Shown here: positions 1-39,597 of the stretch, piece after piece
Numbering within the stretch: position 1 is the stretch's first letter
Layout: every line of letters begins with the position of its first letter
Assembly: GCF_002161285.1 (NCBI RefSeq)
Contig: NZ_NFHH01000033.1
Span: 1-39,597 of the forward strand
Length of the DNA: 39,597 nucleotides
Direction: 5' to 3'
Source of the DNA: Blautia sp. An81
Lineage (GTDB): Bacteria > Bacillota > Clostridia > Lachnospirales > Lachnospiraceae
The notes under the pieces: model-generated
What the model saw: only the letters and a program-made list of their open reading frames with translations
Told to the model about the DNA's origin: nothing
The model's database searches: none
Program-made: the position numbers and the translations under genes

Positions 1-24
1 CAGTTTTGAAAGGTAAAAATATAT
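1..24. repeat. IS terminal inverted repeat, left
   Basis: It begins CAGTTTTGAAAGGTAAAAAT. The reverse complement of 1601-1624 begins CAGTTCTGACAGGTAAAAAT, and 20 of 24 positions are identical. Confidence 0.85.
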
Positions 25-198
25 CTGCCTGCTTTAGGATGGAGAGTTTTCTAAAAAAACGGGTTATCTACATTCTCCGGCTTTTCCATTGGTTTTATCC
101 ACTTCCATTGGAAAGACCTCCCCCTTTTTTCACTTTTTGTATATATTTGCTATATATTTTCCCTCTTGGCAGGCATCACTTCCTTTGCTATACTTATC

Positions 199-1518
199 TT
201 AGTTGTATGACGATCTATCTTCATCAACTGGAAATATATCTTCTTTTGTTTTCTGCTGTCCCAGGCTTTCTAACAAATCAGAAGATATATTTTTTTGCTT
301 CTTTTCAATCCCGTTTTTCTTCAGATAATAATGCTCATACAGCTGTTTCATAAAATCTGATATCTGTTCCATCAGATAATGGTTCTTCTGTGCCTGGTCA
401 TCCCAGCTGCATGTATGGGTAATGCTCCCCTGCCAGTTCTTCTGCCGGTTAAATCCCTCATTCTCTATTTTCCACCGTTTTCTCCCTGTTTCTGCCATCT
501 TTTCTGCATTCCCTTTCGTGATCTTCATACTGCTCAGCCATTGGAATTCCCTTACGCTTCCCTCCTCTTCTTCCCGGTATCTTAATACGTTCACCTGCCT
601 TCCCTCATGATCGATATCATTCACGAATTCTGCTTTCCCTGCTCTTCCTTTTTCCGGTATCTTTTCGTATTCTTCCGCTATACTTGGTATGCTCCCCTTT
701 TTATAGCGGATCAGAAACTCCCACTTATATTCCCTGCACAGTTCCATGACCGGGTTTGACGCATACAGACTGTCTGCCAGCAGCAGGATCGGCAGCCGCG
801 GAAATCTTTTCTTGATCCGCTCCGCCAGCCGAAAGAATGCTTTTGTTTCACAATCCTGTTTGATCTCTTCTGCACTCATGTTTTCCTGTCGTTTCCGGTC
901 TTCCCCATTGTTTTCGATGAACTCGCTTCCTATGCTGGCTACCAGTTTTTCGCCGAAATAGATCTTTGCCTCCAGCACATCCCGGTGATACAGCGTGATC
1001 TCTTTATCCGTCCCTTTATTGCTGCACCGTTCCAAACAGTGTTCATTCAGTTTCCTCTGTCCGCAGTAAAGCTGTGTCCCATCTACGATGACCAGCCATT
1101 TCTTCTTATACCTTGCATCCTCAAAACTCCGTTTCCGGATCAGGTGGTATACCAGATCCTGCTTGATCTCTTCCAATTCCATTGGATCCAGTTTTTCCAG
1201 GTATTCATTCTCTGTTACATGGTGGGGGAGATATTCCCCGGCTTTTTCGCCCATGAACACAGACAGGTTTTTAGAGATCGTCTCATCATTAAACCGTTCC
1301 GTCATTTCCTGCATACTGTCAATTCCTGCGATCCCCTTATAATATAAGGTCCCCAGCATCATCCGATTGGAATATGTGATATAGCTGGGATGCCGGGGAT
1401 CTTTTGTCTGGGAAAATTTCCAGAAGAGCTGGCTGTAAAATCTGTTTTGAATCTTATTCAGTTCTCCAATTGGATTTTTTTCAAGTTTCTTTTGTATTCT
1501 TCGTTCTTTTCTTCCCAT
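199..1518 (-). CDS. IS4-superfamily DDE transposase
   Basis: This is the transposase of the surrounding element. An RNase H-like fold is suggested by a first Asp in 'VIVDGTQ', a second in 'LLADSLY' and a C-terminal Glu in 'RKRWKIENEGF', which resembles the IS4 Y-R-E-K region. The frame is open from 1551, but the ATG at 1518 (protein starting MGRKERRIQKK) has a proper ribosome site (GTGAGG, about 6 nt upstream), whereas the 1551 ATG has none. The 1551 ATG also lies in the loop of a hairpin (1527-1570) that closes over the Shine-Dalgarno. The length, about 439 residues, is normal for the superfamily and no frameshift is seen. The exact IS family is not recognised. Confidence 0.85.
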   Translation of the reverse strand: MGRKERRIQKKLEKNPIGELNKIQNRFYSQLFWKFSQTKDPRHPSYITYSNRMMLGTLYYKGIAGIDSMQEMTERFNDETISKNLSVFMGEKAGEYLPHHVTENEYLEKLDPMELEEIKQDLVYHLIRKRSFEDARYKKKWLVIVDGTQLYCGQRKLNEHCLERCSNKGTDKEITLYHRDVLEAKIYFGEKLVASIGSEFIENNGEDRKRQENMSAEEIKQDCETKAFFRLAERIKKRFPRLPILLLADSLYASNPVMELCREYKWEFLIRYKKGSIPSIAEEYEKIPEKGRAGKAEFVNDIDHEGRQVNVLRYREEEEGSVREFQWLSSMKITKGNAEKMAETGRKRWKIENEGFNRQKNWQGSITHTCSWDDQAQKNHYLMEQISDFMKQLYEHYYLKKNGIEKKQKNISSDLLESLGQQKTKEDIFPVDEDRSSYN

Positions 1519-1526
1519 TTCAACCT

Positions 1527-1570
1527 CACTGCGAAAAAGTTTTTTTGTCATATTTCTATTTTCGCAGTGA
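1527..1570 (-). promoter_or_regulatory. Hairpin at the transposase ribosome site
   Basis: An 11-bp perfect inverted repeat, TCACTGCGAAA (1527-1537) and TTTCGCAGTGA (1560-1570), would fold in mRNA that enters from upstream. Its 3' arm runs into the Shine-Dalgarno (GTGAGG) of the 1518 start. The layout matches the known way in which some insertion sequences block translation from read-through transcripts. That function is inferred. Confidence 0.55.
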
Positions 1571-1600
1571 ATCCATGTGTTTTCAATAGGTTTTAGTGCG

Positions 1601-1624
1601 AATTATTTTTACCTGTCAGAACTG
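1601..1624. repeat. IS terminal inverted repeat, right
   Basis: This is the partner of the repeat at 1-24, with mismatches at four positions only. It is the transposase-proximal end. Confidence 0.85.
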
Positions 1625-1645
1625 CCTTACATTTTTTCGGATAAT

Positions 1646-2827
1646 TTATCGTCTCTGTTTCCTGTAATACCACATAGAAATCAGGGTTCCTATAAAAGCT
1701 GCAGAAGCAAGGAAATTATAGCCGGTCTCAATATTGAAATTTTCCGTCAGCACGCCTACCGCCCAGGGAAAAAGAGTCATTCCCACAGCGTAGACTGCCT
1801 GGAAAAATCCCATAGCTGTAGAATTCTTCTCCCTTGGAACTTCCTTCATGGATTCTGACGTTAAGTAAGAAAGAAGGATACCTGTTGACATTCCAGGGAA
1901 TGCCTGGAGTACAAAAATCGCATAAATATTTCCCACTGCCGGCACCAGAATACAGTAAACCGCCGTAAGGAAAAATACCAGAGGCACATAAAAGGCCGGC
2001 CCTTTTTTCTCACAGAGGTCTGTAGAAGCAAACTGGGCGGAAACAACTGCTGCTATCATATAGAAAATAGAAGCACAGCCGATAAACAGGGCCGAAGCCC
2101 CCAGGTTCTCCAGAATCTGGGTAGTAAAGGACATGGCAGTTGCCATCTGGATTCCCTGCTGTATCAGGGCCAGAAAGGCAAACAGGATTAAGCGCTTATT
2201 CCCACATACGGAGAGATAACTCCCTATTCCGGGCCGTTCCTCCTTTTTCCCCTTTACAGGAACCAGGTCTTCTTTTACAAAAATCCCTCCTGTAACTCCG
2301 GCAATTCCGGCGATAACTCCCGCACCGCAGAGAAATGCCATTCCCATCTTTCCATAGAAGCAGGAGCTAAATACAAAGGCAAGACACATGCCCAGGTTAC
2401 AGGCCATGATTACCTTGCTGGTAGCTTTCTGCTGCTCCTTTTTGGAAAAGTAGTTGGAATACATTACCATGTAGGCAATCCACATAGACGCAGCAGATCC
2501 GGAAATCAGATTTGCAGCCAGAAATCCCGGTCCTGTAGGAACAAGGATTCTCACAGCACAGGCAAGACCGGCAAGACCGGCTCCCAAAATAACAAAAATC
2601 TTATGTCTTCCCGCATAGTCCGCCAGAACTCCCAGAGGAAGCCGGAATATCAGCTGGGTAATTCCATAAGCCCCCACAATGGTTCCTGTAAATCCTGCAG
2701 CCACACCTGCTCCAGTCAGGAAAGGCGTCTGATAGGGAATATGAAGGTACAGGGCAAACCAGAAAAGAACTACCACCACCAGAAGGAGTCCTTCTCTGGA
2801 AATACCTTTTTTCTTTTGTCTTCCCAT
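1646..2827 (-). CDS. MFS transporter, probable sugar permease
   Basis: This is a 393-residue major facilitator protein with about 12 hydrophobic helices, a short basic N-terminus (MGRQKKKGISREG) and an MFS-like Gly/Arg-rich loop between helices 2 and 3 ('FRLPLGVLADYAGRHK'). It is the last gene of a HAD - alpha-galactosidase - MFS operon and starts 3 bp after the alpha-galactosidase stop, so the two are surely co-transcribed. Context suggests uptake of alpha-galactosides or export of products; the sequence alone does not give the substrate. The C-terminus looks complete, but an insertion sequence begins 21 bp beyond the stop, and no terminator is seen before it. Confidence 0.85.
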   Translation of the reverse strand: MGRQKKKGISREGLLLVVVVLFWFALYLHIPYQTPFLTGAGVAAGFTGTIVGAYGITQLIFRLPLGVLADYAGRHKIFVILGAGLAGLACAVRILVPTGPGFLAANLISGSAASMWIAYMVMYSNYFSKKEQQKATSKVIMACNLGMCLAFVFSSCFYGKMGMAFLCGAGVIAGIAGVTGGIFVKEDLVPVKGKKEERPGIGSYLSVCGNKRLILFAFLALIQQGIQMATAMSFTTQILENLGASALFIGCASIFYMIAAVVSAQFASTDLCEKKGPAFYVPLVFFLTAVYCILVPAVGNIYAIFVLQAFPGMSTGILLSYLTSESMKEVPREKNSTAMGFFQAVYAVGMTLFPWAVGVLTENFNIETGYNFLASAAFIGTLISMWYYRKQRR

Positions 2828-2830
2828 AGC

Positions 2831-5014
2831 TTATTCACACTCAACCAGATGAATCTGTACAGCCTCATAGTCATCTGTCACTATAGGCAGGAGATAACCT
2901 CCATTCATCAAAGCTGCTCCTGATAAATTTAATTCTGTCCCTTCAACATGATAAATGGCTTCTGGTTTCAGCCCTCTTGCATAGACAAACTGGAAAGGAG
3001 GATTGGCTTTTGTCCGAAGGACCACTGCGTTAAGCAGAGACTCTTTCTGGTCTGGAGATACAAACTGCCATGCCACATAGTTAGACTTTGTGCCGTCGTC
3101 AGACAGTCTGTAGTAGTCTCCATTCTGGATCAGATCATAATATTTCTTAAATTCTTCAATCTGCTCCTTAACAATCTCTTTTTCTTCCTGACTCATCTCT
3201 GTAATATCCAGCTCATAACCAAAGGTTCCTGCCATGGCAACCACACCTCTGGTCTTCATGGATACGCTTCTTCCCGTCTGGTGATTAGGGCATACAGACA
3301 CATGGGCGCCCACTGTAGATACCGGATAAGCAAAGGAAGTACCGTACTGTATCCGAAGCCTCTCTATGGCATCTGTGTCATCACTGCACCAGATCTGAGG
3401 ATGATAATACATCATTCCCGCATCAAATCTTCCGCCGCCGCCGCTGCAGCCTTCAAAGAGCACATTTGGAAATCTCTTTGTGATTTTTTCCAGGAAATCA
3501 TATAACCCCAGAATATATCTGTGGAATACCTCTCCCTGTCTCTCTGGAGGAAGTTCAGCAGACCATACATCGGTCATGTGACGGTTTGCATCCCATTTTA
3601 CATATTCAATATTCGCGCTTTCCAGGATTTCACACATTCTGTTAAAAATATGTTCTCTTACGTCTTCTCTGGAGAAGTCCAGCACCAGCTGATTTCTTCC
3701 TCTTGTAAGGGAATGTCCAGGCACCTTCAAAGCCCAGTCCGGATGTTCTCTGTAAAGATCACTGTCCTCTGATACCATTTCCGGTTCAAACCAGATTCCA
3801 AATTTCAGACCGATTTCATTTACGCCGTCTACCAGCCTCTTCAGACCTCCCGGCAGTTTGGTTTCGTTCACCACCCAGTCTCCCAGTCCGCTGTTATCAT
3901 CGTTTCTCTTTCCAAACCATCCGTCGTCCATAACCAGCATCTCAATACCCACTTCTTTTGCCTGTCTGGCAATCTCCAGAAGCTTATCTGTGTCAAATCC
4001 AAAGTAGGTTGCCTCCCAATTGTTGATCAGAATAGGTCTCCTTGCATTCTTGAATTTTCCTCTGCAGATATTCTGGCGGATTGCTTTATGGTAATTTCTG
4101 GACAGTTTTCCCAGACCTTCTGAGGAAAAGGACAGCAGCACTTCCGGAGCAGTGAAAGCCTCTCCCTCTTCCAGAAGAAAATCAAACTGGGTGTCATGGA
4201 TACCCATGGTGAGACGGGTATTATTTGCCTGGGAAACTTCTGCTTCAGCCTGGAAATTTCCGCTGTATACAAAGCAGGAGCCCCAGCACCAGCCGCTGTC
4301 TTCTGTAGTATCCTGTTTTGCCAGGATTACAAAAGGATTGTACTGATGGCTGGAATATCCTCTTCTGCTTCCAATGCCCTGTACTCCGTGGTGAAGATGG
4401 CTTCTCTCCATTACACGTTCCATAGCGTGACGTCCGTAGAACTGGATAAAGTCCATATCTTTCTGATGGAAATCCAGACACATAGAATAAGCTCTTCTAA
4501 GATGAACGCTCTCGCTGCCTTTGTTGATGACCTTGCAGGCTCTGGTAATAATATCCAGGTTTTCAAAAACTCCGTAATAGAGGATAACTTCCACATGTCT
4601 GTGAATATCTCTCAGAGTAATCTTAAGGGTCTCTGCTTTCTCCTCTCCCTGGTACATGGCAGGGAGCCCTTCCAGAGCATACTTTCCTTCCAGAATTTCA
4701 TGATCAATATATTTCAGGTTGGTTACCTGGCTTCCATCTGGATAAACTACACGGAGGCAGTAATCCCTGTAGTCTCCTGTTCCATAGCCCGGATATTCCA
4801 GAAGCTGAGTATCCAGGGAAAATCCTCTGTCGTCAATCCCCTCTGGATTTCCGGAAAATCCTCTGTCAATAGTCCTTCCCAGATAGGACATATCCGTGTC
4901 CCCTACGCTGGGACCATAATATGTATGAAACAAGAATCCTCTGTCTGCCTTCATCTGATATGCAGAATTTTTTGTTTTCAGTGTAAATACATTGTCTTTG
5001 CAGGTTATTGCCAT
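2831..5014 (-). CDS. aga: GH36 alpha-galactosidase
   Basis: This hydrolyses terminal alpha-1,6-galactose from melibiose, raffinose and stachyose. At 727 residues it has the usual length of bacterial GH36 enzymes (AgaA/AgaB type). An N-terminal beta-sandwich is followed by the TIM barrel from about residue 325. The nucleophile is Asp475 in 'VKWDANRH' and the acid/base is Asp545 in 'WCSDDTDA'; their 70-residue spacing matches characterised enzymes. 'MDDGWFG', 'GIWFEPEM' and 'FEGCSGGGGRFD' are also typical. No signal peptide is seen, so it acts in the cytoplasm on imported sugar. The gene lies 17 bp after the HAD gene and 3 bp before the MFS gene, divergent from an AraC regulator that probably activates the operon. 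Confidence 0.95.
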   Translation of the reverse strand: MAITCKDNVFTLKTKNSAYQMKADRGFLFHTYYGPSVGDTDMSYLGRTIDRGFSGNPEGIDDRGFSLDTQLLEYPGYGTGDYRDYCLRVVYPDGSQVTNLKYIDHEILEGKYALEGLPAMYQGEEKAETLKITLRDIHRHVEVILYYGVFENLDIITRACKVINKGSESVHLRRAYSMCLDFHQKDMDFIQFYGRHAMERVMERSHLHHGVQGIGSRRGYSSHQYNPFVILAKQDTTEDSGWCWGSCFVYSGNFQAEAEVSQANNTRLTMGIHDTQFDFLLEEGEAFTAPEVLLSFSSEGLGKLSRNYHKAIRQNICRGKFKNARRPILINNWEATYFGFDTDKLLEIARQAKEVGIEMLVMDDGWFGKRNDDNSGLGDWVVNETKLPGGLKRLVDGVNEIGLKFGIWFEPEMVSEDSDLYREHPDWALKVPGHSLTRGRNQLVLDFSREDVREHIFNRMCEILESANIEYVKWDANRHMTDVWSAELPPERQGEVFHRYILGLYDFLEKITKRFPNVLFEGCSGGGGRFDAGMMYYHPQIWCSDDTDAIERLRIQYGTSFAYPVSTVGAHVSVCPNHQTGRSVSMKTRGVVAMAGTFGYELDITEMSQEEKEIVKEQIEEFKKYYDLIQNGDYYRLSDDGTKSNYVAWQFVSPDQKESLLNAVVLRTKANPPFQFVYARGLKPEAIYHVEGTELNLSGAALMNGGYLLPIVTDDYEAVQIHLVECE

Positions 5015-5031
5015 TTTTGTCTCCTCCTGTT

Positions 5032-5832
5032 TTATTCTTTGATCAGCCCGAAATGTTTCATGGCCTCATAAATACCATCTTCTTCAATATCTTTCGTCAC
5101 ATAGGAACAGCATTCCTTAATAGACTCCTGGCTGTTTCCCATAGCAATGCTGTTGGGCACTGCCTCCAGCATGGAGCGGTCATTCTCACTATCCCCGAAT
5201 ACATAGCAGTCTTCTATGCCTTTTCCCAGATGCTGGCAGAGGAACCGGATTCCTGTAGCCTTGGAATAATCTCTCTGCACCACCTCATACATATTGTATC
5301 CCCTGTCTATGCACAGAAAATACCTGGAAAGATATTCTTTTAATTCCTGATTTTTTCTTTCTGGTTTCAGTATTACCAGAAGCTTATCAAAGACCTTCTC
5401 ACTGCCCTGTATCACTTCTTCAATATCTCTTCCCTGAAGTTCAAATGCATCCTGAGCTCTCTTTATCCAGCCCTCTTCGTCGGGCACCTGATGGTCAAAA
5501 TAAATGGCGTCGGAAGCCTCATAAAACACAGGGACCTTATACTTTCGCACTGTCTCTGCTATCTGAGTGCAGAACTCATTGCTCAGCTTCACTGAAAGCA
5601 GTTCCTTATTCCCCAGGAAAATGTTCGTACCGCAGCCGCATACATATCCATCAAAACCAAGGCTGGTGATTTTTTCTAGAAGGCTTGTTCTTGTTCTGCC
5701 TGTATTTATAAAAAGCAGATGGCCTTCCTCCCTGGCCATTTTTATGGCTTTTCTGGTACTTTCAGGAATCTTTCCGGTGCCTTCTGTAATCAGCGTGCCG
5801 TCTATGTCAAAAAACAACAGTTTCTGTTCCAT
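5032..5832 (-). CDS. Cof-type HAD-IIB family phosphatase
   Basis: This is a 266-residue haloacid dehalogenase-like hydrolase. Motif I is 'FFDIDGTLI' (Asp9 nucleophile, Asp11 acid/base), motif II is the Thr/Ser in 'INTGRTR', and motif IV is 'VFGDSENDRSML' near residue 220. A cap domain lies between them, as in Cof/YidA sugar-phosphate phosphatases. It is the first gene of the alpha-galactosidase operon; the start at 5832 has a GGAG ribosome site. It may dephosphorylate a sugar phosphate formed by the pathway, but the substrate cannot be read from the sequence. Confidence 0.9.
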   Translation of the reverse strand: MEQKLLFFDIDGTLITEGTGKIPESTRKAIKMAREEGHLLFINTGRTRTSLLEKITSLGFDGYVCGCGTNIFLGNKELLSVKLSNEFCTQIAETVRKYKVPVFYEASDAIYFDHQVPDEEGWIKRAQDAFELQGRDIEEVIQGSEKVFDKLLVILKPERKNQELKEYLSRYFLCIDRGYNMYEVVQRDYSKATGIRFLCQHLGKGIEDCYVFGDSENDRSMLEAVPNSIAMGNSQESIKECCSYVTKDIEEDGIYEAMKHFGLIKE

Positions 5833-5981
5833 TGTCCGTTCTCCTTTGCTGACTCATTGCTGTTCTCCGTTTTTTATTATATAATCTTATCAGAATAGAA
5901 TCTATCTTTTTTTATATAATTTTATTGTTAAATTGTTGCACGATTAAATACCTGCACCAATATTGCCAAAGGAGTTCGTTT
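5833..5981. promoter_or_regulatory. Divergent promoter region, araC-type gene / aga operon
   Basis: This 149-bp AT-rich gap separates the HAD-aga-MFS operon from the AraC gene. The palindrome ATTATATAAT (5876-5885) gives a TATAAT -10 reading leftward, but the -35 region is weak (TAGATT-like). That fits a promoter needing an activator such as the adjacent AraC protein. No clear operator repeat was found. Confidence 0.5.
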
Positions 5982-6824
5982 ATGGAAAAAAAATCAACCT
6001 CCAGGCAGGCCTCTCTCACCGTTTATTTCTGTGGAAAAGAAGAGTGTCAGCCCGGACATTATTTTGGTCCTGCCGTCCGCCCTCATTATCTTATCCATGT
6101 AATCCTGGAGGGAAAAGGCATCTTCCAGAAAAGCGGTGTCACTTATTCCCTGAAAAAAGGAGATGCCTTTCTCATTCCCCCCATGGAGTCTACTTACTAT
6201 CAGGCAGATAAGGAAAATCCCTGGAGCTATGCCTGGGTTGGCTTTGACGGAAGCGCATGTCCGGAAATTCTGTCACAGACTGTGTTTTCTGATTCCTTTA
6301 TTTATCAGAATCCCGGCAGCAATATCTCTGCTCTTCTGGCCTGTATGGAACGGCTTCTGGCCTCCTTTCGGGAATCCCATGGCCGTCAGTTGGAGCCCAT
6401 GGGAAATCTTCTTATGTTACTTTCCTTTATGCAGAATCCCTCTCCGGAAAAAAGCCGGGATTTTTCTGATGAATATTTCAAAGCAGCCAGAGAATATATA
6501 GAGCACAATTACAGTTATGATATCCGTATCTCCGATGTAGCAAGACATGTGGGAATAGACCGGACTTATCTGTACAAAATATTCATGGAACATGGAAAAA
6601 CCTCGCCTAAACAGTACCTGCTCTGGCACCGGCTGCGAATGGCTGTACAAATGCTCTGTTCCACAGATTATACCATTACAGAAATCGCTCTGTCCTGTGG
6701 ATTTAAGGACGCTCCTTCTTTCTGTAATTACTTCAAAAAGCACATTGGTTTTACTCCCAGAGCCTTTCGAAAAGAATTTCAGGACCAGGGAAAGACTATT
6801 CCCGTAAACAATAAATTACTGTAA
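5982..6824 (+). CDS. AraC family transcriptional regulator
   Basis: This is a 280-residue regulator. The N-terminal half is an AraC-type cupin sugar-sensing domain ('GPAVRPHYLIHVILEGKGIF', then 'GDAFLIPP'). The C-terminal 100 residues hold the two helix-turn-helix units ('ISDVARHVGIDRTYLYKIFMEH' region and 'TITEIALSCGFKDAPSFCNYF', ending 'GFTPRAFRKEF'). The frame opens at 5925, but the ATG at 5982 has the ribosome site AAAGGAG 7 nt upstream and gives the normal family length. It is divergent from the HAD-aga-MFS operon, so it is most likely the alpha-galactoside-responsive activator (MsmR/RafR-like). Confidence 0.92.
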   Translation: MEKKSTSRQASLTVYFCGKEECQPGHYFGPAVRPHYLIHVILEGKGIFQKSGVTYSLKKGDAFLIPPMESTYYQADKENPWSYAWVGFDGSACPEILSQTVFSDSFIYQNPGSNISALLACMERLLASFRESHGRQLEPMGNLLMLLSFMQNPSPEKSRDFSDEYFKAAREYIEHNYSYDIRISDVARHVGIDRTYLYKIFMEHGKTSPKQYLLWHRLRMAVQMLCSTDYTITEIALSCGFKDAPSFCNYFKKHIGFTPRAFRKEFQDQGKTIPVNNKLL

Positions 6825-6835
6825 TTTTCAAAAAG

Positions 6836-6900
6836 GAGCTGTCCCATTAATCATATATCAGGAATATTCCTGATTTTGGTTAACGGGACAGCTCTTTTAT
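6836..6900 (+). terminator. Rho-independent terminator after araC-type gene
   Basis: The outer stem GAGCTGTCCC (6836-6845) pairs with GGGACAGCTC (6885-6894), followed by TTTTATTTT. The loop holds a second palindrome, TCAGGAATATTCCTGA. It may also end transcription of the convergent trhA gene. Confidence 0.85.
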
Positions 6901-6942
6901 TTTCACTATCCTGAAACATATGAACGAATAATTGCCAGCCTA

Positions 6943-7605
6943 TCAAACACCTACCGGCATCACAAAGAAATACATGACGATAAAGTGACAGATGCTTCCT
7001 CCCATGACAAAAAGATGAAAGATTTCATGTGAGCCAAAATTTTTATGCCTGGAGTTAAATATAGGCAGTTTCAAAGCATAAATGACGCCGCCTATGGTAT
7101 AAATCAGTCCTCCTGCAAGAAGCCATCCGAATCCTGCCGGAGAAAAAGCTTTTACAATAGGCACAAATGCAAATACGCACAGCCATCCCATTCCGATATA
7201 AATTACGGAAGAAAACCACTTAGGGCAGGTAATCCAGCAAGCTTTTACAATAATTCCTATCAAGGCCACCGCCCATACGGCTCCACAGAGAAGATATCCG
7301 GTCCTTCCTTCCAGGGTAATCAGGCACACTGGGGTATAACTTCCAGCTATCAGTATAAAAATCATCATGTGATCCATTTTTCTCAGCCGCCGGTTTACCT
7401 TCTCCGTAGAATCTACCGTATGATAAATGGTGCTGGCTGCATAAAGCAGAATCATGCTCAAGATAAAAATACTCATTGCGATCATATAGATGCTGCCCGG
7501 TTCTCTGGCCGCTTTAATAAGCAAAGGCGCTGCTGCTATAATTGCCATAATGCAGCCTATAAAATGGGTAATAGCACTTCCCGGATCCTTGATTTTAAAT
7601 TTCAT
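6943..7605 (-). CDS. trhA: TrhA / hemolysin III family membrane protein
   Basis: This 220-residue integral membrane protein of the hemolysin III/PAQR superfamily has seven predicted helices. The family's metal-site residues are visible: 'STIYHTVDSTEK...MDHMMIFILIAGSYTP' after helix 2 and a C-terminal 'HEIFHLFVMGGSICHF'. The frame opens at 7659, but the ATG at 7605 (MKFKIKDPGSAITH) follows an AGGAG site 8 nt upstream and matches the family N-terminus. Bacillus members are linked to membrane energetics and fluidity; hemolytic activity is not implied. The gene stands alone. Confidence 0.9.
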   Translation of the reverse strand: MKFKIKDPGSAITHFIGCIMAIIAAAPLLIKAAREPGSIYMIAMSIFILSMILLYAASTIYHTVDSTEKVNRRLRKMDHMMIFILIAGSYTPVCLITLEGRTGYLLCGAVWAVALIGIIVKACWITCPKWFSSVIYIGMGWLCVFAFVPIVKAFSPAGFGWLLAGGLIYTIGGVIYALKLPIFNSRHKNFGSHEIFHLFVMGGSICHFIVMYFFVMPVGV

Positions 7606-7679
7606 ACTCACCACTCCTGTTCTTGACGTTGCTGTTAATAGTATATTCCGAAATTTCATTTAGTATTATAAAGTTTATT

Positions 7680-7700
7680 ATGTAGTTTTAAATACTACAT
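7680..7700. promoter_or_regulatory. Hyphenated palindrome upstream of trhA
   Basis: ATGTAGT (7680-7686) and ACTACAT (7694-7700) flank an AT-rich centre; 9 of 10 base pairs match. It lies 75 bp upstream of trhA, and another ACTACA occurs near 7717. It could be an operator; no known site is recognised. The rest of the 7606-7785 gap is AT-rich with no gene. Confidence 0.35.
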
Positions 7701-7785
7701 CTGGTTATTCATTATACTACAGCAGACTTTCGTAAAAAGCAAGGGTGAGTTTTTGTATTTTTTTCTTTTTTTCTAAAAATAGATA

Positions 7786-7832
7786 GGACTGTTGTATGAA
7801 ACAAAGTCCAGCATCGTTTCATACAACAGTCC
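7786..7832 (-). terminator. Terminator downstream of the GH13 gene
   Basis: A perfect 17-bp inverted repeat (GGACTGTTGTATGAAAC at 7786-7802, complement at 7816-7832) has a 13-nt loop. On the minus strand it is followed by TATCTATTTTTAG. It lies just beyond the amylosucrase-type gene. Confidence 0.8.
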
Positions 7833-7840
7833 CGTTCTTC

Positions 7841-9646
7841 TTATATTAACCACAGATATTCATAAGGACCCAGTACGATATTTTCCCAAAGACGCACGGT
7901 CTTTCCCTGAATCAGGTCATGAAGCTCTCCCGGCAGTCCAAACCAGTTCACAGTATTACAGTCTACTACCTGTTCCCTCTCGCTGAAATTTGCCAGTACC
8001 AGCATCTTATCCTCTTTGTGGAATCCAAACACAGCTTTGTTCTGGGTATCCACTGGTATAGAATGGAGTCTGGAAGAAAATACTTCATGGCTCTTTCTGA
8101 TTTCTATCATCTCTTTAATTCTGCTGAAGATAATGCCTTCCACAGTACTCTGGTCATGACGGTTTGCAGCCTTATCCCAATCCATAGGCGGACGGTGGAG
8201 CCATCTGGAATCATGGGAGATTTCCGAATCTTTTTTATACTCCCACCAGTTCAGCTGGCCAATTTCATCTCCGCTGTAGAGAAGAGGGATACCTGTATAA
8301 GAAATAATAATGCTGTTCAGAAGAAGAATTCTCTTCACGGAAAGTTCCAGCTTATACCGGTCTTTCTCCACTACAGCCTCTTCCAGTCCGCACATAGAAG
8401 CCATGGTTCCGCTATTTCTGGCATCCAGTGTCTGAGGATTAAACTCATACAGCTCTCCTCTGGAGAAACTTCCCGGGAATTTTCCTTCCATAAACTGGAT
8501 AATAAACTGCTTGTGAGCCTCTGGGTCCATTCCCAGATCCCGGATAATATTAGTCTCAAATCCCCATCCGATATCATCATGGCACCTTGCATAATTAATC
8601 CAGACTCCGTCTTCAGGAGTGCCATAGTCAATGGCAAGAGATTTCTCCATAAGTCTTACATCTCTGGTAGCCAGAGAGTTCCACAATAGGACCATAAGAG
8701 AAGCGTTGTACATAATGTGACATTCCTTTTCCTCAGGAGATCCGAAATACTTCACGATTTCATGAGGCTCTACTATAGCTTCTCCCAGGAAGATAACAGA
8801 AGGGCATACTTCCTCGACGATCATCTCGTACATTTTCAAAAGCGTATGAACCTGGGGAAGATTCATAGAATTTGTTCCCAGCTCCTTCCACATATAAGGA
8901 ATAGCATCCAGGCGGAAAATATCAATACCCTTATTTGCCAATGTAAGCAGGACCTCAGCAATCTTATTAAACACATTGGGATTTTTGTAGTTCAGGTCCC
9001 ACTGGAACTCATAGAACCTGGTCATAACATATTTATTGATATCTTCGTAGTAAGTAAAGTTCTTCGGCGCCACAGAAGGGAAAATTTCAGTCAGTGTTTT
9101 CTCATATTCTGAGGGAATACCATAATTGTCAAACATATAGTACATATCCTCATAGCCCGGCTCATTTTTCTTGGACTTCTGAGCCCATTCATGCTCTTTC
9201 GCCGTATGGTTCAGCACAAAGTCAATACAGGTCCGGATCCCTTTTCTCTTTAACTTTCCTACAACTCTTTCCAGCTGCGCCATTGTCCCCAGGCGCTTAT
9301 CCACGTTCAAGTAGTCAGCTACCGCATATCCTCCGTCATTCTGGCCTTCCCTTGGCTGAAGCAAAGGCATAAAGTGTACATAGGTTACACCCAGGTCACT
9401 TAAATAGTCAATCTTTGACTCAAACTTCTTTAAGTCCTCACTGAACTTATCCACATACAGCATGATTCCCACCATCTGCTCTGACAGATACCAGGAATTT
9501 CCCTTTTTATCCTGCCGCTTCAATTGAGGGCTTCTGCTTGCTTTGGCTGTTTCCATGATGCTTACCAGCTGGTCATAAAAAAAGTTCGTGATTCCGTTTT
9601 CTCCGTAGAGTCCGTAATATAGACTCTTCAGCCTGTCCATTGACAT
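7841..9646 (-). CDS. GH13 subfamily 4 enzyme (amylosucrase / sucrose hydrolase-like)
   Basis: This 601-residue alpha-amylase-superfamily enzyme has the amylosucrase layout. Its sites are 'IDIFRLDAIPYMWKELG' (nucleophile Asp247), 'FLGEAIVEP' (acid/base Glu289) and 'CHDDIGWGF' (transition-state stabiliser Asp357), with 'DFVLNHTAKEHEW' as conserved region I. The HDDIGW motif and the long all-helical N-terminus separate GH13_4 from ordinary amylases. It should split sucrose, either transferring glucose to a glucan or releasing it; sequence alone cannot decide. No signal peptide is present. It sits downstream of a LacI regulator, and its own promoter carries a LacI-type palindrome. With the nearby alpha-galactosidase it could complete raffinose breakdown. 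Confidence 0.88.
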   Translation of the reverse strand: MSMDRLKSLYYGLYGENGITNFFYDQLVSIMETAKASRSPQLKRQDKKGNSWYLSEQMVGIMLYVDKFSEDLKKFESKIDYLSDLGVTYVHFMPLLQPREGQNDGGYAVADYLNVDKRLGTMAQLERVVGKLKRKGIRTCIDFVLNHTAKEHEWAQKSKKNEPGYEDMYYMFDNYGIPSEYEKTLTEIFPSVAPKNFTYYEDINKYVMTRFYEFQWDLNYKNPNVFNKIAEVLLTLANKGIDIFRLDAIPYMWKELGTNSMNLPQVHTLLKMYEMIVEEVCPSVIFLGEAIVEPHEIVKYFGSPEEKECHIMYNASLMVLLWNSLATRDVRLMEKSLAIDYGTPEDGVWINYARCHDDIGWGFETNIIRDLGMDPEAHKQFIIQFMEGKFPGSFSRGELYEFNPQTLDARNSGTMASMCGLEEAVVEKDRYKLELSVKRILLLNSIIISYTGIPLLYSGDEIGQLNWWEYKKDSEISHDSRWLHRPPMDWDKAANRHDQSTVEGIIFSRIKEMIEIRKSHEVFSSRLHSIPVDTQNKAVFGFHKEDKMLVLANFSEREQVVDCNTVNWFGLPGELHDLIQGKTVRLWENIVLGPYEYLWLI

Positions 9647-9706
9647 ATTTTTTTCTCCCTTCTATACATTCTTATTTATCATGTTCTGCTAATTGCCGAT
9701 TTCTTG

Positions 9707-9720
9707 TGGAAACCTTTCCA
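9707..9720. promoter_or_regulatory. LacI-family operator for the GH13 gene
   Basis: TGGAAACCTTTCCA has perfect 6-bp half sites and differs from the usual LacI/CcpA palindromes only at the central CG. It starts 7 bp past the -10 (9728-9733) on the minus strand, so it covers the expected start of transcription, where a bound repressor would block RNA polymerase. Confidence 0.75.
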
Positions 9721-9727
9721 TAAGTTA

Positions 9728-9756
9728 AATATAAGGATTCCACTATGCTTTGTCAA
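9728..9756 (-). promoter_or_regulatory. Sigma-A promoter of the GH13 gene
   Basis: On the minus strand the -35 is TTGACA (9751-9756), the spacer 17 bp and the -10 TATATT (9728-9733). It lies between the LacI stop (9773) and the GH13 start (9646). Confidence 0.85.
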
Positions 9757-9772
9757 TCCCCGTCTTTCTTTT

Positions 9773-10753
9773 TCAGCAGGTTTCCCCCTGCTGCCACCGG
9801 ATTTCCGTTATCTTATCCTCTACCTCCTCTTCTCCCTGGATTTTCCTTGTCAGAATATCTGTAAGTTCCAGGGAAATTTTGTCAATCTGCTGTACCACAG
9901 AACTGATTCTCGGAAAAACGCTTCTGGTTCTCTCTGTGCCATCATAGCTGATAATCTTCAGTTCTTCCGGTATCTTCTTTCCAAAGCGTTTTCCTTCCCA
10001 CAGAAAAGCCTCTGCCAGAGGGTCTGAGGCAAATACGCCGTCTATATCCTGATACTTCTTCAGACATTCCGCAGCCTTTTCAGAATAATGCCTCATGTCA
10101 AATTTATCCTGGCTGATATAATCTTCCAAAACCTGGATTCCCTGAGACTCCAAACAATCCTTCAGCTCTCTGTGGGCCAGCCCTACGATTATATGTCCCT
10201 CTCTGGCATCCTCTCCATAAATACTTAATACCTTTTTACAGCCTTTTTCCATAAAATGTTCCGCTGCCATCCTGCCTGCTGCCCTGTGGTCCGATCTTAC
10301 CATAGGGATATGCCCTCCGAAATCTCTGTCAAAAGAAACGATCACCCGGCTGCTCCTTAAATAAGCTTCGTCGTTAAAAGAATGAGTTGCGGTTATAATG
10401 CCGTCTACCAGATTATTTTCCAGCATATCCAGATAGTCCTGCTCTCCGTGCTCCATACTGACCGTACAGCAGATCATGGTCTTATATCCTTTCTTATATA
10501 ATGCGGACTCCAGCTCCTGGACCAGCCTGGAAAAAAAGCAGTGATCCAGTGTCGGAATAAGGATTCCTATAATACCAGAACTGTTCTTTAAGAGATTCTG
10601 TGCAAGTACATTAGGCTTATAAGACAACTTTTTTGCTGCCTCCTCTATCCTCTTCTTTGTTTCATGTGCCACATATCCTTTTCCCGACAGAGCCCTGGAA
10701 GCAGTTCCCAGACCTACGCCTGCCAGATTTGCCACGTCTTTAATACTTGTCAT
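9773..10753 (-). CDS. LacI family transcriptional repressor
   Basis: This 326-residue LacI/GalR regulator has its helix-turn-helix at residues 3-22 ('SIKDVANLAGVGLGTASRAL') and a hinge helix at 'KPNVLAQNLLKN'. A periplasmic-binding-type effector domain follows, with 'GIIGILIP' and 'DGVFASDPLAEAF'. The start has an AAAGGAATTGAG ribosome site. The palindrome at 9707-9720, inside the promoter of the next gene, is its most likely operator, so it probably represses the amylosucrase-type gene until sucrose or a related sugar appears (ScrR/MsmR-like role, inferred). The ~250-bp gap to perR holds no gene, only the perR promoter at its right end. Confidence 0.93.
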   Translation of the reverse strand: MTSIKDVANLAGVGLGTASRALSGKGYVAHETKKRIEEAAKKLSYKPNVLAQNLLKNSSGIIGILIPTLDHCFFSRLVQELESALYKKGYKTMICCTVSMEHGEQDYLDMLENNLVDGIITATHSFNDEAYLRSSRVIVSFDRDFGGHIPMVRSDHRAAGRMAAEHFMEKGCKKVLSIYGEDAREGHIIVGLAHRELKDCLESQGIQVLEDYISQDKFDMRHYSEKAAECLKKYQDIDGVFASDPLAEAFLWEGKRFGKKIPEELKIISYDGTERTRSVFPRISSVVQQIDKISLELTDILTRKIQGEEEVEDKITEIRWQQGETC

Positions 10754-10913
10754 ATCTCAATTCCTTTCTGATTACAGCATATATGTTCTCCGAAAGACTC
10801 CAGATAATTCTCCCGTAAAAGCCTTCATATTTAATAAAATATCAAAGATTCTGCCTTCTGACAATACAAGGTTTGCCCCTGGATATCACAGTAAAAATTT
10901 TTCAAAATAATAC

Positions 10914-10971
10914 TTGACTAATTTCATCTGATATGATATCTTAATATCAGTAACAATTACTATTATTAATC
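10914..10971 (+). promoter_or_regulatory. perR promoter with PerR-like box
   Basis: The -35 is TTGACT (10914-10919), spacer 17, -10 TATCTT (10937-10942). Just downstream, AGTAACAATTACTATTATTA (10949-10968) is almost the same as the palindromic box before the rubrerythrin gene (19 of 23 positions around it). This suggests autoregulation. Confidence 0.7.
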
Positions 10972-11007
10972 GTTCAGGACTTCCTGCGATAGAAAGGGGA
11001 GAAGCCT

Positions 11008-11415
11008 ATGCCAGCATTAAAATACAGCCGACAGCGGGAATGTATCAGAGAGTTTGTTCAGAATTGTCACGAACATCCTACTGCGGATACAGTCTATGCA
11101 GGAATTAAAGAAGAATTCCCGAATATCAGTCTGGGAACTGTATACAGGAACCTTTCTCTCCTGGTAGAGCTGGGAGAGATTGCCAAAATTTCTACAGGTA
11201 ATGGACCGGACAGGTTTGACTGCAATACCAGACCTCACAGCCACTTTATCTGCACACACTGCCATTGTATCAAAGATATTGAAATGGCTGATATGGACTA
11301 TATCACCCAGAAAGTCTCTGAAAATTTTGATGGGGAGATCACTGCCCACACCACAACTTTTTACGGTATCTGTAAAAACTGCTTAAATGAAAAAAATTTA
11401 CAGAAAAGTAGTTGA
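11008..11415 (+). CDS. perR: Fur-family peroxide regulator PerR
   Basis: This 135-residue Fur-family repressor has an N-terminal winged helix ('HPTADTVYAGIKEEFPNISLGTVYRNLSLL'). All five regulatory-metal ligands of Bacillus subtilis PerR are present at a constant offset of 14: His23, Asp71, His77, His79 and Asp90. The Asp at the last position is the PerR signature and favours a peroxide sensor over Fur. The structural zinc site is formed by Cys82/Cys85 and Cys122/Cys125. It binds iron or manganese and releases DNA when peroxide oxidises its histidines. The ribosome site is GGGGAG. Near-identical boxes lie in its own promoter and before the rubrerythrin gene. Confidence 0.9.
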   Translation: MPALKYSRQRECIREFVQNCHEHPTADTVYAGIKEEFPNISLGTVYRNLSLLVELGEIAKISTGNGPDRFDCNTRPHSHFICTHCHCIKDIEMADMDYITQKVSENFDGEITAHTTTFYGICKNCLNEKNLQKSS

Positions 11416-11473
11416 CAGTTTTTCTCTAGTATGTTAGATTTGACATAGAGACAAAATAGTAATCATTACTATT
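11412..11473 (+). promoter_or_regulatory. Rubrerythrin promoter with perfect PerR-type box
   Basis: The -35 TTGACA (11412-11417) overlaps the perR stop codon; after a 17-bp spacer comes TAGATT (11435-11440). A second TTGACA lies at 11440. The box AATAGTAATCATTACTATT (11455-11473) is a perfect 9-1-9 palindrome just downstream of the expected start site. Confidence 0.78.
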
Positions 11474-11543
11474 ATTAAATTCCTGTAAAAACCTGGCAAA
11501 GCCAGATTTTATAAAAATTCTATAAGAAAAGGAGAACAAAGTT

Positions 11544-12086
11544 ATGAAGAAATTTGTATGTAATGTATGTGGTTATGTTTACGAAGGCGACGCTGCTCCT
11601 GAAAAATGTCCAGTTTGCGGAGCGCCTGCAGATAAGTTCACTGAGCAGTCTGGAGAAATGAGCTGGGCTGCAGAGCATGTTGTAGGTGTTGCTCAGGGCT
11701 CAAGCGAAGATATCATGGAAGACTTAAGAGCTAACTACGAAGGCGAGTGCAAAGAAGTTGGTATGTACCTGGCTATGGCAAGAGTTGCTCACAGAGAAGG
11801 ATATCCGGAAATCGGTTTATACTGGGAAAAAGCTGCTTACGAAGAAGCTGAACATGCAGCTAAATTCGCTGAGCTTTTAGGTGAAGTTGTTACAGACAGC
11901 ACAAAGAAAAACCTGGAAATGCGTGTAGAAGCTGAAAACGGAGCTACAGCAGGTAAATTTGACCTGGCTAAACGTGCAAAAGCAGCAAACCTGGATGCTA
12001 TCCATGATACAGTTCATGAAATGGCAAGAGACGAGGCTCGTCACGGAAAAGCATTCGCAGGCCTTCTGAAGAGATACTTCGGCTAA
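11544..12086 (+). CDS. Reverse rubrerythrin (rubredoxin-first)
   Basis: This 180-residue peroxide and oxygen scavenger has its domains in reverse order. A rubredoxin-like iron site comes first ('[21 protein letters not shown]', Cys6, Cys9, Cys22, Cys25), then the four-helix diiron domain with Glu/His ligands ('[23 protein letters not shown]', '[14 protein letters not shown]', '[14 protein letters not shown]'). Clostridial proteins of this order act as NADH-linked H2O2/O2 reductases through rubredoxin and its reductase. It follows perR and a PerR-type palindrome, so it should be induced by peroxide. The ribosome site is AAAGGAG. Cytoplasmic. Confidence 0.93.
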
Positions 12087-12113
12087 TTTCCAAAACTTTA
12101 AAATTGAAACTTT

Positions 12114-12161
12114 AAAACCGGTCCATAAATGAAAAATTATATTGATTTATGAACCGGTTTT
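12114..12161 (+). terminator. Terminator between the two rubrerythrin genes
   Basis: AAAACCGGTCCATAAAT (12114-12130) pairs with ATTTATGAACCGGTTTT (12145-12161) with one mismatch. The 3' arm ends in TTTT. It separates the two transcription units or attenuates read-through. Confidence 0.75.
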
Positions 12162-12200
12162 ACTACATACAATATTCATTTAAAAATTTGCATGCAGCTA

Positions 12201-12206
12201 TATAAT
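12201..12206 (+). promoter_or_regulatory. -10 element before second rubrerythrin gene
   Basis: A consensus TATAAT lies 29 bp before the start codon. The matching -35 (ATTTAA, 12178-12183) is poor. A separate promoter is likely because a terminator lies upstream. Confidence 0.45.
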
Positions 12207-12234
12207 ATACATTTAGACTAAGGAGGTTTTTACC

Positions 12235-12771
12235 ATGAGCAAATACGCAGGAACAAAAACAGAACAGAACTTATTGGCAGCTTTCGCAGGTGAGTCCGAA
12301 GCAAGAAACAAATATACTTTCTATGCTTCCGCAGCTAAGAAAGCCGGTTACGAGCAGCTGGCTGCTCTCTATCTGGAAACAGCGGATCAGGAAAAAGAAC
12401 ATGCCAAAATGTGGTTTAAAGAATTTCACGGCATCCATGATGTAGCAGCCAATCTGGAGGACGCAGCAACAGGGGAAAATTTTGAGTGGACAGATATGTA
12501 TGCCCGCATGGCCAGAGAAGCAAGAGAAGAAGGTTTCCCAGAGCTGGCTGCTAAATTTGAAGGAGTTGCCAAGGTAGAAGCTGCTCATGAAAGACGTTAT
12601 CGTAAACTTCTGGAAAGCTACAAAGCAGACAAGACCTTTAAGGGAGATGCACCTTTAGGCTGGAAGTGCAGAAACTGCGGATATGTACATATGGCAGATG
12701 AAGCTCCAGAGGTTTGCCCGGTGTGCGCTCATCCAAAGGCTTACTTTGAAAGAAAAGTAGAAAACTACTAA
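12235..12771 (+). CDS. rbr: Rubrerythrin (classical domain order)
   Basis: This 178-residue protein has the diiron four-helix domain first ('[23 protein letters not shown]', '[11 protein letters not shown]', '[16 protein letters not shown]') and a C-terminal rubredoxin site ('WKCRNCGYV...EVCPVCAHP', Cys145, Cys148, Cys161, Cys164). It reduces H2O2 to water in anaerobes, with electrons from rubredoxin or NADH reductases. It follows the reverse rubrerythrin but has its own AAGGAGG ribosome site and -10. No clear PerR box is seen in its own promoter, so joint regulation is possible but not shown. Confidence 0.94.
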
Positions 12772-12834
12772 TTTTCAAATTTTTATATCATAAGCCATTC
12801 TCATAGATTGTCCTATGATATTAATAATTAACAT

Positions 12835-12885
12835 AAAAGTCCCTGTTAGAAACCCCGCTCCTTCCGGATTCTAACAGGGACTTTT
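12835..12885 (+). terminator. Terminator after rubrerythrin gene
   Basis: AAAAGTCCCTGTTAGAA (12835-12851) and its exact complement (12869-12885) form a 17-bp stem ending in TTTT. The symmetric A/T flanks mean it can also stop the leftward 61-residue ORF. Confidence 0.88.
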
Positions 12886-12899
12886 ACAGCCTGAAAATA

Positions 12900-13085
12900 T
12901 CATCCTTTTTCATCCAAAGCCTCCAGGGTATAGTCATGAAGGGTTTCTCTCCGGAATGAAAGAATGTTTTCTATTCTGTCTATCTGTTCTTCGTCCATCA
13001 GAGAATAGCTTTTATTCAAAAGCTCCTGGCAACTGTTTAATACCATTTTTATATGGGGAATCATATTTTTTTCGTATTCTTCCAT
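12900..13085 (-). CDS. Small hypothetical protein, 61 residues
   Basis: I do not recognise this protein. It is charged and predicted helical, rich in Glu, Lys, Asp and Arg, with no Cys pair or membrane segment (MEEYEKNMIPHIKMVLNSC at the start). The start has a strong AGGAGG ribosome site 8 nt upstream, which argues for a real gene. It ends next to a bidirectional terminator and lies directly downstream of a decayed ROK gene on the same strand, so it may have been its operon partner. Confidence 0.5.
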   Translation of the reverse strand: MEEYEKNMIPHIKMVLNSCQELLNKSYSLMDEEQIDRIENILSFRRETLHDYTLEALDEKG

Positions 13086-13117
13086 CTCTCTGCCTCCTGT
13101 CCTTTTTGCTCTTTCTC

Positions 13118-13545
13118 TCAGTGATTTTTCTGTCTTGATTTAAAGTTATAAAATGCTCCCAGCACAACTACTTCCGGGTTTATTACATAGCAAATATTGG
13201 CTATTCCCATACCCAGTATCTCTACCATCTGATCAATGGCACGGATACAGTCCTTATCCCCTTTTTTGCATTCTCAAAAACATATTTTCCATTAATGCTC
13301 TCCACAGGGATATTTTTGTACTCTGCTGTCTTTTTCACCAAAATACTGCCGGCTCCCAGGTCCTGGAATTCCTCTCCCGGAAGGTGCATATAGCCGATTT
13401 CACATCATTTTCAACCTCACATGGAATCTGAAATCTCTGCTCCATGGTCTTTTTGAATTCCGGGACTGCCTTTTTCCATGGCCTCTGTAGGCATTTCTCC
13501 GGTGGTGAGAAAACTTCCGTCCTCCTGTAAGCCATGAAAGTTCTT
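13118..13545 (-). pseudogene. Decayed ROK family sugar kinase/regulator
   Basis: Pieces of one ROK protein are spread over several frames. Near 13545-13460 reads 'GLQEDGSFLTTGEMPTEAMEKG'. Around 13450-13390 in another frame reads 'RFQIPCEVENDVKSAI', the ROK 'PVxVENDANxA' motif. From about 13390 comes 'LPGEEFQDLGAGSILVKK', then, after a frameshift at a run of A and G near 13262, 'CIRAIDQMVEILGMGIAN' and 'INPEVVVLG'. The N-terminal phosphate loop, most of the zinc-site region and the C-terminal ~60 residues are absent. ROK proteins are glucokinases, amino-sugar kinases or NagC/Mlc-like regulators; next to nagA, an amino-sugar role is likely. It is surely non-functional. Confidence 0.85.
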
Positions 13546-13564
13546 TCTCCTTTTCTTCCATACA

Positions 13565-13593
13565 TTGAAATAATCTCCTGGTGGAATTATAAT
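13565..13593 (+). promoter_or_regulatory. nagA promoter
   Basis: TTGAAA (13565-13570), a 17-bp spacer, then TATAAT (13588-13593), placed 64 bp before the nagA start and upstream of the ROK remnant's surviving 5' part on the other strand. Confidence 0.8.
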
Positions 13594-13657
13594 AAAAGCA
13601 GAGACTACAGATTTTCAATAAAAAAACTGCTGACCCAGAACAGAAAAGGAGAATTTT

Positions 13658-14761
13658 ATGATTATCAAAAATGCAATGGTGTTTCAGGAAGATGGAACCT
13701 TTCAGAAAAAAGACATCTATTTAGAAAAAGGTTTTTTGGTTTCCAGTGAAGAAGAGGTAACAGATAAGACAGAAATTGACGCTAGCGGTCTAAAAGCAAT
13801 TCCAGGGCTAGTAGATGTTCACAGCCACGGCGCTTTTGGACATGATTTCTGTGATGCAGACCCGGAAGGGTTGAAGGTGATACTAAAATATGAAAAGGAG
13901 CACGGAATCACCTCCTACTGCCCCACCTCCATGACCTTGGCAAAAGAAAAACTTCTGGAAATCTTCGCCTCTGTTAAGGATATGGAAACATCCTCTGACA
14001 TGGCTAGGATTGCAGGAATTAATATGGAAGGTCCTTTCGTAGATGTAAAGAAAAAAGGTGCCCAGGCCTCGGAGCATATCTGTCCTCCGGATCCGGATTT
14101 CTTCCGTCTCTGCAATGAACACTGCGGAAATATCATAAAACTGGTAACCCTTTCACCAAAGGAAGAAGGAGCAATGGATTTTATCCGGGAGCTGAAAGAC
14201 GAAGTCATGATTTCTCTTGGACATACTACCGCCGATTATAACTGTGCAAAAGCAGCCATGGATGCCGGTGCCGCCCATGTGACCCACCTCTTCAACGCCA
14301 TGCCTCCCTTTGCCCACAGAGATCCGGGTGTGATAGGCGCCGCTCTGGATACAGAGAACTGTATGGCAGAACTGATCTGCGATGGTTATCACATTCATCC
14401 TTCCATGATCCGGGCTGCTTTTAAAATGTTCGGGGAAGAAAGGATCTGCCTGATCAGCGATTCCATGATGGCTACCGGAATGCCTGATGGAACATACGAG
14501 CTGGGGGGACAGGCTGTTTATATGAAAGACCGGTTCGCTGCCCTTTCTGACGGCACATTGGCCGGATCTGCCACAAACCTGTTTGACTGCATGAAAAAAG
14601 CCATGGAATTCGGCATTCCCGAATCCACAGCTATTTTTGCAGCTACCAGAAATCCAGCCAAAAGCATCGGTATCTATGACAAAGTAGGTTCGATTACTCC
14701 TGGAAAATATGCAGATATACTCCTGGTAGATGAAGCATATAACTTAAAGCAGATTTTATAA
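13658..14761 (+). CDS. nagA: N-acetylglucosamine-6-phosphate deacetylase
   Basis: NagA removes acetate from GlcNAc-6-phosphate to give glucosamine-6-phosphate in the cytoplasm. This 367-residue amidohydrolase shows the family sites: 'VDVHSHGAFG' (His55, His57), 'INMEGPFV' (Glu124 metal ligand), 'LGHTTADY' (His189), 'AAHVTHLFNAM' (His207, His210), 'CDGYHIHP' and the catalytic 'LISDSM' (Asp268). The ribosome site is AAAAGGAG. nagB is not in the window. The adjacent ROK remnant may once have controlled it or acted with it. A terminator follows directly. Confidence 0.95.
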   Translation: MIIKNAMVFQEDGTFQKKDIYLEKGFLVSSEEEVTDKTEIDASGLKAIPGLVDVHSHGAFGHDFCDADPEGLKVILKYEKEHGITSYCPTSMTLAKEKLLEIFASVKDMETSSDMARIAGINMEGPFVDVKKKGAQASEHICPPDPDFFRLCNEHCGNIIKLVTLSPKEEGAMDFIRELKDEVMISLGHTTADYNCAKAAMDAGAAHVTHLFNAMPPFAHRDPGVIGAALDTENCMAELICDGYHIHPSMIRAAFKMFGEERICLISDSMMATGMPDGTYELGGQAVYMKDRFAALSDGTLAGSATNLFDCMKKAMEFGIPESTAIFAATRNPAKSIGIYDKVGSITPGKYADILLVDEAYNLKQIL

Positions 14762-14780
14762 GCCCCATATTTGTGACAAT

Positions 14781-14818
14781 CGCCGGGACAAGTGTCTTAT
14801 CACTACCCGGCGTTTTTT
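14781..14818 (+). terminator. nagA terminator
   Basis: The stem CGCCGGG (14781-14787) / CCCGGCG (14806-14812) is followed by TTTTTT. The T run touches the stop codon of the convergent response-regulator gene. Confidence 0.85.
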
Positions 14819-16245
14819 CACTGCTTCATACTGGTTTTCATTTTCCTGTACTCCGAAGGGGAGACTCCGCAGATGTTTTTGAAAATTTTCATAAAATGCT
14901 TATCGTTTTCGTATCCCACCATTTTTCCCACTTCCTGGATCCTAAGTTCCGTATTTTCCAGAAGTCTCTTTGCCGCTTTAATGCGGATTTCTTTTAAGTA
15001 ATTGACAAAATTCATTCCCGTATAGTTTTTAAACTCAATAGAAAAGAGAGAATAGTTCATAGAAACATAATTTGAAACCATGGCCATATTCAGATCTCTT
15101 GTATAATTTTCCCGGATATACGATACTGCTTCCTGGATTTTTCTCTTATTCTGATCTGAAGAAAATTTCACATCAATACACCCGCCCAGACGTTCCAGCC
15201 ACATTTTCAGACAGGGTTCATATTCTTCTAATGTATTCCATAAAAGGGGTTCTTCATATGCCAGAATCTCTTTTTCCTGAATCAGTGTTCTGTAAAACAC
15301 CGCCAGCTTTTTTAATATCTTCTGTATATCATTCAGAAGTTTATACGGGTCTTCTTCCCCATGTCTTGCCTGGAAACACCTGTTCAGTAAATCTTTTACC
15401 GCTGTATTTCTTCCCGAACCGGAAAACTGCTGTACAAACTGCTCTGCTTCCTCATCTCCATTTTCATCACGAGATTCTTCTTCATAGAAGCAGAAAAGGC
15501 TTCCTGTTACAAAGGCTTTCTTTCTTGCATGTTCTGCCTGTTCAAAAGCTCTTTTGCACTCTTTAAATCCCCTTGCCGGAAGACTGATCCCATAAAATTC
15601 CGCCTTTGTCTTTTTTTCCCACTCTCCATAGCTCTTTTCAGGAATAAATAGGGCTTTTTGTTTTCTGACATGATCTATGCAGAAACAGCCTTCCTCCTCG
15701 GTCTCCGCACTCCTTTCAGAAAATACTAAAGCCAGATACGGCTCCTCTTGGAAGCATTTTTCCCATTGCCTGATAATTTCCCAGCAGTCGCTTTCCAGAA
15801 TCTCCTCTGTCAGATAATAACGGAGCTGGCTGTATAACATCTGTTTTTGAATCTGGTAGTTCCTGCAGTTTAATTTCTGCTTTTCTTCCAGCTTTTCCAG
15901 TATTTCTTCTATCTTATCCCTTTTCACCGGCTTCAAAATATAATCTGCAACCCCGTGTTTCATCATCTCTACCGCATAGTTAAAGTCTTCATATCCGCTG
16001 ACCACCACCACATCCGGTTTGTGTTCCAGATTCTCCATTTCCTTTACCAGTTCAATTCCATCCATTTTAGGCATGCGTATATCTGTAAATACCGTATTGA
16101 TCTTCCGGTTTTTCAGGATTTCCATCGCCTCTTCACCATTGCGGCATTCTATAATTTCTTTAATCTCTACAGAGCTTCTCTGAGCCATAACAGCAATCCC
16201 TCTGCGGATCATCTTTTCATCTTCTACAATTAACAATGTATCCAT
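14818..16245 (-). CDS. YesN-type AraC-family response regulator
   Basis: This 475-residue regulator starts with a receiver domain (acidic pocket 'VEDE', phospho-acceptor Asp55 in 'VFTDIRMPKMDG', Thr/Ser in 'VVSGYEDF', Lys in 'YILKPVKRDK'). A ~230-residue linker follows, then a C-terminal AraC double helix-turn-helix ('NMAMVSNYVSMNYSLFSIEF', 'IQEVGKMVGYENDKHFMKIF', ending 'GVSPSEYRKMK'). It is the last gene of the binding protein - permease - sensor - kinase - regulator operon and starts 13 bp after the kinase. It is the obvious candidate to bind the shared GACACC promoter motifs. Confidence 0.93.
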   Translation of the reverse strand: MDTLLIVEDEKMIRRGIAVMAQRSSVEIKEIIECRNGEEAMEILKNRKINTVFTDIRMPKMDGIELVKEMENLEHKPDVVVVSGYEDFNYAVEMMKHGVADYILKPVKRDKIEEILEKLEEKQKLNCRNYQIQKQMLYSQLRYYLTEEILESDCWEIIRQWEKCFQEEPYLALVFSERSAETEEEGCFCIDHVRKQKALFIPEKSYGEWEKKTKAEFYGISLPARGFKECKRAFEQAEHARKKAFVTGSLFCFYEEESRDENGDEEAEQFVQQFSGSGRNTAVKDLLNRCFQARHGEEDPYKLLNDIQKILKKLAVFYRTLIQEKEILAYEEPLLWNTLEEYEPCLKMWLERLGGCIDVKFSSDQNKRKIQEAVSYIRENYTRDLNMAMVSNYVSMNYSLFSIEFKNYTGMNFVNYLKEIRIKAAKRLLENTELRIQEVGKMVGYENDKHFMKIFKNICGVSPSEYRKMKTSMKQ

Positions 16246-16258
16246 ATGAAATTCCTCT

Positions 16259-18037
16259 CTACTTACCTTTATAAGGAAGAAGTACGCTTACTTTTGTAAA
16301 GCATCCCTCTTTCGAATGAATTTTCAGCCCGTATTTATCTCCGAACTGGATTTTAATGCGATCCTGCACATTTTTCAGTCCGATTCCGTTTCCTGAACCG
16401 CCGCTGGCCTCAATTTCTCCACGGATCTTTTTTTCAAGGATGTCCATCTGTTTTTCGTCCATTCCTATACCGGAATCCGTAATAGAGATTTCAAACTCTT
16501 CTTCTTTCCGCAGTGCTTTAATATAAATTGTAGCATCTTCTCCCATTTCTACGATCCCATGGCAAATTGCGTTCTCTACAATGGGCTGCAGAGACATTTT
16601 GGGAATTTCCTGTTCGTAAATATCCTCCGGAATCTTTATGGAAAGAATTATGGTAAAGTCGTATCTCAGATTCATAAGCTGTATATAATTTTTTATGTAA
16701 GCGATTTCCTCCTGGATAGTAACATTTCCGGACACCCACTTCATGTTATAGCGGAAAAGCTCTCCGAGAGAAGTCACTGCATCAGAAATTTCAAACTCCT
16801 CGTCAATCTCCGCCATCATTTTTATACATTCCAGTACATTATAAATAAAGTGGGCATTGATCTGATTCTGTAATGCCTTGATTTCTGTATTCTTGATCAG
16901 CATTTCCCGGTCCAGCTTCTCCTGCATTAACACCTCTATACTGTCCAGCATAGAATTAATCTGGATTCCCAGTTCTCCCATTTCATCTTTTCCCTTCACC
17001 GGTATCCGTTCTTCCAAATTTCCTTTTCTGATCTTCCGTACCACTCCCAGCACATCGTAAAATTTTCTTAAAAGAAGACTTACCGATTCATCTATAAGCA
17101 GTACAAGAAGCACAAACAGCAGCAGCATAATCACCAGTATTTTTCCCTGCTGCCAGATAATACTTTGTATCTGCTGGTCTATATTCACAAGCAGTATATA
17201 ATTTCCTGACAATTCCCTCACCGGCTGAGAAAAAATCATCACTTCTTTTCCCTGGATTTTCGTATGGACATATGATTCTGTCCCGGTCTTTTTTGCTTCC
17301 TCTACAATAGATTCTTTGCTCTTTTCCCATGTAGATTTTTCTTTATCTCCAGAAGAATAAATTTCTCCGCCTTTTTCTACAAAACCTACCCAGCTTTCAT
17401 TTCCGGATTCATACATACGGGGAAACATGTCTTCCATGCCCACTGCAACTTCCAGTATTCCTACTTTCGTTCCCAGGAAATCTGTAATCTCACTGGTCAA
17501 AGCCATCAGCTTTTTTTCCTGTTTCTCTTCCAGAAAATCTTCATAGCCGATCTGCCAGGATCCAGATGCCGGACTTTTCTTCCAGGAAGCTTCATTCAGC
17601 CTGTCCTGATGGTAGAGCACAGGCATCATCTCGGGGAATGTATTGTTATTCGCATAAACACGGATCTGATATAAATAGGGATTACTGTTTATAAAGCTTT
17701 CTAAAAGTGCAATATGTTCCTTTGAAAATTCCACATAATCCTCTGCTGGTATTTCTTCATTCCGATTCAATTTTTCCAGAAGCTCCACAAGCTGTCTGTC
17801 ATTCATAATCACCTGTGTAGACATATTTACAGATTCTATCATTTTCTGAATATCTGCATAGTCTTCCACCATCCTCGCTTTTGTTTCAGATACCATTTCA
17901 TTAATCCTGGTCTTATTTGTATAGGTAAAAAATGACATTATAAATACCAGCAATGGAACGGCGATCAGGCATAGCATGGTAACTGTAAGCTTTCGATTTA
18001 ATTTAAGTTCGCTGAAATACTTCTTTATCTTTTTCAT
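16259..18037 (-). CDS. YesM-type sensor histidine kinase
   Basis: This 592-residue membrane kinase has a first membrane segment at about 19-38, an extracellular sensing region to about 297, a second segment at about 298-317, a HAMP-like linker, a His-kinase domain with 'LQNQINAHFIYNVLECI' (His397) and an ATPase domain ('QPIVENAICHG', 'ITDSGIGMD', 'GNGIGLKNVQDRI'). The family usually has QINPHF; here Ala replaces Pro. The start overlaps the stop of the preceding binding-protein-like gene as ATGA, so translation is coupled. It should sense sugar, directly or through that protein, and phosphorylate the YesN-type regulator. Confidence 0.93.
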   Translation of the reverse strand: MKKIKKYFSELKLNRKLTVTMLCLIAVPLLVFIMSFFTYTNKTRINEMVSETKARMVEDYADIQKMIESVNMSTQVIMNDRQLVELLEKLNRNEEIPAEDYVEFSKEHIALLESFINSNPYLYQIRVYANNNTFPEMMPVLYHQDRLNEASWKKSPASGSWQIGYEDFLEEKQEKKLMALTSEITDFLGTKVGILEVAVGMEDMFPRMYESGNESWVGFVEKGGEIYSSGDKEKSTWEKSKESIVEEAKKTGTESYVHTKIQGKEVMIFSQPVRELSGNYILLVNIDQQIQSIIWQQGKILVIMLLLFVLLVLLIDESVSLLLRKFYDVLGVVRKIRKGNLEERIPVKGKDEMGELGIQINSMLDSIEVLMQEKLDREMLIKNTEIKALQNQINAHFIYNVLECIKMMAEIDEEFEISDAVTSLGELFRYNMKWVSGNVTIQEEIAYIKNYIQLMNLRYDFTIILSIKIPEDIYEQEIPKMSLQPIVENAICHGIVEMGEDATIYIKALRKEEEFEISITDSGIGMDEKQMDILEKKIRGEIEASGGSGNGIGLKNVQDRIKIQFGDKYGLKIHSKEGCFTKVSVLLPYKGK

Positions 18038-19641
18038 TCCTCTATTCCAAGTCTTTCCTTATTTGACTGAAAAACACGTTCTGCAGACCGGCAAAATTCT
18101 TCATAGCCTTTGTTTTCTCTCTCTGCACAGTATTTCTCAAGAATAATATCGAATTCTTCTTCACTCTTGGCCAGCAGAAGTTTTGGAAGATATTTGGACC
18201 ACAGTTGCAGAAGCTGGTTATAGATGGCAAGGCTTCTGCTGTCTTCTCCAAAATTCATATCGTACTGGCCTGTATAAGCGGTATAAGGATAGGTCCATTT
18301 TTTCATATCGTTCACGCAGGAAAACTCATTTCCTCTCCACTGGATTTCCGCCACACTGTCCTTCAGCATCCAATATGCATCTGCCGCTCCATATAATTCA
18401 TCATATTTTTTTCTGTCTGTATTTAAAAGTTCCAAAATTTCCGGTTTTGTTATAATCTCTCCGTCCCTGACCTGATACATAGCGCCTTCCACCCCATAAT
18501 AAAGGGTTTTTTGTCCCTCTTCGCTAAGCATATAAGTCATCATTTCCAGAGCTTTTTCCGGATGTTCGCAATTCTTTGAAATATAGGTTACGGTCCAGCC
18601 GTTTATTCCCCTCACCGGAAGTACCGGATCATCTCCCCTTGAATTTTTCGGGCCGTCTACTGCTATATAGATCCTTTCCGGATCCTCCTTAAAGATTACC
18701 TTTTCCTGGTCCTCAATATCGGTACTCTGATATAAAAGACAAAAATATCTTCCGTCTCTGATTTTTTCCTCCAGCTGGGATCTTTTATCCACAAAAATAT
18801 CATTCTTCAAATACCCTTCTTCCCCCAGTTTTCGAAAAACTTTTAGCCACCTGATATATTCCGGATCTGTATTTCTGTCGTAATATTTTCCATCCTTCTC
18901 ATATGGAACAGCTAAAAAGTTCTGAAGGTATACGTCAAAGGAATTATTACCTCTGTCTGTAAATTCATCAGCTCCCACAGGGATCAGTGATTTTCCGTCT
19001 ACCACAGGAAACATCTCCGCAGCCTTTTTCACTGCTTCTTCAAATCCTTCCGGCGTAGTCATATCCGGACTGCCTATTGCCTCATAAATATCTTTTCTCA
19101 CGAGAAAATTCTGATTTGAAGGTACCTCGCTGTTCTCCGTATAGTCCTGATAAGTATAAGAATAATTGGGATATCCGTAAATATTTCCATCTTTTCTTGT
19201 ATACCACTCTACTGTGTCCTCATTTGCTTCTGAAAAAAAGGCGCTGTCATATTTTTCTGCCAGGATATTCAGGGCATAAACCTGCCCCTTTGAGATCATC
19301 TCCTGTCCTTCCGGCCCCCACCATCCTACTGTGATCATATCCGGAAGAGTATCTGATTCGATCATAGAACGGATTTTCTCTGATTCATTCCCCTTGGGTA
19401 CCACAAAGTTAATATCTACTCCTGTTTTCTTGGTGATTTCCTGGGATACCAGACTTTCCCCCCATTCTGTGGCAAACCAGGAAAAGTTAATATACCAGTC
19501 CAGAGTAACCATTTTTTCTTCTGCTGCCGTCTCTTCCTTCTCTGAAAGTTCATTCCAGTTTCGCATCATATCTGTTATGTAAAATAAAAGAGCCACAACT
19601 ACCACTGCGGAAATTATCAGAATAATCTTCCTTTTTTTCAT
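18034..19641 (-). CDS. Membrane-anchored extracellular solute-binding-like protein
   Basis: This is a family-1 (sugar) solute-binding fold, about 535 residues. It starts MKKRKIILIISAVVVV with one hydrophobic segment and no lipobox Cys, so it looks anchored by an uncleaved helix rather than by lipid. Features include 'DWYINFSWFATEWGES', 'DTLPDMITVGWWGPEG' and 'GINGWTVTYISKNCEHPEKALEMMTYMLSEEGQK'. The frame opens at 19695, but the ATG at 19641 follows a GGGAG site. It overlaps the kinase start by 4 nt (ATGA). The operon already has a lipoprotein importer subunit, so this second protein probably presents ligand to the kinase. That role is inferred. Confidence 0.87.
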   Translation of the reverse strand: MKKRKIILIISAVVVVALLFYITDMMRNWNELSEKEETAAEEKMVTLDWYINFSWFATEWGESLVSQEITKKTGVDINFVVPKGNESEKIRSMIESDTLPDMITVGWWGPEGQEMISKGQVYALNILAEKYDSAFFSEANEDTVEWYTRKDGNIYGYPNYSYTYQDYTENSEVPSNQNFLVRKDIYEAIGSPDMTTPEGFEEAVKKAAEMFPVVDGKSLIPVGADEFTDRGNNSFDVYLQNFLAVPYEKDGKYYDRNTDPEYIRWLKVFRKLGEEGYLKNDIFVDKRSQLEEKIRDGRYFCLLYQSTDIEDQEKVIFKEDPERIYIAVDGPKNSRGDDPVLPVRGINGWTVTYISKNCEHPEKALEMMTYMLSEEGQKTLYYGVEGAMYQVRDGEIITKPEILELLNTDRKKYDELYGAADAYWMLKDSVAEIQWRGNEFSCVNDMKKWTYPYTAYTGQYDMNFGEDSRSLAIYNQLLQLWSKYLPKLLLAKSEEEFDIILEKYCAERENKGYEEFCRSAERVFQSNKERLGIEE

Positions 19642-19675
19642 ATTTTTCTCCCAATATCCTCTTTCTTTTATATAC

Positions 19676-19719
19676 GACAATAACCGACTTTCCATAAAAC
19701 ATGGATCGTCGGTCTTGTC
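19676..19719 (-). other. Intra-operon stem-loop between permease and sensor genes
   Basis: GACAA, CCGAC and TCCAT pair in order with ATGGA, GTCGG and TTGTC across a short loop, interrupted by small bulges. No T run follows on the minus strand, so it is more likely an mRNA stability or attenuation element than a full terminator. It may lower expression of the sensor genes relative to the transporter. Confidence 0.55.
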
Positions 19720-19732
19720 TCTATATCTTTCT

Positions 19733-20560
19733 CTATTCTTTTACACCGCCGGCAGAAATACTGCTGATGATATATTTTGAACAGAATGCAAATACAATCA
19801 GTATCGGTATGACAGAAATTGCAACCGCCAGATAGATAGCACCCTGATTTGCAGTAATATCTGTAGATGAATTCAGTGATGCAACCATAACAGGAAGTGT
19901 GAATTTATCCGGACTGTTCAGTAAGATCAATGGTGTCAGATAGTTGTTCCAGTTTCCAATGAAAGTACCGATAGACATCGTTGCAATTCCCGGTGACATT
20001 AACGGCAGGATAATCTTGTGGAAAATCTTGATTTCTCCCGCTCCGTCCATTCTGGCTGCTTCCAGCAGTGCCGGCTGGATAGAAGCCTCGCAGTACTGTC
20101 TTAAAAAGAAGACAATACCGGGAGCTGCAATTGCCGGAACGATCAAAGGAATATAAGAATCCACCAGATTCAGCATGGTAACCAAGTCATAAAAACCAAG
20201 AAGGCTCAGCTGGCTTGGAATCATCATAAATACAACGATGATCACGCTGAGAAGCTTATTCCCTTTGAATTTATAAACAACCAGCGCATAAGCTGTCAAA
20301 GAAGAAAAATATCCACTGAGCAGGGTAGCAGGAATTGCTACCATTAAGCTGTTTGCCATACCTTTAAACAGATTGAAGTATCCGGATACGATCTGCCAGT
20401 TTTCCGCCAGCGCCTGTCCCGGTATCAATGTAAAGGATGTTACGATCTCGCTTCCTGTACGGGTGGCATTTACCATCATCAAAAGAAAAGGAAACAGACA
20501 GAGAACGGCAAGCGCAGTCAAAGCAATATACAAAATTGATTTTTTAATTCTAAATGCCAT
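19733..20560 (-). CDS. Sugar ABC transporter permease, MalG type
   Basis: This 275-residue inner-membrane permease has six predicted helices and the MalG-type cytoplasmic EAA loop ('EAARMDGAGEIKIFHKIILPLMSPG') that docks with the ATPase. It starts 5 bp after the partner permease. No ATPase gene is in the operon, as is common for Gram-positive sugar importers served by a shared MsmK/MalK-type ATPase. Confidence 0.93.
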   Translation of the reverse strand: MAFRIKKSILYIALTALAVLCLFPFLLMMVNATRTGSEIVTSFTLIPGQALAENWQIVSGYFNLFKGMANSLMVAIPATLLSGYFSSLTAYALVVYKFKGNKLLSVIIVVFMMIPSQLSLLGFYDLVTMLNLVDSYIPLIVPAIAAPGIVFFLRQYCEASIQPALLEAARMDGAGEIKIFHKIILPLMSPGIATMSIGTFIGNWNNYLTPLILLNSPDKFTLPVMVASLNSSTDITANQGAIYLAVAISVIPILIVFAFCSKYIISSISAGGVKE

Positions 20561-20565
20561 TTTGT

Positions 20566-21492
20566 TTATCTCCCTTCATTTTTATTTTTTCCGTACATCA
20601 CCTTAAACTGGATAACAGATACCACCAGAATGATGACGAACAGGGTGTAGGCAATAGCGGATGCAAATCCAACCTGATTTGTCTCGAATCCGAATTTATA
20701 CAGATACATAACCACTGTCTGTGTACTTCCTGAAGGATTTCCAATGGTACCTCCGCACATCAGGAACGGCAGATCGAACATCTGGAGACCTCCGATCAAA
20801 GAAGTAATACCTACATACAGCAGAATTGGTTTCAAAAGCGGCAGTGTGATCTTAAGAAAAACTTTCCATCTGCCGGCTCCGTCGATTGCAGCGGCTTCGA
20901 AATAATCTTTGGAAATCCCCTGCACACCTGCCATCAGCATAATGAATGAGTTTCCGAACCACATCCAGGCGCCGATCACAGAGATCACATAAGGTGCGGT
21001 AGCTGTGGAACCCAGCCAGTCTACCGGACTTCCCATAATTCCTGCTCCTGTAAGGATCTGATTGATTGTTCCGTATTTCCAGTCCAGCAATGTTTTGAAC
21101 AGGAAAGCAACAGAAGTTGCCGCAATCAGGTTGGGCAGGTAGAACAGCGCACGGTAAATGCTCAGTCCTCTTACTTTATACTTAATGTCACTGAAAATAA
21201 TCGTCAGAAGGAATGCCAAGCCAAGCTGAAGCACGATATTTACGCCCCAGATCTTTATGGTATTCCATAAATCTCTCCAGAAAAATTTATCTGTCAGTAC
21301 CCTTTCGTAATTCTGAAGTCCTACGAAAACCGGGTCTCCAAAACCTTGATAGTCTGTAAAACTCAGATATAATGTACGAAGGACAGGATACAGATTAAAT
21401 ATCAGAAAGACAATGACAAATGGAGCTACAAATAAATACCCCATTTTATTTATATCTCTTTTTTTGCTTTTTACAGCTTTTTGAGATGCCAT
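20566..21492 (-). CDS. Sugar ABC transporter permease, MalF type
   Basis: This 308-residue permease has a cytoplasmic N-terminus rich in Lys, six predicted helices and the EAA loop 'EAAAIDGAGRWKVFLKITLPLLKP'. The frame opens at 21513, but the ATG at 21492 has AAAGGAG about 7 nt upstream. It pairs with the MalG-type permease (5-bp gap) and the upstream lipoprotein. A stem-loop separates it from the lipoprotein gene. Confidence 0.93.
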   Translation of the reverse strand: MASQKAVKSKKRDINKMGYLFVAPFVIVFLIFNLYPVLRTLYLSFTDYQGFGDPVFVGLQNYERVLTDKFFWRDLWNTIKIWGVNIVLQLGLAFLLTIIFSDIKYKVRGLSIYRALFYLPNLIAATSVAFLFKTLLDWKYGTINQILTGAGIMGSPVDWLGSTATAPYVISVIGAWMWFGNSFIMLMAGVQGISKDYFEAAAIDGAGRWKVFLKITLPLLKPILLYVGITSLIGGLQMFDLPFLMCGGTIGNPSGSTQTVVMYLYKFGFETNQVGFASAIAYTLFVIILVVSVIQFKVMYGKNKNEGR

Positions 21493-21521
21493 AATGATTC
21501 TCCTTTCCCCCATTTACAGGC

Positions 21522-21560
21522 AACTGCCGCAATAAACATATTCTGTTTAATGCGGCAGTT
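21522..21560 (-). other. Intra-operon stem-loop between binding protein and permeases
   Basis: AACTGCCGCAATAAAC (21522-21537) pairs with GTTTAATGCGGCAGTT (21545-21560) with one mismatch. No T run follows on the minus strand. Such structures after binding-protein genes commonly protect the upstream message, so the lipoprotein is made in excess. Confidence 0.7.
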
Positions 21561-21575
21561 TTACTTCTTTATGCC

Positions 21576-22979
21576 TTATCTGTCAACTTCAATTTCAGGA
21601 TATGTAGATTCAACAGTATCATAGAAGTTGTTGATTGCTGTCTCTTTATCCATTTCTCCTGTTTTTATAGAGGTGATCGCTGCCGACCATGCATCGCCGA
21701 TAGCTTTATCATATTTTGTCACTTTGGAATAGTCGATTCCCTCTGCCTGTTCCAGGAAGAACTCATAGAGCTTCTGTCCGCCGTAAATCTCATTTGCATC
21801 TTCTTTATGTTTCTCAATAGTAGGAATCCAGGATACTACGTCACCCTGGGAAGTCTCGATCCACCAGTCAAGTGTGTCTTCATTTGTAGTTACAAACTGA
21901 ATGAAATCCCATGCCAGGTCTTTCTTTTCACTTAAAGAGTTGATTCCAAGGAAGGTACCTCCGCTGAATCCATAAGCAGGACCTGCACAGACTCCCCACT
22001 TGCCTGACAGATCACCTACATGATCTCTCATAGTAAGAACTCCCCAGCTTGGCAGACCATAAGCAAATACTTCTGTAGTCTGTCCGCTTTCAGAAGCTTC
22101 CTGCATCTGTTCTTCATTCCAAACGTCTGTAGAAGAATCAATCACAGGGATGGGGCCGCTCATTCCCTGATACCAGGTGGTTGACCAGCTTGCTACATAT
22201 GCAGTCATATCTTTCTGATACAGGTCAATACAAAGATCCATGTAATCTTTTCTTCCCTGGTCTACATTCAGTTTTCCATCTACAACCCATGCAGAGTCGC
22301 CAGCAAAAAATCCAAGTTCTCCGTCAGATGCGAAGATCTTATATCCTGCATTTTTCAGTGTTTCACCAGTCTGTAAAATTGTCTTATAATCTTTAAAATA
22401 CTGACCGATCTGTTCCGGATCTTCTGTACCGAATACTTTCTGGGCAATATCTCTTCTGTAGTAGATTGCAGCCGGTGTAATCTGATAAGAGATAGCTCTC
22501 TGTACGCCGTCAGCGTCCTGTCCTGCTTTCCATACATAGTCTACCATATTATCCGCATACTGCTGTGCATTATATGGATCCTGGTCCAGGTCTTCCAGAT
22601 AGCCAGCCTCATACATTGTATCCAGCATCTGAGGTTCTGCAACAATAATATCCGGTTCTTTTGCTTTTCCTCTCATTGCTGACTGGATTTTTGTCAGATA
22701 ATCCGCCGGAGCAATAACCACTGTTTCAATCTGTGTGTCTGGATTCTGCTCACAATAATGCTCAGCAAACTGTTTCAAATCGTCCGCCAGTGTCCATATT
22801 ACCAGTTTGTTTTCTGCATCCTCACTTCCTGCTACTGCTTTGTCCTCTGCTTCTGCAGCCGCTTCATCTGTGCCTGCAGCTGCATTGCCGCCGGAAGAAC
22901 TTCCCCCACTGTTTCCGCACGCAGCCATAGAGAAAGTCATGAGTCCTGCCAGAGCCAGAGCAAATACTCTTCTTTTCAT
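21576..22979 (-). CDS. Sugar-binding lipoprotein of the ABC importer
   Basis: This 467-residue family-1 extracellular binding protein has a lipoprotein signal peptide: MKRRVFALALAGLMTFSMAAC, with Cys21 as the lipidated residue, then a Gly/Ser/Ala-rich linker. Family features include 'EPDIIVAEPQMLDTMYEAGYLEDL', 'GFSGGTFLGINSLSEKKDLAWDFIQFV' and a C-terminal helical lobe. It delivers oligosaccharide to the MalF/MalG-type permeases that follow. The AGGAGG ribosome site lies about 11 nt before the ATG. Its promoter (23021-23073) shares a motif and exact spacing with that of the GH94 gene. Confidence 0.93.
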   Translation of the reverse strand: MKRRVFALALAGLMTFSMAACGNSGGSSSGGNAAAGTDEAAAEAEDKAVAGSEDAENKLVIWTLADDLKQFAEHYCEQNPDTQIETVVIAPADYLTKIQSAMRGKAKEPDIIVAEPQMLDTMYEAGYLEDLDQDPYNAQQYADNMVDYVWKAGQDADGVQRAISYQITPAAIYYRRDIAQKVFGTEDPEQIGQYFKDYKTILQTGETLKNAGYKIFASDGELGFFAGDSAWVVDGKLNVDQGRKDYMDLCIDLYQKDMTAYVASWSTTWYQGMSGPIPVIDSSTDVWNEEQMQEASESGQTTEVFAYGLPSWGVLTMRDHVGDLSGKWGVCAGPAYGFSGGTFLGINSLSEKKDLAWDFIQFVTTNEDTLDWWIETSQGDVVSWIPTIEKHKEDANEIYGGQKLYEFFLEQAEGIDYSKVTKYDKAIGDAWSAAITSIKTGEMDKETAINNFYDTVESTYPEIEVDR

Positions 22980-23020
22980 ACCTTTTGGTACCTCCTTTTT
23001 CTCTGAAATTTTATAAATTT

Positions 23021-23073
23021 ATTATAAAATTCCATTTTCTCCAAAAAAATGGTTCAAATTTTTTTAAGGTGTC
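23021..23073 (-). promoter_or_regulatory. Promoter with shared GACACC activator motif (importer operon)
   Basis: On the minus strand GACACC (23068-23073) lies exactly 41 bp upstream of TATAAT (23021-23026), with no good -35. A-tracts flank the motif. The same arrangement occurs before the GH94 gene. Confidence 0.7.
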
Positions 23074-23079
23074 ATTTTT

Positions 23080-24411
23080 TTACTTCCAGCATAATGTAAC
23101 AATACTGTGAGGCTGAAGTTCCAGAGATACGCCTTCTCTTCCTTCTCCTGCATTGACTTTTACCGGGCTGTCCTGTCTGTTTAGAAGTACCAGGATACGT
23201 TCACCGTCAGGATTGACAAATGCTGCGCCCTCTGCTTCCATACACCAGGAAGAAACAGGTACGGCTCTTGCTCCTGGCTTTATATATCGGCTGAAATGTC
23301 CTATATAGTAGTAACTTAAATGCTTTTCTATTTTTTCAAAGTTTTCTGTACACATCACCGGAGCATCACAGAAATTTCCCACATGATTTGGTCCTCCTTT
23401 TTCGTCCAGAAGCAGATTCCAGTCAAAAAAGGCACTGACACCGCTTCGGAAGTTTCCCGCCATATCATGTGCATACATCTCTGCTTTGTAAACTTCGTTA
23501 TTACGGTCAAATCGGCTGTATTCCACACATCCTTCTGTGAAAAAAATCTCCTTGTCTGAGAACTGTTCCCGGATCATACGGACATTTTCAAAATGGTCAC
23601 CGGTGTACCAGTGGATTCCAATTCCTTTTACATATTGATGGGCATTCTTCTGTGCCAGCACCTCTTTTGCTCTCTCATATGCAGCTTCTTTATTATGATC
23701 CCATATGAAGATGTCCATGTCCTCCAGTCCCTGCTTTTCAAACTCCGGACCAAGATAACTTCCGGCAAAAGTTCCCTCCTGCCGGGGAGTATATCTGCAG
23801 GAATCCCAGGTCTGTACAGCATCCGGTTCATTCTGCACCGTGATCCATGAAGTCCGGAATCCCTTTTTGCGGATTTCCTTTACATATTTCGCCAGATATT
23901 TCGCCCATCTTTCATAATATTCTTCTTTCAGAAATCCTCCATGATTCATTTCCCCATTGGTTTTCATATAAGCCGGTGGGCTCCATGGAGAAAGGAGAAG
24001 AGGAATTTTCTCCTTTCTCTTTTTTTCCGCATCCCGAATCATCGGATATATGTATTTTTCCTCTCTCTCAAGAGAAAATTTTTCAAACGCCGTATCTCCT
24101 TCATCTTCATCTGCCGCATAGTTTGAAAGAGCAAAGTCACAGCTGTTCAAATGGGTTCTTCCTATATTATACCGAAGTCCGTCCTCTCCGAAATAGGCAT
24201 TTATAAAGTTTTCTTTTTCTTGATCAGAAAGGCTGCTGTAGCAAAAGGCTGAACTTTCTGTAAATGCTCCGCCAAAGCCTTTCATTTCCTGCCTTTTTAC
24301 TTCCGGATAAATGGTAACTGCCTCCATACAGGGGATTTCCTGCATCTTTATATCTTGTTCTTCCCAGTATTTATTCCTTTTGCAGTCTGTTGTGATGACC
24401 TTCATATCCAT
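23080..24411 (-). CDS. GH30 family beta-glycosidase
   Basis: This 443-residue clan GH-A enzyme has acid/base Glu195 in 'TVQNEPDAVQ' and nucleophile Glu293 in 'FFTEGCVEY'. 'GFGGAFTESSA' near residue 45 and 'LLLSPWSPPAYMKTNGEM' near 139 are typical of GH30 glucosylceramidase/beta-1,6-glucosidase groups, and the C-terminal side beta-domain is present. There is no signal peptide, so it works in the cytoplasm on imported oligosaccharide, probably beta-1,6- or other beta-linked glucose; the exact linkage cannot be told. The AAAGGAG site fixes the start, which overlaps the preceding gene by 10 nt. Confidence 0.9.
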   Translation of the reverse strand: MDMKVITTDCKRNKYWEEQDIKMQEIPCMEAVTIYPEVKRQEMKGFGGAFTESSAFCYSSLSDQEKENFINAYFGEDGLRYNIGRTHLNSCDFALSNYAADEDEGDTAFEKFSLEREEKYIYPMIRDAEKKRKEKIPLLLSPWSPPAYMKTNGEMNHGGFLKEEYYERWAKYLAKYVKEIRKKGFRTSWITVQNEPDAVQTWDSCRYTPRQEGTFAGSYLGPEFEKQGLEDMDIFIWDHNKEAAYERAKEVLAQKNAHQYVKGIGIHWYTGDHFENVRMIREQFSDKEIFFTEGCVEYSRFDRNNEVYKAEMYAHDMAGNFRSGVSAFFDWNLLLDEKGGPNHVGNFCDAPVMCTENFEKIEKHLSYYYIGHFSRYIKPGARAVPVSSWCMEAEGAAFVNPDGERILVLLNRQDSPVKVNAGEGREGVSLELQPHSIVTLCWK

Positions 24412-27400
24412 GTCTGCTCCTTTGTAAATATAACTTCCATTTTTTTATAAGATCCGTTTCGTAATCTTTCTGCTGTATCTCCCTCAACTGTTCCTGTCCG
24501 TTCTGTATTTCCCTCTCTGTCAGTCAGAAGGATCTCTTTAATCTGATATTCTCCCGGTACCAGGCTCTGCATCTGTTCTGCTTTATAAACAGTCTTGATC
24601 TCTCCCAAAAATGTAGTCTCCAAGCTTCCTTCCTTTCCTAAAATATAGGAAGGGATAAAAGGAGTCAGATTTAATTTCAGTTTTCCGTCTTCCACAATAA
24701 ACGGTTTCTGTCCAAACATCAGAATCTGCCACATCTGTAAAAATTCCGCTGTAGATCCGCTTAATCGTGCCACAAATCCTTTCCCTCTGATCTTTTTATT
24801 TGGATTAACACTGCTGGCGATAAAAGAAGAATTCTCCAACAGGCTTCTTCCGTATTTTTCTTCATTCAGGAAGGGAATTGCACAGCAGTGAAAATCTTCT
24901 GCAAATTTCTCATATAGTCCTGCTTTCAACAATTCCAGAAGATATTTGTATTCCATATGCAGCCATATAGACTCATTTTCCAGCCAGCCCGGGGTAAAAG
25001 CACAGGCACGTCCCAGTTCAAAAGTCGCCTCAGAAAGGGATGCATTGACCTTATACATTTTCAATTCCTGATCATAAAGCCTGCTCTCTCTCACATGACG
25101 ATAGATTTCTTCTTTTTCTTCTCTGCTCTCTGCCAGTTTCATAGCATGTACAGATCCTTCCAGAAAATCCGGCGTTCTTCTTACTTCAAATTTCAGAGGA
25201 AGGATTCCCTGCTGATCCTTCTGATACTCTTTTACCTCATAATAGAAATATGTCGGGCATACCGGGCCTCCGATTTTCTGGGCCTTTTTATTTGCCTGAT
25301 CAAGAATTCTATCATACGCACCTAAAATACGTATCTGCTCTTCCGGTTTCAGTACTTTCTTCTCGCCGGATACCGCCTTTCCTGTCTGTTCCCAGAATGT
25401 CTCTTTTGCCTCATTTATCTTTGTCCAGAAACCATACATTTCTCCGTCTGTATTCTCATTGTCTGCAAGTTCACATGCTTCTGTCAGTTTTTGTGTAAGT
25501 TCATAAACTTCTACGGGGATTTCCGTTTCCTGGTGAAGTTTTTCTGCAGTTTTCAGCATAAATTTTATCATTCTTCCTGTTTCATAAGATTCTGCCATGG
25601 AAGATCCCAGTAATCCCGGTATACCATTTAAAGCATCGTACCATCCTGGTTTTCCACCTTCCATTTCAATTCCCATTCCATAAGGATCCAGCGCAGATAC
25701 CTTATTTGCCGCAAGAGTAAACAGTTTCGCCATAAGGCTGACTTTGACAGTTTCTCCTTCATTGTCTTTCAAATACCGATTTTCTTCAAGAGAAGTATCC
25801 GCATTATCCTTCAGGAAATGATACTGTCTGATTCCCTTTTCTGTCTCTGCATATCTTTCTCTTCTTGGAAGAATCTGCTTTTCTGCCTGGGTAAACAGAT
25901 ATGTCTTATCCTTATAAAGAAGCTCCTCTTCTTCCTCAGGGTAAACTCCAAGATAGGCCTCCAGAAGATCCAGATTATATGTCCAATGGTCACTCCAGTA
26001 GCCTTCTCCAAATTTTGTTCTGTCCATTCGGACAGTGCCGTCCATAATCCGGGCAAACAGAGCTTCTGTATCTTCTACTTTCATTCCTGTTTCCACAAGG
26101 TTTTTATACAGCTCCCCAGGAGTAAATTCTTTCTTTAAAAGTTCTTCTATATCTTTTGATACACTTCCCTTTAATTTTTCCAGTTCTTCCTCTTTAACCT
26201 GATAAGTCATTTTTTCTACTCCCAGAGGATTATATCCATTGATCTGAAGAGCATTGTAGAATGTTTTGATTCCGCTTCTTCCTACAAATGGAGAAAAGAG
26301 TACATCGCTTCTTCTGTTCTGGTTTACATCACGGAAATTTCCATTTCCCTGAGAGTAAAATTCCGGAAGCATAGAAAAGAAGTTATAATCTCTTTCCATA
26401 TCTCCATGTTTTCTGGAATAAAGATAAAAAATCTGCTTTTCTCCCAGTTTCACCGGATATCCGCCTCTTAAAAGATTATCCAGATAACACTGCCTGCTGT
26501 AACCGTCAAATAGGCTGTCTGCCGTTTTTGCTCCGATTCTCTCCGTAATCTCATCTGCCAGTGCTTTTGCTCTCTTTTGTTTTTCTTCGAACCAGCCTTT
26601 TTCCAGCATTTTATTTTCTAAATTTTCATAAGCTTCCAGACTTTCGCTCATTCCGTAGATTTCCTGGATTTCTTCAGATTCTCCCGGTTTCAGCATCTGC
26701 TCTGTAAGAAAGAAGCAGCAGGGCGCATCGTTACAGGTCACCTGTTCTTCTTCCAAAAGTCTGCCTATACTCTGTTTTACAAAATTTACAGCATTTTGCA
26801 GTGAGCTGTCATATGAAAAAAGCACTTCTTTATCCACCACCACTGGAAGGAATTCCCCTTCTTTTTTGGTACCTAGAGCAAAATTCATGCCTTTTACTTC
26901 TGTGACCTCTGCAGAATCTTCCATACTTGCACGTACTTTAAATTTAGGGCAATTTTTCTCTGCATCCAAAACCTGGAACCAGGCTTTGGATGTCTGGCCC
27001 ATTTCTTTCATACCGGAAGCAGATACCCCGTAAGGGAGGAGTTCTGCAGCGCCGTCTGCAATTTCCAGATGCAGATCTTTTTCTGTTTTATTCTCAATTT
27101 TTACCGATCTCATCATTCCTGCCAAAGCTTCTTCCGGCAATGTTTCATATTCTACTGTAAGTTTATATTCTTCCGTCTCTTCTACCAGTTTCAGGCTGTT
27201 CATGCCCACATACATGGTCTGTATATTCTCCGGATCTGAAAATGCTTCCCGGTAGATTCCGTTAATTTTTAAAAAGGTACGGAAGCCCATGAGAGATGTT
27301 CTTTCATACGCCTGATGTGCAGGATAAAATTCCATGATAGAATGATCCTTATCCTGAACTCCAAAGCAGGACACTGCCTGTCCCCTGTTGGTATAGTAAC

Positions 27401-27506
27401 ACCACATAGGAATTCCTTTTTCTCCGCTGATACCGGGCAGAAAACTGGCAAATAAAGATTTTTTCTGATAATCTTTCATTTCATAAGTTGTTCTTGTTTC
27501 TGACAT
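24402..27506 (-). CDS. Large GH94/GH161-like glycoside phosphorylase
   Basis: This ~1034-residue protein resembles GH94-clan phosphorylases but is larger than cellobiose phosphorylase (~810). It has an N-terminal beta-sandwich and an (alpha/alpha)6 barrel. Notable motifs (residue numbers from this start) are 'GNFRDVNQNRRSDV' near 389-402, 'GEGYWSDHWTYNLDLLEAYLG' near 501-521 and 'GKPGWYDALNGIPGLLGSSM' near 618-637, the last in place of the GH94 DWND loop. This pattern and size suggest GH161-type beta-glucan phosphorylase, releasing glucose-1-phosphate; the family call is moderate. The frame opens with a GTG at 27542 overlapping the GH94 stop; I chose the ATG at 27506, which follows AGAGGAG. 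Confidence 0.8.
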   Translation of the reverse strand: MSETRTTYEMKDYQKKSLFASFLPGISGEKGIPMWCYYTNRGQAVSCFGVQDKDHSIMEFYPAHQAYERTSLMGFRTFLKINGIYREAFSDPENIQTMYVGMNSLKLVEETEEYKLTVEYETLPEEALAGMMRSVKIENKTEKDLHLEIADGAAELLPYGVSASGMKEMGQTSKAWFQVLDAEKNCPKFKVRASMEDSAEVTEVKGMNFALGTKKEGEFLPVVVDKEVLFSYDSSLQNAVNFVKQSIGRLLEEEQVTCNDAPCCFFLTEQMLKPGESEEIQEIYGMSESLEAYENLENKMLEKGWFEEKQKRAKALADEITERIGAKTADSLFDGYSRQCYLDNLLRGGYPVKLGEKQIFYLYSRKHGDMERDYNFFSMLPEFYSQGNGNFRDVNQNRRSDVLFSPFVGRSGIKTFYNALQINGYNPLGVEKMTYQVKEEELEKLKGSVSKDIEELLKKEFTPGELYKNLVETGMKVEDTEALFARIMDGTVRMDRTKFGEGYWSDHWTYNLDLLEAYLGVYPEEEEELLYKDKTYLFTQAEKQILPRRERYAETEKGIRQYHFLKDNADTSLEENRYLKDNEGETVKVSLMAKLFTLAANKVSALDPYGMGIEMEGGKPGWYDALNGIPGLLGSSMAESYETGRMIKFMLKTAEKLHQETEIPVEVYELTQKLTEACELADNENTDGEMYGFWTKINEAKETFWEQTGKAVSGEKKVLKPEEQIRILGAYDRILDQANKKAQKIGGPVCPTYFYYEVKEYQKDQQGILPLKFEVRRTPDFLEGSVHAMKLAESREEKEEIYRHVRESRLYDQELKMYKVNASLSEATFELGRACAFTPGWLENESIWLHMEYKYLLELLKAGLYEKFAEDFHCCAIPFLNEEKYGRSLLENSSFIASSVNPNKKIRGKGFVARLSGSTAEFLQMWQILMFGQKPFIVEDGKLKLNLTPFIPSYILGKEGSLETTFLGEIKTVYKAEQMQSLVPGEYQIKEILLTDREGNTERTGTVEGDTAERLRNGSYKKMEVIFTKEQTWI

Positions 27507-27538
27507 TTTATAATTTTCTCCTCTTTCTTCCTTAATGA

Positions 27539-30193
27539 TCACTCTAAAATGATCCGGATACTATTTTCTCTATATTCCGGCAGATTTTCCAGATAAGATC
27601 TTTCAATAACCGGATTTTCATGCTGAAATGGATAGATTTTTCCGTTTATATAGATGCTTTCAACTTCATAGTCACCGATTTCTTTATGCTGTTTGTTAAT
27701 GTAGCTGATACTCAATTTTCTTCCGGCAAATCTACAGTTTACCTCTGCAATCCCTTCTTCTCCAAACTGTTCTGCCAGAAGTTTCGGAGCGATTTTCATA
27801 TTTCCTTTTTCCCCTGTTATACCGAACATCTGTGTAAGAACTGTAAGGATCAGCCAGCTTGCCGCACCGGTAAGATAAGGATACATTCCTCTTCCTCTGG
27901 GGCTGAAATATTCAGGGATCCCCGGATACAGAAAACTGGTTCCAAAATCCAGACTTTGGTCTGCCAGCGCCTTAATGGCCTGATATCCTTCTTTAATAAA
28001 ATTTCTGCTGTACAGTGCATATGCATACATCACCGTCATATGACTGAATACAGCCCCGTTTTCTTTATGGCCATAGGCAAAACCAAACATTCTGCCCAAA
28101 TTCATGTCATTTTCTTTAAAATCTGTGTTCAGTCTGTATCCTCCTGCTTTTGGACAGAACAAATATTCCTGGGCCGCCTTGGCAACTTTCTCCACCTGTT
28201 CATCTGTGGCGGTTCCAGACAGGATAGTAAATACCTGGCTTGTAAGCATCATCCTTACAATATTATTTTTCATTCCCTCTGCCTGTCTTCCCAGATTGTC
28301 ATAATATCCGTTAAACCAGATATTCCCTTTTTGATCTCCTGTTAATTCCGTTCTCCTGATATGTCCGCTGATCCATTCTCCCATAGCTCTGAATATTTCA
28401 GCCAGTTCCTTCACCGCTATATCCTCAGTTTCTCCCGTTATCCTGGGCTGGCATATCTGACAGTATTTCTTCAGGATTTCTCTTTTTTTCTCCTGGTCTT
28501 CATAAACAGCTGTGTCTTTTGTCAGGAGCATTTTTAATTCCCTGAAAACTTTCACACTGTGGATGCCTCTTGTCTCCAGAGTTTCAAAAAGATCTGCCAT
28601 TTCTTTAAAGTTTCCGCTGTAAGCTGCAGTAAACGCTACAGTTTCTCCTCTTTGAGAAGCCATATCCAATGCATCGTTCCAGTCTGCTCCTCTCAAGCGC
28701 ATATGGTTGTGTTCTCCTACCTCATAGAATTGAGCCAGGTTCTGGAGCATCAGATGCTCCAGCACAGTTCCCATGTATTCCTTACTTTCTTTTGTCAGAA
28801 GGACATTTTTGTCTTCTGCCGGATTTTCTTCCAGTTTTTCTCCTCTGTATAAAATACGATCTTTAAAGTATGGTTTTTCTTCTAAAAGAAAAGCATAGTC
28901 TCCTGTCTGTTCCAGATAAAGCGAAACTGTACGGAAACACCAGTAAGCATGATCTGACCAAACTCTGACAATAGAATTTCTGTCCGCAATAAATTCTCCC
29001 GGCCTGCTGCCGATAATCGTTGCATTCGTTCCATCAATACGGACCCCGGCAAAAAAGTTTCCCAGATCTTCTCTCACTGAGCCGGGATCCATCAGAATAA
29101 GAGACAGACAGTCCTGCCACAGATCTCTCCATCCTCTCCCCCCTCTTCCATAATCATGGTAGGGAAGGAAAGAACATCCGAAAATCCTTCTTAAATGGGG
29201 CTGAAGGCTGATCCAGCTGATCCAGCTGTCAAAAGCTTTGTTTGAGGACTGGCATGTGATCAGTTTTTGTTGTTCCCAATAGTCCTTCATATTTCTGAAA
29301 GCTTCCATAGTTTTTCCCATTTCCAGATAGCAAAGCCCTTCTTCTCCATAACTGAGTACTACCACATAGCTGTGCTTTTCTCCTGGAAGAAGAGAGATTT
29401 TCTTAAACCACAGAGCTCCCATTGCCTCATAGCCCTCACAGACATAGCCCGGTTGCTGCAAATCTTTCTCCTGATCCAGAAGGCTTTTCGGTGCCAGCAG
29501 ATTTCCTCCTTCTCCGATGAAATCCTCTACAAAAGGAATTGCGCCTTCTGGTTTCTCCCCATACTCATCTCTTGCAAATACCCCATAGGAAAGGTCATTT
29601 TTATGATGTCCTCTTTCGTCAAAGGCCATAGATGGCGTTACCAGGATTCCGTCTTCTTTTATTTGTATCCTGTTCAAAAGAGAAGTCACATGCCGGTGGT
29701 CTCTTAAATGATCTGCCCCTCTTCCGTAAATAGGCACTGCCGTTACCGGGGTCAGTTCCAAAACTTCATCGCCCTTGTTTTCCAGCGTCACCAGCATAAT
29801 TTCTGCCGCTTCTTTTCCTGCCGGGCAAAAAGAAAGTACAGATGCCGTAAGCCCTGTCTCTTCTTCTTTTCTCTCTGTCCTTTGCCAGTAAGCCCCCATA
29901 TGTACGCAGCTTTTTTCCGAATCCTTTCCCACCTGCTGCGCAGAATATCCAAAAACTGACCAAACTCTGTCCTTCTCCATAACGCACCAGAAGTTTCTGG
30001 AGCTCATACTGCTGTGAAGATTCTCCACACTCACCGGCTCCAGCAGGAAATGGTTCTGAGAAATCTTGCTGTCTCCATGTCCGTCGGGGGTAATACAGCT
30101 CATGATTTTTTCATTTACCAGAGGCATGTAGAGATAGCTGATATCCCCTGCATCCTTTAGATAAAATTTCGTATCAGAAAGTCTGTAATCCAT
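27539..30193 (-). CDS. GH94 family glycoside phosphorylase
   Basis: This 884-residue phosphorylase should cleave a beta-glucoside with inorganic phosphate to give alpha-glucose-1-phosphate. An N-terminal beta-sandwich ends near 300; the catalytic barrel has 'HDYGRGGRGWRDLWQD' (346-361) and the general acid region 'RGADWNDALD' (Asp504-Asp507), then 'SRPGEF' and 'YYDNLGRQAEG'. The length fits laminaribiose-type or other non-cellobiose GH94 groups better than cellobiose phosphorylase. No signal peptide is seen. It is the first gene of the locus, with an AGGAGG ribosome site and a promoter that shares the GACACC motif. Likely substrate: beta-gluco-disaccharide or short oligosaccharide (inferred). 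Confidence 0.9.
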   Translation of the reverse strand: MDYRLSDTKFYLKDAGDISYLYMPLVNEKIMSCITPDGHGDSKISQNHFLLEPVSVENLHSSMSSRNFWCVMEKDRVWSVFGYSAQQVGKDSEKSCVHMGAYWQRTERKEEETGLTASVLSFCPAGKEAAEIMLVTLENKGDEVLELTPVTAVPIYGRGADHLRDHRHVTSLLNRIQIKEDGILVTPSMAFDERGHHKNDLSYGVFARDEYGEKPEGAIPFVEDFIGEGGNLLAPKSLLDQEKDLQQPGYVCEGYEAMGALWFKKISLLPGEKHSYVVVLSYGEEGLCYLEMGKTMEAFRNMKDYWEQQKLITCQSSNKAFDSWISWISLQPHLRRIFGCSFLPYHDYGRGGRGWRDLWQDCLSLILMDPGSVREDLGNFFAGVRIDGTNATIIGSRPGEFIADRNSIVRVWSDHAYWCFRTVSLYLEQTGDYAFLLEEKPYFKDRILYRGEKLEENPAEDKNVLLTKESKEYMGTVLEHLMLQNLAQFYEVGEHNHMRLRGADWNDALDMASQRGETVAFTAAYSGNFKEMADLFETLETRGIHSVKVFRELKMLLTKDTAVYEDQEKKREILKKYCQICQPRITGETEDIAVKELAEIFRAMGEWISGHIRRTELTGDQKGNIWFNGYYDNLGRQAEGMKNNIVRMMLTSQVFTILSGTATDEQVEKVAKAAQEYLFCPKAGGYRLNTDFKENDMNLGRMFGFAYGHKENGAVFSHMTVMYAYALYSRNFIKEGYQAIKALADQSLDFGTSFLYPGIPEYFSPRGRGMYPYLTGAASWLILTVLTQMFGITGEKGNMKIAPKLLAEQFGEEGIAEVNCRFAGRKLSISYINKQHKEIGDYEVESIYINGKIYPFQHENPVIERSYLENLPEYRENSIRIILE

Positions 30194-30227
30194 AATATTC
30201 CTCCTGCCTACATAGTCTATAGCTTTT

Positions 30228-30280
30228 ATTATAAAGTCCGTCTTCCCCCGTCCACAGTAAGCGTTTTTTATTCAGGTGTC
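30228..30280 (-). promoter_or_regulatory. Promoter with shared GACACC activator motif (GH94 operon)
   Basis: On the minus strand GACACC (30275-30280), between A-tracts, is 41 bp upstream of TATAAT (30228-30233). The -35 region is G-rich and non-consensus, as expected for an activated promoter. Confidence 0.7.
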
Positions 30281-30325
30281 GATTTTTTATCATGAAGATT
30301 CTGCAGAAATAAAAAAAGAACCTTT

Positions 30326-30571
30326 TTATCGCTTCTCTTTAATCAGTGCTATTTTCTCTTTTCTTGTCATTTTCTTAATTTCCCATTCCCTCTGCATGGC
30401 TTCTTTCTTTGTCTGAAAAGTCTCAAAGTATGCCAGTTCCACCGGAAGCCTGGCTTTTGTATATTTTGCCCCTTTTCCAGCATTATGACAGTTAAGCCTT
30501 TTCTCCAGATTGTTTGTCCATCCTGTATAAAGACTTCCATCTCTGCACCGCAGTATATAGGTATAATTCAT
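30326..30571 (-). CDS. GIY-YIG nuclease-domain protein (UPF0213/YhbQ-like)
   Basis: This 81-residue single-domain protein reads 'MNYTYILRCRDGSLYTGWTNNLEKRLNCHNAGKGAKYTKAR' at the start (split here for length: Tyr3-Ile-Leu and Tyr-Thr-Gly correspond to GIY and YIG). A catalytic Arg lies in 'LEKRL', and Glu in 'REWEIKKM'. Stand-alone members are possible DNA nucleases of unclear role. The frame opens at 30613, but the ATG at 30571 has a GGGAG site and the normal family start. It is single, downstream of a hairpin pair. The stretch 30300-30330 holds a weak AAAAAG/CTTTTT terminator-like hairpin. Confidence 0.88.
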   Translation of the reverse strand: MNYTYILRCRDGSLYTGWTNNLEKRLNCHNAGKGAKYTKARLPVELAYFETFQTKKEAMQREWEIKKMTRKEKIALIKEKR

Positions 30572-30676
30572 TTCTTCTGCTCCCAATCTATGTAATGGAC
30601 GCCTCATCTGCATACAGAGCCAGACATGACGCCCTATATGTTAAGCTGCCGATAAAAATGGTACTTTACCAATAGG

Positions 30677-30707
30677 ACTGATTTTCCTGCCACTGGCAGG
30701 CTCAGTC
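30677..30707. repeat. Compound hairpin
   Basis: GACTGA (30677-30682) pairs with TCAGTC (30702-30707) around a perfect 7-1-7 palindrome CCTGCCACTGGCAGG (30686-30700). No T run follows on either strand. Its role is unknown. Confidence 0.5.
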
Positions 30708-30715
30708 ATAAAAGA

Positions 30716-30771
30716 CTGTAAGAGTATGATCGGCTGCGGATTTTTCCGCATACTTTATTATACTCTTACAG
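30716..30771 (-). terminator. Terminator of the SpoIIQ-like gene
   Basis: A 12-bp stem CTGTAAGAGTAT (30716-30727) / ATACTCTTACAG (30760-30771), with an inner GCGGA/TCCGC hairpin, is followed on the minus strand by TCTTTTAT. Confidence 0.7.
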
Positions 30772-30797
30772 CCTGAAATTGTGAATCCCTTCTGTTC

Positions 30798-31610
30798 TTA
30801 TGGAAGATACTGGAGGGGATCCAGAGGTGTCCCATCTTTCTGCAGGGAAAAATACAGATTTGCCCCTTCCTCTGTATAATATTTGGTAGGTTCGTTGATA
30901 TAACCCAGAACAGCTCCTGCGGAGACATATTCTTCTGCCTGGAAAGGAACGTCTTTCAGCTGTCCGTAAATCGCCTGATATCCATTTCCCATATCCACAG
31001 TTACTGTAGTTCCTGTCTCTTCATTCTCCACAATAGACAAAATCTGTCCGTTGGCAACTGCCGCTACCGGCGATCCTACCTCTGCCGAAATAGCAATGGC
31101 AGGGCTGGTCTTATAGACATTCAGCGTAGGGAAATACACGGTATTGTCCATATTATAGTCAATGACCACCTGTCCGTTTACCGGCCACTCCATAAGAGAG
31201 CTCTCTGTAAAATTCAGTTCAGGAGCCATGGCTGTTTCCACCTGCTCTGTTACCTGAGCCGAAGCAGCCTCAGAATCCTGGGCAGCCTGGTCCTGACTTT
31301 CATCTGTCTGTTCTGCACTCTCTGTATTTTCTGCCTGTTCTCCGGCAGCATCAGACTGTTGTGAATCTTCTTCCTCTACATCTCTGGTTCCTTCTACATT
31401 AGATGTATTAGCATCCGCAGTTTCTTCTGAATCCTCTCTCTCCTCAGTCTTTATTGCCTGATCCACAGAATCCTCCTCGTTCTCCATAACAAGTTCTTTC
31501 TCATTTGGTGTGCTCTTACTCCCGGACTGATACACAACTCCGCATGTAACCACCAGAGCCAGTGTCAAAATACTGCCCAGCAGCACTCGAATTTTCCTCT
31601 TTTTATTCAT
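30798..31610 (-). CDS. spoIIQ: SpoIIQ-like degenerate M23 peptidase-domain protein
   Basis: This ~270-residue protein has one N-terminal membrane helix (about 8-26), a long acidic Glu/Asp/Gln/Ser-rich linker (about 35-125) and a C-terminal LytM/M23 fold. The fold is clear ('GSPVAAVANGQILSIVENEETGTTVTVDMGNGYQAIYGQL', 'SAGAVLGYI'), but the zinc ligands are missing: no HxxxD, and the HLH motif is 'NLYF'. It is therefore a non-catalytic scaffold, as for SpoIIQ, which with SpoIIIAH bridges mother cell and forespore. spoIID lies upstream on the same strand, separated by one opposite gene. The ATG at 31610 fits SD AGAGGTG better than the GTG at 31619. Confidence 0.75.
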   Translation of the reverse strand: MNKKRKIRVLLGSILTLALVVTCGVVYQSGSKSTPNEKELVMENEEDSVDQAIKTEEREDSEETADANTSNVEGTRDVEEEDSQQSDAAGEQAENTESAEQTDESQDQAAQDSEAASAQVTEQVETAMAPELNFTESSLMEWPVNGQVVIDYNMDNTVYFPTLNVYKTSPAIAISAEVGSPVAAVANGQILSIVENEETGTTVTVDMGNGYQAIYGQLKDVPFQAEEYVSAGAVLGYINEPTKYYTEEGANLYFSLQKDGTPLDPLQYLP

Positions 31611-31815
31611 AATCATCACCTCTGACTATCCTGGAGCAATCCGCCCCTTTTTGTTTTCACATATAGGATTGCCAGAAAATGAAAACTTATACACAATTCA
31701 TTTCTCTTTTTCCCCCTTATATGATAAAATGGTGATATCAGGGTCAAAAGATCATGTAATTTCGTGCTTGCATGAAATTATTTTAGAATTAAATACTTCA
31801 TATGGAGGAGCTTAC

Positions 31816-32700
31816 ATGGGGAAAACTTATAAAGGCTGGTTTGCAGCCGTATTTATTCTGATAGACTGCCTGGTCCTGCTGCTTTGTTACCATCTCACCC
31901 AGGCACCGGTACTTTACTATATCCTGGCAGCAATTATACTTCTGTCCAGTATCTTTTATATTATCTATAAACTTCGTCCCGGACTCCGGGATTTTTTAGA
32001 CGACCATGTGGACATTCCCTTTTTCTATGCTCTTATTGTACTCCTGTGCAGCATTGTCTTTCTCCGCACAGGTGTTATGGATATTTTATCCTTGAGAGAA
32101 CCATCACGGGCCGTACTCAGCAATGCAGAATTCACTATGCACCGGCATATTCTGAATCTGAATACCTATACCCTTACCGGAATAGATGAAAATGAAGAGC
32201 AGATTTCTCTGAATATTAACAGAGAACTGTACAATTCCTATTCCTATGCAGTTCCTTCTGAAGAACTGGAAAATAATTCACAGATACAGTCTTATTCCTA
32301 CTCGGAAAATGCGCTCTTTGATGTGAGCTATCTTTCTGGTTCCAAAAAAGTAGTCAGTATCTCTGCTCAGGAACTGCCGGAAGATGATTCAGAAGACTCC
32401 CAGAATCTTGTATCAGATACTACCAGTCTGGAAAGCCTCCAGGCAGAAATCACCTCCATTATTGATGCTACAACTATGGAGGCCAAAGTTACAGACTTAG
32501 AAGATTATTCGGGAAATGATATAAAAACAGGAAGCACCATTACCATCCACGGGACTATGACCCTCCTTTATCCCTTTAATGTCCAGGGATTCTATGAAAT
32601 TAAGGAAGGGGATCAGGTAAGCTTTGATATCTCCTCCGTTTCTGCCGAAGACGGCATAACCGTAGAAACCTCCTACCTGAATCTTGTTACCGCTCCCTGA
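31816..32700 (+). CDS. Unknown membrane protein with extracytoplasmic domain
   Basis: I do not recognise this family. The 294-residue protein has three hydrophobic segments in the first ~100 residues ('WFAAVFILIDCLVLLLCYH', 'VLYYILAAIILLSSIFYIIY', 'FFYALIVLLCSIVFLR'). A ~190-residue soluble region follows, rich in Ser, Asp and Glu, with beta-type patterns at the end ('GSTITIHGTMTLLYPF', 'GDQVSFDISSVSAEDGITV'). The frame opens at 31651, but the ATG at 31816 has GGAGGAG 6 nt upstream. It sits, divergently, between the spoIIQ-like and spoIID genes, so a sporulation or envelope role is possible but unproven. Confidence 0.75.
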   Translation: MGKTYKGWFAAVFILIDCLVLLLCYHLTQAPVLYYILAAIILLSSIFYIIYKLRPGLRDFLDDHVDIPFFYALIVLLCSIVFLRTGVMDILSLREPSRAVLSNAEFTMHRHILNLNTYTLTGIDENEEQISLNINRELYNSYSYAVPSEELENNSQIQSYSYSENALFDVSYLSGSKKVVSISAQELPEDDSEDSQNLVSDTTSLESLQAEITSIIDATTMEAKVTDLEDYSGNDIKTGSTITIHGTMTLLYPFNVQGFYEIKEGDQVSFDISSVSAEDGITVETSYLNLVTAP

Positions 32701-32705
32701 ATTTC

Positions 32706-33563
32706 TCATTTTAGCGATTCTATTGTAAGGTCAGGGAAAAAGTACTGAAGAATCTCTTCATACTTTTTCCCTTCTAAAGCCATTTGCTGGGCAGTATACT
32801 GGCTGATTCCCATCCCATGTCCTGAACCTCTGCATAAAAAACGTACTTCTCCCTCCAGCTTCTGTACTGTAAAACAAGAAGATGGAAGTTCCAGCACCTC
32901 TTTTATCTCCTCCCCCTGAAATTCCTGGTTCCCTATCATAATTTCCATAACATATCCGGCTGAATCCGAAGACTTTATTTCCACTGTCACTTCCTCATCG
33001 AGAACAAACCCTGGATATTTCTCCTTGATCTTCTCCTCCAGTTCTTTTACAGAAAAATAACATCCCTCTACATATTCTGCACTGTCTATATCTCCTGAAG
33101 TATCTACTGAAGGTATGTATTTAAAATTTTCTCCCAGAACTTCCCCTCCATCTCTGGTCCTGCCGCTGCTTACTCCATGATAGGGGATTTCTTTTATTTC
33201 TCCGTTCTGTTTCAGTACCTGGCCCTCTGTCTCTCTGGCAGCCTCCCAGAAGACCTGATATTTATCCATCACAACGCTGTTCATATCCTGTTTTCTTATA
33301 TAATCCGCTGCAGCTTCTATCATTTCATTTTTCTCCTGGCTGCTGTACAGATTGCTCCTTACTGCCAGAGTCTGAACCTTGATGGCCTCTTTGCTGTAAT
33401 CCCAGGAAATCTGTGAAGCTGTAACAGCCGGCACATATTCCTCCAGGCTGATATCCCTGCTTAAAGGGCATGCCTTTCTTCCCAGAATAAGAACCGTCAG
33501 CAAATAGGGAAGAAGTATAAAAAGCAAAAGAATAAATGCAAAAGAATCTTTTTCCTTATTCAT
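32706..33563 (-). CDS. spoIID: SpoIID/LytB-domain protein with altered catalytic residue
   Basis: SpoIID is the lytic transglycosylase that, with SpoIIP and SpoIIM, thins peptidoglycan during engulfment. This ~285-residue protein has an N-terminal membrane helix and the SpoIID domain ('LEEYVPAVTASQISWDYSKEAIKVQTLAVRS', and a C-terminal 'GSGHGMGISQYTAQQMA'). Where family members have the catalytic Glu (VxAxEMP), the codon is CAG, so Gln replaces Glu. The rest of the fold looks intact. I chose the ATG at 33563 because the 33581 ATG lies inside the stem of an upstream terminator-like hairpin; neither has a strong ribosome site. It may be an inactive or rewired member. Confidence 0.85.
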   Translation of the reverse strand: MNKEKDSFAFILLLFILLPYLLTVLILGRKACPLSRDISLEEYVPAVTASQISWDYSKEAIKVQTLAVRSNLYSSQEKNEMIEAAADYIRKQDMNSVVMDKYQVFWEAARETEGQVLKQNGEIKEIPYHGVSSGRTRDGGEVLGENFKYIPSVDTSGDIDSAEYVEGCYFSVKELEEKIKEKYPGFVLDEEVTVEIKSSDSAGYVMEIMIGNQEFQGEEIKEVLELPSSCFTVQKLEGEVRFLCRGSGHGMGISQYTAQQMALEGKKYEEILQYFFPDLTIESLK

Positions 33564-33570
33564 AAAAACA

Positions 33571-33620
33571 GGGACCTGCATTCTGACTTATCTTATTATA
33601 TGTCAGAAAACGCAAGTCCC
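33571..33620 (-). terminator. Terminator-like hairpin after mnmM, overlapping spoIID start region
   Basis: GGGACTTGC and TTCTGAC pair with GTCAGAA and GCAGGTCCC across a 14-nt loop. The stem is followed on the minus strand by TGTTTTTATG. The loop side holds CATATAAT (33595-33602), close to the sigma-E -10 consensus CATACAAT, a possible spoIID promoter (weak inference). Confidence 0.6.
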
Positions 33621-33629
33621 ATACATTCT

Positions 33630-34193
33630 TTACTTCTTTACAACAAATACCGGCAGAGGAGGGTCTTTTTTTCTGTTATAGAAACTATTCATAATAACCA
33701 GATACCGCTTCTCATCTAAAGCTTTCAGATACTCCAGGATTTTCTCTTTCTCCTCATATCCTGTATCTCCGCCGCTGTAGATGCAAAGAGCCATGACTCC
33801 TCCTCTTTTCAGCAGGGCAAGCCCTGTATCAACAGCTTTTACACTGGTATCTGCCCGGGTAGCCAGTTCATGGTCTCCTCCCGGAAGATAGCCGAAATTA
33901 AAAATAATCCCATCTACAGATTCTTTTTCTGCGTAGTGGTCTATAAACACATGGCTTTCCAGATACAGACCGGCTCTTTCTCTCATCTGGTGTTCCCTGA
34001 GAAGCTTATCTGTAGCTTCCAAAGCCCGTTCCTGGATATCAAAAGCCAGCACCTTTCCTTTTTCTCCGGCCATCTCACAGAGAAACAGCGTATCATGGCC
34101 ATTTCCCATGGTAGCGTCTATATAGACGCCTTCCTCTTTTACCTGGAGTCGAAACAATTCATGAACCCAGGTAGTGATCTGATATAAATTCAT
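33630..34193 (-). CDS. mnmM: tRNA methyltransferase MnmM (YtqB family)
   Basis: This 187-residue class I SAM methyltransferase has motif I 'YIDATMGNGHDTLFLCE' (about 23-39), motif II 'VLAFDIQERALEATDKLL', 'IIFNFGYLPGGDHELATRADTS' and a C-terminal 'YNRKKDPPLPVFVVKK'. YtqB/MnmM completes the mnm5s2U34 modification of tRNA wobble uridine in Gram-positive bacteria that lack MnmC. It follows the metY-like gene by 21 bp and is probably co-transcribed; a terminator-like hairpin follows. Confidence 0.88.
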   Translation of the reverse strand: MNLYQITTWVHELFRLQVKEEGVYIDATMGNGHDTLFLCEMAGEKGKVLAFDIQERALEATDKLLREHQMRERAGLYLESHVFIDHYAEKESVDGIIFNFGYLPGGDHELATRADTSVKAVDTGLALLKRGGVMALCIYSGGDTGYEEKEKILEYLKALDEKRYLVIMNSFYNRKKDPPLPVFVVKK

Positions 34194-34214
34194 AATCTAT
34201 TTCCTGGAAATATC

Positions 34215-35504
34215 TTACTTTTCACTTGCTGCAAGAGCCTGTTCCAGATCTCCGATGATATCATCAACATGTTCGATTCCCACAGAAAGACGGATCATTC
34301 CCGGAGAAACTCCGGCGGCTACAAGCTGCTCATCATTCAGCTGTCTGTGTGTATGGCTGGCAGGATGAAGAACACTGGTCTTGGCATCTGCCACATGAGT
34401 TACAATAGAAGCCAGCTTCAGACTGTCCATAAATTTCACTGCTGCTTCTCTTCCGGCTTTCAGTTCAAAAGATATTACGCCGCAGGTACCCTTTGGCATA
34501 TACTTCTGTGCCAAAGAATAATACTTATCACCCGGAAGTCCCGGATAATTTACTTTTCCAACAAGTGGATGAGCTTCCAGGTATTCTGCTACCTTCTGAG
34601 CATTGTAGCAATGTCTTTCTACTCTCAGCACCAGAGATTCCAGTCCCAGATTCAGAATAAAGCAGTTCATAGGAGAAGGTATAGAGCCTAAGTCTCTCAT
34701 AAGCTGAGCATTAATCTTAGTGATATAAGCCTCTTTTCCAAACTGTTTTGTATAGATGACTCCATGGTAGGATTCATCCGGCTTAGTCAGACCTGGGAAT
34801 TTATCGGCATGAGCTTCCCAGTCAAAGTTTCCGCTGTCCACGATAGCTCCACCTACCTGGGCTGCATGTCCATCCATATATTTTGTAGTGGAATGTGTTA
34901 CAATATCCGCTCCCCATTCAAAAGGACGGCAGTTTACAGGAGTAGCAAAGGTATTGTCCACGATTAAAGGAACGCCGTGGCTGTGGGCCAGTTCTGCCAT
35001 CTTTTCAATATCCAGAACTACCAGCGCCGGATTTGCAATAGTCTCTGCGATAACAGCTTTTGTATTTGGTCGGAAAGCCTTATCCAGCTCTTCCTTAGGT
35101 GCATCCACATCAATAAATGTACATTCGATTCCCATCTTTTTAGCTGTAACTCCCAGGACATTTAAAGTTCCGCCGTAAATTGCAGATGCACAGATTACAT
35201 GATCTCCGGCTTCACAGATATTAAATACCGCATAAAAATTTGCTGCCTGTCCAGAAGAAGTAAGGACAGCCGCTACGCCGCCTTCCAGATCTGCAATTTT
35301 AGCAGCCACCAGGTCATTTGTAGGATTCTGACATCTTGTATAAAAATATCCATTATCCTTCAGATCAAAAAGACGTCCCATCTCTTCTGTAGTGTCATAT
35401 TTGAAGGTTGTACTCTGATAGATGGGCATCATTCTCGGTTCACCTTTTTTCGGCTTCCAGCCGGACTGGATACATTTCGTTTCAATATGGTATTCCTTGC
35501 TCAT
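34215..35504 (-). CDS. metY: O-acetylhomoserine aminocarboxypropyltransferase (sulfhydrylase)
   Basis: This PLP enzyme of the Cys/Met metabolism family makes homocysteine from O-acetylhomoserine and sulfide (or methionine with methanethiol). At 429 residues it is longer than MetB/MetC (~390), as expected for MetY. The PLP lysine is in 'THSTTKYMDGH', with 'GYFYTRCQNPTNDLVAAKIADLEGG' and 'VDNTFATPVNCRP' as family motifs. The frame opens at 35519; the ATG at 35504 (MSKEYHIETKCIQSG) has GGAGAGG 6 nt upstream. The 95-bp leader is too short for a SAM riboswitch, and none is seen. Confidence 0.92.
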   Translation of the reverse strand: MSKEYHIETKCIQSGWKPKKGEPRMMPIYQSTTFKYDTTEEMGRLFDLKDNGYFYTRCQNPTNDLVAAKIADLEGGVAAVLTSSGQAANFYAVFNICEAGDHVICASAIYGGTLNVLGVTAKKMGIECTFIDVDAPKEELDKAFRPNTKAVIAETIANPALVVLDIEKMAELAHSHGVPLIVDNTFATPVNCRPFEWGADIVTHSTTKYMDGHAAQVGGAIVDSGNFDWEAHADKFPGLTKPDESYHGVIYTKQFGKEAYITKINAQLMRDLGSIPSPMNCFILNLGLESLVLRVERHCYNAQKVAEYLEAHPLVGKVNYPGLPGDKYYSLAQKYMPKGTCGVISFELKAGREAAVKFMDSLKLASIVTHVADAKTSVLHPASHTHRQLNDEQLVAAGVSPGMIRLSVGIEHVDDIIGDLEQALAASEK

Positions 35505-35599
35505 TTCATTCCTCTCCATTCTGTATATATTCTGAAAACCATTTTACCACTTTTTCATCTGCCGGGATACCAGAAAATCATCTTGATTTTGAAAATTCC

Positions 35600-35908
35600 C
35601 TATCTTCTATAATATTTCTGTCCTACCAGGATCACAGCCACGAACAGAACGATTCCTATAGCCAGAATGATCAGGGACATCTCATCACTTACTGGATGAA
35701 CCATTGGAAGAATTCCCAGAATCATCAGGTCAGCTCCCAGAACTGCTATTCCTCCTCCTATAGTCATCATAAATTTTCTTTCATTTTTCGGGGAAACACC
35801 ACTGGAAAACCGTTCTCTGATCATAGAGGGCTTTCCCTTCCATCCCAGAAAAATTCCTGCCAGAATAATAATCCCTGCCAGAATAACTAATACTTCATCT
35901 CTTGTCAT
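35600..35908 (-). CDS. Small hypothetical membrane protein
   Basis: This 102-residue protein has three hydrophobic segments ('VLVILAGIIILAGIFLGW', 'TIGGGIAVLGADLMILGILP', 'LIILAIGIVLFVAVILVG') and a basic loop 'KGKPSMIRERF'. I do not recognise the family. The ATG at 35908 has AAAGGAATT upstream; the frame continues up to 36049 without support. It lies upstream of metY on the same strand (95-bp gap) and divergent from the next gene. Confidence 0.7.
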   Translation of the reverse strand: MTRDEVLVILAGIIILAGIFLGWKGKPSMIRERFSSGVSPKNERKFMMTIGGGIAVLGADLMILGILPMVHPVSDEMSLIILAIGIVLFVAVILVGQKYYRR

Positions 35909-36113
35909 AATAATTCCTTTCTTTCTGCAGTTTATATCCATCTTATCAAACCCTGCTTTTCTTGTAAATACTATAATATCTTCTCCTTTATGTCCACATC
36001 CCCTGAAATTTTTGGAGGAGTTTTCCACATTTTTTATCTCTCTCCACATCAGTCTCTTTTCTTATCTTCTCATTTATGTTACTCTTAAAAAAACAGGAAA
36101 CGAGGAAAAAACT

Positions 36114-36887
36114 ATGAAAGAAAAAATATATACCATTCCTTTAATGGATGCCTTCAAAGCAGAAGATGAATGTCCCTTCTGCTTTATTGAAAGAAATCTG
36201 GAGCAGCACGCTATGGACTTTGTTCTGGGCTCCGGTGCCTCTTATATGGAAGACGATGTAAGAGCTGAAACAGATAAAATGGGCTTCTGTCGAACCCACT
36301 ATAAAAAAATGTTCGACTATGGAAACCGTCTGGGATGCGGCCTTATTCTTACTACCCATTTTAAAAAGAAAAATGAAGAGCTGAAACAGCAGATAAAGAT
36401 GTTCTCCCCTGGAAAAGCTTCCATGCTGGGACATTTCAAAAAAGCAAAGATTGATACGGACAATCCTAAGACCTCTATTGGAAACTGGGTAAAAGAACAG
36501 GAAAATTCCTGCTATATTTGCGATTACTATCAAAATACATACAATCGCTATCTGGATACCTTCTTTGAACTATACAGGAAAAATCCTGAATTCAAAGACC
36601 TTTTCAAAAACAGCAAGGGCTTCTGTCTTCCCCATTTTTCAGACCTGGTAGAAACAGCAGAAGTACTTCTCTCTGACAAAGAAAAAAGAGACTTCTATGA
36701 TCATCTCTTTCCTCTTATGACAGAGAATCTTCAGAGAGTCACAGATGACCTGGAATGGTTCTGTGATAAATTTGACTACAAAAACAAAGATGCGGACTGG
36801 AAAAATTCCAGAGATGCCATTCAGAGAGGCATGCAGAAAGCAGCCGGCAGCTATCCCGCCGATCCGCCCTATAAAGCAGAAAAATAA
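36114..36887 (+). CDS. CxxC-rich protein, DUF6062-like
   Basis: This 257-residue soluble protein holds two repeats of the pattern CxxC ... GFCxxH: 'CPFCFIE' with 'GFCRTHYKKM', and 'CYICDYYQ' with 'GFCLPHFSDL'. Four Cys/His pairs of this kind suggest two metal (zinc) sites or a redox role. It resembles the DUF6062 family found in Clostridia; function unknown. The frame opens at 36012, but the ATG at 36114 follows GAGG and starts MKEKIYTIPLMDAF. It is a single gene; an AAAAAGGA/TCCTTTTT hairpin (36894-36937) may be its terminator. Confidence 0.8.
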   Translation: MKEKIYTIPLMDAFKAEDECPFCFIERNLEQHAMDFVLGSGASYMEDDVRAETDKMGFCRTHYKKMFDYGNRLGCGLILTTHFKKKNEELKQQIKMFSPGKASMLGHFKKAKIDTDNPKTSIGNWVKEQENSCYICDYYQNTYNRYLDTFFELYRKNPEFKDLFKNSKGFCLPHFSDLVETAEVLLSDKEKRDFYDHLFPLMTENLQRVTDDLEWFCDKFDYKNKDADWKNSRDAIQRGMQKAAGSYPADPPYKAEK

Positions 36888-36893
36888 GAAATT

Positions 36894-36945
36894 AAAAAGG
36901 AAAACTAAAATAAATATAAATCAAAAAAATCCTTTTTTATTTTTC
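36894..36945 (+). terminator. Possible terminator after DUF6062-like gene
   Basis: AAAAAGGA (36894-36901) pairs with TCCTTTTT (36930-36937), followed by T-rich TATTTTTCTTTT. The loop is long (28 nt), so the call is tentative. Confidence 0.45.
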
Positions 36946-36958
36946 TTTTAGCTTTTTG

Positions 36959-36989
36959 TCACAGATTATCCTTATTTACCATGTATATT
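36959..36989 (+). promoter_or_regulatory. Promoter of putative small RNA copy 1
   Basis: TCACAGA (36959-36965) and TATATT (36984-36989) have the same spacing as TCACAGA and TATAGT before copy 2. Spacing from both to the conserved ACTTG is identical, but the DNA between differs, which points to selected promoter elements. Confidence 0.6.
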
Positions 36990-36995
36990 AATACT

Positions 36996-37127
36996 TGTAA
37001 AAGCCAATAAGACTTTTTCAAAATCTTTTTCTTTTCATATACTGACATAGGAAATGTCAGTTACTCCTTCTTTTTTATGATTATAAGACAAGAGCAGGAA
37101 TCAGCCCCCTCAGATTCCTGCTCTTGT
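36996..37127 (+). ncRNA. Putative structured small RNA, copy 1
   Basis: The transcript is predicted to begin 7 nt after the -10. It has a 5' block, ACTTGTAAAAGCC plus about 35 nt, nearly identical to copy 2 (one substitution, two 1-nt gaps over 48-50 nt). The block can form an AAAAG/CTTTT hairpin. A second hairpin, ACTGACAT/ATGTCAGT (37041-37061), comes next, then CTCCTTCTTTTT (37064-37075). A 15-bp 3' hairpin (37088-37102 / 37113-37127) has the loop AGCCCCCTCA. Stem sequences differ from copy 2, but pairing is kept. The C-rich loop and CUCCUU could pair with Shine-Dalgarno sequences. The T run after the last hairpin is weak. Confidence 0.65.
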
Positions 37128-37214
37128 TGCGTTATCCTGACTTTATGATGATTTATGCAATATTGGTATATAATTTGTAATTTTTTTCAATTTCACATTT
37201 CTTTTATTTTTTCA

Positions 37215-37245
37215 TCACAGAATCATCACATTTTCCCGTTATAGT
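37215..37245 (+). promoter_or_regulatory. Promoter of putative small RNA copy 2
   Basis: TCACAGA (37215-37221) and TATAGT (37240-37245), spaced as in copy 1. Between the two copies, 37128-37214 is AT-rich with no gene. Confidence 0.6.
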
Positions 37246-37251
37246 ATTACT

Positions 37252-37406
37252 TGTAAAAGCCGATAAGACTTTTTCAAAAATCTTTTTCTTTTTCATATGC
37301 CGGTATTAATTTTAACCGGCTCTCCTTCTTTTTAATATTTTACAATATTAAAAAAAGAGAAACCAGAATCAACCTTCCCCCCTCATTGATTCTGGTTTCT
37401 TTTTTG
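37252..37406 (+). ncRNA. Putative structured small RNA, copy 2
   Basis: This has the same layout as copy 1, 256 bp further on: the conserved 5' block, then the hairpin GCCGGT/ACCGGC (37299-37320) replacing copy 1's hairpin with a wholly different paired sequence, then the same CTCCTTCTTTTT (37322-37333). An extra small AATATT hairpin comes next. A 14-bp 3' stem (37358-37371 / 37387-37400) has the loop ACCTTCCCCCCTCAT and is followed by TTTTTT, a good terminator. The stem also serves the convergent HD-domain gene. No open reading frame with a ribosome site is seen inside. Confidence 0.7.
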
Positions 37407-37409
37407 TCA

Positions 37410-38015
37410 TTATTTCAAATTTACTATCTCGTAGATATCTCCTCCTGCTTTTTCATCAAAATAATTCTTCAATTCAAAAAAAGATTTCCACTTTGAAATA
37501 GTCAGCTCATTAAAGCCTCTCCTCATAACTACATCTACCAGTCTCTTTTCCAGAAAAGTGGGACCGTCCGGAAAAGAAATGGCATCACAGAGCTGAATAA
37601 GTCTGTCATAATCATCATATTCTGTATTTTCCAAGTATTCCTTAATAAACAAAGTTTCCTCTTCATTACAATCATTCTTTCCGTTATATGCTCTAACATC
37701 TTTGTAAGGAAAGGAATGAGTTAAACAAATCCTCGAAATGTCCACATATCCTTTGGAAAGCATAAAGTGATATCCACATAATATATGCTTCATGTCCATA
37801 ACTCCCTCTCTTCTCCCTATATCATGAAGAAGTCCCATCACATACGCCTTCTCATCCTCCATTCCTTTACAGTTCTCCGCAATTTTTTTCGCACAATAAC
37901 CCGCTGTTCTGCAATGTGCTGTCCATGGACCTGGATTTCGCTTTTCTGCCTCACACAGCAGCATTTCTGCTTCTTCTTTTGTTGGAATCTTGCTAATCAT
38001 ATTCTGAGCATACAT
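37410..38015 (-). CDS. HD-domain phosphohydrolase-like protein
   Basis: This 201-residue protein carries an HD metal site: His34 in 'WTAHCRTAGYCAKKI', His64-Asp65 in 'VMGLLHDIGRREG', then 'MKHILCGYH' and 'CLTHSFPY', with a later Asp in 'LIQLCDAISFPDG'. HD proteins hydrolyse nucleotides or phosphates; this looks like the small HDIG/'HD domain-containing protein' group, and the substrate is unknown. The AGGG-type ribosome site (GGGAGG) lies 7 nt upstream of 38015. It follows the alarmone synthetase by 28 bp on the same strand, so a link to nucleotide signalling is possible. Confidence 0.85.
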   Translation of the reverse strand: MYAQNMISKIPTKEEAEMLLCEAEKRNPGPWTAHCRTAGYCAKKIAENCKGMEDEKAYVMGLLHDIGRREGVMDMKHILCGYHFMLSKGYVDISRICLTHSFPYKDVRAYNGKNDCNEEETLFIKEYLENTEYDDYDRLIQLCDAISFPDGPTFLEKRLVDVVMRRGFNELTISKWKSFFELKNYFDEKAGGDIYEIVNLK

Positions 38016-38043
38016 AATCCTGCCTCCCTTTATTTACTACTGT

Positions 38044-38664
38044 TTATCCTTCCTCCTTATTATTTTCCTCTTTTAATTCAAAGAGCTGCTTTTCACAGTC
38101 TCTCAGTTCTTCAGCAAACTCTAAAAATACTTTTCTTGATTTCTTGATGTTTACATTTGATGACTTGTAAATAATCCTGTGTTCCATACTGGCCCATAGA
38201 TCCATAGTCAAGGTCCGTATCTGTACCTCCACCGGATAGTATTCTTTGCTGTCTGTGTGATACACTGGAACCCCTAAAATAATGTGATAGCTCTTATATC
38301 CATTTGGCTTAGGCTTTGCGATATAGTCACTTTCCCTCATACAGATTAAATCTGTATACTTCTTAATCTGCTCCGCCACGTGATAAACATCTGATTCAAA
38401 ATAACAGATAATTCTGATTCCTGCAATATCTGTAAGATGATTTTTCGCGGTTTCAAAGTCTTTCTTTAGTTCTTTCTTCTCCAGCTTTCCTAGAATGCTT
38501 TCTTTAGTTTTTATCCTGGTCTGTATATTATGAATAGGATAATCTTTATACTTCTCTCTATAATCATCATTCAAAATATTTATCTGAACCATAAGAAAAT
38601 CCATGGCTTCCTGATAAGGCTTTATGAATTGAAAATAATCTTCTGTTTCATGTAAAATATCCAT
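38044..38664 (-). CDS. Small alarmone synthetase (RelA/SpoT synthetase domain)
   Basis: This 206-residue single-domain (p)ppGpp synthetase is of the RelQ/YjbM kind. Visible sites are the pyrophosphate-donor region 'RIKTKESILGKL', 'LTDIAGIRIICYFESDVY' with the catalytic Asp, the acceptor loop 'PKPNGYKSYHIIL' and 'VEVQIRTLTMDLWASMEH' with the essential Gln/Glu. There is no hydrolase, TGS or ACT domain. It makes ppGpp/pppGpp/pGpp from ATP and GDP/GTP/GMP in stress. The ribosome site is AAAGGAGG. It lies directly upstream of an HD-domain gene in the same operon. Confidence 0.92.
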   Translation of the reverse strand: MDILHETEDYFQFIKPYQEAMDFLMVQINILNDDYREKYKDYPIHNIQTRIKTKESILGKLEKKELKKDFETAKNHLTDIAGIRIICYFESDVYHVAEQIKKYTDLICMRESDYIAKPKPNGYKSYHIILGVPVYHTDSKEYYPVEVQIRTLTMDLWASMEHRIIYKSSNVNIKKSRKVFLEFAEELRDCEKQLFELKEENNKEEG

Positions 38665-38697
38665 AATTTTATACCTCCTTTCCTATCCTAGCAAAAA

Positions 38698-38727
38698 ATT
38701 ATGTAAATTCCATGGAATGTTTCTAAA
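38698..38727 (-). promoter_or_regulatory. Alarmone synthetase promoter with palindrome
   Basis: On the minus strand TTTAGA (38722-38727), spacer 18, CATAAT (38698-38703). The spacer contains the perfect 12-bp palindrome ATTCCATGGAAT (38707-38718), a possible operator. Both elements are weak matches. Confidence 0.45.
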
Positions 38728-38737
38728 GAAAACAAAA

Positions 38738-38774
38738 AAGACTTAAATCCTTAAAAAATAAAGATTTAAGTCTT
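38738..38774 (-). terminator. Terminator of the rRNA-tRNA operon
   Basis: A perfect 12-bp stem AAGACTTAAATC (38738-38749) / GATTTAAGTCTT (38763-38774) is followed on the minus strand by TTTTGTTTTC. It lies just beyond the last tRNA. Confidence 0.88.
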
Positions 38775-38783
38775 CATAATCAA

Positions 38784-38856
38784 TGAAGCATCGGGGATTC
38801 GAACCCCGGACAACTTGATTAAAAGTCAAGTGCTCTACCGACTGAGCTAATGCTCC
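38784..38856 (-). tRNA. tRNA-Lys (TTT)
   Basis: The 73-nt cloverleaf has acceptor stem GGAGCAT/ATGCTTC, anticodon loop CTTTTAA and T-loop GGTTCGAATCC. No CCA is encoded. It is the last tRNA of the block. Confidence 0.95.
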
Positions 38857-38864
38857 ATAAAAAA

Positions 38865-38937
<73 letters not shown>

Positions 38938-38943
38938 ATTAAG

Positions 38944-39017
38944 TAGCGGGGGCAGGATTTGAACCTGCGACCTTCGGGTTATGAGCCCGACGAGCTTCCA
39001 GACTGCTCCACCCCGCG
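38944..39017 (-). tRNA. Initiator tRNA-fMet (CAT)
   Basis: The three G:C pairs of initiator tRNAs flank the CAT anticodon loop (CGGGCTCATAACCCG). Position 1 (C) cannot pair with position 72 (T here, where A is usual), the other initiator mark. 74 nt. Confidence 0.93.
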
Positions 39018-39027
39018 TTATTATCTA

Positions 39028-39100
39028 AGCCGATGATCGGACTCGAACCGATAACCTGCTGATTACAAATCAGCTGCTCTGCCAATTGAGCCACATCGGC
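39028..39100 (-). tRNA. tRNA-Thr (TGT)
   Basis: Acceptor GCCGATG/CATCGGC, anticodon loop TTTGTAA with TGT, discriminator T; 73 nt. Confidence 0.94.
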
Positions 39101-39123
39101 ATGATGTGGTATTCAATTTTAAA

Positions 39124-39205
39124 TGGGCGATGGTGGATTCGAACCACCGAAGGCGTTGCCAGCAGATTTACAGTCTGTCCCCTTTGGCCACTCGGGAAAT
39201 CGCCC
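39124..39205 (-). tRNA. tRNA-Tyr (GTA)
   Basis: Acceptor GGGCGAT/ATCGCCC, anticodon loop CTGTAAA with GTA, long variable arm as expected for bacterial tRNA-Tyr; 82 nt. Confidence 0.94.
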
Positions 39206-39216
39206 TTATTATAAAA

Positions 39217-39289
39217 TGGGACCTATAGGGCTCGAACCTATGACCCTCTGCTTGTAAGGCAGATGCTCTCCCAGCTGAGCTAAGATCCC
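39217..39289 (-). tRNA. tRNA-Val (TAC)
   Basis: Acceptor GGGATCT/AGGTCCC, anticodon loop CTTACAA with TAC, discriminator A; 73 nt. Confidence 0.94.
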
Positions 39290-39321
39290 ATTATAGATAA
39301 ATGTTTCTTTTCAGAAACAAA

Positions 39322-39395
39322 CGACCCAGAAGAGACTCGAACTCTCGACCTCCGCCGTGACAGGGCGGCGCTCTAACCAACTGAGCCACTGGGCC
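39322..39395 (-). tRNA. tRNA-Asp (GTC)
   Basis: Acceptor GGCCCAG/CTGGGTC, anticodon loop CTGTCAC with GTC, discriminator G as required for Asp; 74 nt. It is the first tRNA after the 23S gene. Confidence 0.94.
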
Positions 39396-39481
39396 GTATT
39401 AAGAAGGTTCTGTACCTTCAAAACCACATATGTAAAACCTATATCCAACTTTACCGCTTCGCTTAATCTCTTAAGCTTTTA
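39396..39481 (-). other. 23S to tRNA-Asp spacer, no 5S gene
   Basis: This 86-bp spacer is too short for a 5S gene (~117 nt) and has no 5S-like sequence. It holds a small hairpin, GAAGGT/ACCTTC (39404-39420), followed on the minus strand by the tRNA. Confidence 0.75.
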
Positions 39482-39597
39482 GGTCAAGCCCTCGACCGAT
39501 TAGTAGCAGTCAGCTCCATGCATTGCTGCACTTCCACCTCTGCCCTATCTACCTCGTCGTCTTCAAGGGGTCTTACTCCTTTCGGATGGGACATCTC
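39482..39597 (-). rRNA. 23S ribosomal RNA, 3' end (partial)
   Basis: Read on the minus strand, the segment has the conserved 23S 3'-terminal sequence ('AAGACCCCTTGAAGACGACG', 'GGAGCTGACTGCTACTAATC', 'GGTCGAGGGCTTGACC'). The gene continues past the right window edge. The 3' end is placed near 39482, within a few bases. Confidence 0.93.

Follow-up and report, generated by a model that had tools for sequence, protein, structure and literature searches.

An intergenic tandem of candidate small RNA genes

The window, that is, the whole stretch of 39,597 nucleotides from Blautia sp. An81 that was analysed, contains an intergenic segment (36936-37405, plus strand) that can be read as two tandem promoter-sRNA-terminator units (Table 1). 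The arrangement as two copies spaced 256 bp apart, proposed in the first-pass annotation, is confirmed by an ungapped direct repeat of 101 nt with 75% identity (36935-37035 and 37191-37291). Both units possess the same order of elements: promoter boxes, a TATATT or TATAGT hexamer, a 5' block of about 50 nt, a hairpin, the sequence CTCCTTCTTTTT, and a terminal hairpin. The RNA-core model described below matches unit 1 at 36993-37076 and unit 2 at 37249-37334. Since the DUF6062 gene ends before the units and the HD-domain gene is convergent to them, neither unit is a leader, as had already been concluded in the initial annotation. Judged from their sequence, these two neighbouring genes very likely make small regulatory RNAs of a previously undescribed multi-copy family. 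Elsewhere in the window (38784-39597, minus strand), Rfam models locate a cluster of seven tRNA genes together with the 3' end of a 23S rRNA gene.

Table 1. Features of the tandem locus and its flanking genes (positions refer to the window)
Feature	Position	Strand	Description
Upstream gene, DUF6062	36012-36887	+	ends 5' of both units
Unit 1 promoter	36936-36989	+	degenerate 11-bp-spaced boxes; site score 32.3
Unit 1 promoter elements	GTCACA 36958-36963; TCCTTA 36969-36974; -10 TATATT 36984-36989	+	sequence reading
sRNA unit 1 (predicted)	36993-37128	+	inferred start to end of terminal hairpin, ~135 nt
Unit 1 5' arm UCUUUUUCUUUUCAU	37024-37038	+	antisense to AUG and the A-rich codons after it; conservation
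Unit 1 central hairpin ACTGACAT/ATGTCAGT	37041-37061	+	folding, covariation
Unit 1 3' arm CUCCUUCUUUUUU, anti-Shine-Dalgarno	37064-37076	+	reading, conservation
Unit 1 terminal hairpin, loop AGCCCCCTCA	37087-37128	+	16 pairs, one a wobble
Unit 2 promoter	37192-37245	+	11-bp-spaced boxes; site score 75.9
Unit 2 promoter elements	TTCACA 37192; TTTATT 37203; ATCACA 37214; ATCACA 37225; -10 TATAGT 37240-37245	+	
sRNA unit 2 (predicted)	37249-37405	+	inferred start to end of terminal hairpin, ~157 nt
Unit 2 5' arm UCUUUUUCUUUUUCAU	37281-37296	+	antisense to AUGAAAAAGAAAAAGA
Unit 2 central hairpin GCCGGT/ACCGGC	37299-37320	+	covarying stem
Unit 2 3' arm CUCCUUCUUUUU, anti-Shine-Dalgarno	37322-37333	+	reading, conservation
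Unit 2 terminal hairpin, loop CCTTCCCCCCTCA	37353-37405	+	20 pairs
Downstream gene, HD domain	37410-38015	-	convergent to units

Folding and conservation of the RNA structure

The fold of unit 1 has an energy of -37.0 kcal/mol (z -5.4) and that of unit 2 one of -40.7 kcal/mol (z -7.7); in neither case did any of 200 shuffled sequences fold as well. In an alignment of 88 distinct copies, which was fitted to the central stem, the six base pairs of this stem are formed in 99.4% of the cells, and changes on both sides are found at all six. Cells with such two-sided changes number 120, versus 24.8 in shuffled alignments, and the covariation score is 0.698, versus 0.217 after shuffling and at most 0.175 when the stem is slid along the alignment; two coarser measures discriminate less well, as shuffles also yield six two-sided pairs in 61 of 500 cases, and 17 further pair types in 11 of 500. 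RNAalifold returned no structure for the first alignment, in which the stems were out of register.

At the window locus, compensatory changes are also found in the terminal stems, whose C-rich loop stays: it is kept at all 12 distinct orthologous loci for unit 1 (13 rows, one locus represented twice) and at all 16 for unit 2 (17 rows, again with one locus represented twice). The remaining copies of the Blautia sp. An81 genome that were read are devoid of a C-rich terminal loop. The earlier observation that the hairpins of the two units differ in sequence and yet stay paired therefore holds for the covarying central stem and the compensating terminal stems alike, and homologues examined for a loss of pairing keep their stems paired. 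The lengths initially given for the terminal stems, 15 and 14 bp, need correction: unit 1 has 15 Watson-Crick pairs plus one wobble, and unit 2 has 20 pairs.

A hairpin at the 5' side is weak in both window copies (z -0.6 and -0.5), clear in the C67 type (11 pairs, z -6.6), and has a mean z of -1.5 over 86 copies. The sequence read for the copies of three large genomes (L025-L027) contains no strong second hairpin, and two of them have the terminator-like CCUCCUUUUUU after the central hairpin. Several copies carry CATATG at the hairpin, by which a frame of 12 codons arises in unit 2, and the conserved blocks might hence be taken to encode short peptides. We regard this as extremely improbable, since this ATG is not conserved (the L025-L027 copies read CATACTG), no ribosome site was read in front of it, and substitutions in the stem are compensatory.

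Distribution of the family

A 481-bp region of the locus matches 23 of 61 genomes (that of Blautia sp. An81 included), 17 of the 20 genomes of the genus and six outside it; the latter six matches are weak and perhaps in part due to chance. A covariance model of the RNA core, built from eight copies with the promoter left out, gave 66 matches distributed over all 20 Blautia genomes, with one to six per genome, and the possibility that the units are absent from related genomes is thereby settled in their favour. Under strict filters, it matched 27 of 299 Lachnospiraceae genomes, two of which are Blautia and 25 lie outside the genus, and a rebuilt model matched 25 of 392 genomes of the order, every one of them from the Lachnospiraceae (the listing of this sample gives no count of genomes outside this family). 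The distribution of the sRNAs across the Lachnospiraceae is thus patchy. The exact core motif occurs in 11 named records, nine from Blautia, one from Robinsoniella peoriensis, and one from an uncultured Firmicutes bacterium. The tandem pair is also present in B. hansenii.

The Blautia sp. An81 genome contains four copies: the window pair, one on contig C82 between hydroxylamine-reductase-like and ROK-like genes, and one on contig C67 beside an rsmA/ksgA-like gene (all names from reading of the translations). The rebuilt model found no further copy below an E value of 0.1 in 853 kb of this genome. Near the C67 copy, Rfam places a ribosomal protein L10 leader (L091, 694-866, minus strand).

No Rfam (release 15) model matches the sRNA units of the window at its gathering score; the weak matches obtained there, of which the lowest E value (0.011) belongs to a microRNA model (26 bits, cut-off 47), appear fortuitous. 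In twelve loci examined in the same way, the only matches were tRNA and an L10 leader, both located outside the units. Membership in an Rfam family was consequently rejected for the window and these 12 loci, in keeping with the original designation of the RNAs as undescribed, and no description of the present family was found among the literature matches listed. From the sequence comparisons, the window units are best regarded as paralogues within a dispersed multi-copy sRNA family of the Lachnospiraceae.

A promoter box shared with htrA and a response regulator gene

In its best form, the box preceding the sRNAs reads TTCACA-N5-TTTATN-N5-ATCACA-N5-ATCACA, followed after 9 nt by TATAnT, a layout that suggests the site of an OmpR-family regulator; the box of unit 1 is degenerate. 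The promoter had first been described as TCACAGA...TATAnT, and boxes and TATAnT are indeed present, but TCACAGA is a part of the repeated 11-bp box, and the -10 element is not preceded by an obvious -35 element. A promoter matrix of 54 nt was derived from 46 sRNA promoters alone, and its last 34 positions were scored in the tests against a background of 400 windows of 420 nt taken from other regulator loci of the Blautia sp. An81 genome (99th percentile 6.14, maximum 9.14). A box scoring above the background maximum is present at most 130 nt upstream in 85 of 92 distinct copies (the 46 training sites included), and in 80 of these 85 it lies near the register of the model start. Of the other seven copies, which have no box in these 130 nt, one is truncated where its stretch ends and another has a box within 300 nt. 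All 15 loci tested from genomes in which a copy first came up with the rebuilt model exceed the background maximum, 11 of them in identical register; nine of the 15 come from six genera outside the training set, one being barely above the maximum (9.7). A search of eight Blautia genomes for the box pattern with one mismatch gave 48 matches versus 7 for the reversed pattern.

The dispersed, multiple and in places tandem occurrence of the copies is also what one would expect of a repetitive element, i.e., of non-transcribed palindromes (REP/BIME-like) spread by transposition. This explanation is very unlikely in our view, because most copies keep the upstream box in a nearly fixed register together with the single-stranded motifs downstream, and because the upstream flank of the window pair is conserved among Blautia species.

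TCACA boxes were also seen at other sites. A second type of sRNA-like unit stands under such a box (L133, 1480-1760, corresponding to about 35.83-36.11 kb of contig C1 of Blautia sp. An81; L147, 1242-1640; L134, L135, and L137) and consists of a UUUAUAUA linker, CCCUCCCUCUUUU or UCUCCUUUCUUU, and then a terminator-like hairpin. It is tandem in three large Blautia genomes, where the CCCUCC of the first tandem unit could be masked by AAGGAGGA within the same unit. Upstream of a small lipoprotein-like gene (L149, 1480-1600, on contig C17 of Blautia sp. An81, and L145), possibly a further member of the regulon, the full matrix gives a weak box (score 11.1).

The box pattern also matches upstream of the gene for an HtrA-type protease with trypsin and PDZ domains. 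We examined the htrA and regulator promoters of sRNA-bearing genomes, the htrA set comprising 30 loci from 25 such genomes of other genera and four Blautia loci. Boxes above the background maximum were present at 31 of these 34 loci, all of them upstream of the htrA frame, and at least one htrA with a box occurs in 23 of the 25 genomes of other genera; G132 has two htrA loci, of which one is truncated at the contig start.

The genome of Blautia sp. An81 yielded 57 matches to regulator genes. With the full 54-nt matrix, none of 50 regulator stretches (most of the 57, that of the C1 regulator included) scored above 5.0; scoring of the last 34 nt was adopted after this negative result, and the background was scored alike. 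By the shorter score and in the orthologues, the two-box site of one gene, located at about 48.0-48.7 kb of contig C1, stands out alone among the regulator promoters. Two small sRNA-bearing genomes possess 13 and 7 regulators of this type, and the C1 regulator is one of four from Blautia sp. An81 with reciprocal best matches in both (a fifth is unsettled). It consists of a receiver and a winged-helix domain and is adjoined by a kinase with HAMP, HisKA, and HATPase domains; no NCBIfam equivalog was above cut-off among the 25 best matches listed for it. An orthologue (E value of 1e-70 or lower, 78-97% identity) is present in 27 of the 28 genomes in which it was sought, out of 44 other sRNA-bearing genomes then known, and was also seen in G165 and G272. 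The exception, G022, has the sRNAs and a boxed htrA, and no orthologue of the C1 regulator at this threshold.

The promoters of the C1 regulator genes have TTCACA-N5-NNACANA-type boxes 9 nt before the -10 element. Among the 29 readable orthologue promoters (two of 31 loci were unreadable), 22 score above the 99th percentile of 6.14, two of them only just, and 19 exceed the background maximum; one of the seven below the 99th percentile has only 129 nt of upstream sequence. The same box is thus common to htrA and to the regulator gene, as in an HtrA-controlling envelope-stress regulon. Bacillus subtilis htrA promoters carry the octamer TTTTCACA; a CssR box sequence was not found in the literature searched.

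The B. subtilis PhoP consensus is TTHACA with an 11-bp periodicity, and TTCACA fits it. Another OmpR-type system, such as PhoP/PhoB, might hence control the sRNAs, with the C1 link a by-product of similar boxes, a reading to which the lack of the proposed regulator in G022 also lends itself. We consider it unlikely, given that one conserved regulator and htrA have the box in their promoters, and that only the C1 site stands out by the shorter score and in the orthologues. Control by PhoP/PhoB in particular was rejected, since the three pst loci of the Blautia sp. An81 genome have no sRNA-type box above a score of 3 and the box is therefore not one shared with a pst promoter. Upstream of pstS (G000:C6, about 46.6-46.8 kb; L211), a differing 11-bp repeat, TTTTACATACATTTAACA, is found instead, which looks like a true Pho box.

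Pairing arms and candidate targets

The RNA is bipartite, with UCUUUUUCUUUUUCAU and the anti-Shine-Dalgarno sequence CUCCUUCUUUUU placed on either side of the central hairpin. Signal-peptide genes commonly begin with AUGAAAAAGAAA, to which the former is complementary; the Shine-Dalgarno sequence has its complement in CUCCUU(C)UUU. Among the 88 distinct copies, CUCCUU is kept in 76, CTTTT plus CAT in 83, and CTCC in 82; conservation of the U-rich arm is in part selected, since the models were trained on copies that have it. Together with the C-rich loops kept at the window locus, these counts bear out the anti-Shine-Dalgarno motifs noted at first inspection.

Pairing with gene starts was assessed on 840 kb of the Blautia sp. 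An81 genome with simple heuristics as gene caller and signal-peptide rule; 696 of 752 genes were compared (49 with signal peptide, 162 membrane, 485 cytosolic) after 43 with a weak Shine-Dalgarno sequence and 13 of unclear class had been dropped. The 5' arm pairs with the starts of predicted signal-peptide genes at a median of -9.0 kcal/mol (n=49), versus -5.6 kcal/mol for cytosolic ones (n=485; p 2e-9), and shows no preference for starts of membrane-protein genes (p 0.84); the anti-Shine-Dalgarno arm shows no preference for any class (p 0.16). Scored in stretches of 24 nt, the gap between secreted and cytosolic proteins is widest for those that begin 10 to 2 nt ahead of the start codon, and it declines further downstream. 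At least the same gap was reached by 21 of 200 arms with the U/C order shuffled and CAU kept, and by 1 of 200 full shuffles. The preference of the 5' arm for signal-peptide genes is mostly a matter of composition. ATGAAAAA opens 9 of 49 signal-peptide, 8 of 162 membrane, and 9 of 485 cytosolic genes, and the 40 best combined scores belong to 10 signal-peptide, 8 membrane, and 22 cytosolic genes. The preference for signal-peptide genes in a second genus is weak, with p 0.03 for the arm of that genus and 0.045 for the window arm (n=27).

The RNAs likely block translation initiation, as their complementarity to ribosome sites and start codons suggests; a bias towards secreted proteins is a hypothesis, and a lowered secretory load has modest support. 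One may ask whether the regulator-controlled family acts by binding protein, as a decoy (e.g., a sponge for Hfq, CsrA, or the ribosome), and not as antisense to mRNA. The strongly kept U-rich runs, the C-rich loops that stay at the window locus while their stems change, the largely compositional preference for a target class, and the motif CUCCUUU, which resembles the 3' end of 16S rRNA, can all be cited for decoys. A sponge needs neither the CAU end of the 5' arm, kept in most copies, nor a secreted-cytosolic gap that peaks around the start codon, and we therefore judge decoys to be a rather doubtful alternative to pairing with mRNA.

Comparison with known Firmicutes systems

CiaRH and LisRK are both reported to control sRNAs that bind the Shine-Dalgarno sequence, and htrA (PMC12826053, PMC3091779, PMC4132741). 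The csRNAs (Ccn) of Streptococcus number two to six per genome and belong to the CiaRH regulon, which counts htrA among its most strongly regulated genes; the CiaR box, TTTAAG-N5-TTTAAG, was searched for at ten nt before the -10 element, and in the pneumococcal csRNAs the sequence that can pair with the Shine-Dalgarno sequence and start codon lies unpaired between two stem-loops (PMC3091779, PMC12826053). The present RNAs resemble them in the occurrence of several sRNAs per genome, an OmpR-type box of N5-spaced hexamers, unpaired complementarity to Shine-Dalgarno sequence and AUG, and a link to htrA. They differ in their host, Lachnospiraceae instead of Streptococcus, in the box, TCACA repeats with 11-bp spacing (consensus of 46 promoters) in place of the CiaR box, and in the hairpin that splits the anti-AUG and anti-Shine-Dalgarno arms, to which the C-rich terminal loops of the window locus are added. 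Sequence relationship between csRNAs and the present family was compared through Rfam only.

The LhrC1-5/Rli22 sRNAs of Listeria monocytogenes are multicopy, stand under the LisRK envelope-stress two-component system, and bind Shine-Dalgarno regions through three CU-rich sites, one each in a loop, in single-stranded RNA, and in the terminator loop (PMC4132741, PMC5880928). A link between htrA and LisRK is reported (PMC12826053), and a LisR consensus had reportedly not been identified as of 2014 (PMC4132741). Multiple copies, envelope-stress two-component control (proposed here), and the link to htrA recur in the present family; as to CU-rich sites, the window locus has a CU-rich single strand and a C-rich terminator loop, and no CU-rich central loop. 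The motifs are UCCC in LhrC, whereas CUCCUU and an anti-start arm are found here. Because box, arm layout, and host differ, we set the present family apart from both csRNAs and LhrC.

A third system, CssRS of B. subtilis, is a two-component system that controls htrA genes and is autoregulated according to a reference title (PMC12826053). In these two respects it is like the system described here, unlike which no sRNAs are placed under CssRS in the parts of PMC12826053 consulted; the C1 regulator, moreover, has no equivalog assignment, as noted above, that would equate the two. In the best reading, the organisation is like that of CiaRH/csRNAs and LisRK/LhrC, but with another box.

A proposed envelope-stress regulon

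From a conserved family, its structure, its promoter box, and the recurrence of this box at htrA and the regulator gene, all visible in the sequences themselves, we infer transcription, binding of the regulator to DNA, a stress signal, translational repression, and a target class. An autoregulated two-component system for envelope or secretion stress would probably drive htrA and multicopy anti-Shine-Dalgarno sRNAs that repress translation initiation. The conserved OmpR-family regulator of contig C1, with its adjacent kinase, would activate the sRNAs via the 11-bp-spaced TCACA boxes, would act likewise on htrA, and would also activate its own promoter in most of the genera examined; the regulon as a whole would then constitute an envelope- or secretion-stress response. 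Shine-Dalgarno sequences would be bound by the single-stranded CUCCUU(C)UUU and, where the window copies are concerned, by the C-rich terminator loops as well. In the antiparallel duplex envisioned, the CAU of UCUUUUUCUUUUUCAU would stand opposite the start codon and its U/C run opposite A-rich first codons, CUCCUU would stand opposite the Shine-Dalgarno sequence, and the hairpin would face the spacer between the latter and AUG; the expected type of target start is a Shine-Dalgarno sequence plus AUGAAAAAG. Initiation would thereby be blocked on a set of mRNAs, perhaps those of M-K-K secreted proteins and lipoproteins, when folding at the surface fails.

A bolder and quite tentative extension is that this sRNA class reads the starts of secreted-protein genes as such, recognising the Shine-Dalgarno sequence by one arm and AUG-AAA-AAG (M-K-K) by the other, with the hairpin bridging the spacer. 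Enterobacterial envelope-stress sRNAs silence porins; were the M-K-K reading true, the present RNAs would be their Gram-positive counterpart, and a surface-folding stress system would reduce the secretory load as a whole in one step.

Knowledge of sRNA regulation in the Lachnospiraceae, abundant commensals of the gut, seems to be scant, and the literature matches listed contained no paper on this subject. The repeated regulator box, the other genomic copies, and the link to htrA go beyond the first reading of the locus and allow a concrete regulon of sensor, regulator, protease, and sRNAs to be proposed. The coupling of htrA with anti-Shine-Dalgarno sRNAs may recur in several lines of the Firmicutes, namely under CiaRH, under LisRK, and in the present system; if so, htrA together with anti-Shine-Dalgarno sRNAs would be a general answer to surface stress.
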